Shown: in pieces, positions 1-64,000 of the stretch
How the letters are laid out: each line of letters opens with the position of its first letter
How positions within the stretch are numbered: position 1 is the stretch's first letter
Source: Rhodothermales bacterium
GTDB taxonomy: Bacteria > Bacteroidota > Rhodothermia > Rhodothermales > UBA10348
Assembly (NCBI GenBank): GCA_028284865.1
Contig: JANQQV010000023.1
Location: 1-64,000 of the forward strand
Direction: 5' to 3'
DNA length: 64,000 nucleotides
The notes under the pieces: model-generated
Told to the model about the DNA's origin: nothing
What the model saw: only the letters and a program-made list of their open reading frames with translations
The model's database searches: none
Program-made: the position numbers and the translations under genes

Positions 1-183
1 TACAAGACCACTCGTCATCGAAGCGCCAAGCGAAGCGCTACGAGCCGTTACCGGCACGAGCAGCTGGGATGCACCAGCCGTACCACGACGACGATCATCC
101 CCAGCATTCGCGTCCAGCGCACTCATGCCGAGCATAGCCACGACCAAGAATGCGTTCAGAAAAATTCTGGACAGCTTGTTCAT
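1..183 (-). CDS. PorV/PorQ-family outer membrane protein (N-terminus only)
   Basis: The gene enters from the left edge; only the first 61 codons are present. The start ATG (181-183) has a strong AAGGAGGAA ribosome binding site at 191-199. A signal peptide (MNKLSRIF then a hydrophobic core ending near NAG) is followed by AGASQLLVPVTARSASLG, a phrase typical of PorV/PorQ-type proteins in Rhodothermota and Balneolota. PorV is an outer-membrane barrel that shuttles type IX secretion cargo to the attachment complex. The next gene upstream on the same strand encodes a large protein with a type IX-like C-terminal sorting region, which fits this role. Which PorV/PorQ subgroup it belongs to cannot be judged from 61 residues. 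Confidence 0.75.
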   Translation of the reverse strand, partial: MNKLSRIFLNAFLVVAMLGMSALDANAGDDRRRGTAGASQLLVPVTARSASLGASMTSGLV

Positions 184-241
184 ATCCAATTTCCTCCTTG
201 TAAAAATCAAGTTCGTCATGATGCGTATCAGCGGACTCTCT

Positions 242-267
242 GGTCCCGGCCGTCACCGGCCGGGACC
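242..267 (-). terminator. GC-rich hairpin after the T9SS cargo gene
   Basis: A perfect 11-bp inverted repeat (GGTCCCGGCCG / CGGCCGGGACC) with a 4-nt loop lies 17 nt past the stop of the 1115-residue gene and before the ribosome binding site of the PorV-like gene. There is no U-run after it on the minus strand, so it may be a weak or attenuating terminator, or a stabilising mRNA hairpin between two cotranscribed genes. Confidence 0.5.
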
Positions 268-283
268 TTGAAGTCCAGTTCAA

Positions 284-3200
284 CTAGAATGTGTTGAGCT
301 GAATACGCTTCTTGACAACACCAAACTTGAGGACCTTCTCGCCGAACTCGGAATCGACGTGGATGATGTACATACCACTGGCGATTGGGAGTCCTTCTTC
401 AGTCGTGAGATCCCAGGGGAAGCTTGCGCTTGCACTGTTCTTCTCGAGCGTACGAACGAGCGTACCCGCGACGGTGAAGATGCGAATGGTTGCCTGGTTG
501 GGCATGTTCGTGAAACGAACCTGATCAACAAGCTGGCTTACTTCGTAGGCCGAAGCGCCTTTGTATGGGTTTGGAGTGATACCGATGTTATCGATAGCAG
601 CACGCTGCTCAGCTTCCGTGCGGGCACGGGCGCCAAGACCGTCGGTCGACATCGAGAACATGTCACCAGGCTGGTTAGGCTTGGTGGTCAGGATGCGGAA
701 GACCGTACCATCTTCTGGCATGAGCAGTGATGGGTCCACGTCAAGCGTGCCATCAGACACGTCGTCGAGGTTCCATGCAACGAATACGGTACGACCGAAG
801 ATCTCGGCACCGAAGGAGTTGAAGCTCCAACCGTCCGCGACTTCAGCGTCGTAGTCACACTCGTACCAGTAGACCCAGTCCGTAAACGGATCGTTCGATC
901 CACCAGACTGTGCGTGGTCTGCAGCGTTCAAGCTGAACGTATCGTCGCCATCGTCAAAGATGAGCGGGCAGTAGCGATAGTCGTCTGACGGATCGTCAGG
1001 TGTACCGATACCGATGTTCCACAGTTCGAATGGTACGTCGACAACGTTACCACTTCCCCACTGCATGAAGGCTTGGTTGCCCTGGCCGAGTCCGGAGAAA
1101 CGGATTTCGTAGTCGTATGCACCGTAAACCGGGCCGTTACGAGCCCAGCGACCGAGGAACGTCTGGTAGCCAGAGTCAGCCTGACCACCAGCAGCAATGA
1201 GCCATCCACGTGCTGAGTCACCAAGACCAGCGTTGATGAGGGCTACCTGCTGCTGTCCAGTCGGACGGCTGGTGAGGCTCGTAGCTGCTGACCAGCCACC
1301 CCAGTCTGCGGAACCACCAATAGGCTCTGCAAGAGGACCGGAAGCGTTGGCAACAACCGAGAAGTCCAGGAATCCTGGCTCAGGGCCGAGAACGTTGAAT
1401 GACATACCGTCTACGCTCAGCACGTTGTTGCCGATCGGCACTGTGTGCGTGGAAGCGAAAGCGTCTGCGCCGTTGAAGACAACAGAGCCGGAGCCATTCT
1501 TGATGTCGTAGACGGTGACATCAGCAGACGAAGACTTGGGTGCCGGGACCAGGTTGTCCTGCTCGTGGGCATCCAGATCACCGCGCTTGTGCGCATCGTC
1601 ATCTTCCACTTCGATCGTATAGAACTCGATCGAGTAGTCGTCACCAGTGATTGCAGCCGGGTTGACAATGGAAGCAGAGACGCTACCATTACCAACATTG
1701 GAACCTGCACCTTCACCCGTGAGATCGACATCTGCCGAAAGGGCTGCAGCAACGGCATCTTCGCTGACAATCGTGTCAGAAATCTGCGGCGTTACGCTGA
1801 AGCGCGTGATCGGACCAGCGTACACCTTCTGACCGGAGGTGGCGTTGTAGGCGTAAGCCTGAACACCAAACTCGTAGTCTGTGTAGTTGGTGAGACCAGA
1901 CACTTTGTGGAAGTTCTGAACACCAGCGTCCGTACCCTCGGCCGTGACGAACGTCAGGTCCGTACCCTCAATCACACGGGTGATTCCGTTGGGTACATCA
2001 TAGACGGCGATCAGCGAACCTTCCTGGTCGGAGCTGTTCTCGTACTGATAGACATTGTAGCCTTCAAAGACATAGTCATTGTCGGTAACGTCGTCAGAGA
2101 GCAGCGGGTCAATAACGTTGTAGCTGTTCAGGTAGTTGTTGTCTGATGGGTTGTAACCCCACTCGATCAGAACCGAACCGTTGTCGATCGTCGTGCTGAC
2201 ACGAGGACCGGCCGGCGGTGACGGCAGCTGGAAGTCGATATCGAAGACGGCCTGTGCCAGGGCGTCATCGGCTTTCATCTTAGCAACCGAGTCGAGGTTG
2301 TCATCACCGAAGCTGGTTACGATACCGAATACGAGCGTCTGCTCATCATTCGGCTTGACCGTGAACGGCCCGGTGGCCATAACGAAACGACGGTCAGCTG
2401 GAGGAACTGCAGAACCCTGGCCATCAGAGTCAAACTCTGACCAGAAGTTCGGCGGGTCACCAGGAAACATGAATGACGTCGGAATATTCGAGAATCCGAG
2501 GCCGTTTCCACCCAGCGTAAAGCGCTGACCATCTTTCCAACGTCCTTTCATGTAGTTATACATGTCAGCGCCGTTGCCCGGGTCACCCTGGACACCACCA
2601 CCGTTGTTGTAGAACGCGAAAGCGGTCATTTTCAGACGCTCATTGTCCTCGTCAATTTCGCCGTCGCCATCATCATCGAGGCCGTTGTCGTTGACGAGAG
2701 GACCCTGGAAGAAGTCGTATCCAGCGGCAGGCGGTGCTTCACCGTAGCCTTCGCCACCTTCGTCATCGTTATCAGCGTTGTAGACGAAGCCCATACCGAG
2801 CGTCGTGTCAGAACCGACGTAGTCATCGTCAAAGTTACCAAGGTCAGGATCCGAGAAGAGACCCATGTAGGTTTCTTCCAGCGGCACTGAGCCTTTGTAC
2901 ATGATGCGATAACGGTAGAACGTCGTGTTACCAATGGCACCTGCCGTGTTGAAGGCAAAGGCCGAACCGTGAACTTCAACACCCATGGCTGGGGTATCGG
3001 TACGCGTGTGCTGGTTACCACGGTCGTTCATGACCCACCAGAGCATCTGGTCGCCGAGGATGAGCGGGCGCTCACCTGCAGCCAGGTTGATCTTGCGATC
3101 TACACGGCTTGCGAGAGGCTGACCGGTCAGGTCGATTTCTTCGCCATTGGCGTCGAGGGTCGGAGCACCGAGTCCCGTTGGCCAGTCAGCGAGGTCAGGA

Positions 3201-3631
3201 GTGGCAATGCCAGATCCTTCGTAGCCCACAACGTCTTCTTTCGAGACTTTGTAGACGCGGTCAAAAGCAGAACAATCAGCCGGAGGCGAACCGTCATCCC
3301 CGAGGGGACCTGCCCAGAACTCGTAAGGACCGTAGGTGGAACCTGCAAGGCGAAGCTGGCCGTCGACCAGACCACCCATCCAGATACCGGAGGCGAAAAT
3401 TGCGTTCGACGGGCCACCCTTAGGAATGTTGTAAACGTGGGGGCTACCGCGCCAGAACAGGTTTCCGTTGTTGAGAATACGAGCACGCACATTGTTGATG
3501 TCCAGATAGGATTCACCAATGGCCTGCTCACACGTACCGACGCTCTGGGCCTGAGCAGTCGGAGCGCTCAGAATCCCAACGGCGACGGCCGCGAGAAGTA
3601 GACAGAAGTTTCTAATGTAGTGCATAGTCAT
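284..3631 (-). CDS. Large secreted protein with fibronectin-like region and T9SS type A-like sorting domain
   Basis: This is a 1115-residue exported protein. It has an N-terminal signal peptide (hydrophobic stretch, cleavage near TAQAQS). Around residues 320-335 there is an Asp-rich DxDxDG-type calcium-binding stretch (GLDDDGDGEIDEDNE). Residues about 470-630 look like a fibronectin type III fold (VLIEWGYNPSDN ... YTDYEFGVQAYAYN). The last 90 residues (ITPNPYKG ... RIFTVAGTLVRTLEKN ... ASGMYIIHVDS ... KFGVVKK) match the type A C-terminal domain that directs proteins through type IX secretion to the cell surface. It lies between a TonB receptor and a PorV-like gene on the same strand, a common Rhodothermota arrangement. 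Substrate or function is not recognisable. The start could also be the in-frame ATG two codons later. Confidence 0.8.
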   Translation of the reverse strand: MTMHYIRNFCLLLAAVAVGILSAPTAQAQSVGTCEQAIGESYLDINNVRARILNNGNLFWRGSPHVYNIPKGGPSNAIFASGIWMGGLVDGQLRLAGSTYGPYEFWAGPLGDDGSPPADCSAFDRVYKVSKEDVVGYEGSGIATPDLADWPTGLGAPTLDANGEEIDLTGQPLASRVDRKINLAAGERPLILGDQMLWWVMNDRGNQHTRTDTPAMGVEVHGSAFAFNTAGAIGNTTFYRYRIMYKGSVPLEETYMGLFSDPDLGNFDDDYVGSDTTLGMGFVYNADNDDEGGEGYGEAPPAAGYDFFQGPLVNDNGLDDDGDGEIDEDNERLKMTAFAFYNNGGGVQGDPGNGADMYNYMKGRWKDGQRFTLGGNGLGFSNIPTSFMFPGDPPNFWSEFDSDGQGSAVPPADRRFVMATGPFTVKPNDEQTLVFGIVTSFGDDNLDSVAKMKADDALAQAVFDIDFQLPSPPAGPRVSTTIDNGSVLIEWGYNPSDNNYLNSYNVIDPLLSDDVTDNDYVFEGYNVYQYENSSDQEGSLIAVYDVPNGITRVIEGTDLTFVTAEGTDAGVQNFHKVSGLTNYTDYEFGVQAYAYNATSGQKVYAGPITRFSVTPQISDTIVSEDAVAAALSADVDLTGEGAGSNVGNGSVSASIVNPAAITGDDYSIEFYTIEVEDDDAHKRGDLDAHEQDNLVPAPKSSSADVTVYDIKNGSGSVVFNGADAFASTHTVPIGNNVLSVDGMSFNVLGPEPGFLDFSVVANASGPLAEPIGGSADWGGWSAATSLTSRPTGQQQVALINAGLGDSARGWLIAAGGQADSGYQTFLGRWARNGPVYGAYDYEIRFSGLGQGNQAFMQWGSGNVVDVPFELWNIGIGTPDDPSDDYRYCPLIFDDGDDTFSLNAADHAQSGGSNDPFTDWVYWYECDYDAEVADGWSFNSFGAEIFGRTVFVAWNLDDVSDGTLDVDPSLLMPEDGTVFRILTTKPNQPGDMFSMSTDGLGARARTEAEQRAAIDNIGITPNPYKGASAYEVSQLVDQVRFTNMPNQATIRIFTVAGTLVRTLEKNSASASFPWDLTTEEGLPIASGMYIIHVDSEFGEKVLKFGVVKKRIQLNTF

Positions 3632-3691
3632 CCGTGCATTTCGGTCTATAACAACTGCTTGAGTTCGTTAGGAAGCGATTGCAGCACTCAT

Positions 3692-3717
3692 CGGGGGCGG
3701 GCCGGAGCCCGCCCCCG
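3692..3717 (-). terminator. GC-rich hairpin between TonB receptor and T9SS cargo genes
   Basis: An 11-bp perfect inverted repeat (CGGGGGCGGGC / GCCCGCCCCCG) with loop CGGA lies 21 nt beyond the receptor stop codon. It lacks a U-tail on the minus strand. It could partially terminate, so the receptor and the secreted protein may be expressed at different levels from one promoter. Confidence 0.5.
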
Positions 3718-3738
3718 GGAAAGCCACAATCAATTCAA

Positions 3739-6700
3739 TCAGAAGTCAAGACGAACACCGATACGCGTGAGGCGCGGGATACCGAAGTTCCCCAGCGAGC
3801 GGTTACGGTGACGGTAAAGCGTCTCAGCTACCGGAACGCTCGAGCTCAGGAACTGCTGACCACCGGCGGTTGCCAGGAAGCCATCGTTGTCCGGGAGACC
3901 CGTTGCGCGCCATACGCCCTGCGTGTTGGCCGTATCGAGCAGGTTCTGGACCCACAGGAAGGCAGACAGCGAGGTACGCTCACCTACGGAGAACTTGCGG
4001 TCGACGCGAAGGTCGATGCGGTTGCTCCAAGGCATGCGAGCCGAGTTGATACCACCGGACGGTACCGGGGCTTTGGATTCGATCTGGCTGAAAGGCTCAA
4101 CCTGCGGCGTGTACGGCTGACCGGAACGAGCGGTCATGAGTACGTTGACGCCGAAGTTTTCGAGCAGCTTCGTGCCACCAACGGTCGGACCTTCACCTGC
4201 TCCGAGACGGTAGTCCAGAGACACGTTGAACGTGTGGCGCTGGTCGAAGTCCAGAGGTGAGATGAAGTTCGGAGGCGTTTCGTCAATCCAGACGATCGTG
4301 CTCGTGGTACCGGAAGCAGAACCGGTTCCCTGAGCGAACGACATCGTGTAGTTGACTTTGGCAGCTACGTTGTTCGTACGACGAAGGTCGAAGTCGAACT
4401 CAAAGCCTTTGACCGTACCGAAGTCCTTGTTGCCATAGGTGGAGTATCCCTGCGGGAACGCTTCCCGAAGGTCATCCAGCTGGATCAGGTTCTCGATCTG
4501 ACGGAAGAAACCGGAGATCGTGAGAGCCGAACGCGTCGTCAGGCGCTGGCGGAAACCGATTTCGTATTCGGTTGTCGACTCAGGCTCGAGAGCGTTGTTG
4601 TTGATCCGACCCGTGGAGCGGGACATGCCAGCGAGGTTCGAGAACGAGTTGGACGAAGGACGCTGTGCAACTTTACCGTAGCGGGCAAAGAACAGGGCCT
4701 GGTCCGTTACAGGGAAGGACACACCAATACGAGGCATGACCGTTACCTGAGGCTCGTAGTCGACGAAGGACTCTTCAGTCACACGACCACTCTTCGAGTT
4801 AGGCTTGGCACCCGTCAGGAGGATGTCTCCACCAGGTACTTCGTTACCGCCTGCATCGTAGAAGTTGCCGTCGCGATCGCGGTATCCCATGATGTTGCCA
4901 GCCGAGAAGTAAGGCACAAAATCAGCGCCCATGTTGGCAGGGTGCGTACCACCGATATCAGAGATACGCTCCAGCGGCAAGCGGGAGTAGCGATCAAACA
5001 GCGTGCGCGTGTTGTTGTCAAAGACGTCAACACGGATACCTGCATTCAGAACGATATCGCGGAATTCGATTTTGTCCTGGATGTAACCGCCGTAGTAGAT
5101 CGGCTTGTGAGGAGCCACATTGTAGGCTTCGTCACCACCGATGTCATTAACGAAGGCATTCAGGTCTTCCGTATCAACATGGTCGCCACGGAAGTTGTAA
5201 CCCGTGTAACCGGTAGGTCCTTCGAGCTGCTCCCAAGAGAGCTGATCGAAGCTGGTAACTGCCGAGGCGAGATCATCCTGAGCAACAGACTCTGGACCTG
5301 GTGAGTACGGATCTTCCGGATCGTTCACGAAGCGTGACAGCGTGCGACCGCTGATGCTGTAGCTACGACGAGTCTGCTGTTCGAATTCGCCACCGAACTC
5401 GAGCTGGTGCAGACCGATCTGCGTCGTGGCCATGGCCGTGAAGCGCATCTGGGAGTTGTTGAACTCGTTGTAGCCGTTTGGTCCGTTACCACCTGCGGTG
5501 TAGATCAGACGACCAGCTGTCTCGGAGGTCGGGAAGCGACCATCCTGCCAGCGGTAGGAGTACGACGGTGCGTTGACCGTAGCTACTTCCTGCGTGTCAT
5601 CCGAAGGATCATCAGGCGTACCGTGATCGTCGACGTAAGGAACTTCTACGCTCGTGAACGAGAGGTTCTTGTAACCGCGTGTCGTGGCCCAAGCGTCCTG
5701 GCTGATATCGCCCTGAATCAGAGCGCTTTCAATCGAGCACGTGAAGCGCTCGTCGCAGCCCTCACCGGAGCGGTCCGTGTAATCGAACTGCAGCTGGTAG
5801 AACGTCGAGTTGGACAGGTAGTGCGTCCACGTCGTGAAGAGCTGGATATCCTGGTTTGTGGAGACCGAAGCATCTTCTGGAGAGAAAACGGCCCACGTGG
5901 ACATACCCTGATTCTCGCTCGTGACATAACGAGCACCCACACGCATGCGGATGTTCTCCATCACGTTGAAGTTCAGGTTACCGTTCAGAGCAAGACGGCT
6001 GTAGTTGTTCTTGCGCTTCAGGTTGTCAACCGAGAATGCAGACTCGGGCAGATAATCCGAGCTGAGTACCATGTCAGGTTGGATGGAAGAAGCAACAACG
6101 CCTTCAGGGACGTTGATGACCGTTCCGTCGCTGGCCGTGATCGTGTTGTCAGCGCCGATGACGATGTCACCGAAGCGGTCAACTGGCATCGTGGCCTCAC
6201 CCATGGAAGCAGGAACAGGAATCAGAACCTGATTGCCGTCGCCGTCCATGGCCATGAGAGACGTCGGTGCGGTGCGCAGATCGTCGAGCGTAGCGTCAGA
6301 AACGCGAAGCTGACCAGCAGCGCGAGGACCGCTGTCCTCATTGTCCAGGTATTCTGCAGCGAAGAAGAAGTTGACATTCTCGCCCACGACAGGACCACCG
6401 ATGGCCAGGGAGGCCAGGTTGTATCCGAAGTCGTCAAGGGACTCAGAAGTAACACCTTCAACAGAACCGAAGAAGTTCGGAGAACCGGACTTGGTGGTGA
6501 TGTTGATGATACCAGACATGGCGTCGCCGTAACGGGCAGAGATGTTACCAATAATCATCTCCTGCTCCTGAACGGCAGACTGAGGAAGGGCCGCAGTACC
6601 GACTACCTTCACACCGTCAATGAAGTACGTGACCTCGCTGCCACGGCCGCCTCGTACGTTGAGTGTTCCAGATCCTTCTTCGGAAACAACACCAGCCTGA

Positions 6701-7152
6701 ATCGAGGCTACTGCTGCTGCACCGCGAACCGGCAGGTTCACGATCTCTTCCGCGTCAACAATCTTTGGAACACCAACGGCGTCCTTCTGGATCAGCGGAC
6801 GTTCGTACTCAACGACGATTTCCCCGAGCTCAACCCCTTCACGGATGGCAAAATTGATTTCTGCGGTGTAACCCGAAGAAATCTGCACACCCGAAATGGT
6901 CTGCTCCTGGTAACCGACGAATCGAGCCTGTACGTCATACTCGCCGACCGGAACACCGATGATGAAGTAATTCCCATCGACGTCCGTAATGGCACCGAGC
7001 GTTGTACCTACTACTACGACCTGTGCGCCCGGGATGGAATCTCCCGTATCCGCATCGGTCACTACCCCGGAGATCTTACCCGTGTTCTGGGCAAGAACCA
7101 GTGCCGGAGTAGCTAGCAGCATGAGTACAAGCATGCCCCATTTACGTAACAT
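3739..7152 (-). CDS. TonB-dependent outer membrane receptor, SusC-like, with carboxypeptidase-regulatory domain
   Basis: The protein has 1137 residues. A signal peptide ends near LVLAQ. Residues about 25-105 form a carboxypeptidase-D regulatory-like beta-sandwich (GKISGVVTDADTGDSIPGA ... GNYFIIGVPVGEY), the usual N-terminal extension of Bacteroidota receptors. The plug follows at about 115-250 (LPVRGAAAVASIQAGVV, NVRGGRGSEVTYFIDGVKV). The rest is a 22-strand-type barrel ending in a C-terminal Phe (TRIGVRLDF). It imports a substrate across the outer membrane using TonB energy; the ligand cannot be told and no SusD partner is adjacent. The ATG at 7150-7152 has a good ribosome binding site (AGAGGAGGT, 7158-7166). 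A Bacteroidota-type promoter lies about 510 nt upstream, which gives a long leader. Confidence 0.9.
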   Translation of the reverse strand: MLRKWGMLVLMLLATPALVLAQNTGKISGVVTDADTGDSIPGAQVVVVGTTLGAITDVDGNYFIIGVPVGEYDVQARFVGYQEQTISGVQISSGYTAEINFAIREGVELGEIVVEYERPLIQKDAVGVPKIVDAEEIVNLPVRGAAAVASIQAGVVSEEGSGTLNVRGGRGSEVTYFIDGVKVVGTAALPQSAVQEQEMIIGNISARYGDAMSGIINITTKSGSPNFFGSVEGVTSESLDDFGYNLASLAIGGPVVGENVNFFFAAEYLDNEDSGPRAAGQLRVSDATLDDLRTAPTSLMAMDGDGNQVLIPVPASMGEATMPVDRFGDIVIGADNTITASDGTVINVPEGVVASSIQPDMVLSSDYLPESAFSVDNLKRKNNYSRLALNGNLNFNVMENIRMRVGARYVTSENQGMSTWAVFSPEDASVSTNQDIQLFTTWTHYLSNSTFYQLQFDYTDRSGEGCDERFTCSIESALIQGDISQDAWATTRGYKNLSFTSVEVPYVDDHGTPDDPSDDTQEVATVNAPSYSYRWQDGRFPTSETAGRLIYTAGGNGPNGYNEFNNSQMRFTAMATTQIGLHQLEFGGEFEQQTRRSYSISGRTLSRFVNDPEDPYSPGPESVAQDDLASAVTSFDQLSWEQLEGPTGYTGYNFRGDHVDTEDLNAFVNDIGGDEAYNVAPHKPIYYGGYIQDKIEFRDIVLNAGIRVDVFDNNTRTLFDRYSRLPLERISDIGGTHPANMGADFVPYFSAGNIMGYRDRDGNFYDAGGNEVPGGDILLTGAKPNSKSGRVTEESFVDYEPQVTVMPRIGVSFPVTDQALFFARYGKVAQRPSSNSFSNLAGMSRSTGRINNNALEPESTTEYEIGFRQRLTTRSALTISGFFRQIENLIQLDDLREAFPQGYSTYGNKDFGTVKGFEFDFDLRRTNNVAAKVNYTMSFAQGTGSASGTTSTIVWIDETPPNFISPLDFDQRHTFNVSLDYRLGAGEGPTVGGTKLLENFGVNVLMTARSGQPYTPQVEPFSQIESKAPVPSGGINSARMPWSNRIDLRVDRKFSVGERTSLSAFLWVQNLLDTANTQGVWRATGLPDNDGFLATAGGQQFLSSSVPVAETLYRHRNRSLGNFGIPRLTRIGVRLDF

Positions 7153-7304
7153 AAGCTACCTCCTCTAGTGAATTGATGTGTGGCTTAATAAGTGCTGCGC
7201 GTCATCCCCACATCGAAATGAGCGCATGAGTGCTTGCGAGGATGTCCCCGCAACAGTTGTTCGCAGGGCAAGCCCCGCGTTCATGTCGTGCTTAGCACGT
7301 GTGG

Positions 7305-7319
7305 TTTGCATAATGCAAA
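7305..7319. promoter_or_regulatory. Palindrome TTTGCAT-A-ATGCAAA, candidate operator
   Basis: A perfect 7-bp inverted repeat with a 1-nt centre lies about 150 nt upstream of the TonB receptor start and well downstream of its predicted promoter. Symmetry and AT-rich arms in a GC-rich genome suggest a protein-binding site. No cognate regulator is encoded nearby, so this is a structural observation only. Confidence 0.35.
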
Positions 7320-7670
7320 TCTGCATCGAACAAATCGCTTCAAGCAGTCGGAACGAATTCCTCATGCCGTCCGCAGTTTTGCATCAAGCGCGCCACGCGC
7401 GCTCTCAGCGTTTTCCGTGCCGAGCACGAAAAAGTGGGTCGGATGGAATTGATTGATCCGTAGGGGTCGATCCTGATGATTCCTTGCGTCCTGCATACGG
7501 GGGTATGCGCACTGGGTCAACTTCACAGCTCCAACAGGCGAAGTCGCGTGCGCCTGGCGCTCGCGACTGAATTCAGGTTTCGCTTGAAAGGTGGGGGTTG
7601 AAAAGCTGTAACGAAGTTCCAAAAGCGGCCCTTTCCTGATTGAACAATTCCGTGTTTCCGAAACGATTTC

Positions 7671-7701
7671 CAAATATAGAGGGGCTTCGTTCGTTTGTCA
7701 A
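7671..7701 (-). promoter_or_regulatory. Bacteroidota-type promoter for the TonB receptor/T9SS cargo/PorV-like unit
   Basis: Read on the minus strand, TTGACA (7701-7696) is followed by TATATTTG (7678-7671). The -7 element matches the Bacteroidota consensus TAnnTTTG exactly, and the -33 TTG is 20 nt upstream of it, the usual spacing. It is oriented towards the receptor gene and is the only such match I found in the intergenic region. Confidence 0.65.
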
Positions 7702-7806
7702 GCGATGGTGAACGCACGATTTCTGCACATTCGGACGCCTGAGGCACGATTCCCTCACATTGTGGAAATCTTCCAATAACAAGCGTACGGCACACTTCCA
7801 GCGGAT

Positions 7807-9402
7807 TCAAGGCATGAATTCGAGCATGCTCACCCGATGGACCCCTTCGATTCGTGAAACCGCATCCAGCGTATCCGCGGGAATGGCATCGTCCACAGCA
7901 ATAACGGTGAGCGCTTCTTCGCCCGGCGCATTCCTGCCCAGAGCCATCGCTCCAATGTTCACATGGGAATCTGCGAGCAGTGCGCCAACCGCAGCCAGCA
8001 TTCCCGGACGGTCATGATTGCGATAGAGCAGCATCCGACCTTCGAGATGGATCTCCAGCGGAAAGCCGTCGATGGAAACGATGCGCCCTTCATCATCGGA
8101 GAACAGCGTACCATCAATCACAAAGGATCCGCCATCCGTCCCTAGCTCAAGTTCGATCATATTGTTGTGGCTGGTCCCGACGCGAAATGTGCCGACATCC
8201 ACGGCAATACCTGCCTCTTCAGCGATGACTGGGGCGTTGACCAGATTCACAGGTTCATTCCACCCCGTCTGAAGAAATCCCTTGAGGGCTGCCACACGAA
8301 TCACATCCATGTATTTGCGCGGGACCTCTCCATCGCAGCGTACCTGGATGGATGAGCACCGTCCGGGAGCCAGCTGACCAGCTGCCCTTCCCAGACGCTC
8401 GGCAAGAACCAGGTACGGTTTGACTTCGGCCTGCGCCGCGAGGCGGACGGCCATCGCATTCACGGCTGTGAGTACAGGCTCCTCAGTGAGGGCCCGGATG
8501 ACCTGCTCGGTCACCTGGCGAGCGACTTTCTCCTGGGCCTCCTCCGTCGAGGCCGCAATGTGCGGCGTACACACGAAGCGTGGATGGTCAATCAGTTCAC
8601 GCAAGGACTCTGGGGGAGGCTCACTTGAGTAGACGTCCATCCCGATGCCTCCCAATTGGCCCGATTCCAAGGCCGGGACCAAGGCAGACTCGTCCACGAT
8701 GCCTCCGCGGGCGCAGTTCAAAACGACCACGCCTTCCTTGCATCGCGCCAGCGACTCGGCGTTGATCAGGTTCTTCGTAGACGACACCAGTGGCGTATGC
8801 ACGGTGATGACATCGGCTCGGGCAAAGATGTCGTCCACATCAACCAATTCGATTCCCAGGCGCTCGGCTGCTTCGCTGGTCATGACCGGATCACTTCCGA
8901 TCACTTCCATGCCGAATGCTTGCGAACGGGCCGCTACTTCTTTCCCGATCTTGCCCAGCCCGACAATTCCCAGCGTCTTTCCGAACAGCTCGGTGCCCAT
9001 GAAGGCTTTCCGATTCCAGGCCCCCGACTTCATCGAGGCCACAGCGGCTGGGACATTCCGCACCACCGACATCATCAGAGCCATGGTGTGCTCAGCGGTG
9101 GACAGCGTATTTCCCGCTGGCGCATTGAGCACCAGGATGCCACGCTTGGTGGCAGCGTCCAGATCGACATTGTCGACGCCAACCCCAGCGCGACCAACAA
9201 CCTTCAGGTTGGTTGCCTGCTCGATCCACTCAGCGGTAATGGTGGTTCCACTGCGCACGATCCATGCATCGAATCCGCTGCACTCTGCGCTGATGGTTTC
9301 GTGATCCCAGTTGGATCCGTCGACAGCGTCCATGCCTGCCTCGGCCAACAATTCGTAACAAACGGGGTGGACCGAATCGGTCAGAAGAACGCGTTGCGTC
9401 AT
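7807..9402 (-). CDS. serA: D-3-phosphoglycerate dehydrogenase, long form with ACT domain
   Basis: SerA oxidises 3-phosphoglycerate to 3-phosphohydroxypyruvate with NAD, the first step of serine synthesis in the cytosol. At 531 residues it is the long form: substrate domain, NAD domain with GLGKIG at 148-153, catalytic Arg232 (NCARGG) and His281 (TPHIAAST), an intervening ASB-like domain, and a C-terminal ACT domain (about 455-531, HDRPGMLAAVGALLADSHVNI) that normally senses serine. The start ATG at 9400-9402 aligns with usual SerA N-termini. It is 40 nt downstream of engB on the same strand. Identity is secure. Confidence 0.95.
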   Translation of the reverse strand: MTQRVLLTDSVHPVCYELLAEAGMDAVDGSNWDHETISAECSGFDAWIVRSGTTITAEWIEQATNLKVVGRAGVGVDNVDLDAATKRGILVLNAPAGNTLSTAEHTMALMMSVVRNVPAAVASMKSGAWNRKAFMGTELFGKTLGIVGLGKIGKEVAARSQAFGMEVIGSDPVMTSEAAERLGIELVDVDDIFARADVITVHTPLVSSTKNLINAESLARCKEGVVVLNCARGGIVDESALVPALESGQLGGIGMDVYSSEPPPESLRELIDHPRFVCTPHIAASTEEAQEKVARQVTEQVIRALTEEPVLTAVNAMAVRLAAQAEVKPYLVLAERLGRAAGQLAPGRCSSIQVRCDGEVPRKYMDVIRVAALKGFLQTGWNEPVNLVNAPVIAEEAGIAVDVGTFRVGTSHNNMIELELGTDGGSFVIDGTLFSDDEGRIVSIDGFPLEIHLEGRMLLYRNHDRPGMLAAVGALLADSHVNIGAMALGRNAPGEEALTVIAVDDAIPADTLDAVSRIEGVHRVSMLEFMP

Positions 9403-9442
9403 GGAAATGGTTTGAGCCCCTATATATAGTGTATCGTTTCGG

Positions 9443-10036
9443 TCAAGATGCGGTCAGCAGGGTGTCCATCCAATCGAGGATCTCCCCTCTTCCACGACCA
9501 TCCTGAGCACTGGTAAGAATGACGGGTTTTTCCTGACCCAGGTCGGCAAGTGTCTTACGCACGCGGGCCACCGATTTGCCGCGCTGGTTGCCGGACAGCT
9601 TATCTCCCTTGGTCAGCAGGACGACATGCTCGGCTGGTGACTCGCTCATCAGCATCATCAACTCCCGGTCAAGCGCTGTAGGCTCGTGGCGCGCATCCAC
9701 CAGTTGAAACACAGCGACAAGCTGTTCGCGATGCATCAAATAGGAGCCGATGAGCTTCTGCCAGGCTGCTCGCTGCTTCTTGGAGACCTTCGCGTAGCCG
9801 AACCCTGGCAAGTCGACTAGGTGGAACGCATCATTGACGCGGAAAAAGTTGATCTCCTGCGTCTTGCCGGGAGTCGACGAGGTGCGAGCCAGGTTTTTGC
9901 GCTCGAGCAATCGATTGATCAGCGAGCTTTTGCCCACATTGGAACGCCCCACGAATGCGAACTCGGGTTCTGCTTCCTCGGGCATATGCCGGAGGGAGGT
10001 GGCACCTTTGATGAAGGTTACCTGGTCAATCGTCAT
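9443..10036 (-). CDS. engB: Ribosome biogenesis GTPase EngB/YihA
   Basis: This 197-residue small GTPase of the TrmE-Era-EngA-EngB-Septin group acts in large ribosomal subunit assembly. The G1 P-loop is GRSNVGKSSLIN (about 30-41), G2 includes TPGKTQEIN, G3 is DLPGFGYAKV, G4 is LTKGDKL, and a G5-like TSAQDG lies near the C-terminus. Length is normal for the family. It sits between sucD (26 nt upstream) and serA on the same strand, consistent with an operon of housekeeping genes. Confidence 0.95.
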   Translation of the reverse strand: MTIDQVTFIKGATSLRHMPEEAEPEFAFVGRSNVGKSSLINRLLERKNLARTSSTPGKTQEINFFRVNDAFHLVDLPGFGYAKVSKKQRAAWQKLIGSYLMHREQLVAVFQLVDARHEPTALDRELMMLMSESPAEHVVLLTKGDKLSGNQRGKSVARVRKTLADLGQEKPVILTSAQDGRGRGEILDWMDTLLTAS

Positions 10037-10062
10037 GGTCGACCCCGAAGGGACAGCCGGAA

Positions 10063-10938
10063 TCAGGCCATGCTGAAGTGTGCCTTGACCGTTTCTCCGA
10101 TGGCTGCCGGATTCTTTACGATGACGGCTCCAGCTTCTTCAAGGGCGGCGAACTTGTCTTCGGCCGTTCCCTTTCCGCCAGAGATGATGGCGCCTGCGTG
10201 ACCCATGCGACGGCCTGGAGGTGCTGTCTGACCGGCGATGAATACGAATACCGGCTTGGTCATGTGGTCCTTGATGTACTCGGCAGCTTCTTCCTCGGCT
10301 GTACCACCGATTTCACCGATCATCACGACAGCTTCCGTAGCGTCGTCAGCCTGGAAACGCTTGAGGACGTCGATGAAGCGGGATCCGATGATCGGGTCGC
10401 CACCGATACCAACGGCCGTGGTCTGACCCAGATTCTGGCGCGTCAGCTGGTCGACGGCTTCGTAGGTCAGGGTACCACTGCGCGAAACAACGCCCACAGG
10501 ACCTTCCGAGAAGATCATGGCCGGCATGATGCCAACTTTGGCCTGACCCGGCGTGAGAACGCCTGGGCAGTTCGGACCGACAAGCGCTGCTCCTTTTTCC
10601 TTGACGTAGGCATAGACCGGAATCATGTCGCGAACCGGAATACCTTCCGTGATGCAAATGATCGTCTTGATGCCCGCATCTGCCGCTTCAAGAACAGCGT
10701 CGGCTGCAAATGGAGGTGGCACGAAAATGACGGATGTGTTTGCTCCGGCCTGCTCAACGGCGTCGGATACGGTGTTGAACACCGGACGATCGAGGTGCGT
10801 CGCTCCTCCTTTACCTGGCGTCACGCCCGCAACGAGCGGCGTGCCGTATTCAATCATCTGCTGGGAGTGGAATGAGCCTTCCTTGCCGGTAAAGCCCTGA
10901 ACCACAAGACGGGTGTTGTTGTCAACCAGAATGGCCAT
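10063..10938 (-). CDS. sucD: Succinyl-CoA synthetase (ADP-forming) alpha subunit
   Basis: The 291-residue alpha subunit forms and transfers the phosphohistidine intermediate when succinyl-CoA is converted to succinate with nucleotide phosphorylation in the TCA cycle. Visible are the CoA-binding N-terminus ([17 protein letters not shown]), the VGPNCPG motif and the active-site His region [18 protein letters not shown] chose the ATG at 10936-10938 because [13 protein letters not shown] is the conserved N-terminus; a TTG 24 nt upstream is also in frame. The beta subunit gene is not adjacent, so sucC must lie elsewhere. Confidence 0.94.
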
Positions 10939-11120
10939 GGTCGGAGGATTTGGGTGGAGCAATCAGATGCGCACCGTCGCAGCCGTTGGACACGCGGTAC
11001 GAGTATTCTGATAGTTTACGGGCAGTGGTCTCCCCCTTCAATCACCCTTGTGTAAACACCTGTCGAAAATTGGTCGATCAGGGGGCGGCAGGTCGGCTCA
11101 TTGCGACCGATTTCGCCCGT

Positions 11121-11384
11121 CTACTGGGGGTGGGCGCCTTCGTTCGTGTCGGGCTGCTGTTCAGCCTGTCGCGGCGCAGTCTGACCTTGCTGTGGCGGCG
11201 TTGGATGGATCCGGTTGGCCGGCTCGTTCACATTCAACTCGCGGGAAATCTCGTTCGTGGCGGATTTGAACTCCTTGATCCCTTTACCGAGACCTCGGGC
11301 AATTTCAGGGATGCGCTTTGCTCCGAAGACGAGCAGAACGACCAGGAATATCAGAATGAGTTCAAAAGGTCCCAGGCTTCCCAT
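11121..11384 (-). CDS. tatA: Sec-independent translocase subunit TatA/E
   Basis: An 87-residue protein with a single N-terminal membrane helix (FELILIFLVVLLVFGAKRIP) followed by the amphipathic helix EIARGLGKGIKEFKSATNEI and a polar, Gln/Pro-rich tail. This is the standard TatA fold that forms the variable pore for folded, cofactor-bearing proteins. The FGAKRIPEIARGLG hinge is a clear signature. No tatC is adjacent. It is divergent from add across 121 nt. Confidence 0.93.
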   Translation of the reverse strand: MGSLGPFELILIFLVVLLVFGAKRIPEIARGLGKGIKEFKSATNEISRELNVNEPANRIHPTPPQQGQTAPRQAEQQPDTNEGAHPQ

Positions 11385-11505
11385 GTCGGTGCGAGTTGGA
11401 AACGGTCAGAATAGCAGATGTGAGCGTGCCAACAACGATACGATTTTTTGGTGGTTCCGTCGCGTGGTGTGACTGAATTGATTGACTGAACCCTATTTTT
11501 CTTTC

Positions 11506-12582
11506 ATGACCAAAGCACCTGAACTGACCCGTTCCATCATTGAAAGCTGGCCGAAGGCCGAGCTCCATTCCCATTTGGATGGCGCCATGCGGCTGGAAAC
11601 CATGCTCGAAGAAGCCGATCGTCTCGGCAAGATGGACCTGCTTCCTGCCCAGACCCTTGAGGATCTGGAAGCGGAATTGAAGAAAGTTGACGACTCGAAC
11701 GACCTCTGGGAATACCTGGCCTGGTTCAAGTACACCATCGGCCTGATGCAGACATCAGATGTCTTGTCGCGGATCGCCTACGAGATGGCTGCGGACTTCG
11801 CGGCAGAGAACGTGCGTTGGCTGGAAGTCCGATTTGGCCCCGTCTTGCACACGGCGGAAGGACTTTCGATGGATGAGGTCATGGAATCGGTGATGGACGG
11901 ACTATCGCGCGCCGAGAGGGACTTCGGCATCAGGTCCGGTGTGATTGTCTGCGCGTTGCGCGATCGATTCGTTGACGCTTCCGTCAAGCAGGCCGAACTG
12001 GCAGAGCGATGGATGGGCCGCGGAGTTATCGGATTCGACCTGGCCGGTGGTGAAGCAGGAAATCCTGCCAAGCAGCACCTCAACGCATTTTATCACGCAC
12101 GCAACAGCTTACTGAACCTGACTGTCCACGCGGGAGAGTCTTGGGGACCCGAATCAATCCGGCAAGCACTGTTCTTCTGTGGCGCCCATCGCATTGGACA
12201 CGGCGTCACACTGATCGAGGACCCGGATCTGCTGCGGTTCGTTATCGATCGCCAGATCCCGCTCGAAATTTGTCCCACGAGCAATGTACAGACGCACGTG
12301 GTCTCGGGCTACGAGGGGCACCCCATGAAGCAACTTGCTGATGCAGGGGTCGCCATTACCATCAATACCGACAGCCGTCTGTTCTCCCACACGACATCTA
12401 CCGGAGAATTGTGGTTGGCGCACACAAGATGCGGTCTCAGCGCCGATCAAACGCGCGAGGCGGTCCTGAATGGATTCCGACATGCTTTCATGCCTCACAC
12501 CGAGCGCGAACAGATGGTCGAGGAGGCTTTGCGCGTGCTCTATGCTTCTGATAGGTCATCCGAAGAGCAGGACCAGGCATGA
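11506..12582 (+). CDS. add: Adenosine deaminase family protein
   Basis: The 358-residue TIM-barrel zinc enzyme is predicted to deaminate adenosine (or a related purine) to inosine for salvage. Metal and substrate motifs are all visible: HSHLDG near residue 22, HAGES at about 205, IGHGVTL at about 230, CPTSNVQTH at about 265, and TINTDSRLF at about 285. The last motif has TDSR where classical enzymes have TDDP; a similar TDN/SR form occurs in actinobacterial enzymes, so substrate range may differ. The ATG at 11506 is preferred over an in-frame TTG 24 nt earlier because homologues begin here. Its stop overlaps the aroA start (ATGA), so the two are translationally coupled. Confidence 0.88.
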   Translation: MTKAPELTRSIIESWPKAELHSHLDGAMRLETMLEEADRLGKMDLLPAQTLEDLEAELKKVDDSNDLWEYLAWFKYTIGLMQTSDVLSRIAYEMAADFAAENVRWLEVRFGPVLHTAEGLSMDEVMESVMDGLSRAERDFGIRSGVIVCALRDRFVDASVKQAELAERWMGRGVIGFDLAGGEAGNPAKQHLNAFYHARNSLLNLTVHAGESWGPESIRQALFFCGAHRIGHGVTLIEDPDLLRFVIDRQIPLEICPTSNVQTHVVSGYEGHPMKQLADAGVAITINTDSRLFSHTTSTGELWLAHTRCGLSADQTREAVLNGFRHAFMPHTEREQMVEEALRVLYASDRSSEEQDQA

Positions 12583-13868
12583 GCGTCTCTTCAGATCGCA
12601 TCATCGAACCGGCCGATGCGCTGGTCGGTGAAGTCGAATTACCGGCGGACAAATCCATCGCGCACAGAAGCGCGATGTTTGCAGCCGTTGCCGACGGAAC
12701 GTCCCGGATCGTCGGATTCCCGAATGCGGCCGACCCGCAGTCGACGCTGTCGTGCGTGAAAGCGCTGGGCGTGCGTGTTGAAGAGGCAGAGGATGCAGTC
12801 GTCGTGCATGGCGAAGGCCTGCATGGACTCCGTGCTCCCGACGGCATCCTGGATTGCGGGAATTCCGGGACGACCATGCGTCTCCTGTCAGGCATGCTGG
12901 CGGGGCAGTCGTTCCAGAGCACGCTGATTGGCGATGAATCGTTGTCTGTCCGACCAATGGGGCGCATCACGTCCCCGCTTGGCGAAATGGGCGCGCAGAT
13001 CGAAAGCACGGATGGGCATGCGCCCCTCGTGATCCATGGATCGCCGGAGCGTCTGAGACCGATATCCTATCGGCTGCCCGTCGCCTCGGCGCAGGTCAAA
13101 TCATGTGTCTTGCTTGCCGGGCTGTACGCAGACGGGGAAACGTCCGTCGTCGAATCAAAGCCTTCGCGTGACCACACCGAGCGTATGTTGGGATTGAGTC
13201 GGCTCGAAATGGGCAACGAGCGGATCATCACCGTCAAGGGTGGAACTGCACCCAAAGCCCGGATGTGGAGCATTCCCGGCGACTTTTCTGCGGCTGCATT
13301 CATGTTGGTTGCGGCATCCGTGCTGGACGGATCCCTCATCCGCATGCCGCGGGTCGGACTCAACCCGACGCGAACGGGACTCCTGGATGTCCTCAGGGCG
13401 ATGGGCGCAGATATTCAGATCCAGAATGAGCGGGAAGTGAGTGGCGAACCCATCGGGGATCTCGTTGTGCGCTCCGCCCCGCTATCGGGTATTCGAGTGG
13501 ACGGCGAAATCGTGCCAAACCTGATCGATGAAATCCCGATTCTGGCGGTCGCGGGAGCCTTATCGGACGGCGTAACCGAAATCCGGGATGCGGGTGAGCT
13601 CCGGCATAAGGAATCGGACCGGATTGCGGCCGTCGTTGCCGGACTGAGGGCGATGGGTGCCGATGTGGAGGAATTCGAGGACGGCCTCGCCGTAACGGGA
13701 GGAAAACCGCTGAACGGCGCAGACATCGCCACCCATCATGATCATCGCATCGCCATGGCCTTTGCGATTGCAGCGCTGGCCGCAAAGGGACGGTCGACCA
13801 TCCGCGATGCCGCTATCGCCGATGTCTCGTTTCCGGGCTTTTACGACACGCTGGATCGCATCCGCTGA
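12579..13868 (+). CDS. aroA: 3-phosphoshikimate 1-carboxyvinyltransferase (EPSP synthase)
   Basis: AroA transfers enolpyruvate from PEP to shikimate-3-phosphate on the way to chorismate, which feeds aromatic amino acids and also the menaquinone genes further along this window. The 429-residue protein shows the PEP/S3P motifs: LPADKSIAHRSAM at the N-terminus, LDCGNSGTTMRLLSG near 90, SRDHTERML, the LRHKESDRI motif near 345 and HHDHRIAMAFAIAAL near 387. It starts within the add stop codon (4-nt overlap). A terminator hairpin follows immediately. Confidence 0.96.
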   Translation: MSVSSDRIIEPADALVGEVELPADKSIAHRSAMFAAVADGTSRIVGFPNAADPQSTLSCVKALGVRVEEAEDAVVVHGEGLHGLRAPDGILDCGNSGTTMRLLSGMLAGQSFQSTLIGDESLSVRPMGRITSPLGEMGAQIESTDGHAPLVIHGSPERLRPISYRLPVASAQVKSCVLLAGLYADGETSVVESKPSRDHTERMLGLSRLEMGNERIITVKGGTAPKARMWSIPGDFSAAAFMLVAASVLDGSLIRMPRVGLNPTRTGLLDVLRAMGADIQIQNEREVSGEPIGDLVVRSAPLSGIRVDGEIVPNLIDEIPILAVAGALSDGVTEIRDAGELRHKESDRIAAVVAGLRAMGADVEEFEDGLAVTGGKPLNGADIATHHDHRIAMAFAIAALAAKGRSTIRDAAIADVSFPGFYDTLDRIR

Positions 13869-13872
13869 GAAA

Positions 13873-13907
13873 CTAGGCGCTGGTCCGCGTCCTAGCCTCT
13901 TTTGTTT
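13873..13907 (+). terminator. Rho-independent terminator after aroA, possibly bidirectional
   Basis: CTAGGCGC (13873-13880), a 6-nt loop and GCGTCCTAG (13887-13895) form a stem with one bulged T. It is followed by CCTCTTTTGTTT on the plus strand and by TTTCTC on the minus strand. It sits between the convergent aroA and MGMT-like genes. Confidence 0.65.
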
Positions 13908-13909
13908 GG

Positions 13910-14242
13910 CTATTCCGGCTCCCCGGGAATCCAGAGATGGCGCTTGATGTCGACGACGGCGTCATCTGTGAACGCCACCCCTTCACTGCGAAGCAGGTCC
14001 TCCATGACGTGCGGGCCACCGAACGCTGCATGTCCACTGAGGCCACCGAATCGATTCACAACCCGATGGCATGGCAGTCCTTTTGCGGCTGCTGCGCGCA
14101 GCGCCCACCCTACGGTGCGCGCTGCGCGCTTTGAGCCGAGATGTGCAGCTATGTGGCCGTATGTGGTCACTTTGCCGAAAGGGATTTCGGCGACCACATC
14201 CCAGACACGATCGAAAAACTCGGATGAATCCTTCCGATCCAT
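13910..14242 (-). CDS. MGMT-family DNA alkyl-lesion binding protein (alkyltransferase-like, short form)
   Basis: The 110-residue protein contains only the DNA-binding/active-site domain of O6-alkylguanine-DNA methyltransferase. Visible are EIPFGKVTTYGHIAAHLG, the arginine-finger-like RTVGWALR, and LPCHRVVNRFGGLSGH. In repair methyltransferases the Cys of PCHR accepts the alkyl group; in classical alkyltransferase-like proteins this residue is usually Trp or Ala. Here PCHR is kept although the protein is of short ATL length, so it could either repair damage or flag lesions for nucleotide excision repair. It ends 2 nt before the SPFH gene on the complementary boundary and converges on aroA. Confidence 0.85.
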   Translation of the reverse strand: MDRKDSSEFFDRVWDVVAEIPFGKVTTYGHIAAHLGSKRAARTVGWALRAAAAKGLPCHRVVNRFGGLSGHAAFGGPHVMEDLLRSEGVAFTDDAVVDIKRHLWIPGEPE

Positions 14243-14243
14243 C

Positions 14244-15080
14244 CTACTGGTTGCCCAGGATCAGCGGAAGGCCATCGCCGCCGCTACCGATGACGACCGT
14301 CTTGGAGTTCGGTGAGTTGGCCAACTCGCGCGTCGCCTCGATGCCTTTGAACTTCAAGAACTGGCTCGAAAGGCTCTGGGTGATGATACGCTGGTATTCG
14401 GCCTGACCAGTGGCTTCGATTTCCTTACGCTCGGCCTCAAGGCGCTCTTTCTCGAGCGTGAACTGGTAGCGCTCGGCTTCCTGCTCTTCCTTGAGTTTGT
14501 TCTCGATGGCGCCACGAATCTGGTCCGGGAGCGTGACGTCACGGATCAGCACGGCGTCTACGGTGACATCTTCACCAGAAACAGCGTCACGGACCTGCGC
14601 AAAAATCGCTTCCTGCAGCTCGGTACGACGGGTCGAGTAGAGCTCTTCGGGCGTGTACTGACCCACGATCTCACGTACGGCCGAACGAAGCTCAGGCTGG
14701 ACGAGTTTGCGGTAGTAATCCTCTCCGTAGGTCACGTGGAGGTTGGGCAGGTTGCCCGCTTCCGGGCGCCAGCGAATCGATGCGTCCATTCCAATGGAAA
14801 GACCATTGGAAGACAAGGCATCCACGTCTTCCAGCTGCTCCTGGACACGGACGTCGTAGCGGATGAGGTTGACCCACGGAGCGTGGATCTGGAGACCTTC
14901 ACCATATCGCTTCTCGAGGTCCGTTCCACCAAAGACGCTGTACTTGACTGCGCCCTCACCGGAGCCGATGGTCGTCGTCATGCACCCTCCGGCGAGGGAG
15001 ACAACGAGAATGAAAGCAATGCCGAATCCCATGAGCCGCAATGCGGCACGGGACAAATTGGGGTATTGTTGCTGCGCCAT
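14244..15080 (-). CDS. Prohibitin-family SPFH membrane protein with possible lipobox
   Basis: The 278-residue protein has an N-terminal hydrophobic segment (LRLMGFGIAFILVVSLAGGC, about residues 13-32) ending in LAGGC, which could be a lipoprotein cleavage site or simply a membrane anchor. An SPFH/Band 7 domain follows (about 40-215), then a charged coiled coil rich in Glu, Lys and Arg (about 195-245), and a hydrophobic Gly-rich end. Prohibitin-like proteins form large rings that organise membrane proteins and proteases such as FtsH. I chose the ATG at 15078-15080, since the longer frame starts inside the divergent murB leader. The gene is divergent from murB. Confidence 0.85.
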   Translation of the reverse strand: MAQQQYPNLSRAALRLMGFGIAFILVVSLAGGCMTTTIGSGEGAVKYSVFGGTDLEKRYGEGLQIHAPWVNLIRYDVRVQEQLEDVDALSSNGLSIGMDASIRWRPEAGNLPNLHVTYGEDYYRKLVQPELRSAVREIVGQYTPEELYSTRRTELQEAIFAQVRDAVSGEDVTVDAVLIRDVTLPDQIRGAIENKLKEEQEAERYQFTLEKERLEAERKEIEATGQAEYQRIITQSLSSQFLKFKGIEATRELANSPNSKTVVIGSGGDGLPLILGNQ

Positions 15081-15120
15081 GTTCTTTGAATGCTCTTCCG
15101 TGTGAGTAGTCGATGTGGGG

Positions 15121-15128
15121 TATCTTTG
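15121..15128 (+). promoter_or_regulatory. Candidate -7 element of the murB promoter
   Basis: TATCTTTG matches the Bacteroidota -7 consensus TAnnTTTG exactly and lies about 87 nt before the murB ATG in the divergent gap. The -33 region, about 20 nt upstream, has only TTCC rather than TTG, so the site is weak evidence on its own. Confidence 0.35.
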
Positions 15129-15214
15129 CGGGGTAGTTGACTGAAACGGAATGCGCTTTGGCGTGTTGCGAAGCTGGAGCCGCACAGGGCCGAAAACCGC
15201 GTGAATACGCCTTC

Positions 15215-16186
15215 ATGAACCATTCTACACCTCAATCGAACCCCTCATCGCCAGCCTGGCTTGAAGCACTGTACGCCGAACTGGGCGCCGATCGCGTGCT
15301 CAGAAAGCATGTTCTGGGTCCCTACACAACCTTTCGGATTGGAGGCCCCGCGGACGCGTTCTATGAAGCACGATCCGCTGATGAGTTGGCTGCTGTGCTG
15401 ACGATGGTCCGTACCCTGGACATTCCCCACTTTGTACTGGGGCTGGGCGCCAACATCTTGGTCGGCGATGGTGGATTTCGAGGTCTCGTCATCCGGAATG
15501 CAGCCGACGGCAAAACCATCGATGAAAATGGCATCCTGACGGCAGAGAGCGGTGCCATCGTCTGGCCCGACCTGATCGAATTTGCGGTCGATGCTGGTTT
15601 TTCGGGTATCGAACACTACGCGGGGATTCCATCCACGGTCGGTGGGGCGTTGTGGCAGAATCTGCATTTCCTCGCTCCCGCCCCGGCCCGTGAGCGGACG
15701 ATGTTCATCGATGAAGTCGTGCTGGACGCCCGTCTCATGCACCCGGACGGCACAATCGCCGTGAAGGACCGGGACTACTTCGACTTTGGATACGACCAGT
15801 CGATTCTGCATCACTCTGGAGATATCGTGCTCAGCGCCCGTTTCCAGCTCGAGCCGGCTTCGCCGGAAACCATGCGGCGTATCATTCGAGAGAACCTCGA
15901 CTGGCGCGCAGAACGTCATCCTCCGCTCGACACGGAGCCGAGTGCCGGATCGATTTTCAAGAAGATCGAAGGCATCGGAGCAGGACGCTTGATCGATCAA
16001 TGCGGCATGAAAGGGACACGGATCGGCGGCATCGAAATCACCCATCGCCACGCCAACATCATGATCAATCGGGGCGGCGGAACGGCGGCAGACGTCAAGG
16101 CGATGATTGCACTGGTCATCGAGACGGTGGAGCGTGAGATGGGCTATACCCTGGAGCCCGAAATCGCCTTCGTCGGGGAGTTCTGA
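15215..16186 (+). CDS. murB: UDP-N-acetylenolpyruvoylglucosamine reductase
   Basis: MurB reduces the enolpyruvyl group to make UDP-N-acetylmuramate for peptidoglycan, with FAD and NADPH. The 323-residue protein shows the FAD-binding N-terminus (YTTFRIGGPADAF, GLGANILVGDGGFRGLVI), the PSTVGGAL loop, the proton-donor serine motif PSAGSIFKK near residue 250, and the terminal glutamate region YTLEPEIAFVGEF. The ATG at 15215-15217 is chosen because the longer frame begins with a TTG and has no conserved residues. It is followed after 16 nt by ccmB. Confidence 0.95.
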   Translation: MNHSTPQSNPSSPAWLEALYAELGADRVLRKHVLGPYTTFRIGGPADAFYEARSADELAAVLTMVRTLDIPHFVLGLGANILVGDGGFRGLVIRNAADGKTIDENGILTAESGAIVWPDLIEFAVDAGFSGIEHYAGIPSTVGGALWQNLHFLAPAPARERTMFIDEVVLDARLMHPDGTIAVKDRDYFDFGYDQSILHHSGDIVLSARFQLEPASPETMRRIIRENLDWRAERHPPLDTEPSAGSIFKKIEGIGAGRLIDQCGMKGTRIGGIEITHRHANIMINRGGGTAADVKAMIALVIETVEREMGYTLEPEIAFVGEF

Positions 16187-16202
16187 GACGTATCTTGAGG
16201 GT

Positions 16203-16874
16203 ATGAACTGGATTCGGGGAAGCTGGGCCGTGCTGCAGAAAGATGTGCAGCTGGAGATGCGAAGTCGCTACGCATTGAACATGCTTCTGATGTTCGTGCT
16301 TTCCTCGCTGCTGTTGATCGCTTTTGCCATCGGCCAGGAGTCTGTGAGTGAAAGGATGCAGTCTGCGCTCCTGTGGATCGTGATCCTGTTTTCGGCTTCC
16401 ATCGGCCTGGGGCGCAGTTTTGTAGCTGAAGAAGAGCGCGGAACGGTCCTGCTTTTGCAGCTGAATGTGCCTGGCAGCCAGGTATTCACCGGGAAACTGG
16501 TCTTCAACTTCTTGCTGCTGTTGGCCGTGGACCTGGTATCCCTGGTCGTATTTGCTTTACTGCTGAATATGGTGATCGAGAGCTGGTGGCTCCTGGTACT
16601 TTCGCTGGTACTTGGATCCGTGGGCTTGGCCGGCGCAACGACTTTGTTGGCCGCAATCATCGCACGCGCCTCCAACAAAGGTCCGCTTCTGCCCGTTCTC
16701 CTCTTCCCGCTTCTGATCCCGCTGTTGCTCTCGGTGGTCCGCGCCTCGCGCGCTGCCCTTGAAGGAGGTCTGGGGTTCTCAGGGGCGAGCGGAGATCTCC
16801 AAACCATTGCACTTTTCAGCGGGGTTGTCATTACCGCCGCAGTCCTGCTGTTTGACTATGTTTGGCAGGACTGA
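16203..16874 (+). CDS. ccmB: Heme exporter membrane protein CcmB
   Basis: The 223-residue, six-helix membrane protein is the permease partner of the CcmA ATPase in cytochrome c maturation system I. The N-terminus (VLQKDVQLEMRSRYALNMLLMFVL) is the CcmB hallmark, followed by SFVAEEERGTVLLLQL and several membrane helices. The ATG at 16203 is chosen from this alignment; the longer open frame runs back into murB. Its 3' end is 62 nt before ccmC. No ccmA is present beside it, so the ATPase must be encoded elsewhere. Confidence 0.9.
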   Translation: MNWIRGSWAVLQKDVQLEMRSRYALNMLLMFVLSSLLLIAFAIGQESVSERMQSALLWIVILFSASIGLGRSFVAEEERGTVLLLQLNVPGSQVFTGKLVFNFLLLLAVDLVSLVVFALLLNMVIESWWLLVLSLVLGSVGLAGATTLLAAIIARASNKGPLLPVLLFPLLIPLLLSVVRASRAALEGGLGFSGASGDLQTIALFSGVVITAAVLLFDYVWQD

Positions 16875-16936
16875 TTTCGAGAAACGATCCCAATCCCTCG
16901 GCGTGGAATCACCCACCTCACTTGACGTCTGCATCC

Positions 16937-17647
16937 ATGGATAACACACCTCCTGTGGTCAATGTCCGACGCTATACCGTCATCCGGAATATCATTCTGG
17001 TTTGGGTGACGGTCGTCCTTTTCGCGGCTTTCCTGCTCAACATTCCGAAGATCAACATCCTCGAGCACACGGCGCGGAATCTGTATTTCCACGTGCCGAT
17101 GTGGTTCACGATGATGGCTGCCGTGTTCGTGTCAGCCTATCACTCTTTCCAGGTGCTGCGCTCGGGCGATCTCGTGCGTGACATCCGGGCTCTCCAGGCT
17201 GCGCGCGTCGGCGCTTTCTTTGGGATTCTGGGCCTGGTCACCGGTATCGTCTGGTCGAAATTCACCTGGTACGTCGGAACGGATGTCTGGTGGAATTTCG
17301 ATCCGCGTCAGTCGATGGTTTCCCTGCAGTTGTTGATCTACGGAGCCTATTTCGTGCTTCGTGGCGCCCTGGACGATCCGAGCAAACGCGCCCGCATCGC
17401 CGCCGTCTACAACCTGTTTGCCGCGACCACCACGCCGTTCCTGCTGTATGTAATTCCTCGCCAGATGGAAAGCTTGCATCCTGGTGCAGAAGGCAATCCG
17501 GCGTTCAGCGAAATCACCCACCCGATCATGCGCCTGGTTTTCTACCCGGCCATCATCGGATTCATCGGGCTGTTCTGGGTCATGTACACCCAGCGTGTTC
17601 GCACAGCCCTGCTCAAGTACCGTGTCACCCACGACCCCGAACTCTAA
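16937..17647 (+). CDS. ccmC: Heme-handling protein CcmC (CcmC/CcmF/CcsA family)
   Basis: The 236-residue membrane protein places heme on CcmE at the outer face of the inner membrane. Six hydrophobic helices are visible with the tryptophan-rich signature (SKFTWYVGTDVWWNFDPRQS) between conserved His residues (NLYFHVPMWF and SLHPGAEGNPAF). Length matches short CcmC. The start ATG at 16937 is preferred; the extended frame upstream overlaps ccmB and starts at TTG. The stop overlaps the next start (TAATG), so the ccmD-like gene is coupled to it. Confidence 0.92.
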   Translation: MDNTPPVVNVRRYTVIRNIILVWVTVVLFAAFLLNIPKINILEHTARNLYFHVPMWFTMMAAVFVSAYHSFQVLRSGDLVRDIRALQAARVGAFFGILGLVTGIVWSKFTWYVGTDVWWNFDPRQSMVSLQLLIYGAYFVLRGALDDPSKRARIAAVYNLFAATTTPFLLYVIPRQMESLHPGAEGNPAFSEITHPIMRLVFYPAIIGFIGLFWVMYTQRVRTALLKYRVTHDPEL

Positions 17648-17934
17648 TGGCACTTTCTCCCTTCATCGCGCAAGAAGTCGCGCAGGAAGCCCAGGATCAA
17701 GCCACTCAGGCCACCGCCTATGACAGCGTCTGGGCGGGCGACGCAGTACCAACGCAGGCCCTGTCCGGAATGGAACAGGTCATGCTGTCGAATGACAAGC
17801 TCTATGTGGTTCTGGCCGTCGTTCTGATCATCTGGATCGGAATCGTGATTCTGTTGTTGAGAAACGACAACCGGCTCAAATCCGTGGAACGAACCATGGA
17901 AGAGCGCGGTACCTCGTTCGACGATGGGCTTTAG
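17647..17934 (+). CDS. CcmD-like small membrane protein
   Basis: This 95-residue protein has one membrane helix (about 52-72, LYVVLAVVLIIWIGIVILLL) followed by a basic and acidic helix (RNDNRLKSVERTMEE), the layout of CcmD, which helps release holo-CcmE from CcmC. The N-terminal 45 residues are polar and Gln/Ala-rich and not conserved. Its ATG overlaps the ccmC stop codon, the position expected for ccmD. Sequence similarity in this family is weak, so the call rests on size, topology and place. Confidence 0.72.
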   Translation: MALSPFIAQEVAQEAQDQATQATAYDSVWAGDAVPTQALSGMEQVMLSNDKLYVVLAVVLIIWIGIVILLLRNDNRLKSVERTMEERGTSFDDGL

Positions 17935-18104
17935 CGCAATAGTCGGGTTTTCCTGACAAACGCGTCCATTTTCACCCCTATTTTGAGTCATCCTGCAGGT
18001 TTCGCGGTCATTGATCTCAGGATCAACCGGAATGCAGGTCGCATGAGAACGCTCTCGTGCGGTTATTCCACCCAGTTGTTGCCCCTGATCATCTGTTCGA
18101 AAAG

Positions 18105-18542
18105 ATGCGCCCTAAAACAATAGTTGGCCTCGTTCTGATCGTCACATTCACGTCCGTCCTGTTCATGAACTTCGGCCAACAGGTCGGCGGCTACATGAAC
18201 TTCGCCGAAGCCGAAGAATCAGGGACGAAAGCGCACGTAGTGGGCATGTGGGTCGATGCGGACAAATTCCGCTACGACGCAGCCAGCAACATCTTCTCCT
18301 TCCAGATGCAGGATGAGGTCGGCAACATTCGCGAGGTTCGCTACGCGAATCCGAAGCCTGCGAACTTCGAGGACGCCGAGAAGGTCGTGATTGATGGATA
18401 TGCCGAGGGCGACCACTTCGTGGCCGAGAATATTCTCGTCAAGTGCCCGTCGAAATACAACGACGCCACGGGACTTCAGGAGTACGAAGAGTTCGAATAC
18501 CAGGCAGGAACGCCGGTTGAAGCTACATCAGCGACGAATTGA
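18105..18542 (+). CDS. ccmE: Cytochrome c maturation heme chaperone CcmE, CxxxY type
   Basis: The 145-residue protein has an N-terminal membrane anchor (TIVGLVLIVTFTSVLFM) and an OB-fold periplasmic domain with AHVVGMWVD and VVIDGYAEGDHFVAENILVKCPSKYND. CcmE binds heme covalently and passes it to apocytochromes. Classical CcmE uses His in an HxxxY motif; here the same position reads CPSKY, the CxxxY variant described for Desulfovibrio and some archaea. The start ATG at 18105 precedes RPKTIVGL. The 170-nt gap after the ccmD-like gene contains inverted repeats (TTGATC-TCAG-GATCAA at 18011-18026 and an imperfect hairpin near 18042-18061), so ccmE may have its own promoter or leader. No ccmF, ccmG or ccmH follows. 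Confidence 0.88.
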   Translation: MRPKTIVGLVLIVTFTSVLFMNFGQQVGGYMNFAEAEESGTKAHVVGMWVDADKFRYDAASNIFSFQMQDEVGNIREVRYANPKPANFEDAEKVVIDGYAEGDHFVAENILVKCPSKYNDATGLQEYEEFEYQAGTPVEATSATN

Positions 18543-18567
18543 CACTTTTGTTGATCAAGCGACTGCT

Positions 18568-19983
18568 CTAGAGATAGAGCCAGTCCGCGAGAAGGAAGAA
18601 CACCAGAATCCCCAGAATGTCATTGCTGGTCGTTATGAACGGCCCAGTGGCTAACGCTGGATCGATGTTCATTTTGTCTAGCAGCAGCGGGGTCATGGCG
18701 CCGATCGTGGTTGCGATGACAATGACCAGCAACAGTGCGAGGGCAGCCGTATAGGCTAGTTGGAAGGGATCCCCACCCAGTCGCTCGGAGAAAAGTCCGC
18801 CCAATATCAGGATGGCGGCGCCCAGCACGATGGATGATGCCAGGCCATTGAGCATGGCAACCGAAAACTCTTTTCCGAGTCGCTTCTTGATGTCCGAGGC
18901 CCAGATATCCCCACTCGCCAGACCCTGCACAGCGATGGCAGAGCTCTGAATGCCCGCATTCCCAGCCGTGGCCATTACAATCGGAATGAATCCCGCCAGG
19001 ATTGAAGCAGCGGCCAATGACTCCTCGAAGGATATGATCACCAGTGCGGCCAAAGACGCACCTGCCAGCCCGACCAGCAGCCAGGGCAAACGACCGCGAG
19101 TGATGCGAAGAACGGAGTCAGTGGCTTCCTCGCCACCGGCAACCCCGGACATGCGCTGGATATCCTCTTCGGCCTCGTCACGGATAACATCCACGATGTC
19201 ATCAATCGTGATGCGTCCTACGAGACACCCGTCTCCATCAACAACAGGCATCGTGACCAGGTCGTAGCGCTCCATCAACCGGGCTACTTCTTCCTGGTCC
19301 ATGGAGGTAGGAACGGAAACGATGTCCTCCTTCATGATCTCCGAAATCAGTGCATCGGCCCGGGAAAGCAAAAGTTCTTTCATGGTGACAATGCCAACCA
19401 GCCGATCCAGGTCATCCACCACGAACAGGGCGAAGATCTCCCGGATGGCTTCGGCATGGGTTCGCACCACTTCGGTTGCCTGATCCACATTCTGGTCCCG
19501 GAGCACGGAGACGAATTCCGTGGCCATGAGACCCCCGGCAGACTCCTCTTCGTACGCCAGAAGCTCCTTGACGTCCTCGGCGTCTTCCAGCTCGGGGATG
19601 ATCTGGTGCGCCAGCTCGTGCGGAAGGTCCGCCAGAACGTCGACCGCGTCATCCGTTTCAAGCTCATCGATCATCGCCGTCAGGCGATCATTCGGAATCA
19701 AGTCGGCCAGATCAGCACGATAATCGTCGTCCAGTTCAGCCAGGACCTCACCGGCCGTCTCCACCGGAATCCAGTGCATCACCTGACGCGCCAGATCCTT
19801 GTTGATATGGGAGACGATCATGGCCAGATCCGCCGGATGCAGATCGGTCATGATGTTCATGACCATGGCCTTCTGGCCCGATTCGATCAACGTCGAGATG
19901 TCCGAAACGAGCTCGGAATCCACTTCGATGACGCCACCGGGACGCGGCGTATCGGGGGTGTTATCGACGAGAATGGGTTCCAT
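18568..19983 (-). CDS. mgtE: Magnesium transporter MgtE
   Basis: The 471-residue inner-membrane Mg2+ channel has the MgtE N-domain (about 30-135, repeated motifs such as LAEL/LADLIPNDR), a tandem CBS-domain pair (about 140-265, gating sensor), a plug helix, and five C-terminal membrane helices (about 295-471). The conserved Mg2+ site DPALATGPFITTSNDILG lies close to the C-terminus. Length is typical. It is the last gene of the long minus-strand run and converges on ccmE. Confidence 0.95.
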   Translation of the reverse strand: MEPILVDNTPDTPRPGGVIEVDSELVSDISTLIESGQKAMVMNIMTDLHPADLAMIVSHINKDLARQVMHWIPVETAGEVLAELDDDYRADLADLIPNDRLTAMIDELETDDAVDVLADLPHELAHQIIPELEDAEDVKELLAYEEESAGGLMATEFVSVLRDQNVDQATEVVRTHAEAIREIFALFVVDDLDRLVGIVTMKELLLSRADALISEIMKEDIVSVPTSMDQEEVARLMERYDLVTMPVVDGDGCLVGRITIDDIVDVIRDEAEEDIQRMSGVAGGEEATDSVLRITRGRLPWLLVGLAGASLAALVIISFEESLAAASILAGFIPIVMATAGNAGIQSSAIAVQGLASGDIWASDIKKRLGKEFSVAMLNGLASSIVLGAAILILGGLFSERLGGDPFQLAYTAALALLLVIVIATTIGAMTPLLLDKMNIDPALATGPFITTSNDILGILVFFLLADWLYL

Positions 19984-20054
19984 CGGGAAGCGATCGAATC
20001 AGGACGGTGGGATCGACCCGGGCACGAAGACGTGCTCGCGCGTTGCGGGAAGGC

Positions 20055-20837
20055 TTACGCTGGGCGACCGAGAAGATAGTCTGCTAGGTCGACAAAGTCG
20101 TCCGGCGTCAGTTCTTCGGCCCGCTTGCCGGCTATATCGGCCGGGAGATCTGGCATGTCATCCGTCAAAAGCCGGGAAAGACTATTTCGGAGGGTTTTCC
20201 GACGCTGGTTGAATGCAGCCCTGATTACCTGGCGCAGGAATGCACGGTCGCTGCAATCCGGGGATGGGCGATCGGGAAACCTCAGATGGACCATGGCGCT
20301 ACGTACGTCCGGCTTGGGGTAGAACACGTTCCGAGAGACCGGAAACAGGACGTTCACCTCACAGGCCAGCTGCAGTGCCACGGAAAGGATACCGTAGGAC
20401 TTCGTCCGAGGCTTGGCGACCAGTCGATCGGCCACCTCGTACTGCATCATGATGACCGCCTCTTCAATCAAAGGCGCCGCGTCAAGAAGGGAGAAGAGAA
20501 TCTGGGAAGTGATGTAGTACGGCAGATTCCCGATCACGTGAATCCTTTCCGTGCCCAATTCGACCGCCAACGCCTGCCAGTCCGTCTTCAGAATGTCCTG
20601 GCGAATGACGCGCGTGCTTGGAAGCTCGGCCTCGAGAAGATCTGCCGCGCGATCATCGATTTCGATGGCTGCGAACCGGGGGTATCGCTCCGCCAGAAGG
20701 TGCGTGAGCGCCCCGGCACCCGGGCCAATCTCAACGACCACATCGTCGGGCGTTGCATCCAGCGAGTCGACAATCCGGCGGATCGTATTCGGATCCTGCA
20801 GGAAATTTTGGCCGAGCCGCTTGATGGGTTTCAGCAT
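20055..20837 (-). CDS. rsmA: 16S rRNA (adenine1518/1519-N6)-dimethyltransferase
   Basis: RsmA (KsgA) dimethylates two adjacent adenines in helix 45 of 16S rRNA late in small-subunit assembly. The 260-residue protein shows LGQNFLQDPNTIRRIV at the N-terminus, the SAM-binding VVEIGPGAGALTHLL, and catalytic IGNLPYYITSQIL (the NLPY motif). The ATG at 20835-20837 gives the usual MLKPIKRLGQNF start; a GTG four codons earlier is possible. It lies between bioY and mgtE on the same strand. Confidence 0.95.
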   Translation of the reverse strand: MLKPIKRLGQNFLQDPNTIRRIVDSLDATPDDVVVEIGPGAGALTHLLAERYPRFAAIEIDDRAADLLEAELPSTRVIRQDILKTDWQALAVELGTERIHVIGNLPYYITSQILFSLLDAAPLIEEAVIMMQYEVADRLVAKPRTKSYGILSVALQLACEVNVLFPVSRNVFYPKPDVRSAMVHLRFPDRPSPDCSDRAFLRQVIRAAFNQRRKTLRNSLSRLLTDDMPDLPADIAGKRAEELTPDDFVDLADYLLGRPA

Positions 20838-20900
20838 GGTACCGGACACGCAGGCCGGTCTCGCCTCACCGCAAAGGATCAGACGCTCCGGGCAAATCGC

Positions 20901-21491
20901 CTACTTCTTGCCGAAAAGAGAGCGACTTCCCTGATACAGGAGGGCTACCGCCAGAATCTTGGCCAGATCAACAGGCGCGAAACGCAGCCATCCTTTGTCG
21001 ATCGACTCGAACCACGTGGCGTGATCCGCGACGTAGTGCAGCCAGATGACACCGCAGGTGAATAGCACCAGCGAACCGGCGATCATGGAGAGAACGCTTC
21101 CGGTGAGGCCATTGAAGCGCTTGGAGACAAATCCGACCAAACCTGCGGAGAGTGGGTAGGCGAGCAGGTAACCTGCGGAAACAGCGCCAAACAGGTAGGC
21201 AGGACCGAATCCGTCACCGGCATAAACCGGGAAGAAGAGGCCGATCAACAGGTATAAACCCATGGAGAGCAACCCATTGCGCCAGCCGAGATACAGGCCA
21301 CTGCCATACACGAACAGCGTCTGCAGCGTGAAGGGGACTTCCCAGAGATACAGGCGGAACTGGGCTCCAACAGCCGTCAGAAGAGCGAAACCAACAATTC
21401 CGGCAACCTGGAGGCCGACGGAAGCTGAACCGGAACGCAGATCGTCGATGGTGGAAACGCGCGACGTGCGCAGGCCGAGAATGGAGTCCAT
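20901..21491 (-). CDS. bioY: BioY-family biotin transporter (S component)
   Basis: The 196-residue membrane protein has about six helices and BioY signatures: VPFTLQTLFVYGSGLYLGWRNG, LLSMGLYLLIGLFFPVYAG and GPAYLFGAVSAGYLLAYPLSA. BioY binds biotin and normally works with the EcfA/EcfT energising module, none of which is encoded nearby; solitary BioY proteins are known in other bacteria. The ATG at 21489-21491 is chosen; the frame stays open upstream without conserved residues. The neighbour metH is also a cofactor-dependent enzyme gene. Confidence 0.85.
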   Translation of the reverse strand: MDSILGLRTSRVSTIDDLRSGSASVGLQVAGIVGFALLTAVGAQFRLYLWEVPFTLQTLFVYGSGLYLGWRNGLLSMGLYLLIGLFFPVYAGDGFGPAYLFGAVSAGYLLAYPLSAGLVGFVSKRFNGLTGSVLSMIAGSLVLFTCGVIWLHYVADHATWFESIDKGWLRFAPVDLAKILAVALLYQGSRSLFGKK

Positions 21492-21604
21492 GGATCGAAT
21501 GGGTCGGAATACCTGATACTGAATCGACCCAAGATAGGAAGCGAACCGCAATCCATCGCATGGGCCGTGAGAAGAATGGAAAAGATCCTGTTGATGCAGA
21601 AAAA

Positions 21605-24600
21605 CTACTTGCCGGGATCGTAGCCCAAACGCGATTGAAGCCAGCGTTCCATGTCATCAAGTGAGCGCCCTTTTCGCTCAGCGTAGTCCTTGAGCTGATC
21701 AGCAGCCAACTGTCCGATGTTGAAGTATGCGGACTCGGGATGGCTGAAAATCAGACCGCAGACCGAAGCGGCAGGGTGCATGGCCAGATGCTCCGTCAGC
21801 GTGATGCCCGTCCGCTCCTCCACATCCAGAAACTCCCAGATGGTCTCTTTTTCGGTGTGGTCAGGCTGCGCAGGATAGCCTGGTGCGGGACGAATGCCCT
21901 GGTAGGCTTCCGAGATCAAGGCTTCGTTGGAGAATGCTTCTCCGGACTCGAATCCCCAGTACGTACGGCGGACGTCTTCGTGCAGCTTCTCGGCGAACGC
22001 TTCGGCAAGACGGTCGGCGATGGCTTTCAGCAAAATGGCGCGGTAATCGTCGTGGTCGGCTTCAGCTGCTTGAACCATCGGCGCGAGGCCGTGCCCGGCG
22101 CTGACCACAAACAGCCCGAGATGGCTCTGGACATCAGAATCGTGAGGTGCCACAAAGTCCGAGAGCGCGCGATTCGGTTTGCCGGTCGTCTTGCGGGTCT
22201 GCTGGCGCAGGGTGTGTAGCCTGCGTGACCCTTTGGGGGTCTGAATTTCAATGTCGTCGCCATCGGCGGCTGCCGGGTAGAGGCCCAGAATGGCGCGCGG
22301 CGTGAGGGCTTTCGAGCGTTCAAGCTCATCGAGCAAGGCCGTGGCGTCGTCAAAGAGTTTCCGGGCCGCTTCTCCCTTCTCCGGGTGATCAAGGATGGCG
22401 GGATACTTTCCACGCATCTCCCACGTCTGGAAAAACGGCGTCCAGTCTATGTAGGGCCGCAGGTCAGCAACCGTCGCTTCGAGCGTCCACTCGCCCAGTT
22501 GACGTGGCTGTGGATCGGTGCTGGCGTCGAAGGTCAGCCTCAGTGCGTTTGACCGCGCCTCTTCCAGAGAAAGGAAATCCAGCGTTCCGGTCCGCTGGGC
22601 ATGACGCTCACGCAAGACCTCGTAATGGTCATGCGTGGCCGCAGTGAAGGCATCCTTTTGCTCGTCCGTCAGCAACTGCCCGGCAACTGTCACGCTTCTG
22701 GAAGCATCCAGCACGTGGACGACCGGTCCGCTCCTGGCTGGATCGATCTTGACGGCGGTGTGCATCTCGGATGTTGTTGCACCGCCGATCAGAAGCGGCT
22801 GGTGCATTCCTCGCCGTTCCATTTCTGAAGCCACATGAACCATCTCATCCAGCGAGGGCGTGATGAGACCACTCAAACCGATGATGTCGGCTTCGTGCTC
22901 CTCGGCGGCATCCAGAATCTTGTCGGCCGGGACCATGACGCCCAGATCAACAATGTCGTAGTTGTTGCAGCCCAGCACCACGCCTACGATGTTCTTGCCG
23001 ATGTCGTGGACATCTCCTTTCACGGTGGCCAGCAGGACACGCGCCGGACGATCGGCCTCTGCCTGATCGTCTTTTTCTTCTTCGATGAATGGAATCAGCC
23101 ACGCGACAGATTTCTTCATCACGCGGGCACTCTTGACCACCTGGGGCAAGAACATCTTGCCGGCCCCGAACAGGTCTCCGACGCGATTCATGCCGGCCAT
23201 CAGGGGTCCTTCGATAACTGTGAGGGCTCTGCCGTACTTCAGGCGAGCCTCTTCGGTATCTGCTTCGATGTGATCCACAATGCCCTTGACCAGGGCGTGC
23301 TCGAGGCGCGCTTCGACCGTCCCTTCGCGCCACGCTTCGGCCTTGGTCTCGTCGTCTCCGGTTTTCTGGACAACCTGCTCTGCATGGGCCACCAGTCGTT
23401 CAGTGGCGTCCTCGTTTCGATCAAACAGAACATCCTCAATGAGCGTGCGCAGTTCCTCGGGGATCTCGTCGAGGACCTCTATCTGTCCAGCATTGACGAT
23501 CCCCATGTCCATACCCGCCTGGATGGCGTGGTACAGGAAGAGTGTGTGCATGGCTTCCCTGACACGGTCATTGCCGCGAAAAGAGAAGGACAGGTTGGAC
23601 ACACCGCCCGAAATGCGGGCGAACGGAAGATTCGTTTTGATCCAACGCGTTGCCTCGACGAAGTCGATCGCATACCGGTTGTGCTCAGGAATTCCGGTGG
23701 CGACGGCGAAGATGTTCGGATCGAATATGATGTCCTCTGCCGAGAAGCCGATTTCCTCGGTCAGGATTCGATAGGCTCTCGAACAGATCTCCTTGCGACG
23801 CTCGAAGGTCTCAGCCTGACCGTCTTCGTCGAAGGCCATCACAATGACGGCTGCGCCGTAGCGTCGGGCCAATCGGGCATGCTCGCGGAACTCGTCTTCG
23901 CCTTCCTTCAAGCTGATCGAGTTGACGACGGACTTGCCCTGCACGCATCGCAATCCTGCTTCGATCACGTCCCATCGAGACGAATCAATCACCACCGGCA
24001 CCCTGGCGATATCAGGCTCTGCTGCGATCAGGTTCAGGAATCGGGTCATGGCGGCAACCGAGTCCAGCAACCCCTCATCCATATTCACATCGATGAGCTG
24101 GGCACCGTTCTCCACCTGTTGCAACGCAACAGAAATCGCCTCCTCGTAATTCTCCTCGCGGATGAGACGGGCGAATTTTCTGGATCCGGTGACGTTCGTG
24201 CGCTCGCCGATGTTGACGAAATTGAGGTCCTCGCGGAATACGAACGGCTCCAGTCCGCTCGTGCGCAGGGTCTTGATTGGCGTGGAGACCGATCGTGGAG
24301 CGCGCCCTTCCACGGCCTCTGCCATGGCGCGAATGTGATCAGGCGTCGTGCCACAGCACCCGCCGACGATGTTCAGAAAGTTGTTTTCGGCATAGTCCGT
24401 CACCTGCTCGGCCATGAAGGCAGGCGTCTCGTCGTAGCCCCCGAATTCGTTGGGCAGGCCTGCGTTGGGGTACAGGCTGGTTCGGACTGAAGCCGTTGAG
24501 GCAAGCGTCTCGATGTAGGGACGCATCTGTTCGGACCCTAGTGCGCAATTCAACCCGACGGACAACAGATTGGGCGTATGCGCCACCGAGATCCAGAATG

Positions 24601-25288
24601 CCTCGGTGGTTTGTCCACTCAAGGTCCGGCCACTCTGATCGACGATCGTCCCGGAAATCATGACCGGCAGTGAACAACCCGTCGACTCGAACACTTCGTA
24701 GAGCGCAAAAATCGCAGCTTTCGCGTTCAGGGTATCGAAGATCGTTTCGATCAGGATGATGTCCACGCCGCCTTCGATGAGCCCGCGGATCTGCTCGGCA
24801 TAGGCCTCGGCCAGCTGCTCGAACGTCGCCGCCCGGTATCCGGGATCATTGACATCCGGGGACATATTGAGCGACACGTTGGTCGGCCCAACGGCGCCTG
24901 CGACAAACCGGGGCTTGTCCGGAGTGCGTTCAGACCACGCATCGGCTGCTTCGCGCGCGACGCGGGCAGCAGCCACATTGATGTCGTAAGCTCGATCTTC
25001 GAGGTTGTAGTCTGCCTGGGCAATGCGGGTTGCCGAGAATGTATTCGTCTCGATGATGTCCGATCCAACCTCGAGATACTGGTCGTGGATGGAGCGGATC
25101 AGATCCGGGCGCGTTATGGACAGCAGATCATTGTTGCCTTTCAGAGGCGACGGGTGGTCGCGGAAATGATCGCCTCGGAAGTCCTCTTCCTGGGGATCTG
25201 CTTGCTGGATGAGTGTGCCCATGGCACCATCCATGACAAGGATGCGCCGCTCCAGTGCCTCGTGCAACAATGCCGTACGATCGCTCAT
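21605..25288 (-). CDS. metH: Cobalamin-dependent methionine synthase
   Basis: The 1227-residue enzyme moves a methyl group from 5-methyltetrahydrofolate via cob(I)alamin to homocysteine. Domains in order: homocysteine/zinc domain (1 to about 330, zinc ligands in GLNCALG and [10 protein letters not shown]), pterin-binding domain (about 350-610, [14 protein letters not shown]), cobalamin cap (about 650-740), B12 domain with [13 protein letters not shown] and the [10 protein letters not shown] contact (about 745-880), and the C-terminal reactivation domain with [12 protein letters not shown]. It is full length with all four modules. The stop region and next gene overlap the hydrolase stop as ATGA (25285-25288). 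I saw no cobalamin riboswitch upstream. Confidence 0.97.
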
Positions 25289-26055
25289 CGACCTTCCAAC
25301 AGGAATTCCAGGGTGACGCGAGCAAATGCCTCCGGGCTTTCGGCGTGCAGCCAGTGCCCGGCATCCTCCAGGGTCACCATGTCTGCGAATGGGAAGAGCG
25401 CCCGAATACGCGGCATGTCGCTTTCCAGAAGGTAATCACTCTTCCCGCCACGGACGAAGAGCGTCTCTCCGTCGAAGGTCTCCCAGCTTTCAATCGGGCC
25501 GATGATCTCGGGGTAAGCCTGGCGAATGGCCGGCAGGTTCAAGCCCCAGGCATACCCTTCTCCTTCCCGCTGCATGTTCTTCATCAGGAATTGCCGCACC
25601 GGCGCAGACGGAATGTCTCGCGACAGGATGACGTCGATTTCCTCACGAGAGCTGTAGAACTCCGGGTTCAGGGATTCCATGGCCTCGAAAAGCTGACCAT
25701 GACGTGACGGGTAGTGCTGTGGGCCAATGTCTGCGACGATCAGTCGGTCAACGACCTCGGGGTGCTCCAGGGCCAGATGCATGGCCAGCTTCCCTCCCAT
25801 CGAGTGCCCGAGGATGTGGGCATGCTCGATCCCTTCGTCGTCCATCAAAAGAAGCACGTCGTCGGACATGTCCGCGTAGGAGAAGGCATCATCATGGGGA
25901 CTGCGGCCATGGTTGCGCAGGTCCAGCGTGATGGTCCGAAAGTGCTTCCCGTAGACATTCCTGGCCAAGGTAACCCAATTGCCGGACGCCCCGAACAGAC
26001 CGTGGATAATCAGGAGAGGTGGTCCTTCGCCATATGACTGCCGAAATAGCTGCAT
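25285..26055 (-). CDS. Alpha/beta-fold hydrolase, YbfF/ABHD11-like esterase
   Basis: The 256-residue alpha/beta hydrolase has the oxyanion motif [24 protein letters not shown], the nucleophile elbow [11 protein letters not shown] (Ser about 93), an acidic residue near VRGGKSDYL, and the catalytic His in [11 protein letters not shown]. This pattern is closest to YbfF-type acyl esterases; the natural substrate is not predictable. The ATG at 26053-26055 starts [16 protein letters not shown]. Its end overlaps the metH start by 4 nt (ATGA), so the two are coupled; it also lies directly downstream of a menaquinone operon. Confidence 0.85.
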
Positions 26056-26103
26056 TCCGCACGTACCCACGCGCGGCCTTCAGGTCCCCAACTGACCTCA
26101 GAA

Positions 26104-26397
26104 TCAGCCTTTGTTGGCAGATTCTTCGTCTTCCCCGTGTGAATCGGAGGATTCTGTATTGGATTCTGCGTCTGAAGTCTGCATGCCTTCGCAGCACGAT
26201 TCGGGATCATCACAGCATCCCTGGCGGTGCTTGCCACCCGACATCCACCAAATGGCGAAGGCAACGATAACGATGGGCCAGAAAGGAATATTCCAGTGGA
26301 AGTGGAACAGGTTGGGGCCATCATTCCAGAGGATCATCACCAGTGCAGCAATGGCAATGAGCAGGAGCCAGTTGCGTTTATCGGTAGAATCAGCCAT
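26104..26397 (-). CDS. Small two-helix membrane protein with Cys-rich tail (hypothetical)
   Basis: I do not recognise this 97-residue protein. It has two predicted membrane helices (NWLLLIAIAALVMILW, about 9-24, and IPFWPIVIVAFAIWWM, about 37-52) joined by a short His/Phe-rich loop (LFHFHW). A soluble tail contains GKHRQGCCDDPESCCEG, with two vicinal Cys pairs, and then a very acidic Ser/Glu-rich end. The paired cysteines could bind a metal or form disulfides. It is codirectional with menE upstream and the hydrolase downstream (48 nt). Confidence 0.7.
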   Translation of the reverse strand: MADSTDKRNWLLLIAIAALVMILWNDGPNLFHFHWNIPFWPIVIVAFAIWWMSGGKHRQGCCDDPESCCEGMQTSDAESNTESSDSHGEDEESANKG

Positions 26398-26505
26398 CGA
26401 TTGACGTGCGGGAAGCAGGTTGGTGCGGGTAATCTGAAAGCCTCCTTTACGGCAAGAGGCCGATCAGAGTTACGGCAGGAACGCCGCTATGCTGCACACG
26501 GAGGA

Positions 26506-27954
26506 TCACCCATCGGGATGAGACCTTGCCTTATTCGCTGCAGCTTTCAGGCGGCCCATGCTTGGCTTCAATTCTCCCTCTTCAGGCAGAGGCATCGTCA
26601 AGAACAGATCAGGCATTTCGTAGGCCGCCAATTCGGATTCCAGCGCTTGCGCGATGCTGGATGAATCGATCGACGATTGGGCGGCCTTGATGAAGGCGAC
26701 AGGGCGTTCACCGTAGCGAGCATCGGGAACGCCCACAACGATGCAATCCAGGACGTCGATCTGCTGTTTGATGGCTTGCTCGATGCGGGCCGGGTCAATG
26801 TTCTCTCCGCCGGAAATTATGATCCGATCCATCCGCCCTTCGATGACCCACCGGCCTTGATCATTCTGGAATCCTCGGTCGGAAGACGCCAGCCATCCGT
26901 CAGCATGTGGGATGTTTTCCGCCAGCGAAAAAGACTGGACGTGGATGCGCCCATCGCGGCTGTCGAGTCGAGCGTGTCCGAGCTCGCGACCGGAGTGGAC
27001 AGCACCTTGGACGCGGCCTTTCCACACACCAGAAAGCGTGACCATCGAGCCGGTCTCGGTCATCCCGTAGGTGGTCCTGATGGGCCACCCCGCATCCAAT
27101 GCACGATCGAGAAGCCGGGCAGACAGGCTTGCTCCTCCGACGATCACAGAGTGCAGGGACGCGGGAGCGAAAACCTTCGCTTCCAACAGATCGCTCAGCT
27201 GAGTCGGCACCAGGGACAGAACAGTAGGTGAGTCCTCGTCCGATGAAGGCAGCCATGCGGTCAATGATTGGCCTTCAGGGAGTTCAACAACCGTTGCTCC
27301 CGAAGTTGCCGAGCGCCACAAAATCGACAAGCCACCCACATGATGGGCTGGTAGGCACCATCCCCATCGGTCCTTCGGCCCCAACGAGAGACGCTCGGAG
27401 ACAGCCTCTGCGCTTGTGAGATGTGCCGCGGCTCGATGCACGATCCACTTGACATCGCCAGACGATCCAGATGTGGCAATCATCGTGCGGCCAGACAGGG
27501 TTGGAATAGGATCCCTCTTCTGCTCGGCAGGCTCTGGGCCTTGAGCAATGACCGATTCCGTAAGGTCTGAATCTGCAACGTACGATTCTGCAACGTACGA
27601 TTCTGCAAGGTGCGATTTGGGGTCGATCACATGTGCTCCAAGCTCTCCCGCATGTGCCGCGATGCGCGCTTGGAGCCAGCGACTTCCGAACAGCGCCAGG
27701 TCCTTACCCGCGCGCATCGCCGCGGCCAGGATGACCGCATCCTGACAAGTCTGCGTGGCTACCCATGCCAGGCGCTTTTGGGGAATCACTATTAGATGCT
27801 CGGCAGCGATCGCAATACGCTCATCCAGCATCTGCCACGTCACCGGCGCCAGTCCCTGGCACAGGAATGCTGGTGCGTCAGGACGGTCAACCGCCTGCTG
27901 TGCCCAAGGGCACATCGGGTAAATCGGCTGGGATGTGTTGCCGCTGTCTACCAT
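26506..27954 (-). CDS. menE: o-Succinylbenzoate-CoA ligase
   Basis: MenE activates o-succinylbenzoate with ATP and CoA in menaquinone synthesis. The 482-residue ANL-superfamily enzyme shows the phosphate loop MIATSGSSGDVKWIVH, TTYGMTETGSMV, the hinge aspartate region ASSDRGFQNDQGRWVIEGR followed by DRIIISGGENIDPARIE, and a C-terminal lid. An insert at residues 113-133 carries a short tandem repeat (AESYV units; see 27557-27616). Its start overlaps the menC stop by 7 nt. Confidence 0.92.
   Translation of the reverse strand: MVDSGNTSQPIYPMCPWAQQAVDRPDAPAFLCQGLAPVTWQMLDERIAIAAEHLIVIPQKRLAWVATQTCQDAVILAAAMRAGKDLALFGSRWLQARIAAHAGELGAHVIDPKSHLAESYVAESYVADSDLTESVIAQGPEPAEQKRDPIPTLSGRTMIATSGSSGDVKWIVHRAAAHLTSAEAVSERLSLGPKDRWGWCLPAHHVGGLSILWRSATSGATVVELPEGQSLTAWLPSSDEDSPTVLSLVPTQLSDLLEAKVFAPASLHSVIVGGASLSARLLDRALDAGWPIRTTYGMTETGSMVTLSGVWKGRVQGAVHSGRELGHARLDSRDGRIHVQSFSLAENIPHADGWLASSDRGFQNDQGRWVIEGRMDRIIISGGENIDPARIEQAIKQQIDVLDCIVVGVPDARYGERPVAFIKAAQSSIDSSSIAQALESELAAYEMPDLFLTMPLPEEGELKPSMGRLKAAANKARSHPDG
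27557..27616. repeat. 15-bp tandem repeat inside menE
   Basis: The unit TCTGCAACGTACGAT occurs perfectly twice (27572-27586 and 27587-27601), once with two changes (27602-27616), and in a decayed form before them. It encodes AESYV/ADSDL-like pentapeptides on the minus strand, in an acidic linker of MenE. It looks like replication slippage in a tolerant loop. Confidence 0.8.
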
Positions 27955-28994
27955 GTGATTTCTCGGACCGCAAGACCTGATTTCCTGGTGACGTTCACCT
28001 GTTCGCCAGGAAACGCCAGCTGGGCCTGATCTTCAGCCGATGGGACCTGTGGAAGTTCGGATGTGGCAATGCTTGCATGGTCCCAGATTGAGGATCGAGC
28101 GGGCCAATCATCCGAAATGAAGGTATAGGTACCCAGGCCGGGCGCCGCGTCTCCGAGGTGGGCAGCCAGCCACGTCAACATTTTCATCCCTACATGCGAT
28201 TCGAACGCTGAAGAAATCACCACGCGGCGCCCGGACGCCTGAATCGAGCGAGCGTGTTCGAGGGTGTCTGCCGGATCTCCCTTAAGCGATGGCTTCAAAA
28301 CTACCACGTCGGCATTCAGCCAATTGTCTTTGAGGAGCGATTCGTCAATCCCAACTGGAACGGGCAGAACGCCTCGGCAATCCTGCTCGAAGCAGCCGTT
28401 CCAGGGCTCTTCAAAACAGTCAATTCGCGTCTCGTAGCCCGCTAGGCCCGCGATCAGTTGCACTGCACCAGCCCGGTCCAGTAAGCCATTGGCGTCCAAC
28501 CGAACGCTGGTATTTGGATTGCCTCGAAGGAATGCAAGAATGGATGTGATGTCCTCATCCACAGAGCGACGACCGACCTTCCACTTGACCACGGGCGATG
28601 CGCTCATTGCGGCTGTGTCCTGGAGAGCCGCGTTCTCAGGCTCCAATGCAGCAGGAGTCAGGATGTCGAGAGACGGCTCTTCTTGGTCGTACCCGAATGC
28701 AGTGTCAGCCTCGAGAGCCTTCAATCCCATCCGAATCGTACCCATTGCGCATCGCAACGCAGGAGATTGCGACGTCTCGATTCCGTCCGGTCGCTGGATT
28801 TCCGCCAGCACATCTTTCAGAGTTTCTGGACCGAATCCGTCGAGGGGCGCGGCTTCGCCCCATGCAACTTGTCCTCCTTTTTCCCCGCGAAGCAATAGAG
28901 TCGGTCGCTCCTGCCACATGTCTGCTCCGACGGGAATCGGGCGATGCAACGGGAGGGTGACCAGAAACGCCCGGTATGTCGTCTGGGCATCCAC
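27948..28994 (-). CDS. menC: o-Succinylbenzoate synthase
   Basis: MenC dehydrates SHCHC to o-succinylbenzoate. The 348-residue enolase-superfamily protein shows the catalytic KxK motif (VVKWKVGRRS, near residue 138), metal ligands in RLDANGLLD, FEEPW and GIDES, and the second catalytic lysine in VVLKPSLKG. Its start is one base after the menA stop region and its end overlaps menE, so it is deep inside the men operon. Identity is secure despite the low sequence conservation of this family. Confidence 0.92.
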   Translation of the reverse strand: MDAQTTYRAFLVTLPLHRPIPVGADMWQERPTLLLRGEKGGQVAWGEAAPLDGFGPETLKDVLAEIQRPDGIETSQSPALRCAMGTIRMGLKALEADTAFGYDQEEPSLDILTPAALEPENAALQDTAAMSASPVVKWKVGRRSVDEDITSILAFLRGNPNTSVRLDANGLLDRAGAVQLIAGLAGYETRIDCFEEPWNGCFEQDCRGVLPVPVGIDESLLKDNWLNADVVVLKPSLKGDPADTLEHARSIQASGRRVVISSAFESHVGMKMLTWLAAHLGDAAPGLGTYTFISDDWPARSSIWDHASIATSELPQVPSAEDQAQLAFPGEQVNVTRKSGLAVREITW

Positions 28995-28995
28995 G

Positions 28996-29898
28996 TCAGG
29001 CGATCAGTGGCCATAGGGCCCAGCCGAGTCCGAACAGCAGCGAGTGGACGAGCAACACGCGCGCTGTGGCACCCAATTGAGGATTCAGGCGAGAAGACTC
29101 GGATTCTGGAATCGCCTTGATGCGAAACCAGGTTGCCATGGCCAGACCCGCGGCAGGCAGGGAAAGCAAAACGCCGGGCGGCGCTTCGGCCTGCAGCCAG
29201 AGCACAACGGGAATGAGCGAAGCCACCACAATGTTGAACAAATAGAATCCCAGGCCGAAGCGCCGCCCGAGTCGGACGATCAACGTCTTCTTTCCGGATT
29301 CCAGATCCTGGACCCGATCCCGGAGGTTGTTCACCAGAAGGATGTTGACACACAGCAGACCGGGTGCGGCACCGGCAACCCACACGGCCAGAGGCCACGT
29401 CAGGTCTTGAACAAATACTGTCCCTGCCACCGCTATCGGGCCGAAAAAGGCGAAGACGAAGAAGTCGGCTATCCCCAGATATGCCAGCGAGTACCGGCCC
29501 CCGGTATACGCGAGGCCGAAAAGGATCGATGCGAATCCAATGGCCACGATGGGCACTCCACCCCGAACCATGAGATAGACGCCGCTGAGGACAGCCAGGG
29601 CGAACGTCAGAATGGTCGCTCGCCGCATGGCCTTCGGGGAAATTACCCCCTCGGCAACCAATCTCCGTGGTCCCAGCCGATCTTCCCGATCAGCACCCTT
29701 CTCGAAGTCGGCAACATCATTGTGGAAGTTGGTCGCGACCTGGATCAGCAGGGCACCGGTGAGCGCGAGGAGAGCGGACAGTGGGTGAAAAACCCCTTCT
29801 CCCACTGCGATGGCGATCCCCAAAAGGACCGGGCTGACAGCCGCCCAAAGCGTCTTGGGACGAGCTGCTTCGATCCATATGGCCAGCTTCCCTTCCAC
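28996..29898 (-). CDS. menA: 1,4-dihydroxy-2-naphthoate polyprenyltransferase
   Basis: MenA attaches the polyprenyl tail to dihydroxynaphthoate in the inner membrane to give demethylmenaquinone. The 300-residue UbiA-family protein has nine or so membrane helices and both Asp-rich prenyl diphosphate motifs: NFHNDVADFEKGADREDR and NNLRDRVQDLESGKKT. No ATG is available; the start is taken as GTG at 29896-29898 (VEGKLAIWIEAARPKTLW), which begins one base past the menB stop. The longer frame upstream merely overlaps menB in another phase. Confidence 0.92.
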   Translation of the reverse strand: MEGKLAIWIEAARPKTLWAAVSPVLLGIAIAVGEGVFHPLSALLALTGALLIQVATNFHNDVADFEKGADREDRLGPRRLVAEGVISPKAMRRATILTFALAVLSGVYLMVRGGVPIVAIGFASILFGLAYTGGRYSLAYLGIADFFVFAFFGPIAVAGTVFVQDLTWPLAVWVAGAAPGLLCVNILLVNNLRDRVQDLESGKKTLIVRLGRRFGLGFYLFNIVVASLIPVVLWLQAEAPPGVLLSLPAAGLAMATWFRIKAIPESESSRLNPQLGATARVLLVHSLLFGLGWALWPLIA

Positions 29899-29899
29899 C

Positions 29900-30736
29900 T
29901 CAGGGGCGGTACGGGAATTTCGAGAAGTCAGGTTTCCGCTTCTCATTGTAAGCGTTGCGACCTTCCTGCCCTTCCTCGGACATGTAGAACAGCAGCGTAG
30001 CGTTTCCTGCCAGTTCCTGCAGACCTGCCTGACCATCACAATCGGCGTTGAGTCCCGCCTTGAGGCAGCGAATGGCCATCTGGGAATTCGCCAGGATCTC
30101 GCGGCACCATTGGACCGTCTCTTCCTCCAGGTTCTCAAGCGGCACAACCGTGTTCACCAGTCCCATCTTCTCGGCAGCGGCTGCATCGTATGGACGACAG
30201 AGGTACCAGATCTCCCGAGCCTTCTTCTGGCCAACAATGCGAGCCAGGTAGGCAGCACCATAGCCACCGTCGAAGGAGCCCACTTTGGGGCCGGTCTGCA
30301 TAAAGCGAGCATTCTCTGCAGCAATCGTGAGGTCGCACATCACGTGCAGCACATGACCACCACCAACTGCCCATCCTGCGACCATCGCAACTACGGGCTT
30401 GGGGCAGGTCCGGATTTCGCGCTGAAAGTCCAGCACGTTCAATCGCATCACACCCGTGCCCTGCTCCTTGTAGCCTGCATCGCCGCGGATGCTCTGATCT
30501 CCTCCTGAGCAGAATGCCAGCGGACCTTCTCCCGTCAGGATGATGACGCCGATTTCATGGTCGTCGCGGGCTTCCTGAAGCGCCTGGCGCATTTCCGTGA
30601 CCGTAAGGGGACGGAAAGCATTGCGGACCTGAGGGCGATTGATCGTGATCTTGGCGATGCCCTCCGCTTTCTCGTAGCGGATGTCGGTATACTCGCCAGC
30701 TTTCTGCCAATCGGCAGCCGGTTTGATAGCGTCCAT
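29900..30736 (-). CDS. menB: 1,4-dihydroxy-2-naphthoyl-CoA synthase
   Basis: MenB closes the naphthalene ring from o-succinylbenzoyl-CoA. The 278-residue crotonase-fold protein shows the oxyanion motifs [14 protein letters not shown] and [21 protein letters not shown], the family loop [18 protein letters not shown], and the terminal FRKFPYRP-like end ([10 protein letters not shown]). Its ATG overlaps the menH stop by one base (TAATG), and menA begins right after it. Confidence 0.96.
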
Positions 30737-31500
30737 TATCTCTTCAGGAATGATTCGAGCGTGGAAAGGTACGCGTCGGGTTGTTCGCGGTGGACAACGT
30801 GTCCTGCACCCTTCACGTTCACATGGCGCATTGGACCGGAGAGCGATGCGAGCCGTTCCCCGATTGCCCGATACCGGGCATCCATTTCACCCGAAACAAA
30901 CAGACCAGGACAGGACATCTGGGCCAAAAAGTCCCACATCGGAGCTTGGTGACCGAGGGACAGCTGTTCCAGCGTGGTCGCATGTGATTTTGCATCTCCG
31001 TCGCGCTTCTCCAGAGCCATTGCGTTGGTCAGCCCCGTTTCACGCGCCGACGCGAACACACCTTGACCATACCAATCGTCCAGCACCCGCGGCCACTCTG
31101 ATCGAATCCGCTCGGCCCAAGCCAGGTCATGCTCTATGCGATGCTGTCGTTCTTCAGGGGAAATCAAACCAGGATGAGCGGCCTCGAGCACAAGGCGCTG
31201 CACCCTGTTTGGGACAAGACGAGACACATGCATCGCAATCCGTCCGCCGAGCGAGTACCCCACGATATCGAAGGCGTCCACCCCGAGGTCATCCAACTCC
31301 GCGAGCACGGCTTTCGCTACCAAATTGTGGTGGGCAGATAGCGAACCGCCCGCGCTCCCGGATGGTGTGGGCCCAGGCGTGGGCAATAACAATCCAATCA
31401 CCTCGGCCCCAAGCCGCTCAGCAAGCCGATCACGAACGCCGTCGAATGTGGCTGGCGTCCCCATGAATCCATGGAGCAGGATCACCGGCGGCGCGCTCAT
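30736..31500 (-). CDS. menH: SHCHC synthase, MenH-type alpha/beta hydrolase
   Basis: MenH eliminates pyruvate from SEPHCHC to give SHCHC. The 254-residue alpha/beta hydrolase has [15 protein letters not shown], the nucleophile motif [12 protein letters not shown], two Arg-rich lid segments, and a C-terminal His in [16 protein letters not shown]. The GYSLGGR elbow and its position between menD and menB support MenH rather than a general esterase. Its start overlaps the preceding gene by ATGA. Confidence 0.9.
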
Positions 31501-31829
31501 GACATGCGGACCGGTTTAGGCGGCTTCTCCCCATCGTGCGAGCACGGAAAATCCTTTTCTACGACAACCCGGATGTCTGCGACGGTGAAATCGAACCCTA
31601 CGACATCGGAGTCAGCCCAACCGAGCAACCATCCGGTTGGAAGGCCCACACGAAGGCCTCCTCTGGAGTTCATGGTCGCTTTCGCTTCTTCTATTGGCTC
31701 CAATCGGACCGTCACGGAAGTGGGAGCGACCGGCATGGAGAGAAAAACAGGTGTGCCTCTCGAAAGCGCAGCGACCTCCTCCCTCGTGAGGCGGAAACGC
31801 ACCATGGAATCGGTAAGGCGAACTTTCAT
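31497..31829 (-). CDS. DUF7009-like small protein inside the men operon
   Basis: The 110-residue soluble protein starts MKVRLTDSMVRFRLTREEVAAL and has an alternating beta pattern. The opening resembles the DUF7009 family of Bacteroidota (MKIRIKGNSIRFRL type), whose function is unknown. It ends [12 protein letters not shown] and its stop overlaps the menH start by 4 nt, with menD 26 nt upstream, so it is cotranscribed and probably translationally coupled to MenH. Family assignment is from memory of the N-terminal pattern and is moderate. Confidence 0.75.
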   Translation of the reverse strand: MKVRLTDSMVRFRLTREEVAALSRGTPVFLSMPVAPTSVTVRLEPIEEAKATMNSRGGLRVGLPTGWLLGWADSDVVGFDFTVADIRVVVEKDFPCSHDGEKPPKPVRMS

Positions 31830-31855
31830 GCGAAGGTACTCGGGCGTTGCGCCGT

Positions 31856-33703
31856 TCAGCGGTTGGCCGCGATTCGATCGCGAAGCGCGCGAAGCAATCG
31901 TCGCTGCTCCTGAAGATTCTCGTCGCGATCAGTACGGACCTCAATAAGAATGGACTTCGCACGTGCCTGCGCGCCCTTGAGGACGGATTCCAGTCCTGAA
32001 ACCGATTCCACAGCCTCATAAGCCAAACCAAACTGCTGGGCGGCCGCGCGGAAGTCTTGCCCGTGAGGCGTCCCAAACCAGGGCTCGAACACCGCTTCGT
32101 GTTCGCGGATAGGTAAATAGGAGAAAATGCCGCCGCCGTCATTGTTGATGACCACAACCACGGCATCCCGCTCCGCGCACAGGGTCAGAGAGGTCAGGTC
32201 ATGCAAAAGGGCCAGATCACCAATCAATACCCACGAGCGCGACTCTGAGCCATCGCCAAATCCACACGCTGTTGCCAAGGTCCCGTCGATACCACTCGCG
32301 CCCCGGTTCACGCTCACCGGTCGAGCATGGCCGCTTGTCGCAGCGAATAGATCAGCGTGCCGTACGGGATTCGAGGAAGCTACGGTGAGTGACGAGGCTT
32401 CAGGCAGGAATCGTGTCATCGAGTGCGCCACGACTTGCTCCGTGAGCGCCGTTCCAAGATCCGTGTCGTGCCACTGGGTGACGGTTTCGCGGATCGCTTC
32501 CCAGGCCTGTTGCCACTCATTCATGGGAGGTGCCACCCTATCCACATCGTCGGCAAGTGCCAAGAGCGTTGCGATCGGATCAGCATCGATACGCGATCCG
32601 CCTCGCGACATCGGGTCCACTCGTCGCGGGCGATCGTCTACCACGACCCGCATCGCATCCGGTGCCCACTCCTGGAGTCGCCGGCTGACCGGGCTGGCAC
32701 CAAATTGGAGGATCAAATCCGGAGTCAGACCTTGTGTCCCATTCCGATTCTGGTCCGACGTGGGATCGCCATAGAGGATGGCATCGATGGCCGGTATGAG
32801 CGGGGTCCCGCTCATACCTAGACGAGCCTGGGACCCGATATCAACCACGCCAACAGCCTCATGGCCGCGAACCAAGCGAGAGGCTGCATCTTGAATACGC
32901 TTAGGTTCTCCCCGAAGACGGCCAAATACCACCAATGGCCGCGATGCCTGCTGCAGTTGCGAAACGATGGCAGACTGCGTCGTGTGGCTTTCTGTGGTCG
33001 CCAGGTGCGCCGTAAATGGTTCGTTCGTCTCGGTCCACCGCTTCCAGCCATCGGCAGCCATGCGTCTTTTCTCTCTGCTCCACCATTCGTCACGAGTTGG
33101 TGTTGCCGAGGGGTCCGGAACGAGCGGCTTCCGAAACATGCAATTGAGGTGCACGGGGCCGGTTCGCGCGCGAAAAGCAGCTTCATCCACAGTGGACAGA
33201 AGCCACTTGACGGGAATGTCCTCCGTTGGCGTCGGAATATCGACGAACCATCGCACGTGTTCGCCAAACATCCGGTCCTGGCGAATGGTCTGGTTGGCAT
33301 CAGTGTCCCTGAGCTCCGGTGGACGGTCGGCCGTCAGAAGGAGCATCGGAACCGCCTCCATGGAGGCCTCCACGATGGCTGGATAGCCGTTTGCCAGTGC
33401 GGTCCCGGACGTGGTGATCCACGCTGCAGGACGGCCCGTTGCCCGGCCGAAACCAAGCGCCATGAACGCTGTGGCGCGTTCGTCGAAGTGCATGGATAGC
33501 CGCGCCTTCGGATGTCGGGCGACCGCCATGACCAATGGTGTGGACCGGGATCCAGGGGCAGCGTAGAACGTGTCGACGCCCAACCGGACGCATTCTTCGA
33601 CCAGAAATTCGGCCCAGCGGAGATTGTTATGCGCGGTCGCTGACGGCAAGTCCGAGGATGCGAGTGAAGTCCGTGATTTTCTGTTCGATCTCGAGCCATT
33701 CAT
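31856..33703 (-). CDS. menD: SEPHCHC synthase (MenD)
   Basis: MenD is a thiamine-diphosphate enzyme that joins isochorismate and 2-oxoglutarate. The 615-residue protein has the N-terminal signature YAAPGSRSTPLVMAVARHP, the conserved HFDERATAFMALGFGRATGRP, and a C-terminal TPP-binding motif (GDLALLHDLTSL ... VVINNDGGGIFSYLP). The ATG at 33701-33703 lies 77 nt inside menF; a TTG at 33647-33649 would leave a 23-nt overlap and start closer to the conserved NNLRWAEF. Translational coupling to menF is likely either way. Confidence 0.94.
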   Translation of the reverse strand: MNGSRSNRKSRTSLASSDLPSATAHNNLRWAEFLVEECVRLGVDTFYAAPGSRSTPLVMAVARHPKARLSMHFDERATAFMALGFGRATGRPAAWITTSGTALANGYPAIVEASMEAVPMLLLTADRPPELRDTDANQTIRQDRMFGEHVRWFVDIPTPTEDIPVKWLLSTVDEAAFRARTGPVHLNCMFRKPLVPDPSATPTRDEWWSREKRRMAADGWKRWTETNEPFTAHLATTESHTTQSAIVSQLQQASRPLVVFGRLRGEPKRIQDAASRLVRGHEAVGVVDIGSQARLGMSGTPLIPAIDAILYGDPTSDQNRNGTQGLTPDLILQFGASPVSRRLQEWAPDAMRVVVDDRPRRVDPMSRGGSRIDADPIATLLALADDVDRVAPPMNEWQQAWEAIRETVTQWHDTDLGTALTEQVVAHSMTRFLPEASSLTVASSNPVRHADLFAATSGHARPVSVNRGASGIDGTLATACGFGDGSESRSWVLIGDLALLHDLTSLTLCAERDAVVVVINNDGGGIFSYLPIREHEAVFEPWFGTPHGQDFRAAAQQFGLAYEAVESVSGLESVLKGAQARAKSILIEVRTDRDENLQEQRRLLRALRDRIAANR

Positions 33704-34979
33704 CGCCCGGATCCGATCCGGCCACCAATCCGGCGCCCGAGAACAAGGACAAGGTATCCTTTTTCAGGACACCACACCGAAGGGCTACCGCAAACTCTGC
33801 GGAGTCACGTCCAACCCATCCTACCGGGCCTGCGTACCAGCCTCGGTCGAAGTCCTCCAGCGAGGAAATGGCTTCAAGAGCGATTTCGGACGGTGCCCCT
33901 CCGACCGCCGGCGTCGGGTGCAGTTTTTCGAGTAGATCAAAATCCGTCACTCCCGGACGCAAGGTACCCGACACCCGCGATACAAGATGGCGCCCTGCCG
34001 CCAATTTCATCTCCGAAGCCACCTCGTCCACCTTCACATCGTCGCAGTACTCAGCGAGCGTGTTGCGGATGGAGTCCCGGACGTACGCGTGTTCGCGCTG
34101 GTCCTTTTCACTGGCCAGAAGGCTCGTACGATAGGCTTCGTCTGAATCGGATGTCTTTCCGCGAGGGCGCGTACCGGCAACGGCTTCACTGAAGACTTCC
34201 CTCCCCCGCCGGAAGAACAACCGCTCTGGAGTAGCTCCCAGAAACACTCCGTCTCCAGCATCAAACAGAAAATGGAAGCAACTGGGTGTTGCCTGCTGAA
34301 GCACGCGAAACAGTGCTACAGCCTCAGGTGCTTTGGAAAAAGAGAAATCCACGCGCCGAGCCAACACAACCTTCTTCAGGACATCTCGCTTGAAGGCATC
34401 GAGTGCCCAACTCACCTGGGACTTCCAGCCTTCGAAGCCGGGATGATCCGTCCGCGCGTGTGGAACCGAGAGCGCCTCCCAGGTAGCGTCTTCTGGAAAG
34501 ACCAAATCGTTGATCTGCTCCAGAATGATGTCTTTGAGCGCCAGGTCTTCCGGAAGGACCAGATTGCAGCAAAATGTGGTCGCGCCGCGGAGTTCGTGCA
34601 ATTCAAACCGGGGAAGCGCGAACTGCCAGGCCGGGAAACCGAACCACTCTTCCTCGGGAATGCGATCCAGATCGAATCGAAGACCACCGAACAGCCTGAC
34701 ATCGGCTCCTGGACGAGCCAGAAATGCCTCGACATCCTTGCCCAGATCGTTGAAATCAGGTCTGGCATCTCCGTGCAATACCCGGGCAACTCCGCTCATG
34801 GCCACCTGCTCATCGGCGTGGCGGCCGCGCCAGAACATGCGATAATCGTCTTCTTGAGCAGACAACCATCTGAACGGATTGACATCCGAAACCGGAATCT
34901 CGATGCGAACGATGCGATCCTCCCCTTCTTCGACCTCTCGGAAATGTCGGAGGACGGCAGAAGTGAGCCTGCTGCGCAA
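33627..34979 (-). CDS. menF: Isochorismate synthase
   Basis: MenF isomerises chorismate to isochorismate, the entry to menaquinone synthesis. The 450-residue chorismate-binding enzyme shows KKVVLARRVDF, FLGATPERLFFRRG, SEAVAGTRPRGKT, the base-donor/metal region LHPTPAVGGAPSEIALEAI, and YAGPVGWVGRDSAEFAVALR, GAGLVAGSDPGDEW at the C-terminus. No ATG is present near the N-terminus; translation probably starts at TTG 34977-34979, with GGTGAGGAG directly before it. It overlaps menD at its 3' end. Confidence 0.93.
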   Translation of the reverse strand: MRSRLTSAVLRHFREVEEGEDRIVRIEIPVSDVNPFRWLSAQEDDYRMFWRGRHADEQVAMSGVARVLHGDARPDFNDLGKDVEAFLARPGADVRLFGGLRFDLDRIPEEEWFGFPAWQFALPRFELHELRGATTFCCNLVLPEDLALKDIILEQINDLVFPEDATWEALSVPHARTDHPGFEGWKSQVSWALDAFKRDVLKKVVLARRVDFSFSKAPEAVALFRVLQQATPSCFHFLFDAGDGVFLGATPERLFFRRGREVFSEAVAGTRPRGKTSDSDEAYRTSLLASEKDQREHAYVRDSIRNTLAEYCDDVKVDEVASEMKLAAGRHLVSRVSGTLRPGVTDFDLLEKLHPTPAVGGAPSEIALEAISSLEDFDRGWYAGPVGWVGRDSAEFAVALRCGVLKKDTLSLFSGAGLVAGSDPGDEWLEIEQKITDFTRILGLAVSDRA

Positions 34980-35041
34980 CTCCTCACCGGAGTGGGCAAT
35001 TTTCAGACTATGAGAGGAAGGGGCCTGGATGGTGTATTCCC

Positions 35042-35680
35042 TTATTTCCTGGAGGAACGGCGGTAGTTCATGATTTCGATCACGCGACGCTGCATCGCGT
35101 CCGTCCCACCAACGGAAAAACCGTGTTTGAGTGCCAGCCGCACCATGAGATTCCTGAGAATCGCGTCTTGAGCCGGCAAAGGCGAAAGCGGCTTCCTAAA
35201 AATGGCTACAAGGCGTCCAAGAAGCCGGTCCAGAAGCTGCCATCGCAATACCACGAAGGCAGCAAGTCCTACGCCTACAGCCGCCAAATCACCTTCTGCG
35301 GCCAGGATGCTGAGCACGAGCACATACAACAGTCCCTGTACGACGGGGTGAGAAAGCCATCCCAACGGCTTCATCACAGCCACGAATACGGTGGACGGTG
35401 AAACGACAGCTGCAAAAAACCAGACGGCCAGCCCAACTGCGATCGATTGCCATATAGCTGCGAATGGAAGCAGCGCAATCAGGACCAGTAGTCCCTTGGT
35501 CGTTGGAAGTCGATACCAGGTCGTCGCCATCTTGAGCAAGGCGTCCATGCCGTATCGCTCGATGACATCCGGAGCAAACGCGTTCAAGTCGGCGAACGTC
35601 GTATGGAACGTCACGCCCTCGACCGTCATGATGCCCGTTGCCGACTCCGCCCAGTATGCCACACGGGGCCGATCAGTCAT
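35042..35680 (-). CDS. Membrane protein of unknown function, coupled to YbbR gene
   Basis: I do not recognise this 212-residue protein. The first 55 residues are soluble, then four hydrophobic segments are visible (about 60-95 as two, 105-125, 130-150), and the C-terminal 50 residues are basic (KPLSPLPAQDAILRNLMVR ... IMNYRRSSRK). Its start overlaps the YbbR gene stop by 8 nt, and menF begins 62 nt downstream. It may be an envelope protein acting with the YbbR protein, but that is only inferred from position. Confidence 0.75.
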   Translation of the reverse strand: MTDRPRVAYWAESATGIMTVEGVTFHTTFADLNAFAPDVIERYGMDALLKMATTWYRLPTTKGLLVLIALLPFAAIWQSIAVGLAVWFFAAVVSPSTVFVAVMKPLGWLSHPVVQGLLYVLVLSILAAEGDLAAVGVGLAAFVVLRWQLLDRLLGRLVAIFRKPLSPLPAQDAILRNLMVRLALKHGFSVGGTDAMQRRVIEIMNYRRSSRK

Positions 35681-36653
35681 CCTCTCGCACTTCGTAGTAC
35701 TTCAGGCTCTCAGGCTCGAATCGGGGGCTTCGAACCTCCAGGCCATCAGGAAGGTGAAGCATGGGGAATACGCGCCCCTGCGTATCCCTGACGATATCTG
35801 CGTAAGGGACGAACGCATAGAATTCTTCGGCCTCCTGCACTTGATCGTACTGGGACAGAGGTACCTGGTAGGTCACCTCAACCACGGCAGGCTCGAACGT
35901 GACTTCTACTCCAGCAGGTAGGCCAAGGGGACGGACCGGCACGATGCGACTCGATTCCGTGAATGCCTGGATGTCAGCCTTGACGATGACTTCTGAGATA
36001 TCCATCTCGAGTAGTGGAGCCAGAGAGTCCGACAGGGCGATTGGGGCATGAAGCGAATCCCTCATGGCGCCAAGATTCCGTGATGTCGTGGGCCAGAAAT
36101 CCAGACTCTCAACAATGGATCGCGCACCGGAGATCGTCACAGAATCAGGTTCGCTGTACACCCTGCCGAGCATCCGATATCCTGGAGCAAAAGCCATGGT
36201 CACGCGAGGTTGAACAGGAACGCGACGTTCCACCCGGTCTTCTACCGCCAGCGAAACCGTTCGCGGTGTGACGGTCTGGATCGACACGTTTTTTGCGATT
36301 TCGGGTGCCGTGAGTCCCAGGTCAACTTCTCGGTCGGTGACATCGATGGGCATCGACGGGGGATTGTAAAACAGGCGCAGAATCTGGATGCCCTCCCCCT
36401 CCAACTGAACCCGTACGGTCTGAGGAGGGACAGCCGCCAGGGCTTTGTCCGCGGGCAGGTTCTGCAACTCCGTGGGGAAATCGAGAACCTGGACGTAATT
36501 CTCCTGCATGCTGAATGCGAACCACAGAACACAGGAGGCGAGAATACACAATGAGATTACCCAGCCCTTTGCCTTGGCCGCATCATCGTCGCGTCCGCGG
36601 TCCCTGGCAGGGCCGAAAAGCGACTGGATCCGGGCGAAGATGGGTTGGCTCAT
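35673..36653 (-). CDS. YbbR-domain membrane-anchored protein
   Basis: The 326-residue protein has one N-terminal membrane helix (WVISLCILASCVLWFAFSM, about 30-48) and an extracytoplasmic region built of YbbR-like repeats, each with the pattern P..V.V.VEG and ..V...P..V.V.G (for example VPVQPRVTMAFAPGYRM, PDSVTISGARSIVES). YbbR proteins of the CdaR type modulate diadenylate cyclase in other phyla, but no cdaA is adjacent here. The start ATG is at 36651-36653, 60 nt downstream of the BMC-fusion gene. Confidence 0.85.
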   Translation of the reverse strand: MSQPIFARIQSLFGPARDRGRDDDAAKAKGWVISLCILASCVLWFAFSMQENYVQVLDFPTELQNLPADKALAAVPPQTVRVQLEGEGIQILRLFYNPPSMPIDVTDREVDLGLTAPEIAKNVSIQTVTPRTVSLAVEDRVERRVPVQPRVTMAFAPGYRMLGRVYSEPDSVTISGARSIVESLDFWPTTSRNLGAMRDSLHAPIALSDSLAPLLEMDISEVIVKADIQAFTESSRIVPVRPLGLPAGVEVTFEPAVVEVTYQVPLSQYDQVQEAEEFYAFVPYADIVRDTQGRVFPMLHLPDGLEVRSPRFEPESLKYYEVREDD

Positions 36654-36713
36654 GGTGATCAGCCAGACTGGGAATGCAGGTATTCAGGAAGTAGACCCCG
36701 CGTCTACCGTTCC

Positions 36714-37154
36714 TCATCTCCTACGCAGGGCATCAAGAAGCTGTTGCCGATTGGCACGGGCGATCTCTCTTCCCTTGATCGACAGACCATCTTGCTCTCT
36801 GGCGTGGGCTCGCAACTGCCTTACTGTCATCGATTCGAGATCGGAAGAGGTGGATGACGCAACCACACGCGATTCTCCGGACTGCATGGCCCGCACCTCA
36901 GAAGCTGGTCGTGGAATGACATGCGAAGAAACCACGGTACCCACTTTCTCGGCAGCGGCGCGCCCCGCATCGACGGCGGACTGGACGGCAGCAGTATCTC
37001 CTTCGATGAGGATGGTGACGAGACCAGCGTCTGCCTTCTCCATCCCCAATAACGTGACGCGAGACGATTTCACCATGGCATCAGCGGCTTCAATGGCACC
37101 CACGAGTCCGCGGGCTTCTACCATTCCAAGCGCTTGTGTACCAGATGATGACAT
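36714..37154 (-). CDS. BMC-H shell protein fused to a SAP/Rho-N-like domain
   Basis: Residues 1-90 are a bacterial microcompartment hexamer domain ([48 protein letters not shown]). The pore loop reads KADAGLV rather than the usual KIGSGLV type. After a Ser-rich linker (about 92-107), residues 108-146 form a helix-extended-helix motif ([16 protein letters not shown] ... [14 protein letters not shown]) like the SAP/Rho N-terminal fold that binds nucleic acid. A shell protein with this tail could tether cargo, RNA or DNA. It is 101 nt downstream of a second BMC gene; the ATG has GGGGGAG at a good distance. Confidence 0.88.
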
Positions 37155-37255
37155 TGGGCTCCCCCAGACGTGGGGCTCATCCGAAGATTTGAAAGACTCG
37201 CCGACTCGCTAACAAACCAGCGATCGACGCGATGTCACGGCTTTTTTCAGCCGGA

Positions 37256-37546
37256 TCAGCTGCCTCCGTCGGGCAGGATCCCTTCAACATCCGAGTGCGG
37301 ACGTGGGATCACATGGACAGAGACCAGCTCGCCGACGCGTTCTGCAGCTGCGGCGCCCGCATCGGTTGCAGCCTTGACGGCCCCTACGTCGCCGCGAACC
37401 ATCACGGTGACGTATCCCCCTCCAATCTTCTCCTTGCCCATGAGCTGAACCCGGGCTGCCTTGACCATGGCATCAGCGGCTTCAATGGCGCCCACGAGTC
37501 CGCGGGTTTCCACCATTCCGAGTGCAATTCCGTAATCGTCTGACAT
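37256..37546 (-). CDS. Canonical BMC-H microcompartment shell protein
   Basis: The 96-residue protein is a single BMC domain: [29 protein letters not shown] in two parts, pore segment [20 protein letters not shown], then [28 protein letters not shown]. Such proteins form hexamers that tile the facets of a protein shell around an enzyme core. The residue pattern is like EutM/PduA/CsoS1. Neither a pentamer (EutN/CcmL type) gene nor an encapsulated enzyme is seen in the window. It is the first gene of the long minus-strand run, just downstream of a clear promoter. Confidence 0.94.
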
Positions 37547-37584
37547 TGCGCGTCACATTTGGATTTTTAAAGCGCCCGCAAAGG

Positions 37585-37634
37585 CGTGCGGAGCACGGCG
37601 GGAGACTCATCGAATATAGGTGGTGCTCCGCACG
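37585..37634. promoter_or_regulatory. 12-bp inverted repeat flanking the BMC promoter -7 element, candidate operator
   Basis: CGTGCGGAGCAC (37585-37596) and GTGCTCCGCACG (37623-37634) are perfect reverse complements separated by 26 nt. Each half is itself a dyad (GTGC-nnn-GCAC). One copy lies between the -33 and -7 elements of the predicted BMC promoter and the other just after the -7 element. This placement is typical of a repressor operator, though an mRNA hairpin is also possible. Confidence 0.5.
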
Positions 37635-37642
37635 TTTGTCAA
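37611..37642 (-). promoter_or_regulatory. Bacteroidota-type promoter for the BMC shell genes and downstream run
   Basis: On the minus strand TTGACA (37642-37637) is followed by TATATTCG (37618-37611), one mismatch from TAnnTTTG. The TTG-to-TA spacing is 21 nt. The first ten bases (TTGACAAACG) are the same as in the promoter at 7671-7701. The first BMC gene starts 65 nt downstream. Confidence 0.6.
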
Positions 37643-37674
37643 AGATTCCGCACCGTGGCTTCACATGGGATGAG

Positions 37675-37682
37675 TATACTTG
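37675..37682 (+). promoter_or_regulatory. Candidate -7 element for wecB
   Basis: TATACTTG has one mismatch to TAnnTTTG and lies 28 nt before the wecB ATG in the divergent region. No clear TTG is found at the expected -33 position, so the evidence is weak. Confidence 0.3.
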
Positions 37683-37709
37683 CACGCCCCCAAAACACCG
37701 TCTCGATCC

Positions 37710-38804
37710 ATGATCAAAGCAGCTCTCATCGCCGGCGCGCGGCCCAACTTCATCAAGATTGCGGCTCTGGAGTATGCATTTCGGACATCAGGCAAGTTCG
37801 AGAACCTGCTGATCCATACCGGGCAGCACTACGATGCCAAGATGAGTGACATCTTTTTTCGGCAATTGGGCATGCCAGAGCCGGATATGTACCTCGGGGT
37901 GGGTTCCGGGAGTCACGCGCCCCAGACGGCCCGTGTGATGACAGAGATCGAGCCGGTTTTCCAGGAGCACCAGCCTGATGTCGTGTTGGTCGTCGGTGAT
38001 GTCAATTCGACCGTGGCCACTGCATTGACGGCGAAAAAACTGCATATCCCGCTCGTCCACGTGGAGGCCGGATTGCGTTCCTTCGACCGGTCCATGCCAG
38101 AAGAAATCAACCGCATGGCGACGGATGCCATTTCGGATTGGCTGTATGTGTCTGAACCTTCGGGAGAGAAACACTTGCTGGCCGAAGGTCAACCGGCTGA
38201 TCGGATCATGTTTGCCGGGAATGTGATGATCGATTCGCTTCGACGGTTCGAGGATCAGGCACGTTCAACGGCTGAGCACGAACGAAGAGGCCTGGAGGCG
38301 GGCAACTATTTCTTGATCACCGCCCACCGTCCCGCCATGGTGGATGTCCCGGATCGCCTGGCCGTATTCGCTGATGCGTTGCTGCGTCTGGCTGAGCAAG
38401 CACCCGTGGTCTTTCCAATCCACCCACGCACCGCGTCCCGACTGCAGGATCTCCCGATCGGTCGCCAGCTGATTGATCATGAACGCGTCCACCTGACCGA
38501 GCCGATCGGCTATCTGGAGTTCATGTGCCTGATGATGCACGCCGGATTGATCGTCACCGACAGTGGCGGCATTCAGGAAGAAACCACCGCGCTCCTTCAA
38601 CCATGCGTCACCGTCCGACCCAACACCGAGCGTCCGGTGACCGTCGATGAAGGTACCAACATTCTCATGGACCTGGATGCTGAACAGATTGCACAGGCCG
38701 GCGTGAAGGCGCTTTCTGGAAACTGGAAACAAGGCCGCATTCCCGAAAAATGGGACGGCAAGGCGTCAGACCGTATCGCTTCCCATCTGGCTGATCACCT
38801 CTAG
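37710..38804 (+). CDS. wecB: UDP-N-acetylglucosamine 2-epimerase (first copy)
   Basis: WecB interconverts UDP-GlcNAc and UDP-ManNAc for surface polysaccharides. The 364-residue protein shows GARPNFIKIAALEYAF, HTGQHYDAKMSDIFF, VVGDVNSTVATALTAKK, HVEAGLRSFDRSMPEEINRM, TAHRPAMVD and TDSGGIQEETTAL. The ATG at 37710 is chosen over an in-frame TTG 30 nt upstream. It converges on a glycosyltransferase gene, the two stops overlapping by 4 nt. A paralogue is encoded at 40027-41112. Confidence 0.92.
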   Translation: MIKAALIAGARPNFIKIAALEYAFRTSGKFENLLIHTGQHYDAKMSDIFFRQLGMPEPDMYLGVGSGSHAPQTARVMTEIEPVFQEHQPDVVLVVGDVNSTVATALTAKKLHIPLVHVEAGLRSFDRSMPEEINRMATDAISDWLYVSEPSGEKHLLAEGQPADRIMFAGNVMIDSLRRFEDQARSTAEHERRGLEAGNYFLITAHRPAMVDVPDRLAVFADALLRLAEQAPVVFPIHPRTASRLQDLPIGRQLIDHERVHLTEPIGYLEFMCLMMHAGLIVTDSGGIQEETTALLQPCVTVRPNTERPVTVDEGTNILMDLDAEQIAQAGVKALSGNWKQGRIPEKWDGKASDRIASHLADHL

Positions 38805-40021
38805 TCAGGCTCCGACAACAGCTCCCGATACGTATCGACGAGTGGAACGGCAGTAGCCTCCCAGTTCCACCGCTGTTCCACCGCCGTGCGTCCCTTGCGA
38901 ATCATTGCCTCCCGGGCTGCAGGATCTGACACGATGCGGTTCACACTCGCCGCCAGTGACTCCGGGTTGCCCGACGTGTACACCAGTCCATTGGATTCGA
39001 GCGTGACAATCCGCTCCAAGGGCTTGCAATTGGAGACCACACACGACAACCCGGCATGCATGTAGTGAAACAGCTTGTGCGGAATGGTGTGATCGGTGTG
39101 CACGGTCTTGCGATGAGGGATCAAACCGATCGTCGCCGCCTCCATGTATCCCCGCACCGCTGATTGATCCTTCCAGCCGAGGAAATGCACGCTTTGGTCA
39201 ACGCGCAGGTTTGACGTCAACGCCTCCAGCTCACCACGCACGGCACCGTCGCCGACCAGGACAAGTTTGGCGTCAGGATGATCGCGAAGAATCGCAGGCA
39301 TGGCCCGGATCGGGTCCTCCAGACCGCGGTGGCGATCCATTCCTCCGGTGTAGAGCAAAATCGGGTCCCCAGCGGGCATGTCCTCAGGTGTTGAGGGCGA
39401 CCAATCGTCGAATGAGGCCCGAAGGATGGTATTGGGTACCGTGGTCACATGATGAGCTTTACAGCCAGCCTCATTCATGCGCGACCCGATCCGTTCGGCC
39501 ATCTCGTCAATCACCACGATCAATCGATCGACATCACACGACCAGGCCAGCTCCAATTCTTCCCAGCGCTTCAGGTTGACCACCCATTTGCCCGGGGCCG
39601 TGGTACTCCATTTGTAGTGCTTCAGAGCCTCGACCCAGTTTTCGTGCATGTCGCCGACGACGGGTACATCGAGTCGTTTTCCGGCACGCAGCGCAGCACC
39701 AAACAGGTACAAGTCGTGCGCGTGAAGCGCATCGATGGGACGATTTTTGTTTACCCGTCGGATAGGACCGTGCAGAATCCAATCCATGAGGGGAAACGAA
39801 GCCGCCAACCCGCGCGCTTTGTTGCGGATCTGGCGCGAAACACGGGCCCGATGAACATGGATATGGTCGTCGAGCTGGAAGGAGGGTCGCGGATCCGGAT
39901 CCAGCGCGATAATGGTAACCTCAAACCCGGCGTCCGCCAGCGTTCGTGCTTCGTTCTCAACACGCAAATCCGGCGGAAAAGCGTGGTCGAGCAGCATACA
40001 TATGTGTGGACGGATAGGCAT
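38801..40021 (-). CDS. Glycosyltransferase, GT4-type (GT-B fold)
   Basis: The 406-residue protein has the N-terminal ICMLLDHAFPPDLRVENEARTL opening seen in GT4 enzymes, DALHAHDLYLFGAALRAGK, and the C-terminal donor domain (ILLYTGGMDRHRGLEDPIRA, VLVGDGAVRGELE, GLIPHRKTVHTDHTIPHKLFHYM, GLSCVVSNCKP). It likely adds a sugar in envelope polysaccharide or glycolipid assembly. It lies 5 nt downstream of the second wecB on the same strand, so an N-acetylmannosamine-type product may feed a nearby pathway. Donor and acceptor cannot be told. Confidence 0.86.
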   Translation of the reverse strand: MPIRPHICMLLDHAFPPDLRVENEARTLADAGFEVTIIALDPDPRPSFQLDDHIHVHRARVSRQIRNKARGLAASFPLMDWILHGPIRRVNKNRPIDALHAHDLYLFGAALRAGKRLDVPVVGDMHENWVEALKHYKWSTTAPGKWVVNLKRWEELELAWSCDVDRLIVVIDEMAERIGSRMNEAGCKAHHVTTVPNTILRASFDDWSPSTPEDMPAGDPILLYTGGMDRHRGLEDPIRAMPAILRDHPDAKLVLVGDGAVRGELEALTSNLRVDQSVHFLGWKDQSAVRGYMEAATIGLIPHRKTVHTDHTIPHKLFHYMHAGLSCVVSNCKPLERIVTLESNGLVYTSGNPESLAASVNRIVSDPAAREAMIRKGRTAVEQRWNWEATAVPLVDTYRELLSEPD

Positions 40022-40026
40022 CGGGA

Positions 40027-41112
40027 TCAGCCTGGGTGCGAATCGGTGCTCAGGCCTGCCAGAAGCGTGTCCGCGATGCAGGCGGAGGCCGTGGTTCCTT
40101 CCGGCGCTTCGCCGAAGGCCGGTGGTGCTCCGACGGGATCACTTGCCACGGCGTCCATGATGGCCTTCGGCGAAGCGCCGGCCAGGACGTTCCAGCCCCC
40201 TTCAAGGGTCTCTGTCCATTCCGTCTCGTCACGCAATGTGATGCATTGCTTGCCAAGCCAGACCGTCTCTTTCTGCAGGCCACCTGAGTCTGTCAGCACC
40301 TTGCGACTGGACGATATCAGCGTGAGCATGGCGAGATAGGACACGGGCGGAATGATGTGGATCGAGGGTGAGAGACTCAAATCCGCTACTCGACCCTTGG
40401 TGCGAGGATGAAGAGGCAGAATAACCGGGGCATCCAGGTTACCCAACGTATCGAAAATGGCCCGGAGACGCCGAGGATCGTCGGTGTTTTCGGCCCGGTG
40501 CACGGTGGAGAGATAAAACTCGCCAGCGCCGAGTTCCGTCAATGCCGACAGGGGACTCTGCAAGGCTGCGCGTTCGGCAAAGAACCGGGTCGCGTCCAAC
40601 ATGACATCACCATTCAGGACGACGCCGCGCGTCATGCCTTCCGATGCCAGGTGATCAACCGCGGTCTGGGTCGGGCAAAACAGCCAATCAGACAAACGAT
40701 CCGTCACAATCCGATTGATTTCTTCCGGCATCGCTCTATTGAACGAACGCAGGCCCGCCTCCACATGAATGAGCGGGATCGAGGCCTTTGAGGCCACCAT
40801 GGCTGCAGCCACAGTGGAATTCGTATCGCCGTAAACCATGACGGCATCGGGACGCACTCCGTCGTGGATCAGCTCCTCGAGACCCGTCATCATCGCGCCC
40901 GTCTGTCGGGCATGCGATCCGGAGCCCACTTCCAGGTTGTGGGCCGGTGCGGGAATCCCCAGTTCGCCGAAAAAGACATCGCTCATGTCGGCATCGTAAT
41001 GCTGGCCGGTATGGACCAGGATTTCACGAACGCCCGCTGCTGCAAGCGCGTGGGATACCACGGCTGCCTTGATGAATTGGGGGCGAGCGCCAACAACGGT
41101 CAAAATGGTCAT
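40027..41112 (-). CDS. wecB: UDP-N-acetylglucosamine 2-epimerase (second copy)
   Basis: The 361-residue WecB-family protein carries the same motif set as the plus-strand copy: GARPQFIKAAVVSHAL, HTGQHYDADMSDVFFGELG, VYGDTNSTVAAAMVASK, HVEAGLRSFNRAMPEEINRI, LHPRTKGRV and TDSGGLQKETVWLGKQ. The sequences are clearly diverged, so this is an old paralogue or an independently acquired one. It forms an operon with glycosyltransferases on both sides (15 nt and 5 nt gaps), which suggests a role in one surface glycan. Confidence 0.92.
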   Translation of the reverse strand: MTILTVVGARPQFIKAAVVSHALAAAGVREILVHTGQHYDADMSDVFFGELGIPAPAHNLEVGSGSHARQTGAMMTGLEELIHDGVRPDAVMVYGDTNSTVAAAMVASKASIPLIHVEAGLRSFNRAMPEEINRIVTDRLSDWLFCPTQTAVDHLASEGMTRGVVLNGDVMLDATRFFAERAALQSPLSALTELGAGEFYLSTVHRAENTDDPRRLRAIFDTLGNLDAPVILPLHPRTKGRVADLSLSPSIHIIPPVSYLAMLTLISSSRKVLTDSGGLQKETVWLGKQCITLRDETEWTETLEGGWNVLAGASPKAIMDAVASDPVGAPPAFGEAPEGTTASACIADTLLAGLSTDSHPG

Positions 41113-41127
41113 AAACGATTGAACTGA

Positions 41128-42459
41128 CTAAGAATTGAGGTCATCAAGAATGCCTGCCAACGCGGCGGCTTGCGTGCGGCGAGAATACGGACCCAAGTCG
41201 TCATGAGTGGCGCCAATCACCGGTTGTCCTGCCTCCCAAGCCTGGTAATGGCGATCCAATTCCTCGGCAAGACCCGATTCATCTTCGTAGCTGTACAGCC
41301 TTCCCCCACCGCTGTCGCTCAGCAAACCATCTGCCTCGCCGCCAGGTTCACCAAGCGCAATCACAGGGCGAGTCGAAGCCAGATACTCGTACACTTTGCC
41401 TGTGACGATGCCCGCCGACCCCATCACCCGATTGATGGGCAGGAGGAGCGCAGCGGCAGTCTTCATCCAGCTTACTGCCTCGGCATGCGGAACGTATCGA
41501 ATACAAGTTACCCGCTCCGAAAGTCCTCTGCGTCCAATTTGCTCCAGAATCGTTGGATCTACGTTGCCAATGAACACGACCTGCAAACGGGGCCACCGAG
41601 AGGCGTTTTTATCGCGCTCCAGCACGTTCCACAGGGGCTCCGGGTCGCGAGCTGGTGAGAGATTACCCGTGTGGACCAGCAGGAATCGGTTCTTGAGCTC
41701 AGTGACTGCCTGGGAGGTTGACAAACGATTCTGATCCGAATCCAGCATATCGTCGGGGTCGAAACCGTTTCGGATCACCTCGAATGGTGCTCCCACCGCG
41801 TCCGTCATATGCGCAGCCAGATCCTTGGTCACCGCGACCCGAGCATGCGCATGCTGCAATGCTCTATTGCGTAGCCGCTCGTCGCGACGTCTGGCCCAAT
41901 TCCCTGCTGGAAGCATGGCTTGATACGCCGGGTCCGGCCAGGCATCCCGAAGATCAGCAACCCAGGGAATACCGGTCTCCCGTGAAAGCCTGTAGCCAAC
42001 CAGGTGGGCAGAATGCGGAGGCCCAGTTGTGACGATCGCATCGTAGCCGGGACTTTCAGAGAGCCGACGGCCAGCCTTCACGGCAAATCGAGCCCAGCCC
42101 ACGCGAGCATCCGGCAAGAAGACGTTGGCACGTATCCACCGGGCGAATCGCTCTTTCGTCGAGGTGTGATCTGCACCCAGAAAGCCCACACCCACCACAT
42201 CCTGCTTGGACCGCCCCATCAGCCGGGCGTACATCGAGTATGGGTCCCAGGAATCGGTCCGCTCGACGTGCGTCTCTGCGGGCACATCGGCTGCCATGGC
42301 TGGATCAAGATCGGGATAGGCGGCCTTTTCCGGATCCACCGTGAGTACGAGCGGCTCCCAGCCGGACTCAGGCAGGTACTTCACCATCTTCAGTCCGCGC
42401 TGAACGCCGGACCCGCCTGAAGGCGGAAAGTAGTATGTGATGTAGAGGACCCGTTTCAA
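41128..42459 (-). CDS. Glycosyltransferase, GT4-like
   Basis: The 443-residue protein starts KRVLYITYYFPPSGGSGVQRG, a signature of GT4 transferases, and has VTTGPPHSAHLVGYRL, FLLVHTGNLSPARDPEPLW and the donor-site region INRVMGSAGIVTGKVYEYLASTRPVIALG. The only start codon at this conserved N-terminus is TTG (42457-42459). It lies upstream of wecB in a minus-strand glycan operon. Product and sugar specificity are unknown. Confidence 0.86.
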   Translation of the reverse strand: MKRVLYITYYFPPSGGSGVQRGLKMVKYLPESGWEPLVLTVDPEKAAYPDLDPAMAADVPAETHVERTDSWDPYSMYARLMGRSKQDVVGVGFLGADHTSTKERFARWIRANVFLPDARVGWARFAVKAGRRLSESPGYDAIVTTGPPHSAHLVGYRLSRETGIPWVADLRDAWPDPAYQAMLPAGNWARRRDERLRNRALQHAHARVAVTKDLAAHMTDAVGAPFEVIRNGFDPDDMLDSDQNRLSTSQAVTELKNRFLLVHTGNLSPARDPEPLWNVLERDKNASRWPRLQVVFIGNVDPTILEQIGRRGLSERVTCIRYVPHAEAVSWMKTAAALLLPINRVMGSAGIVTGKVYEYLASTRPVIALGEPGGEADGLLSDSGGGRLYSYEDESGLAEELDRHYQAWEAGQPVIGATHDDLGPYSRRTQAAALAGILDDLNS

Positions 42460-42537
42460 GATGCGTCAAGGTTCGACCCGCGAACGATCGTGCCAAGGAT
42501 GTACCATCGCAGTGCCATTCGGCCCATTCGAGGGCGG

Positions 42538-45072
42538 CTATTCCGCGGCTTCAGCGGTGGCGGAGCGCCTTCGCCAGGCCAGAACGCCGAATACCAACAG
42601 AAGCCCGTATGTCAGCCCGGTGCCCGTAGCCGTGATCAAGAAGCTGTTCCGGTATGCCGGAGGATCGAATACCAGTCGAACCTCGTGATCACCCTGTGGA
42701 ATAACGATTCCCCGCAGCAGATGATTGACTTGAATGATATCTGCTTCGTGACCTCCAACCGTCGCTTTCCATCCCGGGGGATAGAAAATCTCACTCACGA
42801 CCAACAAGCGGGATCGATCGGTGGAAACCTCGAAGGACATTTCTTCAGCCGAGTAGGAGCCCAGTGAAACCGTTGATTCGCCTGAATGGCCGGACAATGC
42901 CGCGACGTCCAGAGCTACCGATTCGGTCACGTGTGCCACACGGGCCGGTTCGAATCCGATGCCGTTGATGGCTGCCCAAACCTGCTCATGTCCCGGATGC
43001 GCAGCGATGGAGTCGACCAGCCACGCTCTTCCGGGCATCTCCTGATTTCGGAAAACCGCTTGCTGTGTCTCCTGGTCCTGATAGACCGCTTCAAATCCGG
43101 GTAAACCGCCGGGAGCAACAACATAGCCCACGTTCATCATGTCCAATGCGGCCGTGTTGACGCCGTTCGGTCCACTGAAGATGATGTGGTCCAGAAAGTC
43201 CTGATACAGGCGAAGCTTCGCACCAGAATACCCGCCCAATGACTCGTGGAAATAGGAAGGCCGGGCATTCTGAACCGGGTGCTGCCCGAATTCCAGGGAA
43301 AGCACGCGAAACGATCCATCCCCTCCTTGCGCCTCCCGTTGCTGAACGAGATAGCGGTCGAATCCGAACTCCTGAACGGATTCCGAGGCATCAGCAACGG
43401 GTGACAGACGGTCTTCATTGATGTGCCTCCTGGCCACACCGGTCAGGTCGATGACCAGCGTAAAGAACACCACCAGACCGACGACCCAATAGGGCAGTCG
43501 TCTGCTGTGAAGGAGATAAATCAACGTCCCAAGCAGGACGATCACGAACAACGAGCGGAACGCATCACTTGAGAATGCATCGATCCGCTCAGCCGTGATC
43601 TGAGCAAGTTGCTCGTCAATGAACTGGGCAACCCGGGGGTCTGTCATGGAGACCTCGGGATTGGAGCGTTGAATCTGCGACTCGATCTGCGCACGCTCGC
43701 CCGGGCGTTCGAACGAATACATGGTGGTCCCCATCACATTGAGAACCAACAACAAGGCTCCAAAGCCGAGGACCAATCTGAACGCAGGGCGTGCGGTCAG
43801 CGCGCTCTCGCCGTCATCACCCTCAACCAATGATGCCATTCCGCGGGCAGCCAGCAAGGCCGCCAGCAGAGCAGTCAAGGACAACCATGTTTCAGGTACC
43901 CGGAAGGCGTCGAACAACGGAAAAAACTCGAACATGGGCCGGTTCAGCAGCGAGAGGTTTTCGCCGAGGGCAAACAGGATGGAAGCCAGTAATCCAAGGG
44001 ACAAGGCCAACGTCGCGCGATCCCGGACACGCCAGAAGCCGAGTGCCAGGAAAAGCACGGTCACCATTCCGAGATAGTGCGGTCCACCCGTGAAGGTCTT
44101 CGCACCCCAGTAGGTCGGACTTGCCCCTCCGTATGCGTCCGCCACCAGCAATGTGATCAACTCGCCGGGGCCCTGACTCCATGCCATCGCATACTCCCAC
44201 GCCATTCCTCCTTCCGCGCCCCCGGTAGTGGACCCGCGGATCGTGTAGGGCGTGATTTCCGCGTGGGACATGTAGGGTTGAGCGACCATCATCAACCCCA
44301 GGATCGAGCCGAGAGCAAGCATTCCGGTTCCCTTCAGGAAAGCATCCCGATCTCCACCCCTGAAGGCATGAACAGCTTCAACCAACCACCAGATGCCAGC
44401 CGCAACCGTGATGTAGTAGGTAATCTGGACGTGTCCAGCCCGCAGATTGGCTGCCAGTGCGATGGCAAAAAGCAGGGCCGACACCACGTTTCGCTTCTCC
44501 ATGGCCAGCAAGAACGTGAGCAGCATCCACGGAGCCCAAGCAAGGGCGATGTACTTCGAATTGTGGCCAGCGGCCAACAGCACCGGGATGTAGGTCGTGA
44601 ATCCGTAGGCAACCGCGGCCACAGCCGAGGACAGGGATTCCTTCGTCAGGCGGAACGCGAGTAGATACGTGCCAATCAGCAGGAGCCACATATGAGAGGT
44701 GGGCCAGATCAACAGCCGAAGCTCCCTCATCAGGACATCAACCTGCGGCACACTCAGCTCAGGCGAAATCATGTACCCCGGCATGCCCGCGAATACGCGT
44801 CCGGCCCACAACGCAACACCACCCGTTTCCTCTTCCATCTGGAGCATGGACTCGGCCATGGCTCTCCACTGGATCGTATCTGTCGCAATCAGTTGCCCGT
44901 CGGAAAAGTGAACCGGAGCGAAAAAGACTACGGCGATCACCATCAAGAGCCCGATCATGAAGCCATGACGCTTCCAATCCGTTTGGCGATCCCAAAGACC
45001 GAACCACTCAGGCGTGGGCATTTCCTTGGATGGGGCGCTGCGGCGCTTGGTTGGCCGTTTTTTCTGACTCAA
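42538..45072 (-). CDS. YfhO-family multi-spanning membrane protein
   Basis: The 844-residue protein has about a dozen hydrophobic helices in the first 550 residues (HGFMIGLLMVIAVVFF, LLIGTYLLAFRL, FLALGFWRV and others), then an extracytoplasmic domain of about 250 residues with YfhO features (GYSGAKLRLYQDFLDH, MMNVGYVVAPGG, LVVSEIFYPPGWKATVGG), and a last helix before a short basic tail. YfhO proteins are GT-C-like and are tied to glycosylation of envelope polymers in Gram-positives; the role here is inferred from the glycan neighbourhood. The start may be TTG 45072 or the ATG at 45021. Confidence 0.85.
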   Translation of the reverse strand: MSQKKRPTKRRSAPSKEMPTPEWFGLWDRQTDWKRHGFMIGLLMVIAVVFFAPVHFSDGQLIATDTIQWRAMAESMLQMEEETGGVALWAGRVFAGMPGYMISPELSVPQVDVLMRELRLLIWPTSHMWLLLIGTYLLAFRLTKESLSSAVAAVAYGFTTYIPVLLAAGHNSKYIALAWAPWMLLTFLLAMEKRNVVSALLFAIALAANLRAGHVQITYYITVAAGIWWLVEAVHAFRGGDRDAFLKGTGMLALGSILGLMMVAQPYMSHAEITPYTIRGSTTGGAEGGMAWEYAMAWSQGPGELITLLVADAYGGASPTYWGAKTFTGGPHYLGMVTVLFLALGFWRVRDRATLALSLGLLASILFALGENLSLLNRPMFEFFPLFDAFRVPETWLSLTALLAALLAARGMASLVEGDDGESALTARPAFRLVLGFGALLLVLNVMGTTMYSFERPGERAQIESQIQRSNPEVSMTDPRVAQFIDEQLAQITAERIDAFSSDAFRSLFVIVLLGTLIYLLHSRRLPYWVVGLVVFFTLVIDLTGVARRHINEDRLSPVADASESVQEFGFDRYLVQQREAQGGDGSFRVLSLEFGQHPVQNARPSYFHESLGGYSGAKLRLYQDFLDHIIFSGPNGVNTAALDMMNVGYVVAPGGLPGFEAVYQDQETQQAVFRNQEMPGRAWLVDSIAAHPGHEQVWAAINGIGFEPARVAHVTESVALDVAALSGHSGESTVSLGSYSAEEMSFEVSTDRSRLLVVSEIFYPPGWKATVGGHEADIIQVNHLLRGIVIPQGDHEVRLVFDPPAYRNSFLITATGTGLTYGLLLVFGVLAWRRRSATAEAAE

Positions 45073-45131
45073 GGAAGCTTCCGGTTGGCTCGGGTGAACA
45101 GGCGAACAGCGAGAATCTGATCGGCCGCAAA

Positions 45132-45881
45132 CTACGGCAGCCGTTTCTCTCCTGTTCCAGCTTCAGACAGATGCTGTGTCATGGCGTCACGCACATCTTC
45201 CATCAGGCGAGGAATGTCGTTTCTCGTCCATCCCGTGATTTCAATTGGCGTACCGATGCGGATATTCATGATGCCGGGTCTGGCTTTCTTCGTCTTCTCA
45301 TTGAAGAGCTTGTGAGCGTTGATTACGGTCACAGGCACCACCGGTACCTGCGCTTCAATGGCCAGCAGGAATGCCCCTCGCTTGAATTGCGCAAGCTCGG
45401 CCGAATGCGACCGGGATCCTTCGGGAAAAATGGCAACGGACACTCCATCCCGGATCTTTTCGCCAGCCCGCTTCATGGATTCCACGCTCTTCTTGGGATG
45501 AGAGCGGTCAATAAATACAGAAGGCGATGAGCGGATGGCCTGTCCCAGAAAGGGAATGCGTTTCAATTCTTCTTTCGCCACCCACCCGAAAGGAATCGGA
45601 ATGGCCGACCCAACAGCCGGGATATCCAGCGCCACCTGGTGATTGATGGCAAATACCACGGGCTGATCAGATGCCAGAGGTTCACTGAATCGGGTCCTGA
45701 TCAGGATGCCCATCCCTGCGGCCATTCCAACACCCCACACGGTCGACCAGAAGTTGAACGCTCTGGGATTGGACGTCAGCGACAGCGTGATGACGGTACC
45801 GATACCACAAACAACCGTCATCAGGGTTGCCCAGAGCAGGGCCCAAGCGAAAAATACGCGCTGAAGAAAGGTACCCAGCAT
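45132..45881 (-). CDS. plsC: 1-acyl-sn-glycerol-3-phosphate acyltransferase (PlsC family)
   Basis: The 249-residue membrane-associated acyltransferase makes phosphatidic acid or a related lipid. The catalytic H-x4-D motif is NHQVALD, followed by the glycerol-phosphate binding VFIDRSHPKKS and FPEGSRS motifs. One or two N-terminal helices (VFFAWALLWATLMTVVCGIG) anchor it. The ATG at 45879-45881 is chosen because MLGTFLQRVFF begins the membrane segment; a longer version from 45974 is possible. It is codirectional with the YfhO gene 59 nt downstream. Confidence 0.88.
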   Translation of the reverse strand: MLGTFLQRVFFAWALLWATLMTVVCGIGTVITLSLTSNPRAFNFWSTVWGVGMAAGMGILIRTRFSEPLASDQPVVFAINHQVALDIPAVGSAIPIPFGWVAKEELKRIPFLGQAIRSSPSVFIDRSHPKKSVESMKRAGEKIRDGVSVAIFPEGSRSHSAELAQFKRGAFLLAIEAQVPVVPVTVINAHKLFNEKTKKARPGIMNIRIGTPIEITGWTRNDIPRLMEDVRDAMTQHLSEAGTGEKRLP

Positions 45882-46090
45882 GAAAGGGACGCGGGTTCTG
45901 GGAGCAGGGGTTGAGTACGAGAGTCCACTCGACTCGGAAAATGCACAACTCGTCTGCTTTTTGAAAGATGCCATGATCAGGATTTGATTGATTGTCATCC
46001 CGAATCGTGGTGATCGTTGCGTCCGTCACTTTTTTGTCGATATCAGGACACGCACCGGAGATCACCAGGCTCCCATGAATCCGGAATGTC

Positions 46091-46729
46091 ATGAAACGCC
46101 TCTTCACTTCTCGTTTTTGCTCACCGCTCCTGATGGTCATCCTGGCCGCGGCGTTCCTGGCAGAGCCTGCCGTCGGTCAGGTCAAAGGACTGATCCATAT
46201 CGGAGTAACGGGCTCATCTTTCCGGGGAGGCAGTCTGGAAAATGCTTCGCCCATCTACCGCTTTTCAGGTGGGGCTGGCGTCCGATACGTCTACCCGAAT
46301 GGATTCGAACTGGAGTCAGGTCTGGACTACTTGGTCAAGGGAGCTGAGCTCGAAGGTTCATTTGAGGGACTGCCTATCATTGGTGTATCAGAAATCACGT
46401 ACCTCAGCGTCCCCATGCTCCTTGGATATCGATTCAATCAGACGGGTCGATTCCAGCCTCGCGTTGTCGCAGGTCCATCCATGTCCTTCAAAACCGATGC
46501 CCGTATCAGTTACCGGGCTGTGGGTGGGGACATCGAGCAATCCACGACCGATGATGGTATCCAAGATCGGGATCTCGGATGGGTCCTCGGATTGGACATG
46601 AATACCCGATTCGGGGGTGAAATCCTGACCGGGGGACTTCGGATGACGTTTGGAAACTCGAACGCTCGAACGGCAGACCCGGAGGTTTTACACACAACGG
46701 TTGCCCTGTTCGCCGGAATCGTGTTCTGA
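46091..46729 (+). CDS. Outer membrane beta-barrel protein (PorT/OmpA-like barrel)
   Basis: The 212-residue protein has a signal peptide (MKRLFTSRF ... LAAAFLAEPAVGQ) and then amphipathic strands of an eight-stranded barrel: GVTGSSFRGG, GAGVRYVYPNGFELESGLDYLVKG, ISYLSVPMLLGYRF-type strands and a terminal ALFAGIVF with C-terminal Phe. This is the Bacteroidota outer-membrane protein beta-barrel family, often of unknown function. It stands alone on the plus strand between plsC and the M28-like gene. Confidence 0.82.
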   Translation: MKRLFTSRFCSPLLMVILAAAFLAEPAVGQVKGLIHIGVTGSSFRGGSLENASPIYRFSGGAGVRYVYPNGFELESGLDYLVKGAELEGSFEGLPIIGVSEITYLSVPMLLGYRFNQTGRFQPRVVAGPSMSFKTDARISYRAVGGDIEQSTTDDGIQDRDLGWVLGLDMNTRFGGEILTGGLRMTFGNSNARTADPEVLHTTVALFAGIVF

Positions 46730-46759
46730 TCCAGCCCAAGTAGAATCGTTGTATCCCGT

Positions 46760-47854
46760 TCAGGGCAGGCGATCAATCAATTCCCGAGCCAGGCGCAGCG
46801 CCTCTGACGTTGCCACATCCAATGCCTGGGAGCGCTGTGTCTCGGATCGGGGACGCCAGTCGCCGAAGCCGTGTTCGGATGCCGTGTCGAATGGGGTTCG
46901 GGCATTCAATTCACTGATGCCTGCTGGTGGTAAATCGTCCTCGTAAGTTGACCACAGGTCGGCCCCCAGACATGGTGTTGAGTCTTCCATGGAGACGACC
47001 GTGATCGAGGAGATAAGGGTTCGATCCCACGGAAAATGACGAACCAACATGTCCGCACCCTGACACTGTTCGCGTTCGCCGCTCACCAAGGCAACGATGA
47101 TGGTCTGTGGGAAAGCTGACCAAGTGCGTTGCAAAGTCGCCGCGCGTCGAGCGGCCGTCATCAAGCCAGCTGCCGGAATGGCCAGATCTGATCCGTCAGT
47201 CCACGACTGGGAGCCCTGGAGTCCACTACCATCAATCGGCGCAATCCACACGACCACTGAATCCCGGTGCATGGGATCGGCACCCGGTATCATGCCGATC
47301 ACATGCATGGGTGCCGAACTCACTTGATCGTCGATATCAATATCTACCTGCCACCAGCGAATGGCGTCCATGTCGACATCATCATTCCAACGAATGCCAT
47401 CGAGATCAGGCAGAAGTGATTCGGTATCCGTGCGCGTTTCCGTTTCCGGTATTCCAGTGATCAGATAGTCGCGGCCCTGTGCGGCACGCGTGGAGTCTCT
47501 GGTCACCCAAGTGATGTCAACGGTTCGAGGTCGGACGATCCGGGCCGCGTACTGGAGTCGGTACTCCCCTTCGAGGACAGGCTGAAGTCCGTTTGCCCGC
47601 AACTGTGCAGCCAGATAGGTGGCTGCGCGGGTAAATCCTCGCGATGCGGTGCTCCGACCTTCCGTTTCTGCGCCGTCCAGATAGCTGATATCGGCTCGAG
47701 CCCGGTTGATCAGGTCAGCGGTTGCGGCAATCTCTCTCTGGTTGGCGGGAAGGTCGCCTGAGGTGTTTGCACACGACGTAAGGAAACCAGCCCACGCAAT
47801 CATCAACAGATAACCAAGCGTACGGCGAAGTCGAAAAGGGCCAGAAACAGTCAT
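46760..47854 (-). CDS. Degenerate M28-like lipoprotein, probable pseudo-peptidase
   Basis: The 364-residue protein has a lipoprotein signal (LMIAWAGFLTSCANTSG). The start of the mature region looks like an M28 aminopeptidase (SYLDGAETEGRSTASRGFTRAATYLAAQLRANG in sections). The zinc-ligand motifs expected later are missing: where HxD, the DDNASG-type Asp, the GEE and the NxDM motifs should be I read WIAPIDGSG, IPAAGLM, SGEREQCQGAD and SITVVSMED. It is therefore unlikely to be a working zinc peptidase and may bind peptides or act as a scaffold. Its ATG (47852-47854) is inside a long palindrome. It could be the last gene of the pilus operon, being 65 nt after the secretin stop. Confidence 0.7.
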   Translation of the reverse strand: MTVSGPFRLRRTLGYLLMIAWAGFLTSCANTSGDLPANQREIAATADLINRARADISYLDGAETEGRSTASRGFTRAATYLAAQLRANGLQPVLEGEYRLQYAARIVRPRTVDITWVTRDSTRAAQGRDYLITGIPETETRTDTESLLPDLDGIRWNDDVDMDAIRWWQVDIDIDDQVSSAPMHVIGMIPGADPMHRDSVVVWIAPIDGSGLQGSQSWTDGSDLAIPAAGLMTAARRAATLQRTWSAFPQTIIVALVSGEREQCQGADMLVRHFPWDRTLISSITVVSMEDSTPCLGADLWSTYEDDLPPAGISELNARTPFDTASEHGFGDWRPRSETQRSQALDVATSEALRLARELIDRLP

Positions 47855-47886
47855 GGGAGAAAGATAGGCTATCTTCCTCCCATGAC
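47850..47886. promoter_or_regulatory. 37-bp near-perfect palindrome covering a start codon
   Basis: From 47850 to 47886 the sequence is an inverted repeat with 18-bp arms around a single central base (47868); one pair (47860/47876) is a G-U wobble in the minus-strand RNA. The core is AAGATAG-n-CTATCTT. In the minus-strand transcript the hairpin includes both the AGGAAG-type purine stretch and the AUG of the M28-like gene, so it could block its translation, or act as a boundary hairpin after the secretin gene. There is no U-tail. Confidence 0.55.
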
Positions 47887-47919
47887 AATCGATGGAATAG
47901 TCTTCCAAGTGGGCCGGAC

Positions 47920-49278
47920 TTACTTGTCCCGGTTCTTGATTTCGACCGAGTTGCCAGCTTCTTCAGAAACCTGAGCGTCAAAACGCTCCAGGGAACGACG
48001 GACCGACTCCCGCTGCGTCTGCAGCAGATCGTTGGGCAGATCGCGCATCATGCGAGCGCGGATCGGATCCACGACATTGGCTTCGAGAGAAATGACCAGC
48101 TCTTTCTGGGTCACACTCTTCTGGGTGCGGCCGAAGATGTAGCGGAATCCGAAGAACCATTTCGGCATGTCCTTCAGGATGGGGACGCCGCGACGAGAGA
48201 TGGACTCCTCTGTGCTGTACAGACCACCTATCACGGTCTGCTCGCCGTCGAGCATCAACAACTGGGTATTGGCCAGGCTGCGATCAATAGTCGGACCCGT
48301 GGCAGAAGGCCGGCTTCCGGACTTCTCGACTTTCACCTCCAGGTGAAGGAATTCGGCTACGGGAGCTCCGAGCGTATCTGCAAGTGGCTGTTCGATCAGA
48401 GTCGGAGTGACCTCGATGATGATCCCCGTCTTGAAATACTGGGTCGCGATGTTGCCAAACGTATCACGGATCTGGACCGGAACGTCCGAGCCGATCTGGA
48501 TATCGCCTTGTTCTCCGCTCTGCACCGTCACGGACGGGTTGGCGACTGTCTCTCCAACACCGGTGGCTTCGGCCAGACGGAACAGGGAGTTCAGATTCTT
48601 GAAATCGATCTGGCTGGGGGCCTCGATAACGTCTTCCATCCCTTTGAAGAGGTCATCCGTCTTCAACAGGAAGGTCAGCTGGTTTTCTGAACCGCCGCCT
48701 GAAGACGATCCGCCACCGCCTGTCCCACCGGTTGAGCCAAAAAGGACACTCCAGTCGATGCCCGAATCCTTGGCCTTCGTGTGGTTCAGCTCGAACAGAA
48801 CAGCTTTGATTTCAATCTGGCGCGTATCCAGGGTAGCTGGGGCAAGCGTGCTTCCCTCGGAAACACCTCTGTCTGTACCCGTGGCCGCATCGGCGTCCAG
48901 AATCAAGTCCTCTACGACTTTCTGCTGGATCATGAAGTAGCGCTCGGTCTCACGGTATTCCAGATCGTTGTACTGGAGAACCAGCTCAAGCGCATCCAGA
49001 AAGTGCATTCCCGAAATGGAAATGCCGATCGGGTGATCCCGGGTATCCGGATCCACCAGTGTTTTGCCGGCAACCCGCTCAAAAATGGGATTCAGATAGT
49101 CTGTAAACCGGTCAAATGGCGTCGAGGGCAGGAAAGACACCAATTGATCGGGTGGGATGTAAGCGCGAACCTGGCGCTGCTGCGCCTGTGCGGAGGATGA
49201 AGTGGCGACCAGGCCGATCCAGCACATGCTGGTCAGCAACAGGATCTGCCCCATCCGTTTCCAAGTCGTTCCATTCAT
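47920..49278 (-). CDS. Secretin of a type IV pilus/type II secretion-like system
   Basis: The 452-residue protein has a signal peptide (ending SAQAQ), a short N-domain (about 35-125, LNPIFERVAGKTLVDPD, ISGMHFLDALELVLQYN), a Gly/Ser-rich loop (GGTGGGGSSSGGGS, about 195-208) and a C-terminal secretin domain (GVGETVANPSVTVQSGEQGDIQIG, DGEQTVIGGLYS, RRGVPILKDMPKWFFGFRYIFG). The last segment is the diagnostic VPxLxDIPxLGxLF equivalent. It would form the outer-membrane ring. It has only a minimal N-terminal part, shorter than GspD or PilQ. It is the fourth gene of the operon starting at 53607. Confidence 0.9.
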   Translation of the reverse strand: MNGTTWKRMGQILLLTSMCWIGLVATSSSAQAQQRQVRAYIPPDQLVSFLPSTPFDRFTDYLNPIFERVAGKTLVDPDTRDHPIGISISGMHFLDALELVLQYNDLEYRETERYFMIQQKVVEDLILDADAATGTDRGVSEGSTLAPATLDTRQIEIKAVLFELNHTKAKDSGIDWSVLFGSTGGTGGGGSSSGGGSENQLTFLLKTDDLFKGMEDVIEAPSQIDFKNLNSLFRLAEATGVGETVANPSVTVQSGEQGDIQIGSDVPVQIRDTFGNIATQYFKTGIIIEVTPTLIEQPLADTLGAPVAEFLHLEVKVEKSGSRPSATGPTIDRSLANTQLLMLDGEQTVIGGLYSTEESISRRGVPILKDMPKWFFGFRYIFGRTQKSVTQKELVISLEANVVDPIRARMMRDLPNDLLQTQRESVRRSLERFDAQVSEEAGNSVEIKNRDK

Positions 49279-49300
49279 GATGATGCCTCTCTGCCCCGGT

Positions 49301-50302
49301 TCAATAGTTTCTTGCTGGTGACAGCTGTACGTTTCCGCGGGCCTGGTTGTACAGCTGGTCCAGGTCCATGCTCAGCTCGATTCGCTCAAGGATGCCTCCC
49401 TTGTTCAAGCTTGCAATGACCTTTCCCTCTCTTGGATCGACGGAAATCACCTGACCTAAATAGACCGGGTCGCCGATTGCTACACTGAATTCCTCGTCTT
49501 CCCAGATCAGGACTGCCCGATCGCCGACGATGGAAACGAGCGTGGCTTCCGCCATGTCCAGCAGGCCTTTCGTATTGGGAGGAATATTCTCAAGGATGAG
49601 TGGTGTGAAGGGATCGCTTGCCGCCCGTGGAGCCGGCAACACGTGGGCCGGGACGTTTGGCAGGGATGTAGACATGTCGGTAGCGCTGAAATTCAGGCTC
49701 TGCGGTGCTCCTTCAGCTGAATCCGATGCACTAAGCCCTACAGCGCCTCCGAAATAGGCGTGCAATTCGAAGGTGAAGCTGACCATAAGGTCCATGCGCT
49801 TCCCTCCGGTCAGCGGATCGTCAGAGATCACTTCCGAGTGATCCAGTTCAAGTTCCTCGATGCGGAACAGCTGACGGTCATTCTCGATGCTCCATACCAG
49901 TTCATAAAGCGCATCGAAATCGCCTCGTCCATCGACCTCAAAAACGTATCGATTGAAGTCATCCGTCTCCGCCAACTCGTCGAATGACACATTGAACACC
50001 TCGAAGCCATATTCGGAGTGATCGTTCATGAAGCGGATGACTTCTTCTGAACCGAGCGTGCGGGGAACGACTTTGTAGCGTGCATTCCATCGCGTAACGA
50101 CACTGTTTGCAACTCCCTCGGAGTCTCCCATTTCGGCCATGAGTGAAGCCAGTTCGGCCTGCTTCATGCGCGCCACCTGCTCGGCCTTTTCCAGGCGCTC
50201 CAGCTCATCAGGCTGCATGAAGTAGGTGGCGTAGATACCGCCGCCAGCCGCGAAGAGCCAGCAAACGGAAAGGATGACCAGGTTCTGGATGAGATTCGAC
50301 AT
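49301..50302 (-). CDS. PilO/PilP-like alignment protein
   Basis: The 333-residue protein has one membrane helix (LVILSVCWLFAAGGGIYATYFM, about 8-29), a coiled coil (DELERLEKAEQVARMKQAEL), a ferredoxin-like region (about 100-190) as in PilO/GspM, and a C-terminal beta domain (about 255-333, AEATLVSIVGDRAVLIWEDEEFSVAIGD, GKVIASLNKGGILERIEL) resembling PilP/GspC homology regions. This points to a fused alignment subunit that bridges the inner-membrane platform and the secretin. The ATG at 50300-50302 has a strong GGAGGA site. It is 4 nt after the PilM-PilN fusion gene. Confidence 0.8.
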   Translation of the reverse strand: MSNLIQNLVILSVCWLFAAGGGIYATYFMQPDELERLEKAEQVARMKQAELASLMAEMGDSEGVANSVVTRWNARYKVVPRTLGSEEVIRFMNDHSEYGFEVFNVSFDELAETDDFNRYVFEVDGRGDFDALYELVWSIENDRQLFRIEELELDHSEVISDDPLTGGKRMDLMVSFTFELHAYFGGAVGLSASDSAEGAPQSLNFSATDMSTSLPNVPAHVLPAPRAASDPFTPLILENIPPNTKGLLDMAEATLVSIVGDRAVLIWEDEEFSVAIGDPVYLGQVISVDPREGKVIASLNKGGILERIELSMDLDQLYNQARGNVQLSPARNY

Positions 50303-50306
50303 GGAA

Positions 50307-52241
50307 TTATCCTCCAGCCTCGGTTGGTTCACCGGTCGACAGGACGTCTTCCGGACGCAGAATCGCTTCTCCCGACTCAACGGGCTCAGCCGTCGCTTCC
50401 GACAGAGGCTGCTGATTGAATTGTCCGCTCGCGATTTCCGCAGCGTGCTCACGCAGGTAGTATGCGGCGTCGGGAAGACCGCGATGAATGAGCATGGTCA
50501 TCTGGAATTCGAAGACCGGGACTCCACGAATCTCCGCGTAAGTGATCTGCTCAATAATGGCTTCGGCTCGCGAAGCAAATTCCACGATTCGATTGCGATC
50601 GAGAGCTGTTCCAGTCATGACCAGCTCGCCGTCGCCTTCCTCTCCCCAGCTTCGAATCCAGAGCCCATCTACTTCGCCCGTGTTCGCGGCAGTGCGCTCG
50701 AGTGCGCGACTCCACACATCACTGCCTACCAGCAACGAGTCCAGTACATCGAGGGCTTCAACGAAGCCATTGGAACGCATGCGCAGACTGTCTATCCGGG
50801 ATTGCAGATCGCCTGCGTCACCTGAAATGGTCTCCTCAGGATAGTTTCGCAGCTCGAAGCGAACCATCTCGATCTCGTGACTCTGCGCGAAGTAGCGTTG
50901 TACGAAAAACAACGTCGTGCTGAAAAGGATGAGGATCATCGCCGCCACCGGCCACGAGAAAGGCAGGGTGAACTTGCGACCGCGAAGCTGTGGATCCAGG
51001 AGCGACGTCTCAGGAAAAACGGATTCCCAGAGCTCATCGCGGACCAGGCGAAGCCCGGCCAGAATGGCCAGCAAGGTTTCCGTCTGCAGTGGATCCTTTG
51101 ACACCTCCTCAAATGGAGGCATGATGTGACGCAGCAACGTGATGGTCGAATCAGGGAAGACCATCTCGAGTCGTTCCCGAATGGCGGTTTCTGATTCGTC
51201 GCAGAACAGCAGGATCCGATCCGAATCGCCGGCTCCAAACTCATCGTACATGAGCAGGATGCGACTGCAGATTGTGTCTGTCGGGTCAAATGCCGTGATG
51301 GAGCGGAGTGATTCGTAGTGAACGAGCTCCTGCCCTACCATGAACATGACCAACGTATCGTCAGCACCCACGCGGATCACGACCGACGTTTCTTCTTCAT
51401 GCTCGGGATCGTTGCTGATCGGCTCTGCGGATGCCGTCTCATTCATCACTTCGGCAACAGCATCGTAGCGATACTCAGCCAACAGGGATGCACGAGCGGC
51501 TCCCAGAAGCAAACTGACTTCGTTGTCAAGCAGAGCGACACCCGGGAACGGACGCTTACGATTGCGAATCGCCTTCAGGGACGGGGTGACCGGTTCATTC
51601 GACTGGGAATAGAGAGCCAATCTGGCTTCTTCCTTCCCATTGAAATCGAACAACGGCAAGAATGCTACCTGATGATCCTCGATAGCTGGATTGCTCTTCT
51701 GAAGCTGCTTGATCAGCGCTTCCCGGGTGTTCGATTTCTTCTTGGACTTCTTCTTGGCTTTCTTGCCATCCTTCGCTGAGCCGTCTTTGGACTCTGCATC
51801 GGCTTGCGTAATCGAAAAGACCTCTGACCCGAGGTAATCTGAGGGAAGCGCAAACACGACGCGGACATTTTCATATCCGGCATCCGCGCACTCGGAAACG
51901 ATATCCTGGATCTCCAGATCACACGGCACCGCCAATTGGGTCGGTGCCATGAGTTCGGAATCCATGCCTTCCTCGACAGGGAGATCACCAAACTCGGAGG
52001 CCAGGAACATGCCAGCGTTCACGCCGCTGTCCTCTGTAGCCTGGAAGGAGACATCGCTCGGGATGTCGTCCTGGATTTCAGGGGCCTCGACGGCCATCAT
52101 ATCGACGCCGGCACGCTTGCGTACAAACGTCCGCAATACGACCGGACCTGTTGCCGTGTCGTGCAGCAATACGGCCTGGATGCGCCGACTCGACGGCGCA
52201 ATCGCCAGGATGAACTCGCTCTTTGTGCTGTACTTCAACAT
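50307..52241 (-). CDS. PilM-PilN-like fusion protein
   Basis: The 644-residue protein starts with an actin-like fold similar to PilM/GspL (SEFILAIAPSSRRIQAVLL ... NVRVVFALPSDYLGSEVF). A highly basic insert (KKAKKKSKKKS, about 160-170) follows. One membrane helix (WPVAAMILILFSTTLFFV, about 412-430) leads to a PilN-like periplasmic part with coiled coil and a small alpha/beta domain (LWIRSWGEEGDGELVMTGTALD). In most systems PilM and PilN are separate proteins that bind each other; here they appear joined, as in GspL. The C-terminal 45 residues are acidic and low complexity. It is in an operon with the PilT-like ATPase (8-nt gap). Confidence 0.82.
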   Translation of the reverse strand: MLKYSTKSEFILAIAPSSRRIQAVLLHDTATGPVVLRTFVRKRAGVDMMAVEAPEIQDDIPSDVSFQATEDSGVNAGMFLASEFGDLPVEEGMDSELMAPTQLAVPCDLEIQDIVSECADAGYENVRVVFALPSDYLGSEVFSITQADAESKDGSAKDGKKAKKKSKKKSNTREALIKQLQKSNPAIEDHQVAFLPLFDFNGKEEARLALYSQSNEPVTPSLKAIRNRKRPFPGVALLDNEVSLLLGAARASLLAEYRYDAVAEVMNETASAEPISNDPEHEEETSVVIRVGADDTLVMFMVGQELVHYESLRSITAFDPTDTICSRILLMYDEFGAGDSDRILLFCDESETAIRERLEMVFPDSTITLLRHIMPPFEEVSKDPLQTETLLAILAGLRLVRDELWESVFPETSLLDPQLRGRKFTLPFSWPVAAMILILFSTTLFFVQRYFAQSHEIEMVRFELRNYPEETISGDAGDLQSRIDSLRMRSNGFVEALDVLDSLLVGSDVWSRALERTAANTGEVDGLWIRSWGEEGDGELVMTGTALDRNRIVEFASRAEAIIEQITYAEIRGVPVFEFQMTMLIHRGLPDAAYYLREHAAEIASGQFNQQPLSEATAEPVESGEAILRPEDVLSTGEPTEAGG

Positions 52242-52248
52242 GCGTGTG

Positions 52249-53607
52249 CTACTTGGCCAATTGCTGGAATCGGCGCTTGTTGTTGGCGTGGTCCAAAGCC
52301 ACGTCCGGGGTGATCAGCCCCTGACGCATCAGGCGATAGAGATCCTGTTCGAGTGTGATCTGGCCGATATTCCAGCCCTCCCACATCATCTGATAGATCT
52401 CGTTGGTATTGTCATTCTTGATGGCAGCGCGAGCCGAAGGCGTCATCCAGAGCACTTCCTTCGCGAGGATGCGACCACCACCTACTTTGGGCAGCAGTTT
52501 CTGGGAGATGATGCAGCGCAGCACATCAGCCAGTCGGTTGCGCACTCGGCTCTGTTCTTCTGAAGGGTATTCGGCAATGATGCGATCGATGGACTCTACA
52601 GCGCTGGACGTATGCAGCGTTGAGAACACCTTGTGGCCCGAGTCGGTAATCTCGAGGGCAGCCGAAATCGTGGACGGATCGCGCATCTCTCCGATAACGA
52701 CGATGTCAGGATCCTGGCGAAGGGCCTGGACGATGCCTTCCTTGAAGGTCGGGACGTCCTGTCCTACTTCACGGTGACGGATGATGCACTTGCGACTCTC
52801 GTGGACGTACTCGATCGGACGCCCAATGATGATGCAGTGGCCGTGTACATCGTCGTTGTTTGCGTCAACGATGGAATCCAGCGTTGTCGATTTTCCGGAT
52901 CCGGTGACACCGGTTACCAGCGTGAGACCATCGCGCACGTGCCGGAATTTCAGGCCTTTCTCGATGCTTGGATGAAATGCGAGGCTCTTGAGTGAGCGGA
53001 TGTCAGCGGTGATGGCACGCATGTTCAGTGCGAGATAGCCCATATCGAGATACGCCGTCGCACGGAATCGTTGGCTGCGGATCCCTGCGCCCTCCTGAAG
53101 CTCATAGGAGAAGTCGGCCGAGTTGCTTTCCATGAGTGCGTGCATTCCGCGCTTGCTCAGCAAACTCATGATCAAAAGAGATCCTTCATCAAGTGAGAAT
53201 CGCGGAATGTTCAGGTCGGGCCGCTTTTCACCATCAATCCTGAACCAGATGAAGCCGCCAGCGCTGGCACCGCCAAGGTCTATGTCCGACGCACCGTTCG
53301 TGGCCATTCTTCCCAGGAAGGAGTCCATGTAGCGGCGTAGCGAAGCCTTGTCGCGGGAGTCGATTTTTGAAAGCTTTTCTGCTTGGTGGCGAATACGGTC
53401 GATGCCAACCAATCCGCCTGGAGTGCTTTCAGCAATTGTTTGAACAAAAGCAGGGAGGTCCGTCATTTGTGCGTAGGAAGAAGAACGGGATGGGGCCCGC
53501 CCAAGTGCTCCATTTTGCCTGCGATTCTCTCCACGACGCGATGTGCCCTCCTTCACGGGAGCGCCTGATTCGGTTCGGTTCGAAAATCGAATGTTGCGTG
53601 TCGCCAT
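52249..53607 (-). CDS. PilT-like secretion/retraction ATPase with altered Asp box
   Basis: The 452-residue ATPase has a Walker A GVTGSGKSTTLDSI, Walker B DIVVIGEMRD, His box VFSTLHTSSAVESIDRII and the PilT-like C-terminus QITLEQDLYRLMRQGLITPDVALDHA. The Asp box, usually TIEDPIEFVH, reads IIGRPIEYVH, losing the acidic pair. The first 60 residues are basic and disordered. The ATG at 53605-53607 is chosen since the sigma-28-type promoter lies just upstream (53666-53690) and earlier starts would precede it; ATG 53466 is an alternative. It is the only motor ATPase in the window and heads the pilus operon. Confidence 0.9.
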   Translation of the reverse strand: MATRNIRFSNRTESGAPVKEGTSRRGENRRQNGALGRAPSRSSSYAQMTDLPAFVQTIAESTPGGLVGIDRIRHQAEKLSKIDSRDKASLRRYMDSFLGRMATNGASDIDLGGASAGGFIWFRIDGEKRPDLNIPRFSLDEGSLLIMSLLSKRGMHALMESNSADFSYELQEGAGIRSQRFRATAYLDMGYLALNMRAITADIRSLKSLAFHPSIEKGLKFRHVRDGLTLVTGVTGSGKSTTLDSIVDANNDDVHGHCIIIGRPIEYVHESRKCIIRHREVGQDVPTFKEGIVQALRQDPDIVVIGEMRDPSTISAALEITDSGHKVFSTLHTSSAVESIDRIIAEYPSEEQSRVRNRLADVLRCIISQKLLPKVGGGRILAKEVLWMTPSARAAIKNDNTNEIYQMMWEGWNIGQITLEQDLYRLMRQGLITPDVALDHANNKRRFQQLAK

Positions 53608-53665
53608 CTTCTTCGGTAGTGGCACCTGCGGTGCTATCTGTATACGAGACTCCTTACATCGGACG

Positions 53666-53690
53666 TATCGGCTGACGGTGCCTTCACTTA
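53666..53690 (-). promoter_or_regulatory. Sigma-28-type promoter of the pilus machine operon
   Basis: On the minus strand TAAG (53690-53687) is followed after 14 nt by GCCGATA (53672-53666). The FliA/WhiG consensus is TAAA-N15-GCCGATAA. The first gene of the operon (PilT-like) starts about 59 nt downstream. This copy has a spacer one base shorter than the other four. Confidence 0.75.
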
Positions 53691-53739
53691 AGCGAAAATG
53701 CCCCCAAGTGCAGGTGCCACAATGCATCCAGAATGCACA

Positions 53740-53770
53740 ACGCGCCCGCGGCCAGAGGCCGCGGGCGCGT
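53740..53770 (-). terminator. Strong GC hairpin after the subtilisin lipoprotein gene
   Basis: A perfect 14-bp stem (ACGCGCCCGCGGCC / GGCCGCGGGCGCGT) with a 3-nt loop lies 60 nt after the protease stop and 50 nt before the pilus operon promoter. After it the minus strand reads TGTGCATT, so the U-tail is poor, but stem strength and position fit a terminator. Confidence 0.65.
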
Positions 53771-53829
53771 CAAATCTTGTGGAGAATCCCATCCGATTGG
53801 ACCGATTCTCCGGCGATGTATGGCCAGGA

Positions 53830-55149
53830 CTAGTTCCCTACCCAGACAGAGCGTCGCGTGGTTGCACGGGCCGCATTACGGACCGACTTGCGTGCATCCC
53901 GCTTCAGGGCACGGGCCACTTCACGCGGGCTAGCAGTCGGATGCTGCGCCAGATAGAGCGCTGCGGCGCCCGTCACGTGGGCAGCTGCGAGCGAAGTACC
54001 CGACATCACGGAGTAGTCGTTGCCAGGTGCCAGGGAGAACACATCCTCGCCGGGTGCCTGAAGGTCCACGAGTGCGCCGTAGTTCGACCAGGGCGAGAAC
54101 ACGTGATTACGATCGTGCGAACCAACTGTGATGGCATCAATGACGTGGGCTGGCGTGAATTTGCGAGCCGCATCACCAGCATTCCCTGCTGCCACCACAA
54201 CGGTGATACCGGCATCGATAACCGAGCGAACAGCGTCGTCCAGGGCAGTGCGCTCCCAACCCACTTCTGCACCGAGGCTGAGGTTGACCACGGCCGGTTT
54301 GTCTGGATTGGCATTCTTCCATTCCAGAACGTCTTCCAGAGCGGCAATGACGTAGGTATCGTCACCGAATCCATCGTTATCGAATACCCGATAGTTGTGG
54401 ACACGAGCTCCAGGCGCAACACCAACGATGCCACCGTTATCGTCCTTGGCTGCGGCAATACCCGCGATGGCCGTTCCATGCCCATCCACATCTTCGGTTG
54501 AACCGGAGAATGCATAATCACGGGAATCAACGACGTTCAAGTCCGGACTGGAGACACCGGTATCGACTACGAAAATGTCGATATCGACTTCACCCTGTCC
54601 GTCACCGGAGACAGACCAGCTTGCTGGTGCGCCGACATCCGTAATGGACCAGGGCAAACGCTGCGTGGTACCTGCCATGCTGCGCTGTCCCGGGGCAGAC
54701 TGAACCGGAAATACCGGCTCAACCCAGGCAATCGTCTCGTCCTGCTCCATGAGTGCCAAGATCTCATCGAGATACTCGGTGGACACCCATAGTGAGTAGC
54801 CGTAGAACGTATTGGTGAACTCGTAGCGATCGACAACCTCATACCGATCGACGACCTCGTAACGATCAACGACTTCGTAACGGTCAACGACTTCATAGCG
54901 ATCGACCACTTCGTATTGGTTTACAATGCGATAGGGATCGATGGCGAAAACGATGGCTGTTTGCTCACCATACTTGCCCGCAGCCTTGATGGCCTGGTCA
55001 AACAGATGAGCGTTGCGGATCTTCGGGGTGTTTTCGGATGCTTCTTCCTGTTGCGTGTTGACTACCTGATCAGCGCAACCGGTCATGATCACCATTGCCA
55101 GCAGGGCGACGGGGATCCGGTAAGCGAAGCGTTTGAGGAGTTCAGACAT
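53830..55149 (-). CDS. Subtilisin-family (S8) lipoprotein protease with RYEVVD repeats in its propeptide
   Basis: The 439-residue protein has a lipobox (LAMVIMTGC, Cys25). Residues about 65-152 look like an I9 inhibitor/chaperone propeptide (AIVFAIDPYRI, then FYGYSLWVSTEYLDEIL, TIAWVEPVFPV) into which five YEVVDR repeats (79-110) are inserted. The S8 catalytic domain follows with Asp196 (FVVDTG), His224 (DGHGTAIAG), oxyanion Asn323 (AAGNAG) and Ser386 (SGTSLAAAHVTG). It is probably anchored to the outer membrane and self-processed. The ATG at 55147-55149 precedes the signal; the sigma-28-type promoter at 55232-55257 links it to the pilus genes, so it may process pilin-like or surface partners. 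Confidence 0.9.
   Translation of the reverse strand: MSELLKRFAYRIPVALLAMVIMTGCADQVVNTQQEEASENTPKIRNAHLFDQAIKAAGKYGEQTAIVFAIDPYRIVNQYEVVDRYEVVDRYEVVDRYEVVDRYEVVDRYEFTNTFYGYSLWVSTEYLDEILALMEQDETIAWVEPVFPVQSAPGQRSMAGTTQRLPWSITDVGAPASWSVSGDGQGEVDIDIFVVDTGVSSPDLNVVDSRDYAFSGSTEDVDGHGTAIAGIAAAKDDNGGIVGVAPGARVHNYRVFDNDGFGDDTYVIAALEDVLEWKNANPDKPAVVNLSLGAEVGWERTALDDAVRSVIDAGITVVVAAGNAGDAARKFTPAHVIDAITVGSHDRNHVFSPWSNYGALVDLQAPGEDVFSLAPGNDYSVMSGTSLAAAHVTGAAALYLAQHPTASPREVARALKRDARKSVRNAARATTRRSVWVGN
54820..54915. repeat. 18-bp (6-codon) repeats encoding YEVVDR, five copies
   Basis: Five consecutive hexapeptides (Y-E-V-V-D-R) plus a sixth decayed copy (YEFTNT) are encoded on the minus strand. The copies differ at synonymous third positions, which suggests the protein sequence has been selected after the repeat arose. 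Confidence 0.9.
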
Positions 55150-55231
55150 GACAGAGTCGAGTGTCTGGTGAAGGGAAAATGGATGTGATCGGTTTGTGGA
55201 CCGATCGGGGCGGTAGTCCATTCATGGTCAG

Positions 55232-55257
55232 TATCGGCGGGCTGAATAGCCGTCTTA
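55232..55257 (-). promoter_or_regulatory. Sigma-28-type promoter of the subtilisin lipoprotein gene
   Basis: TAAG (55257-55254), 15-nt spacer, GCCGATA (55238-55232) on the minus strand, matching TAAA-N15-GCCGATAA. The ATG of the protease lies about 83 nt downstream. Confidence 0.8.
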
Positions 55258-55306
55258 AGCCGCCCTCCTACCTGATTGACCCACACAAATGCTGTTCGCA
55301 ACGGAA

Positions 55307-55336
55307 GAGGGCGCGCGGCTTTCGCCGCGCGCCCTC
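55307..55336 (-). terminator. Hairpin terminator after the first SDK-repeat gene
   Basis: A perfect 13-bp stem (GAGGGCGCGCGGC / GCCGCGCGCCCTC) with loop TTTC lies 28 nt past the stop. The minus strand continues TTCCGTTG, a modest U content. The core GCGCGCGGC-TTTC-GCCGCGCGC is shared with the terminator at 57900-57927. Confidence 0.7.
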
Positions 55337-55363
55337 ACTTCGGGTACACCGGGTCAGCACTGA

Positions 55364-57778
55364 CTACTTGGGAGTGTCGCCAAACAGCTCCCTGGCATTG
55401 CGGATGGCCGTGCCGTTGGCCAGTCGCGAACCGGATTTCTGAATGCCCTCTCCCGCGTCTCCAACCAATCGTTCCATGGTTTTGCTGGACGTCTGCATGA
55501 GCTGGCGGGCTTTCGGCGTTCCGTCGGCCATGTCGAGTTGCTCCAGCATGTCCTTCAGGCCTTTGAGAGCAGAGCCGTTATAGGAGACCACCGATTCATC
55601 GAGCATGATGAATGTGATACCAGACCCCTCTGCATCCCCATTCTCATTGGACTGCGCACAATCACCAGAATTGTCCCAAGTGACATCGCCATACCACTGT
55701 GCGTCGTTCGCCCAGCCGGAATCATCCCACTCTTCCCAGTCGGATTTCTTGTTCGATTTCCCGGACTTCTTGGACGACTTCTCAGATGAATCGTACCACT
55801 TTTTACTGGATTTCCCGGACTTGTCCGACTTGTCCGACTTGTCGGATTTATCGCTCTTGTCCGACTTGTCGCTCTTGTCTGATTTCTTGCTGGACTTCTT
55901 GCTTGAGCCGCTGCCCGGGGTCAAGAGCACGGCTTCGACGAACAGACTGAATGCCTTGCTTGCCGACATCGTGACTCCGCCTCCCAGTCCAGCCATGTTG
56001 AGCCCATGAGGATCGCTATCGGCATGTCCGAAATCCTTGTCTGATTTCTTGCTGGACTTATCTGACTTGTCAGACTTATCGCTCTTGTCAGACTTGTCGG
56101 ATTTGTCGGATTTGTCGGATTTGTCGCTCTTATCAGACTTATCCGACTTATCGCTCTTGTCGGATTTATCTGATTTATCCGACTTGTCGCTCTTGTCCGA
56201 TTTACCGTTGCGCTTGCGTTTACCCCACTTACTCTCGCGCTCTGTCCAGTCCGAGTAATTGTCATTGTCATCTTCGGATACACACAGCGTGTCATCACCC
56301 GAATATGAGGATCCGTTCTGCGCAATCCACTCACTGGCATTGACAAACGCTTCGTTCCGGTCGCAGGTGTTCACGCCATCTTTCGGCTTCCAGTGGTGAT
56401 ACACACTCAACTCGTACAGGAGCTCGTCATCGTCAGCGTCGAAAACCTGGATGGTCAACGAGCCGTTGCGATTGTGCACGTCGTCTTGCACGTCGCTTGG
56501 TTTTGACGGCGCAAGAGCGCACAGCGATGTGAACGTGTAGGTGAAGATCTCCAGATCGCGCGGATCAATCGTCAGGTCCAGTGACTCGGTGGAGCTACCC
56601 GTGTAGGTGGTGTGGCCGACTTTGATCTGATAGGATCCTGCGCTGTTGTTCGAATTGATGGTTTTGATGCGAACATCCTCATCAACCGATCCCATCACGT
56701 TGTCCCAACACAGTCCGCCTTTCTTGCAGCCTGCACTGAGTACATCCACACCTTTGGTGTCGTACTTGTCGTCGTACTTGTGCTCGTGATAGATCTCCCG
56801 CTTGCTTTCCGGATAATCAAAGACGTCCACATCAAAGTGACCTCCAGGTAGCCCCCGATCAGACTCATCGATGGGATCTGGCTCCAGATGGCCACCTGAA
56901 TCCTGACCGTCGACGATCAACGCGCCGTCGATCATGGACTGATGCTCCATCTTGAAGTTGGAGTCCTTACCACTCTGATAAACGATTCCGTGCCAAACAG
57001 CATTGTCCATGAAGGTGATATCCCCTTCAACGAACAGGGCGCCGTATCCCTGAAATCCCCCTTGCAGCACCAGATCTCCAGTGATCTGTACGACAGCAGG
57101 TGCAATCTGGCTACCTACGTTGTTTTCTTCGTTCCAGGTCTGGTTCTCTGACACATTGAGCCGGTTGGGACCGGCGTAGTCCTTGAGGGACGAGCGCAGG
57201 ACGGCCATTTCGATGTACGGGTCGCCTTGGATGACATCCCCGGAACCGCCGTAGCCCGTGATGTGTGCGGGTTCTTCGGAAAAAGACTCGAATGCAGGTG
57301 AGTTGGTAGCCAGCAGGCCGTGCACGTGGGGTCCTGGACCAATCCCGCCTTGATCAAGGCCGCTGATTCGGGATTCATCCTCCAGGGAAACGCTCGTGAT
57401 GGGTGCCATGATCGTCACGGCATCGAGAACGGTCTGGATGTCCCGCGAAACGGTACCTATGATTTCATACTCGTGATCACCGTACTTCCCGACCGCAATG
57501 ATCGTGACGGTGCCATCTTCTCCATCCACGGCTCCAATGTCGTAGCGAGCCTTGCCGTACTGCACGTCCGTAGCAACACTGCGATAGGACTCGAAGCTCC
57601 TGCGGACTTTTGAACTGACAATGTTGTAGGCGCTGACGGCGGTCTCGCGGGCGATGACTTCAGACTTGTACTCCGCTTCTACCTGCGCCGATGCCAGGTC
57701 GCTCTGCGTTCCGGCCATGTACATGGATCCCAGCGAAAGCGTGGTCGCCATGACGAATACGAGGACTCCCTTACCCAT
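55364..57778 (-). CDS. PilX-like pilin-associated protein with Ser-Asp-Lys repeat tracts, copy 1
   Basis: The 804-residue protein begins with a pilin/PilX-like hydrophobic segment (GKGVLVFVMATTLSLGSMYMAG) without a clear prepilin peptidase site. Then come a helical stretch (YKSEVIARETAVSAYNIVSS), a parallel-beta region resembling PilX C-terminal or bactofilin-like folds (GDLVLQGGFQGYGALFVEGDITF), a Cys-containing domain (SAGCKKGGLCW), and low-complexity tracts: 16 consecutive SDK units (residues 527-574) and a second Ser/Lys-rich tract of 55 residues with seven SDK units (625-679). A final Trp/Asp-rich segment (WEEWDDSGWANDAQWYGD) and a helical tail follow. It is a tandem paralogue of the next gene. 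Its sigma-28-type promoter is at 57825-57850. Function unknown; a structural pilus tip or surface filament component is inferred. Confidence 0.82.
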   Translation of the reverse strand: MGKGVLVFVMATTLSLGSMYMAGTQSDLASAQVEAEYKSEVIARETAVSAYNIVSSKVRRSFESYRSVATDVQYGKARYDIGAVDGEDGTVTIIAVGKYGDHEYEIIGTVSRDIQTVLDAVTIMAPITSVSLEDESRISGLDQGGIGPGPHVHGLLATNSPAFESFSEEPAHITGYGGSGDVIQGDPYIEMAVLRSSLKDYAGPNRLNVSENQTWNEENNVGSQIAPAVVQITGDLVLQGGFQGYGALFVEGDITFMDNAVWHGIVYQSGKDSNFKMEHQSMIDGALIVDGQDSGGHLEPDPIDESDRGLPGGHFDVDVFDYPESKREIYHEHKYDDKYDTKGVDVLSAGCKKGGLCWDNVMGSVDEDVRIKTINSNNSAGSYQIKVGHTTYTGSSTESLDLTIDPRDLEIFTYTFTSLCALAPSKPSDVQDDVHNRNGSLTIQVFDADDDELLYELSVYHHWKPKDGVNTCDRNEAFVNASEWIAQNGSSYSGDDTLCVSEDDNDNYSDWTERESKWGKRKRNGKSDKSDKSDKSDKSDKSDKSDKSDKSDKSDKSDKSDKSDKSDKSDKSDKSSKKSDKDFGHADSDPHGLNMAGLGGGVTMSASKAFSLFVEAVLLTPGSGSSKKSSKKSDKSDKSDKSDKSDKSDKSDKSGKSSKKWYDSSEKSSKKSGKSNKKSDWEEWDDSGWANDAQWYGDVTWDNSGDCAQSNENGDAEGSGITFIMLDESVVSYNGSALKGLKDMLEQLDMADGTPKARQLMQTSSKTMERLVGDAGEGIQKSGSRLANGTAIRNARELFGDTPK
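55742..55906. repeat. Second Ser/Lys-rich tract of SDK protein copy 1 (seven SDK units plus SSKK variants)
   Basis: This 165-bp minus-strand coding stretch encodes 55 residues made of SSKK, SDK and SGK units, with seven SDK in a row. Ser codons alternate between AGC and TCN, so the DNA is a degenerate 9-bp repeat. Confidence 0.9.
56057..56200. repeat. SDK tract of copy 1: 16 consecutive units
   Basis: 144 bp encoding (Ser-Asp-Lys) x16 on the minus strand, flanked by the basic GKRKRNGK and by SSKKSDK. Units are 9 bp, with synonymous variation between nearly every neighbour (GAC/GAT, AAG/AAA, AGC/TCN). Confidence 0.92.
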
Positions 57779-57824
57779 AACGGTATCTCGATACTATTAA
57801 GAAAGTGAGGGGGTCATCGACTCT

Positions 57825-57850
57825 AATCGGCAGTCGATAAGGCCGTCTTA
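57825..57850 (-). promoter_or_regulatory. Sigma-28-type promoter of SDK gene copy 1
   Basis: TAAG (57850-57847), 15-nt spacer, GCCGATT (57831-57825) on the minus strand. The ATG is about 47 nt downstream. The downstream stretch CGATGA-CCC is shared with the promoter of copy 2. Confidence 0.78.
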
Positions 57851-57899
57851 AATCCAGGGCATCTTTTTCTCGATTCGATCGAATGGGTCCAAATGAAAA

Positions 57900-57927
57900 C
57901 GGGCGCGCGGCTTTCGCCGCGCGCCCG
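57900..57927 (-). terminator. Rho-independent terminator after SDK gene copy 2
   Basis: A perfect 12-bp stem (CGGGCGCGCGGC / GCCGCGCGCCCG) with loop TTTC is followed on the minus strand by TTTTCATTT. It lies 28 nt after the stop, exactly as far as its twin lies from copy 1. Confidence 0.8.
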
Positions 57928-57955
57928 AATTAAACCGTCTTCGTGTAGGATATCC

Positions 57956-60472
57956 CTACTTGATCGTCGGAGATGAAATGGTCGGCGAAGAAATCTTGGT
58001 GTTCACCGACGACTCCAGCTTCGGCTCGTACCCGATCAGATCGCGGGCATCCTTGATCATGTCCTCGTTCGTGAGACGCGTACCCGTTTTCTGCATGTCC
58101 TCGAGGGCTTCCATTTTGTCCATTTCAGCCTGCGTATAGGTCGACTTCCGAGCCGTCTGGGCCATCTGGCGTGCAATCGGCTTGCCGTCCGACATATCGA
58201 ACTCGTTCAGCATGTTCTTCAGGGCTTTCAAAGCCGAAGCGTTGTACGAGATGGTAGCGTCATCAGACATTGTGAACGTGATTGAGGATGAACCGACGTT
58301 GTCATTCTCGTTCGAGCGAGCGCAATCACCAGAATTGTCCCAGTAGATATCGCCATACCAACCGGCGTCGTTGTGCCAGTCTGAATCATCCCAGTCGGCA
58401 TAGTCCGACTTCTTCTGGGATTTGGCTGACTTCTTGGACGACTTGTCGGACTTCTTACTCGACTTGTCGCTCTTGTCCGACTTGTCAGATTTGTCCGACT
58501 TGTCAGATTTCTTGCTGGACTTGTCACTCTTGTCTGACTTGTCCGACTTTTTGCTCGACTTTTTGCTCGAGCCGCTGCCTGGAGCCAGCAACACCGCCTC
58601 GACAAACAGACCGAATGCTTCGGTTGCCGTGATTGTGAGGCCACTGCCAAGACCTGCATTGTTCATGCCGTACGTGTCGCCGTCGGCGCTACCCCAGCTC
58701 TTCTTGCTGGACTTCTTCGAGGACTTGTCGGACTTCTTGCTCGACTTGTCGGACTTGTCCGATTTGTCGGACTTGTCCGATTTGTCGGACTTGTCCGATT
58801 TGTCGGACTTGTCGCTCTTGTCAGACTTATCTGATTTGTCGCTCTTGTCAGACTTGTCGCTTTTGTCAGACTTATCTGACTTGTCGCTCTTGTCCGACTT
58901 GCCATTCCGCTTGCGCTTGCCCCACTTGCTCTCGCGCTCGGTCCAATCGGTGTAATTGTCGTTGTCGTCTTCCGAGACGCACATGTCGTCATCACCCGCA
59001 TATACGGAGCCGTTTTCAGCAATCCACTCGCTTGCGGAAAGGAAGGCTGCCTGACGATCGCAGACGTCACCGTCTTTTTCTTTCCAGTGGTGATATACCG
59101 CGACTTCGTACAGCATATCGTCGCTGCTCGCGTCAAACACCTGCACGGTGAAGGCACCATTGCGACTATCCGTGTCATCCTGAACGTCACTCGGCTTGGA
59201 AGCGGCCAGCGAGCACAGAGATGAGAAATCGAATGTGAAAATCTCCAAATCGCGTGGATCTACGGTGAGATTCAGTGACTCGGTCGTGCTTCCTGTATAG
59301 GTAGTCCCACCCGCCTTGATTTGATATGTACCTGAGCTCAAGCCGGCATTCATTGTGCGAATCGTCACATCATCAGTGACTCCACCCATAACCTGGTCCC
59401 AACACAGACCCGGCTTTTTACAACCTGCGCTCAGGATATCGATGCCAGTGACATCGTACTTGTCGTCATACTGGTGCTCGTGATAGATCTCCTTGGAGCT
59501 GCCTTCCTCGTCGAAAATATCAACGTCGAAGTGTCCTCCGGGAAGCCCACGATCCATTGGGCTGATTGGAGCGGGATTGATCTGATCACCGGAGTCAGTG
59601 CCGTCCATGACCATGGCGCCGTCAATCATGGAGTCGTCCGTCATGCTGAAATCCACATCGGATCCAGCTTGGTACACGACACCGTGCCACGTCGCACCGT
59701 TGCGCATCGAGAAGTCGCCTTCCACAAACAGGGCTCCATACCCCGTGAAGTCTCCTTCCAGTACCAGATCACCTGTCATCTGGACGATGACGGGTGAGCC
59801 AATGCTACCCATACTGTTGTCTTCGTTCCAGGTCGCGTTTTCGGAGACCACCAGACGGTTGCCACCAGAGTACTCCTTGATTGAACTGCGCAGGTTGGCA
59901 ATTTCGATATACGGATCGCCCTGAATGACATCACCTTCCCCACCACTACCCGTGACGTGAGCACCTTCATCAGCGAAAGCATCATAGGCCGGCGTGTTCG
60001 TTGCCAGGACGCCATGGACGTTCGGACCTGAACCGGCACCACCGCGGTCCAAACCCGTGATCAACGCATTGCCACTCATATCGACATCGGCAATCGGTGC
60101 CATGATCGTCAATGCATCCAGGACGGTATCTGCATTTCGGGAAACTGACCCAATGATCTCGTATTCGTGGTCCCCGTACTTGCCGACAGCGATAATGGTA
60201 ACCGTCCCATCGTCAGCCTCAACGGCTCCGATGTCGTACTTCGCTTTCCCGTACGCTACGTCCGTGGCAACGCTACGATAGGAATCGAAGCTGCGACGGA
60301 CTTTCGAGCTGACAATATTGTAGGCGCTCACGGCGGTCTCGCGCGCAATGACTTCCGCCTTGTAATCGGCTTCGTTCTTGGCGTTTTCGAGTTCGTTTGC
60401 CGAGCCGGCCATGTACATGGCTCCCAGAGAGAGCGATGAGGCCATGACGAAGATGAGGACTCCTTTACCCAT
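57956..60472 (-). CDS. PilX-like pilin-associated protein with Ser-Asp-Lys repeat tracts, copy 2
   Basis: The 838-residue paralogue of the previous gene shares its whole layout: N-terminal hydrophobic segment (GKGVLIFVMASSLSLGAMYMAG), the helix YKAEVIARETAVSAYNIVSS, the beta region (GDLVLEGDFTGYGALFVEGDFSM), SAGCKKPGLCWDQVMGG, 17 consecutive SDK units (526-576), the AFGLFVEAVLLAPGSGSSKK bridge, a second 55-residue Ser/Lys tract (635-689), the Trp/Asp segment and a helical tail. It adds about 30 C-terminal residues (ISSPTISSPTIK ending). The two proteins look like subunits of one surface structure. Its sigma-28-type promoter is at 60520-60545. Confidence 0.82.
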   Translation of the reverse strand: MGKGVLIFVMASSLSLGAMYMAGSANELENAKNEADYKAEVIARETAVSAYNIVSSKVRRSFDSYRSVATDVAYGKAKYDIGAVEADDGTVTIIAVGKYGDHEYEIIGSVSRNADTVLDALTIMAPIADVDMSGNALITGLDRGGAGSGPNVHGVLATNTPAYDAFADEGAHVTGSGGEGDVIQGDPYIEIANLRSSIKEYSGGNRLVVSENATWNEDNSMGSIGSPVIVQMTGDLVLEGDFTGYGALFVEGDFSMRNGATWHGVVYQAGSDVDFSMTDDSMIDGAMVMDGTDSGDQINPAPISPMDRGLPGGHFDVDIFDEEGSSKEIYHEHQYDDKYDVTGIDILSAGCKKPGLCWDQVMGGVTDDVTIRTMNAGLSSGTYQIKAGGTTYTGSTTESLNLTVDPRDLEIFTFDFSSLCSLAASKPSDVQDDTDSRNGAFTVQVFDASSDDMLYEVAVYHHWKEKDGDVCDRQAAFLSASEWIAENGSVYAGDDDMCVSEDDNDNYTDWTERESKWGKRKRNGKSDKSDKSDKSDKSDKSDKSDKSDKSDKSDKSDKSDKSDKSDKSDKSDKSDKSSKKSDKSSKKSSKKSWGSADGDTYGMNNAGLGSGLTITATEAFGLFVEAVLLAPGSGSSKKSSKKSDKSDKSDKSSKKSDKSDKSDKSDKSDKSSKKSDKSSKKSAKSQKKSDYADWDDSDWHNDAGWYGDIYWDNSGDCARSNENDNVGSSSITFTMSDDATISYNASALKALKNMLNEFDMSDGKPIARQMAQTARKSTYTQAEMDKMEALEDMQKTGTRLTNEDMIKDARDLIGYEPKLESSVNTKISSPTISSPTIK
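58406..58570. repeat. Second Ser/Lys-rich tract of SDK protein copy 2
   Basis: 165 bp encoding 55 residues: SSKK blocks alternate with runs of three and five SDK units, then SAKSQKK. It has the same length as the matching tract in copy 1 but a different internal order of blocks. Confidence 0.9.
58745..58897. repeat. SDK tract of copy 2: 17 consecutive units
   Basis: 153 bp encoding (Ser-Asp-Lys) x17, one unit more than the copy 1 tract, in the same place after GKRKRNGK. Units vary synonymously. Confidence 0.92.
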
Positions 60473-60519
60473 GGTGGTGCCCCAAATGAGGGATTGTAGT
60501 TGAAGGGTTCATCGGTTGG

Positions 60520-60545
60520 AATCGGCCATGCGATACCCCGACTTA
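60520..60545 (-). promoter_or_regulatory. Sigma-28-type promoter of SDK gene copy 2
   Basis: TAAG (60545-60542), 15-nt spacer, GCCGATT (60526-60520) on the minus strand. The ATG is about 48 nt downstream. It begins 50 nt after the stop of the small pilin-like gene, so the duplicated unit contains its own promoter. Confidence 0.78.
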
Positions 60546-60594
60546 AGCCTTCCAGCAGGAATCCGTACAGTCTGCAAAGACCCGCTCAGGCCGC

Positions 60595-61170
60595 TCAGGA
60601 ATCGAGCGCTGGCGGCCGGACCGTAATGCCCCAATAGCTCCGGAAGAGATCCATATCATCCGCATCTCCCATGCCATAGACATTGATGGCGCGGACGCGT
60701 AGCAGTCTTGCCGACTCCACGGATCCGGTCGTACTTCCTGACTCGTCGAGCATGGTGATGGAAAAGGCCTGCAAGGTTGAAGAGCCTCCTCCAGCCGCTG
60801 CGTCGTCTTCGGTCCGGAAAAGCCGATAGAGCTGCACTTTTTCGCCATCCACATCCACGACATCTCCCTCTTCCAGCGTGTACGAAACCAGCATGTCGAC
60901 ACCCATTTCGTCTTCGCGCCAGAATGAGAATTCGGTCGTTTGGCCGTCGTCATTCGTCTCGATTGTCTCGATGGTGTCATCCGTTCCGTCTCCGACCAAC
61001 AACAGGTCGTCTTCCAGGAAGTCGGCCAGGTTCAGGGTCTGCACTTTTGCTGCGTAAGCGACCGTCTCTTCGATGGCTGCTCGCTGTGCATTCAGATTCG
61101 TCGCAATGACGAGAAGAAGGACAGCTCCCGATACGAGGATGGACGCTATGTGATCAAGAAGAAACTGCAT
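60595..61170 (-). CDS. Small pilin-like membrane-anchored protein
   Basis: I do not recognise a named family. The 191-residue protein has one N-terminal helix (ASILVSGAVLLLVIATNLNAQ, about 9-29) followed by a helical stretch (RAAIEETVAYAAKVQTLNLADFL) and an acidic beta-rich domain with Thr/Asp-rich loops. This is the lollipop shape of pseudopilins, but no prepilin peptidase motif is visible. It ends RSYWGITVRPPALDS. It starts 4 nt after the stop of the companion gene upstream and shares its promoter. Confidence 0.72.
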   Translation of the reverse strand: MQFLLDHIASILVSGAVLLLVIATNLNAQRAAIEETVAYAAKVQTLNLADFLEDDLLLVGDGTDDTIETIETNDDGQTTEFSFWREDEMGVDMLVSYTLEEGDVVDVDGEKVQLYRLFRTEDDAAAGGGSSTLQAFSITMLDESGSTTGSVESARLLRVRAINVYGMGDADDMDLFRSYWGITVRPPALDS

Positions 61171-61173
61171 CGA

Positions 61174-61563
61174 CTATTCGGAAATGACGCGCGTGAGTGT
61201 CACGAGAGCAACGGTATAGCGATCGCTGGTCGCCTGAATGGCTACCTCTTTATTCGAGGTCTCGCTCTCCGAAGGCGTTCCATCGTCATCGACAAACTGA
61301 ACGCTGATGGCCAGGGTGAATTCGATGTCGCCATTGTGGACTTCAAACTCTGCGTCGATCTCATCCCCATCCCAGTCTTCCAGATCATCCCAGTCCGTGG
61401 TCATGTCGATGACCTCCAGCTGTTCGACCACGAGGGCATTTGCCATCAGCTCGAACTCCGTCCGATAGGCTTCATCGTAGGCCTGCATCTGGGACGTGTA
61501 CTGGTTGATGGCTGCCAGTGCGGCAATCATCATGGCCAGGAATGCCATCAGGGTCTGACTCAT
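61174..61563 (-). CDS. Small pilin-like membrane-anchored protein
   Basis: The 129-residue protein has an N-terminal hydrophobic helix (MAFLAMMIAALAAINQYTSQ, about 6-25) running into an amphipathic helix (AYDEAYRTEFELMANALVVEQL), then an acidic beta domain (DDLEDWDGDEIDAEFEV, FTLAISVQFVDDDG). Shape and size suggest a minor pseudopilin without a standard processing site. It is the first gene of a two-gene unit under the sigma-28-type promoter at 61604-61629. Confidence 0.72.
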   Translation of the reverse strand: MSQTLMAFLAMMIAALAAINQYTSQMQAYDEAYRTEFELMANALVVEQLEVIDMTTDWDDLEDWDGDEIDAEFEVHNGDIEFTLAISVQFVDDDGTPSESETSNKEVAIQATSDRYTVALVTLTRVISE

Positions 61564-61876
61564 CGAGCAAGGAAAGGAATGGAATGGATGTGCACAGTGT
61601 CAGTATCGGCTGGTGCCCGGACACCGTTAAATGGGTTTTCCACAACAAGTCGCAAAACGCTTAAATCGCTCGCCCGCACGGTCGATGATGAAGGGGCACC
61701 CTCCTCTGGGGTGAACCAAAATCGGGACAGGGGCCATATGGGATCGGATGCGGCATTTGAGGGGGTGCCCCGTCCGGTCCCGGCTCTCCCGGTTTTTTTT
61801 GTTTGAGCCCCGGCGACAAGCTATTTGCCCTGAAGCGCATCCGTTCGTAGGATCGGTCGAACCAGATCCCGAATCG
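61564..61876. other. Divergent intergenic region between pilin-like genes and M28 peptidase
   Basis: These 313 nt contain the sigma-28-type promoter (61604-61629) for the minus-strand unit. An inverted repeat GGGGCACCC (61693-61701) / GGGTGCCCC (61763-61771), extended by CCTC/GAGG with one bulge, spans the middle. A T8 run follows a GC-rich stretch near 61793-61800. I found no clear promoter for the peptidase and no gene. Confidence 0.5.
61604..61629 (-). promoter_or_regulatory. Sigma-28-type promoter of the two small pilin-like genes
   Basis: TAAC (61629-61626), 15-nt spacer, GCCGATA (61610-61604) on the minus strand. It continues CTGAC, as does the promoter at 55232-55257. The first ATG lies about 41 nt downstream. 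Confidence 0.78.
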
Positions 61877-63235
61877 ATGCGCTTTCTTTTTTCGGCCCTC
61901 CTCCTGTCGCTCGTCACGCTGACCGCCGCCGCTCAGACTCCGCCGCTGCAGGACCTGCGCATGTACGACATCATCGAGGCCTCCTCCCCTGACCGGATTG
62001 AATCCGATATCCAAACGCTGGCTGGTTTTGGCACGCGAAATACCTTTTCGGATACAACATCGACCACACGCGGCATCGGTGCTGCTCGGCGCTGGATCGC
62101 CGACGAATTTGAACGCATCTCAGAGGCATGTGGCGGCTGCCTGGAAATCGTCATCCAGCGCAATCTGATAGAAGAAGGCTCCTCGTCCCGCGCGGTTCAG
62201 GATGTGTGGGTCGTCAATGTGTTGGCTATCCAGCGGGGCACCCGCTATCCCGATCGGTACGTCATCATGTCCGGCGACATCGATTCCCGCAATTCTGATG
62301 GCTCGGATGGCCAGGGTGATGCCCCAGGTGCGAACGACAATGCCTCTGGAATGGCTGGTACGATCGAAGCCGCTCGCCTGCTTTCCCAGTACGAATTCCC
62401 GACCAGCATTGTCTATGCCGGACTCTCGGGCGAAGAGCAGGGCCTCTGGGGTGGCGCCCACATGGCGGCTGTCGCCATGGAAGAGGAATGGGACATTGTG
62501 GGAGTCCTGAACAACGACATGATCGGCAATATCGAAGGCGTCGATGGTGTGATCGAGAACAGCACATTCCGCGTGTTTTCTGAACCCACACCGGTTACCG
62601 AAAGCGAACAGCAGCGTCGCCGCCGCCGGTTCGAAGGGGGCGAAGTGGATGGAGTGTCGCGTCAACTGGCCCGGTACGTGGATCGTATGACCGACATGTA
62701 TTTCACCAATCTGGATGCAAAGATGATCTATCGGCTCGACCGCTACGGTCGAGGAGGTCACCATCGCCCATTCAATGACGCTGGCTTTCCGGGTGTGCGG
62801 ATCATGGAAACCCACGAGAATTACATCCGGCAGCACCAGAACATCCGCGTTGAGGACGGTATCGCGTACGGGGACGTGATCGAGGGCGTTGACTTCGACT
62901 ACGCTGCCCGACTGACGGCCGTCAACGCGGTGGCACTCGCAGGACTCGCATGGGCGCCACCCGAACCCGACCTGGTCGGCATCGGCGGAGCGGTCCGACC
63001 CTCAACTTCCTTGAAATGGGAGCCTGTTGACGATCCGGACCTGGTGGGCTACCGCATCTGGTGGCGCGACACGACGGCGCCACAGTGGACACATTCACGA
63101 CTGGTCCCGGTATCCACCTCCGAGTTCACCCTCGAAGGGATGGTCATCGACAACTTCCTGTTCGGAGTATCGTCGGTTGGAAAGGACGGCAACGAAAGTG
63201 TCGTGGTATTCCCCTCGGTTCGAATCTGGCGTTGA
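61877..63235 (+). CDS. M28-family zinc peptidase with C-terminal fibronectin-like domain
   Basis: The 452-residue secreted protein has a signal peptide (MRFLFSALLLSLVTLTAAAQ) and an M28 peptidase domain: SGDIDSRNSD (first ligand position), GANDNASGMAG (bridging Asp), LSGEEQGLWG (catalytic Glu pair), LNNDMIGN (Asp) and METHENYIRQHQ (His). The first ligand, usually His in SGHYDSR, is Asp here, a variant that may change metal preference. The last 85 residues (SLKWEPVDDPDLVGYRIWWRD, FLFGVSSVGKDGNES) look like a fibronectin III domain. The ATG at 61877 is chosen for the signal peptide. It probably degrades peptides outside the cytoplasm. Confidence 0.9.
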   Translation: MRFLFSALLLSLVTLTAAAQTPPLQDLRMYDIIEASSPDRIESDIQTLAGFGTRNTFSDTTSTTRGIGAARRWIADEFERISEACGGCLEIVIQRNLIEEGSSSRAVQDVWVVNVLAIQRGTRYPDRYVIMSGDIDSRNSDGSDGQGDAPGANDNASGMAGTIEAARLLSQYEFPTSIVYAGLSGEEQGLWGGAHMAAVAMEEEWDIVGVLNNDMIGNIEGVDGVIENSTFRVFSEPTPVTESEQQRRRRRFEGGEVDGVSRQLARYVDRMTDMYFTNLDAKMIYRLDRYGRGGHHRPFNDAGFPGVRIMETHENYIRQHQNIRVEDGIAYGDVIEGVDFDYAARLTAVNAVALAGLAWAPPEPDLVGIGGAVRPSTSLKWEPVDDPDLVGYRIWWRDTTAPQWTHSRLVPVSTSEFTLEGMVIDNFLFGVSSVGKDGNESVVVFPSVRIWR

Positions 63236-63289
63236 TCAGGCTTCGGGCGGAAACCGAGTGTGAGGGCACCCAGACCCCGGTGGTCCAGA

Positions 63290-64000
63290 TTATTCCTCGT
63301 CCAGGCCGTAGATCAGCACCTGCATGTTGCCGTCGATGTCGATGTATCCTCGGTACATTCCCTCGGTATTGAACGGCATGGCTATCGCGCCCGTGCGATC
63401 CAGGGCCACGATACCGCCCGTACCGCCGAGTTCTCCAAGTTTCTCCATGACGACGGCATCGGCTGCCGTATTCAGGTCCTCTCCGGCGTAGTCCATGCGT
63501 GAAGCGATGTCGTGCGCCACGACGCCGCGAATGAAGTACTCACCATGGCCTGTCGCGGAAATGCCGGCGGTCCGATTGTCGGCATACGTTCCGGCCCCGA
63601 TCACTGGTACATCCCCGACGCGACCAAACTTCTTGTTCGTCATCCCGCCCGTGGACGTACCGGCGGCAATGTTGCCATTCACATCCAGTGCCACGGCACC
63701 CACTGTACCGAATTTGTCGGCGTTGGGAGAAAGCGGTAGGTCATACTCAACGGCAGCATCGAATGGCAATGACGACGTGGATTCGGCTTCTCGTTCCTGT
63801 GCTCGTTGGAGCGAGCGGTAGCGTCGCTCGGTGTAGAAGTAACTGTTCTCCACCATTTCCAGATTGTTGTCCTCAGCATAGGTCTCGGCGCCTTCACCAA
63901 TCATCATCACGTGGGGGCTCTCTTCCATCACCACGCGCGCCAGTGCAATTGGGCTTTTGACCGTCTTGACACCGGCTACGGCACCACTATTCCGGGTGGC
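63290..64000 (-). CDS. Isoaspartyl peptidase/L-asparaginase (C-terminal part)
   Basis: The gene runs off the right edge; the last 236 residues are present. It belongs to the Ntn-hydrolase asparaginase family: the autocleavage site is GTVGAVALDVNGNIAAGTSTGG, where the Thr of GTVGAVA becomes the new N-terminal nucleophile of the beta subunit, and the downstream GRVGDVPVIGAGTYADN and GHGEYFIR motifs bind substrate. Upstream residues (SPHVMMIGEGAETYAED) are the end of the alpha subunit. It hydrolyses isoaspartyl dipeptides or asparagine. It converges on the M28 peptidase gene, with 54 nt between stops. Confidence 0.92.
   Translation of the reverse strand, partial: ATRNSGAVAGVKTVKSPIALARVVMEESPHVMMIGEGAETYAEDNNLEMVENSYFYTERRYRSLQRAQEREAESTSSLPFDAAVEYDLPLSPNADKFGTVGAVALDVNGNIAAGTSTGGMTNKKFGRVGDVPVIGAGTYADNRTAGISATGHGEYFIRGVVAHDIASRMDYAGEDLNTAADAVVMEKLGELGGTGGIVALDRTGAIAMPFNTEGMYRGYIDIDGNMQVLIYGLDEE

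Follow-up and report, generated by a model that had tools for sequence, protein, structure and literature searches.

A Cys-type CcmE in a Rhodothermales bacterium and its probable place in System I*

System I* is known as a form of the Ccm (System I) pathway of cytochrome c maturation in which CcmE carries a cysteine and CcmH is often, though not universally, absent (PMC3601427). CPSKY was the commonest Cys motif in that study (25 of the 36 bacterial genomes examined), and CcmH was present in about one third of the bacteria with the variant CcmE. The study names delta-proteobacteria, chloroflexi and firmicutes; the string "bacteroid" occurs nowhere in its text. The Desulfovibrio Ccm set was found to be functional in E. 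coli (PMC3601427). Goddard 2010, for System I* of Desulfovibrio, and Allen 2006 are cited through PMC3601427, PMC9084895, PMC3884852 and PMC4429474. In Methanosarcina acetivorans, CcmE needs its Cys for heme binding, and CcmABCEF suffices (PMC9084895). The CcmE of D. vulgaris was found to bind ferric heme noncovalently through Cys, unlike the CcmE of D. desulfuricans (PMC3884852).

The ccmBCDE cluster and its CcmE

The stretch of DNA analysed here (the window, 64,000 nucleotides) contains four consecutive cytochrome c maturation genes. The features are as follows.

16203-16874, plus strand: ccmB, for the membrane part of the ABC complex CcmAB (PF03379, E 3e-25; TIGR01190, 2e-14, below cut-off)
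16937-17647, plus strand, ATG at 16937: ccmC, for a WWD-domain protein that handles heme and loads CcmE (PF01578, 1.1e-12; TIGR01191, 3.8e-18, below cut-off)
17647-17934, plus strand: gene for a ccmD-like small membrane protein, CcmD_alt (PF20077, 1.6e-9, above cut-off; TIGR04391, 0.0047, below cut-off)
18105-18542, plus strand: ccmE, Cys-type heme chaperone of 145 aa with an N-terminal membrane helix and an OB-fold domain (PF03100, E 2.5e-13)
18444-18458, plus strand: CPSKY codons, C114 to Y118, the heme-binding motif as read from the sequence

The order upstream of ccmE is ccmB, ccmC and the CcmD_alt gene, whose ATG overlaps the ccmC stop. The open frame of ccmB begins at 16107, and the ATG at 16203 was taken as its start. 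The window CcmE scored 50.6 bits against PF03100 (cut-off 24.6), which places it in the family. The cysteine codon of its motif is 18444-18446, in the context ILVKCPSKYND. In PDB comparisons, C114 lies opposite the heme-binding His of E. coli CcmE (8ce8_E, 1sr3_A). D. vulgaris CcmE (2kct), a weak match (E 0.14), has its Cys at this position. The AlphaFold2 model (mean pLDDT 76.4, pTM 0.57; residues 126-145 unreliable) shows a helix at 3-26 followed by a strand-rich domain, which fits a membrane-anchored OB fold. Three PDB entries matched the model at E <= 0.001, all of them CcmE; 2kct ranked ninth. The CPSKY motif is unchanging across 24 aligned Rhodothermales CcmE. A preliminary description of the locus had reported a CxxxY CcmE beside ccmB, ccmC and a ccmD-like gene, and the open reading frame, profile matches and alignment all agree with this.

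Similar clusters are seen in relatives. Among 26 relatives, with several loci cut by contig ends, ccmC stands beside ccmE in 25, ccmB is present in 24 and mgtE follows in 23. No CcmF match was found near ccmE in any of these 26 loci, some truncated as stated.

The rest of the pathway in the genome

The draft genome that holds the window, 97.7% complete, consists of 28 contigs with 3,481,060 bases in all. A PF03100 search of the whole draft showed no second CcmE, so the sole CcmE of the genome carries CPSKY in place of the HxxxY of classical System I. The counter-case, a second ccmE of HxxxY type with a full ccm operon elsewhere, was thus looked for and not found. Profile searches of the window contig (C18) detected no further cytochrome-assembly, CcmH or CcmA match, which bears out the earlier statement that ccmA, ccmF and ccmH are out of reach of this cluster.

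Two proteins of the genome match PF01578: the window CcmC and an 818-aa CcmF on contig C4. Since nothing else matches this profile, there is no System II CcsA, and the genome does not qualify as System II. Near the CcmF gene are what look like genes for subunits of phenylalanyl-tRNA synthetase; no ccm gene adjoins it. Residues H190, H277, H321 and H538, which we take to be the heme-ligand histidines, are all at invariant columns in ten aligned CcmF. CcmF of the phylum runs on for about 150 profile positions past the region alignable with Thermus CcmF (6zmq); an example is L004:7706-10162 (minus strand).

The assignment of CcmA is less direct. Of 41 stretches matching TIGR01189, the highest score, 124.3 bits (cut-off 131.6), belonged to an ATPase gene standing alone at C3:34928-35509; this candidate scores slightly higher against drrA. 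An operon-encoded CcmA also falls below the TIGR01189 cut-off, at 110.8 bits. With an operon-CcmA profile, made of six ATPases encoded beside ccmB in other families, the frame C3:34823-35536 scored 214 bits, and the runner-up 113. Of 60 genomes from the order, 55 have a single such protein at E <= 1e-30. The C3:34823-35536 ATPase is accordingly taken as the CcmA orthologue on sequence grounds. A truly missing ccmA was considered as a novelty and dropped, being overruled by the operon-profile match and by the one-per-genome orthologue in the order. No ATPase-like frame precedes ccmB/ccmC among the plus-strand frames of L026, L028, L034, L036 and L037 (L037 shows no ccmB), and a tblastn search of the 26 relatives' loci with the candidate as query gave no match.

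PF03918 found no CcmH in the genome, which departs from classical System I and is common in System I*. The same search was positive in the controls E. coli, Caulobacter, Thermus and Deinobacterium; Methanosarcina acetivorans was negative, as expected for a Cys-type organism, and positive in the CcmE search. A profile of the divergent CcmH-like domain (A3) had no match in the window genome either. Hence, of the two genes to be sought in the genome, ccmF was located on another contig, and ccmH was not found by PF03918 or by the divergent profiles. In the listed genomes of the order, PF03918 detected no CcmH, and PF03100 gave one CcmE match each. A protein at C17:207469 was tried as CcmH and rejected, as profile A1 of divergent CcmH-like proteins matched its zinc-ribbon part only. 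The same protein (L219:5813-6994, minus strand) has zinc ribbons, a membrane helix and repeats read as TPR-like, and is unlinked to ccm genes. As the genome is a draft, a CcmH or another CcmE may have been missed.

Substrates are present: the genome has 11 PF00034 matches, and CXXCH was seen in all eight of the loci read. CcmB, CcmC and CcmF of System I* are in place, with CcmA assigned by orthology at a score below the TIGR01189 cut-off. As judged from sequence, the CcmABCDEF set is complete but scattered over three sites: the window holds ccmBCDE, ccmF lies by the phe-tRNA synthetase genes, and ccmA stands alone.

Cys-type CcmE and CcmH-like proteins across Bacteroidota

PF03100 matched 264 of the 392 genomes of the phylum that were searched. 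We read 126 CcmE loci, made up of the 26 Rhodothermales-type relatives and 100 of the 264 positive genomes (30 + 30 + 40), the latter spanning all 51 families with a CcmE match by hand count of the family labels. CPS[KR]Y was present in 126 of 126 loci (CPSKY 125, CPSRY 1) in this count, which takes no more than one match each from G062 and G294. A His-type motif was seen in none of the 126. The motif had been called rare, which does not hold for this phylum; with a Cys-type CcmE in every locus sampled, the variant is not peculiar to the lineage. The whole phylum appears to use Cys-type CcmE. Searches of open-licence papers showed no prior publication of this for Bacteroidota lineages; the phylum-wide extent may be new, as a modest extension of a known system.

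In four loci, a second CcmE-like frame without CxxxY adjoins ccmE on the same strand.

L054:441-800, minus strand: CcmE-like frame without the motif
L127:3581-3958, minus strand: CcmE-like frame without the motif
L136:3609-4034, minus strand: CcmE-like frame without the motif
L143:3594-3974, minus strand: CcmE-like frame without the motif

Gene order varies over the phylum. In 40 phylum-wide loci, CcmF adjoins CcmE in 25, and a ccmA homologue stands beside ccmB in 6. The CcmC and CcmF profile matches overlap in these loci, both being cytochrome-assembly proteins, and the two were told apart by length. Within this sample, the nine loci from the order to which the window belongs never have CcmF beside CcmE, and in other families ccmA, ccmB, ccmC, ccmE and ccmF are grouped together.

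PF03918 matched 12 of the 392 genomes, five of them above cut-off. Ten of the 12 matching proteins share a CxCGxC...CxC domain behind a membrane helix (CVACGVC in one), and most of these ten carry zinc ribbons in front of the helix, an architecture that looks unrelated. The matches in G076 and G355 resemble, by eye, a histidine kinase in one case and a TPR protein in the other. A profile of the shared domain matched 15 of 392 genomes, 13 of them strongly, and left 377 without a match. Given so few matches to either profile, most of the phylum lacks any detectable form of CcmH.

The CcmH-like CxCGxC...CxC domains of L213-L218, most of them joined to zinc ribbons and a membrane helix, lie within islands read as heavy-metal efflux, with an RND-type pump of about 1065 aa and MacB-like ABC genes. 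Two examples are given.

L214:7008-7814, minus strand: CcmH-like domain
L215:6899-7720, plus strand: CcmH-like domain

A CcmF-like gene shares the island in L214 and in L215 (L215:11560-13953). These CcmF- and CcmH-like proteins possibly serve a metal-related or separate cytochrome use.

Assignment and comparison with known systems

The system in the window very probably belongs, as an ordinary case, to System I*, the branch of the Ccm pathway with a Cys-type CcmE and no CcmH. We infer how the steps follow one another, and their chemistry, from published studies of Desulfovibrio and Methanosarcina. Heme would be loaded onto C114 of CcmE by CcmC, acting together with CcmD and the CcmAB ATPase, on the outer side of the cytoplasmic membrane; Y118 is likely to ligate the iron. 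From holo-CcmE the heme would go to CcmF, and CcmF would join it to CXXCH apocytochromes with no CcmH taking part.

A maturation route new to Rhodothermales, run by CcmB, CcmC, CcmD and CcmE alone, would explain why clusters of the ccmBCDE type in the window and its 26 relatives have no neighbouring CcmF match. We give this next to no credence, as it is contradicted by the CcmF and the CcmA orthologue of the same genome and by other families of the phylum, where the Cys-type set is grouped with ccmF and in some cases also with ccmA. Because ccmF and ccmA lie on other contigs, their local absence reflects a gene order of this bacterial order and not loss or a new route. It is also highly improbable that a divergent CcmH, missed by Pfam, works with CcmF, which would make the system classical System I apart from its Cys CcmE. 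The known occurrence of CcmH with variant CcmE in about a third of bacteria (PMC3601427) agrees with such a reading, and a divergent CcmH-like domain is real in 13 of 392 genomes (strong matches), most below the PF03918 cut-off. The domain profile, however, matches neither the window genome nor 377 of the 392 genomes, and in the six islands read the domain sits among metal-efflux genes and not next to ccmB or ccmE; a CcmF-like gene is nonetheless present in two of the six.

Membership of System I* is therefore our preferred assignment. The preliminary description had suggested a variant maturation route in this lineage: a Cys-type, CcmH-less variant of System I it is, but not a lineage-specific one, since it corresponds to the published System I* (PMC3601427). 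A broader proposal, that CcmABCDEF is the standard and sufficient machine in Bacteroidota and that the long C-terminal part of CcmF replaced CcmH in presenting the apocytochrome, is one we regard as unlikely.

The window itself encodes an ordinary housekeeping pathway. What the survey corrects is the impression of rarity: across this major phylum, System I seems by default to have a Cys-type CcmE and to lack CcmH. Tractable bacterial hosts such as Flavobacterium could serve for the questions of how CcmF works without CcmH and how the CcmE-Cys-heme bond is undone.

The present case agrees with published System I* in each respect testable here. As in Desulfovibrio System I*, CcmH is absent and CcmD is present; there the genes form one ccm operon, whereas here they are scattered. 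With E. coli System I (CcmABCDEFGH; CcmE 1sr3, 8ce8) it shares the CcmE OB fold, CcmB, CcmC and CcmF, but E. coli has HDENY (His130) where CPSKY is found here, and has CcmH where none was found here. The Ccm system of Methanosarcina acetivorans is similar in its CXXXY CcmE, in CcmABCEF without CcmH and in its several loci (PMC9084895); it differs in that CcmF is a single polypeptide here and two-part there, and in the CcmD-like protein, which is present here and has no counterpart there.

Follow-up and report, generated by a model that had tools for sequence, protein, structure and literature searches.

Five sigma-28-type elements on the minus strand precede pilus, SDK-repeat and protease genes in the 64-kb window (the whole stretch of DNA analysed here). 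Judged from sequence, they are very probably the -35/-10 promoters of RNA polymerase carrying FliA (sigma-28), belonging to an ancestral regulon that would have comprised flagellum and pilus and that in this organism would serve the pilus, SDK-repeat proteins and a protease. All five TTAA(G/C)-N14-15-GCCGAT(A/T) elements lie where the first-pass annotation had placed them, and their spacing to the gene, measured between the -10 element and the likeliest start codon, falls within the 40-85 nt that it had claimed. The elements and their genes are:

61604..61630, minus strand: putative sigma-28-type promoter, unit 1; TTAAC-N15-GCCGATA, 40 nt to the ATG at 61563
61174..61563, minus strand: pilin-like protein, unit 1; 129 aa, N-terminal hydrophobic helix
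60595..61170, minus strand: second small pilin-like protein, unit 1; 191 aa, no confident Pfam/NCBIfam family
60520..60546, minus strand: putative sigma-28-type promoter, unit 2; TTAAG-N15-GCCGATT, 47 nt to the ATG at 60472
57956..60472, minus strand: MGKG-type SDK-repeat protein 1; 838 aa, 27 SDK and 8 SSKK
57900..57927, minus strand: intrinsic-terminator-like hairpin, boundary of units 2 and 3; 12 GC pairs, then TTTTC
57825..57851, minus strand: putative sigma-28-type promoter, unit 3; TTAAG-N15-GCCGATT, 46 nt to the ATG at 57778
55364..57778, minus strand: MGKG-type SDK-repeat protein 2, paralog of protein 1; 804 aa, 24 SDK and 5 SSKK
55232..55258, minus strand: putative sigma-28-type promoter, unit 4; TTAAG-N15-GCCGATA, 82 nt to the ATG at 55149
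53830..55149, minus strand: subtilase (S8) lipoprotein; Pfam PF00082, E 2.2e-40, five VVDRYE repeats
53666..53691, minus strand: putative sigma-28-type promoter, unit 5; TTAAG-N14-GCCGATA, 58 nt to the ATG at 53607
52249..53607, minus strand: PilT-like retraction-type ATPase; PF00437, E 3.8e-32
50307..52241, minus strand: PilM/PilN-like protein; assignment from its position and layout
49301..50452, minus strand: PilO-like protein, assigned by position
47920..49278, minus strand: PilQ-type secretin; PF00263, E 6.8e-26

In the protease unit the first ATG of the open frame lies about 10 nt from the -10 element, and the lipoprotein signal begins at 55149. Several of these proteins fall outside curated families. 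Pfam and NCBIfam searches returned no family for the 129-aa pilin-like protein, which has homologs at the same position in three relatives (G015, G028, G032), nor for the PilM/PilN-like protein, whose gene order is as in relatives, nor for the PilO-like protein. SDK-repeat protein 1 has MGKG-type homologs in relatives and no Pfam family. The PilT-like ATPase falls narrowly under the TIGR01420 cut-off (316.1 against 319.1 bits), and the secretin scores 82 bits with TIGR02515, below the cut-off of that model. For a type IVa-like pilus, a retractable surface filament, the genome encodes a motor ATPase for extension and another for retraction, a platform protein and a secretin. The two T2SSE proteins are the PilT-like ATPase of the window and a PilB-like one on contig C1, which also encodes the T2SSF platform protein. 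A predicted pilin structure (pLDDT 86.6) displays the pilin fold of a long N-terminal helix and a beta-sheet; VIA-align of this model against PDB placed type IV pilins on top (PilE Z 8.9, PilV 8.4, full-length PAK pilin 7.5), while Foldseek against PDB gave nothing significant. The classical prepilin N-methylation signal was not found in the MGQQQ pilins, which have an atypical leader (MG-QQQLLLL) and no match to a Pfam prepilin family.

The first-pass annotation had called for a sigma-28 homologue and an anti-sigma factor, and the genome yielded the former. A FliA/WhiG sigma gene is located on contig C10, apart from the window contig, and its product exceeds the curated TIGR02479 cut-off (196.7 against 189.6 bits), possesses regions 2, 3 and 4 (PF04542, PF04539, PF04545) and narrowly misses the narrower FliA model PRK06986 (187.5 against 201). 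It is 75-77% identical to the orthologs of the closest flagellated relatives, G036, G015, G019 and G022, and in G036 fliA follows flhA at a distance of about 3 kb. Sigma sequences from flagella-less genomes nest among flagellated ones; by these sequence comparisons the sigma factor is orthologous to the flagellar FliA in flagellated members of the order. A sigma search of a wider contig collection added five MAG loci, of which two bear the title Rhodothermales. FlgM is the usual cognate anti-sigma factor of FliA, and the flagellar export gate normally frees sigma-28. No FlhA was found in this 3.48-Mb genome and no FlgM by either Pfam PF04316 or a clade-specific alignment, a very diverged FlgM being possible; among the genomes compared, confident FlgM matches fall in exactly the 16 that bear FlhA.

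FliA in general activates flagellum genes, with flagellin, MotA and FliS as standard targets. In relatives, the motif precedes genes for flagellin (PF00669), MotA, FliS, S8 proteases (G015 and G036 share protease homolog and motif), SpoIID, pilins and PilT-like proteins, a motif of the same class being seen at flagellin, MotA and FliS in G015, G028 and G036. TTAAG-N14/15-GCCGAT(A/T) hence belongs with promoters of the TAAA-N15-GCCGATAA type, flagellin included in this clade.

We considered it unlikely that the elements are real promoters read by a different sigma factor, be it the primary RpoD-type sigma or a further, weaker paralog of FliA/SigB type encoded on contig C8. The paralog does match TIGR02479, at 152 bits and under the cut-off, and G002 possesses a paralog of this type and a pilin site while its FliA ortholog was not found. 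However, such paralogs were found in only about 10 of 50 genomes, the sites are kept in genomes without one (G007, G009, G011, G036 and others), and the same motif marks the standard FliA targets of flagellated relatives. An RpoD-type reading is opposed by a sigma-70-type scan of 52-62 kb, which gave one match against 5.4 in shuffles; sigma-70-type promoters were rejected for these units since matches were fewer than in shuffled sequence.

In a comparison set of 50 related, and hence not phylogenetically independent, genomes, 41 sigma-bearing genomes hold 409 motifs against 147 reversed, and a PilT-like gene is present in 35 of these 41 as against none of nine sigma-less genomes. The motif stands upstream of 25 of 30 PilT-like genes (reversed control 0/30; shuffles 2/600), being absent in G033, G034 and G045 and at best weak in G031 and G044. 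Roughly 44 of 54 pilin upstream regions (about 80%) score at least 13, with none in the reversed control; some pilins have no motif upstream, for example in G046 and at the first pilin of G034. Three genomes in which the sigma ortholog was not found (G002, G004, G021) nevertheless possess good sites before pilin genes; either the sigma gene is missing from these assemblies or its loss is recent. A within-genus 'natural knock-out' comparison (G002, G004, G018, G021) was rejected on account of these retained sites, and only G029, G039, G040, G043 and G049 were therefore used as clean sigma-less genomes. These five show no motif excess (25 motifs against 41 reversed) and have neither a PilT-like gene nor a pilin. 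For sigma-bearing genomes that lack flagella, the motif excess over the whole genome is a modest 1.9-fold, so that many single matches there are due to chance.

Across the order the sites face the gene, most of them 34-180 nt ahead of its start. This arrangement argues against the elements being transcription-factor operators, which we regard as very improbable: fixed two-block sites may also be operators, but here both halves fit the sigma-28 -35 and -10 elements at the correct spacing (N14-15 after TAAR), and a scan of the coding strand of the stretch disclosed no other promoter-like element.

Within the window, 100 dinucleotide-preserving shuffles gave an expectation of 0.03 motifs per 64 kb against five observed; the shuffled maximum was one, and five were reached in 0/100. 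A matrix scan scored the five sites at 19.2-21.5 bits and the runner-up place at only 13.8 bits; the claim that the window holds no further match therefore holds. Units 2 and 3 are paralogous and a promoter could have been copied along with them, but the remaining three units are unrelated and throughout the order such sites precede the same genes, with spacers that are not conserved between orthologous sites, so that chance matches or duplication copies devoid of regulatory meaning are improbable in the extreme.

Elsewhere in this genome the motif is rare and concentrated on pilus genes, rather than being equally common before unrelated genes. The strict form TAAG-N14-15-GCCGAT occurs just seven times in the 3.48 Mb: four times in the window and once each at a pilin gene on another contig, at the sigma-factor locus and on contig C19. 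The genome-wide list of sites was compiled from pattern searches and a matrix scan of selected stretches. Contig C1 carries an unlinked pilin-PilC-PilB locus, and both of its pilin genes are preceded by the motif. The regulon would accordingly extend past the window to both of these pilins and perhaps to a SpoIID-domain gene. The first-pass proposal of one regulon of pilus, SDK-repeat and protease genes stands for the five window units and is amended to take in both unlinked pilins. Two further matches, in an inverted repeat near an MraZ-like gene (C8:72093) and upstream of an unrelated large gene (C23:227939), are probably chance. Another (C12:26485) lies about 32 nt before a gene for a 215-aa protein without known family.

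Taken as FliA promoters, the elements suggest the following course of events. A single FliA would have driven both the flagellar late genes and the type IV pilus in the ancestor of the order; flagellum and FlgM would then have been lost, with FliA and the pilus promoters kept. In the present organism, FliA from contig C10 would bind the five window sites and start five units, encoding the two small pilin-like proteins, SDK-repeat protein 1, SDK-repeat protein 2, the subtilase lipoprotein and PilT-PilM/N-PilO-PilQ, and would read the two pilin promoters on C1. The alternative sigma factor dedicated to a surface filament that had been envisaged is thus borne out in so far as a FliA/WhiG-family sigma is present; it is the flagellar FliA ortholog and no separate pilus sigma, and can be called 'dedicated' here solely because no flagellum remains.

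A kinase/NtrC-type regulator adjoins fliA, a conserved membrane protein of about 110 aa is encoded just upstream, and a conserved antisense sigma-28 site precedes the fliA operon. Control of FliA may now lie with the adjoining regulator, perhaps also with the small membrane protein. We offer tentatively, as something short of an even prospect, the fuller proposal of a sigma-28 rewired as a pilus sigma without FlgM or export gate, and governed either by the membrane protein and the kinase/NtrC-type regulator or by feedback via the antisense site.

These comparisons present a flagellar regulator that has probably outlived its flagellum. Within one order, swimmers carry the motif on flagellar and pilus genes and flagella-less lineages on pilus-type genes only, raising the question of how sigma-28 is restrained once FlgM and export gate are gone. 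The motif could also help to flag surface-filament genes of Rhodothermota, including those for proteins without known family. A 2025 survey reported FliA matches in 41% of non-motile genomes (PMC12199754), and a role in pilus expression suggests a reason for such persistence.

Control of pili by sigmas of the FliA/WhiG type has precedents in other phyla, and in the literature searched no description of a FliA-pilus link in Rhodothermota was found. The WhiG of Rubrobacter radiotolerans, like the sigma factor here, is of the flagellar clade (FliA/WhiG) and has TAAA/GCCGATAA promoters within a multi-unit type IV pilus cluster (PMC8325347). That system is actinobacterial and includes RsiG, a c-di-GMP-sensing anti-sigma factor reported only from Actinobacteria (PMC8325347), whereas the present sigma is orthologous to the flagellar FliA that close flagellated relatives possess, and its proposed regulon counts SDK-repeat proteins and a subtilase among its members. 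In Actinoplanes missouriensis, as cited in PMC8325347, the genes of flagellum and type IV pilus alike are under WhiG-like flagellar sigmas, as we propose for the flagellated relatives, although there in an actinomycete zoospore stage with the flagellum present. The flagellar FliA of Bdellovibrio likewise drives pilin genes, but these are co-regulated with flagellins and belong to a type IVb Tad/Flp system rather than one with PilT and PilQ (PMC5430801). Nostoc punctiforme strictly requires an alternative sigma, SigF, for its major pilin gene pilA; unlike here, SigF is cyanobacterial, with an extremely limited regulon and no derivable consensus (PMC6495340). In the non-flagellated Legionella oakridgensis, FliA has outlasted the flagellar regulon, as here; FlgM is retained there, in contrast to the genome described here, and as far as the cited account goes a pilus regulon is not mentioned (PMC5655016).

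The five sigma-28 (FliA/WhiG)-type elements that a first-pass annotation had proposed on the minus strand of the window were found precisely at the positions claimed, and their measured distance from the start codon, 40-82 nt, agrees with the 40-85 nt that it had given. The window holds five matches to TTAA-N15-16-GCCGATW, compared with a mean of 0.03 and a maximum of 1 in 100 dinucleotide-preserving shuffles. Scored with a matrix derived from the sites themselves, the five reach 19.2-21.5 bits and the best other separate place 13.8, which bears out the claim that no comparable match lies elsewhere in the window. Pattern scans of the whole genome (3.48 Mb in 28 contigs, of which C18 carries the window) returned seven matches to TAAG-N14-15-GCCGAT (four in the window, one each on contigs C1, C10 and C19) versus three for the backward pattern, and ten to TTAA-N15-18-GCCGATW, half of them within the window, versus one backwards.

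A sigma-28 homologue was also recovered. A single protein of the genome under study, encoded on C10 and containing sigma regions 2, 3 and 4, scores above the FliA/WhiG model's curated cut-off (196.7 bits vs 189.6). Two others match more weakly: a paralog encoded on C8 (152 bits) and, on C22, an RpoD-like protein. FlhA was not found in this genome, and the cell should therefore be without a flagellum. The anti-sigma factor that might have been expected did not appear: neither Pfam nor an order-specific FlgM alignment gave a confident FlgM match here or in the other flagella-less genomes.

Across the order, the sigma ortholog is present in 41 of the 50 genomes searched (this one included) and FlhA in 16, and the confident FlgM matches are exactly those 16. 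In flagellated G036, fliA lies approximately 3 kb downstream of flhA and its product is 75-77% identical to the C10 sigma. Because the sigmas of flagella-less genomes are nested among flagellated ones on the tree, with 3-4 label changes, the simplest reading of a comparison that includes drafts, some of which may be incomplete, is that the flagellum was lost with FliA kept, more than once.

The element itself is conserved. It precedes the PilT-like gene in 25 of 30 genomes, ranging from congeners to members of other families in the order (at the same threshold, reversed sequences 0/30 and Markov shuffles 2/600), and roughly 44 of 54 pilin upstream regions score at least 13, with none among reversed regions. 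Spacers vary freely between genomes and both motif blocks are kept. The gene order of the cluster is common to relatives, where several units are likewise preceded by sites. In flagellated relatives the motif stands before flagellin (G015, G028), MotA (G028) and FliS (G028, G036), and also before S8 proteases (G015, G036), pilins and MGKG-type proteins; a single ancestral sigma therefore probably served both flagellum and pilus. In this genome the sigma would be dedicated to a surface filament, as proposed, only for want of a flagellum; in flagellated relatives the same motif marks flagellar genes as well.

Motif counts were also compared between genomes with and without the sigma. The motif outnumbers its reversed pattern by 409 to 147 in the 41 sigma-bearing genomes (214 vs 44 in the 16 flagellated, 195 vs 103 in the 25 flagella-less), versus 25 to 41 in five sigma-less genomes from three families, in which neither a PilT-like gene nor a pilin was found. 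The PilT-like gene occurs in 35/41 sigma-bearing and 0/9 sigma-less genomes. Fisher and rank tests of these contrasts are significant but ignore relatedness. The chief unexplained point is that G002, G004 and G021 (stretches L222, L209 and L213) have good sigma-28 sites upstream of pilin genes and no detected FliA ortholog, possibly through assembly gaps or recent loss.

The pilus machine is divided between two loci, both carrying the motif: C18 encodes PilT-like, PilM/N-, PilO- and PilQ-like proteins (PilM/N and PilO assigned by position only) and small pilin-like proteins, and C1 encodes pilins followed by PilC-type (PF00482) and PilB-type (PF00437) proteins. On C1, about 55 nt separate one match from the pilin gene that it precedes (MGQQQLLLL...), and the adjoining pilin gene has another site 83 nt ahead of it, TTAAG-N14-GACGATAC, with a single mismatch. 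The first C1 pilin is modeled (pLDDT 86.6) as a helix at 3-55 and four strands; Foldseek alone gave no significant match, and a later comparison against the PDB (VIA) ranked type IV pilins at the top (PilE, Z 8.9; PilV, Z 8.4; full-length PAK pilin, Z 7.5). A weaker site, TTAAA-N15-GTCGATAC, lies upstream of a SpoIID-domain gene on C19 (L033:5332-6984, minus strand); a SpoIID-domain gene of flagellated G015 (L180:470-1894, plus strand) likewise has a sigma-28-like site.

Sequence evidence covers the motif, the sigma gene, its orthology, the failure to find FlhA or FlgM, and conservation. In the regulation that we infer, FliA-RNA polymerase would initiate transcription of the C1 pilin genes as well as of all five units in the window, with the result that filament subunits, SDK-repeat proteins, subtilase and retraction/secretin machinery would be produced together. 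The subtilase lipoprotein (53830-55149) has five tandem VVDRYE repeats between its leader and protease domain. Two paralogs at 55364-60472 combine an MGKG pilin-like N-terminus with long SDK/SSKK runs (27 and 24 SDK); no such runs were flagged in MGKG-type homologs of relatives.

On C10, genes for an HDOD protein, a histidine kinase and an NtrC-type regulator directly precede a small membrane ORF and fliA; in G036 the corresponding regulator is convergent with FlgM inside the flagellar cluster. The most likely upstream input is the kinase together with the NtrC-type regulator on C10. Two features (L028, a stretch of C10) might replace FlgM:

L028:9461-9802, minus strand: gene 33 nt upstream of fliA for a membrane protein of ~110 aa, in which a segment LLLGD...HR is conserved
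L028:9870-9896 (C10:69869-69895), plus strand: sigma-28 site with a full score, located between the gene for the NtrC-type regulator and the operon of the small ORF and fliA

The membrane protein, a candidate regulator of FliA, has no confident Pfam family and is conserved in flagellated and flagella-less relatives alike. The antisense site is directed away from fliA, to the 3' end of the NtrC-type regulator; many flagella-less family members have a similar one in roughly this place, and no ORF downstream of it is conserved. It may be a feedback promoter, drive a small RNA, or be a relic of a fliS-flgM operon promoter. Ahead of the fliA operon, the intergenic DNA (L028:9900-10045) contains GGAAA-N4/5-TTTCC palindromes, as in relatives, possibly binding sites of the adjoining NtrC-type regulator.

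Comparable links are described elsewhere. In Rubrobacter, where start-site mapping backs the predicted promoters (PMC8325347), and in Actinoplanes (as cited in PMC8325347), type IV pilus genes have been connected with sigmas of the FliA/WhiG clade; Tad pilins are reported as driven by FliA in Bdellovibrio (PMC5430801), and pilA by SigF in Nostoc (PMC6495340). In non-flagellated Legionella oakridgensis FliA survives together with FlgM (PMC5655016), whereas here it is kept without a detectable FlgM. Our literature search on Rhodothermota found no account of such a FliA-pilus link. Relative to the known cases, what is new is the phylum, a regulon common to pilus and flagellum across an order, the apparent retention of FliA without FlgM, and the uncharacterised SDK-repeat proteins and subtilase in the predicted regulon.

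Follow-up and report, generated by a model that had tools for sequence, protein, structure and literature searches.

Ser-Asp-Lys tracts in a loop inserted into the predicted beta-solenoid of candidate ComZ-like tip pilins from a Rhodothermales bacterium

Two tandem paralogous genes in the 64,000-nucleotide stretch of marine Rhodothermales DNA analyzed here (the window) encode pilin-like proteins in which long tracts of the tripeptide Ser-Asp-Lys (SDK) occupy, in the predicted structure, a large loop inserted into a beta-solenoid. We propose, with a probability of about 0.6, that both are ComZ-like tip (minor) pilins whose SDK arms tether a small module. Judged by predicted fold, a ComZ-like tip pilin is a known kind of protein, and what would be unusual here is the polyampholyte loop, together with a leader peptide of the usual type not being found. 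A pilus-tip protein would have been rebuilt by a long, probably disordered loop put into a rigid solenoid, the loop chemistry turning over among genera (SDK, poly-Asp, or none) while the insertion site stays.

Both genes, and all genes and protein segments given below in window coordinates, lie on the minus strand. The 838-aa protein P0002 (60472-57956) and its tandem paralogue, the 804-aa P0001 (57778-55364), are 70% identical over the first 518 aa, and homologues of P0002 were found in 29 of 60 related genomes. As claimed by the sequence-only reading, the paralogues carry 16 and 17 unbroken SDK units and a second tract with SSKK blocks; the interval that it gave, 55742-58897, covers the tracts but not the genes, which run from 55364 to 60472. 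In P0002, (SDK)17 (aa 526-576, 58897-58745) lies in a first arm that also contains SSKK blocks (aa 523-592, 58906-58697), and in P0001, (SDK)16 (aa 527-574, 56200-56057) lies in the equivalent arm (aa 524-582, 56209-56033). About 40 residues beyond the first tract begins, in both proteins, a second arm rich in Ser and Lys, made of SSKK and SDK in P0002 (aa 632-690, 58579-58403) and of SSKK, SDK, and SGK in P0001 (aa 622-684, 55915-55727); over the whole proteins, there are eight SSKK blocks in P0002 and five in P0001. The arms enclose a 39-residue island (P0002, aa 593-631, 58696-58580, containing AGLGSGLTITATEAFGLFVEAVLLAP; P0001, aa 583-621, 56032-55916, by paralogue alignment), which is ~64% identical between the paralogues as counted by hand on alignment A3, a value resembling the 70% of the folded part, and which in P0002 includes a short helix predicted by AlphaFold at aa 616-628. 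Chance is not an issue for the tracts, since the (SDK)5 DNA pattern had 29 matches in the window's genome and 0 with the reversed control. Profile scans of P0001 and P0002 against Pfam and NCBIfam gave no useful match and no pilin family, and in a literature search, the matches listed concerned the peptide Ac-SDKP, none dealing with bacterial proteins that have SDK repeats. The Bacteroidota O-glycosylation motif (D-S/T-hydrophobic) is absent within the SDK repeats.

The zwitterionic character first ascribed to the tracts stands insofar as charges are mixed, but the arms are not neutral: net charge is +2 and +7 in P0001 (second arm over aa 622-660) and +7 and +11 in P0002 (second arm over aa 632-685), on an acidic body that carries -55 and -66, respectively. 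The SD repeats of staphylococcal Sdr proteins are acidic stalks adjoining an LPXTG anchor. The contrast drawn with them holds true, as Lys occurs in every unit and the net charge is positive. What the Sdr surface adhesins have in common with P0001 and P0002 is a long spacer of low complexity that contains Ser and Asp, whereas the window proteins differ in the SDK unit, the net positive charge, the position within a loop, and the export machine; LPXTG is absent from the C termini of P0001 and P0002.

Synonymous codons do vary from unit to unit, each long tract spelling Ser with five different codons, and the first tract of the P0001 gene has no codon periodicity. Codon identity at lags of 1 to 6 units was mostly close to the shuffled expectation, p 0.01 being reached in 2 of 24 tests. 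This variation has an exception in the first tract of P0002, where an exact 18-bp unit is present in ~3 copies and the longest repeat, of 50 nt, was unmatched in 200 synonymous shuffles; by its sequence, this repeat is a recent local duplication. In the N-terminal alignment of the paralogues, 361 of 518 residues are identical, yet only 61 of 175 fourfold sites are (35%). Although these sites are near saturation, the tracts measure 16 and 17 units, and such matched lengths make selection on the protein likely, provided that the tracts predate the gene duplication. The earlier preference for protein-level selection over recent slippage is thus backed.

The AlphaFold model of P0002 was built on an alignment of 7 sequences and has a mean pLDDT of 49; both values, like the low-confidence head and the weak Foldseek E-values (best, 3e-3), count against the tip-pilin model, even with ice-binding proteins and ComZ ranked first by Foldseek. 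The predicted pilin-like head (aa 1-114, 60472-60131) comprises a long N-terminal helix (residues 3-60) and four strands (68-111), with a local pLDDT of only ~30 to 54, and its residues 31-114 match the Thermus competence pilin 6qvf by VIA-align with a Z of 8.8 (rmsd 1.5 over 83 residues). Attached to this head in the model is an ice-binding-protein-type beta-solenoid (aa 115-290, 60130-59603; pLDDT mostly 53-90, and 77-90 at aa 211-290; well modeled over aa 121-290), which aligns to 5uyt_A with a Z of 15.5 (rmsd 2.7 over 167 residues), some two dozen further VIA-align rows lying near a Z of 14. The DUF3494 ice-binding proteins (5uyt, 4nu2) thus share the beta-solenoid fold predicted for P0002 at a Z of 14 to 15.5, whereas the sequence match is negligible: PF11999 reached an E of 0.013 in 1 of 19 relatives and had no match in P0001 or P0002. 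DUF7305 (PF23981) was matched by three of the 19 relatives (best E, 5e-7), P0001 and P0002 having no match. In the tract regions, the model has a pLDDT of <40 and no secondary structure, which suggests that the arms are disordered; the regular rod once envisaged is not predicted.

Ice-binding proteins align over P0002 from aa 115 to 744-750 (Z, 14 to 15.5; rmsd, 2.7 to 3.0), and the strand behind the tracts falls within this alignment, so that in the model the post-tract strand completes the solenoid. This last strand and the following helix (aa 731-750, 58282-58223, ITFTMSDDATISYNASALKAL; pLDDT ~90 at 731-740) have their equivalent in P0001 at aa 721-741 (55618-55556, ITFIMLDESVVSYNGSALKGL) in alignment A3, and the final motif, x-I-x-Y-S/N-x-x-A-L, is C terminal in relatives with and without tracts. 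The 350-aa homologue of a congener has almost nothing from the second-last rung to the final motif; the central beta-rich domain (P0002, aa 314-462, 59533-59087; AlphaFold strands, fold matches weak with Z <5), arm 1, the island, and arm 2 are therefore best read as an insertion. According to the model, both tracts belong to one loop inserted ahead of the last solenoid strand. A stalk joining domains in series, as had been suggested, does not fit this arrangement, in which the tract sits in a loop within the beta-solenoid and the chain goes back to the solenoid.

ComZ of Thermus thermophilus (6qvi) consists of a pilin-like head and a large solenoid, has an ice-binding protein as its closest structural relative, and was proposed as a DNA receptor at the pilus tip (PMC6561018). 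As predicted for the window proteins, it combines a pilin-like head with a large ice-binding-type beta-solenoid; it is also large for a minor pilin, has small pilins in its vicinity, and lacks the usual pilin sequence motifs. Short linkers insert the ComZ solenoid into the pilin sheet ahead of the final strand, whereas the predicted solenoid of the window proteins comes after the head and is itself broken by the huge loop with the SDK arms. The whole P0002 model matched 6qvi with a Z of 9.2 over 246 aligned residues at an rmsd of 15, and thus supports two matching domains and no single superposition.

The genomic context points in the same direction. Two small pilin-like proteins with hydrophobic N termini lacking a leader (129 aa, 61563-61174, with no Pfam match; 191 aa, 61170-60595) precede the two tract genes, as they do the tract gene in many relatives. 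Behind the tract genes follow an S8 subtilase (55221-53830; PF00082, 2.5e-40), a PilT-like pilus ATPase (53727-52249; TIGR01420, 3.7e-94, slightly below the family cut-off), a putative PilM/PilN-like protein of 644 aa (52241-50307; gene order and one transmembrane segment), a putative PilO/PilP-like protein of 383 aa (50452-49301; gene order, the likely start being downstream of the ORF start), and a PilQ-like outer-membrane secretin (49278-47920; PF00263, 6.8e-26; TIGR02515, 4.3e-23). The PilM/PilN-like and PilO/PilP-like proteins had no family match in the Pfam and NCBIfam scans. In many relatives, the small pilin-like pair stays together with the genes for the tract protein, subtilase, and pilus machinery, in the same order. 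The PilC platform protein and PilB ATPase are encoded on contig C1 (G000:C1:19034-24504, L134), behind two small proteins starting with MGQQQLLLLV, which are probably the major pilins. The description of P0001 and P0002 as pilin-like is thus backed by both operon and predicted fold. The homologous loci in named records belong to Rhodothermales or Bacteroidota metagenome-assembled genomes; plasmids, considered as a route of spread, gave no match, and neither did defense systems.

No class III leader peptide was found in these pilin-like proteins: all 19 aligned homologues start with MGK directly ahead of the hydrophobic stretch, and the pilin-like proteins of both 47920-61563 and the PilB/PilC locus are leaderless. 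The Peptidase_A24 profile likewise had no match in the window's genome (97.7% complete) or, overall, in 26 of the 27 family genomes; it matched in 9 of 114 genomes of the order and in 12 of 14 control genomes. A divergent prepilin peptidase overlooked by the profile is possible. In the portions of a type IV filament survey consulted here, MSH loci are without a peptidase of their own and may share that of another system, and those portions hold no description of absence from a whole genome (PMC6668835); in Cytophaga, another member of the Bacteroidota, the type II secretion-like cluster includes a Peptidase_A24 gene (PMC5553014). A text search of the literature for leaderless pilins returned nothing relevant. 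In this bacterial group, the type IV pilus-like machinery thus seems to do without a prepilin peptidase of the usual kind.

We propose a model in which the N-terminal helix and small sheet would insert the protein into the pilus, whose cap P0001 and P0002 would probably form together with the 129-aa and 191-aa proteins. A rigid solenoid of the ice-binding-protein type would jut from the pilin head and, before its last strand, give way to the large loop composed of the beta-rich domain, SDK arm 1, the 39-residue island, and SDK/SSKK arm 2, after which the chain would come back to complete the solenoid. The arms, of ~60 to 70 and 40 to 60 residues, would act as disordered, strongly hydrated, alternately charged tethers resisting collapse and aggregation, and could let the island, perhaps the beta-rich domain too, reach far out from the tip and move freely, so as to present it to a putative ligand.

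The pattern among relatives bears on how specific the SDK sequence has to be. The search for (SDK)5 covered ~540 Bacteroidota genomes in total. It matched 3 of the 244 genomes from the class, and the 394 genomes sampled from the phylum yielded the same three, always in the pilin-like protein; a fourth match in the phylum sample, G362, reads AGG-GAC-AAA, that is, Arg-Asp-Lys with identical codons, and was rejected. The genus g3 version of this protein (G008, G016, and G023) carries SDK/SKK/SAK tracts beside a VCHIPPGNP..HLxHGD module, while in genus g10, the corresponding region has poly-Asp and Gly-Asp tracts with a net charge of -15 to -58 around a different small module; other relatives are tractless. 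Asp-rich runs replace SDK in the g10 homologues L043 (7933-10269), L051 (1731-3860), and L046 (6279-8285), with up to ~30 consecutive Asp in L043. The VCHIPPGNP..HT...AHLxHGD module adjoins low-complexity tracts in relatives from g3 and g10 (L053, 5458-6888; L055, 130-1701; L056, 7104-8648; L043, 7933-10269) and is not present in the window proteins. The window pair clusters in the tree with tractless relatives of g6 and g1, g3 being sister (support, 94/91), which implies two tract gains or one gain plus losses. As far as the sequences go, relatives with S-x-K arms, poly-Asp, or no tract speak for a spacer that need only be hydrophilic rather than for a code specific to SDK, and hydrophilicity being all that the window's and g10 lineages have in common, a spacer is also favored over a specific binder. 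The long unbroken SDK runs count against this, their regularity exceeding what a plain spacer needs.

In the genomes searched, runs of at least five SDK units were found only in this pilin-like family, but S-x-K tracts occur in unrelated proteins of the same bacterial family as well, which counts in part against the sequence-only reading. With a looser S-x-K pattern, the window's genome gave a match in a 2503-aa protein, and G016 in the 2497-aa relative of that protein; G023 had a match in an 866-aa protein and G025 in a short frame resembling a lipoprotein. A 1270-aa TSP3-repeat protein of the window's genome has a similar tract. A T9SS type A sorting domain was recognized by model match at the end of the 2503-aa and 1270-aa proteins, and on visual inspection the G016 and G023 proteins have a tail of this kind too. 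These T9SS-type proteins are large and contain TSP3 or beta-propeller regions (L125, 3-7514; L126, 5383-9195; L127, 5569-8169; L128, 1506-8999); their S-x-K tracts precede the C-terminal sorting domain and are in most cases followed by a helical-looking region. Copying of DNA between the tracts was considered and rejected, the words common to pilin and T9SS tracts being mostly no longer than in synonymous shuffles; slight excesses occur, such as that of L126 against the first P0002 tract (25 nt). Being found in unrelated T9SS-exported proteins, S-x-K tracts are a family-level style of surface proteins.

This sharing is one reason to ask whether the tract itself binds, its Lys-rich arms attaching to polyanions such as extracellular DNA, lipopolysaccharide, or acidic polysaccharide, or to matching S-x-K tracts on T9SS-exported surface proteins, in which case one sticky module would be common to the cell surface and the tip of the pilus; we consider such binding unlikely but worth weighing. 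Positive arms on a strongly negative body would suit such binding, as would the S-x-K tracts of T9SS-exported proteins of the same genomes, the DNA binding of ComZ (PMC6561018), and the co-occurrence of both kinds of tract (27 family genomes: both in 3, pilin tract only in 1, other only in 1, neither in 22; Fisher p 0.005, kinship ignored), the window's genome being the only one in which pilin-like and T9SS proteins alike have SSKK blocks. However, three of the four genomes with a pilin tract belong to one genus, so that co-occurrence may be inherited, the DNA-binding lysines of ComZ lie between its two domains and outside any tract (PMC6561018), and binding by Lys-rich arms sits poorly with poly-Asp in g10 and with several tractless relatives. 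A more specific proposal, to which we give long odds, is that a lineage-specific S-x-K dialect, common to T9SS-exported surface proteins and to the tip proteins of a leaderless type IV pilus free of prepilin peptidase, forms a sticky polyampholyte module by which the pilus tip would be linked with the cell surface or with matrix. Farther still from our preference, and highly improbable, is binding of mineral or silica by the SSKK/SDK arms in the manner of silaffin or phosphoprotein tracts, to which one is led by the resemblance of SSKK to silaffin repeats; no modification enzymes and no connection to minerals were noticed in the analysis.

The tracts could also lack a function of their own, being repeat expansions that a permissive surface loop tolerates. 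The recent expansion of an 18-bp unit in the P0002 gene and the large turnover among genera are what this would look like, but length and register have been kept despite randomized codons and near-saturated synonymous sites, where neutrality would predict indels or missense changes, and the same tract dialect recurs in unrelated secreted proteins; this explanation thus appears improbable. Very unlikely, in our estimate, is that the proteins are free-standing solenoid proteins of the inner membrane or surface merely sharing the operon: the predicted pilin head and the small pilin-like genes of the operon speak against it, and although neither a canonical prepilin leader nor a GFxxxE motif, a Pfam pilin match, or a genomic Peptidase_A24 is found, the putative major pilins by PilB/PilC on contig C1 are equally leaderless, and a pilin finder missed ComZ too (PMC6561018). 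ComZ-like tip pilins with SDK arms thus remain our preferred reading, and a tract dialect used across two export routes may be a clue to surface adhesion in marine Bacteroidota.

Two smaller features accompany the tract genes. GC-rich perfect hairpins lie directly 3' of both, one behind the 838-aa gene (57926-57901, GGGCGCGCGGC-GAAA-GCCGCGCGCCC) and an identical one behind the 804-aa gene (55334-55309); they are the genome's only two exact copies and are probably intergenic terminators or attenuators. Moreover, hexapeptide repeats stand ahead of the catalytic domain of the S8 subtilase, with five YEVVDR repeats at 54820-54915, and since relatives keep a DRYK(I/V)(V/L) array, the repeat array appears to be a conserved feature of the subtilase.
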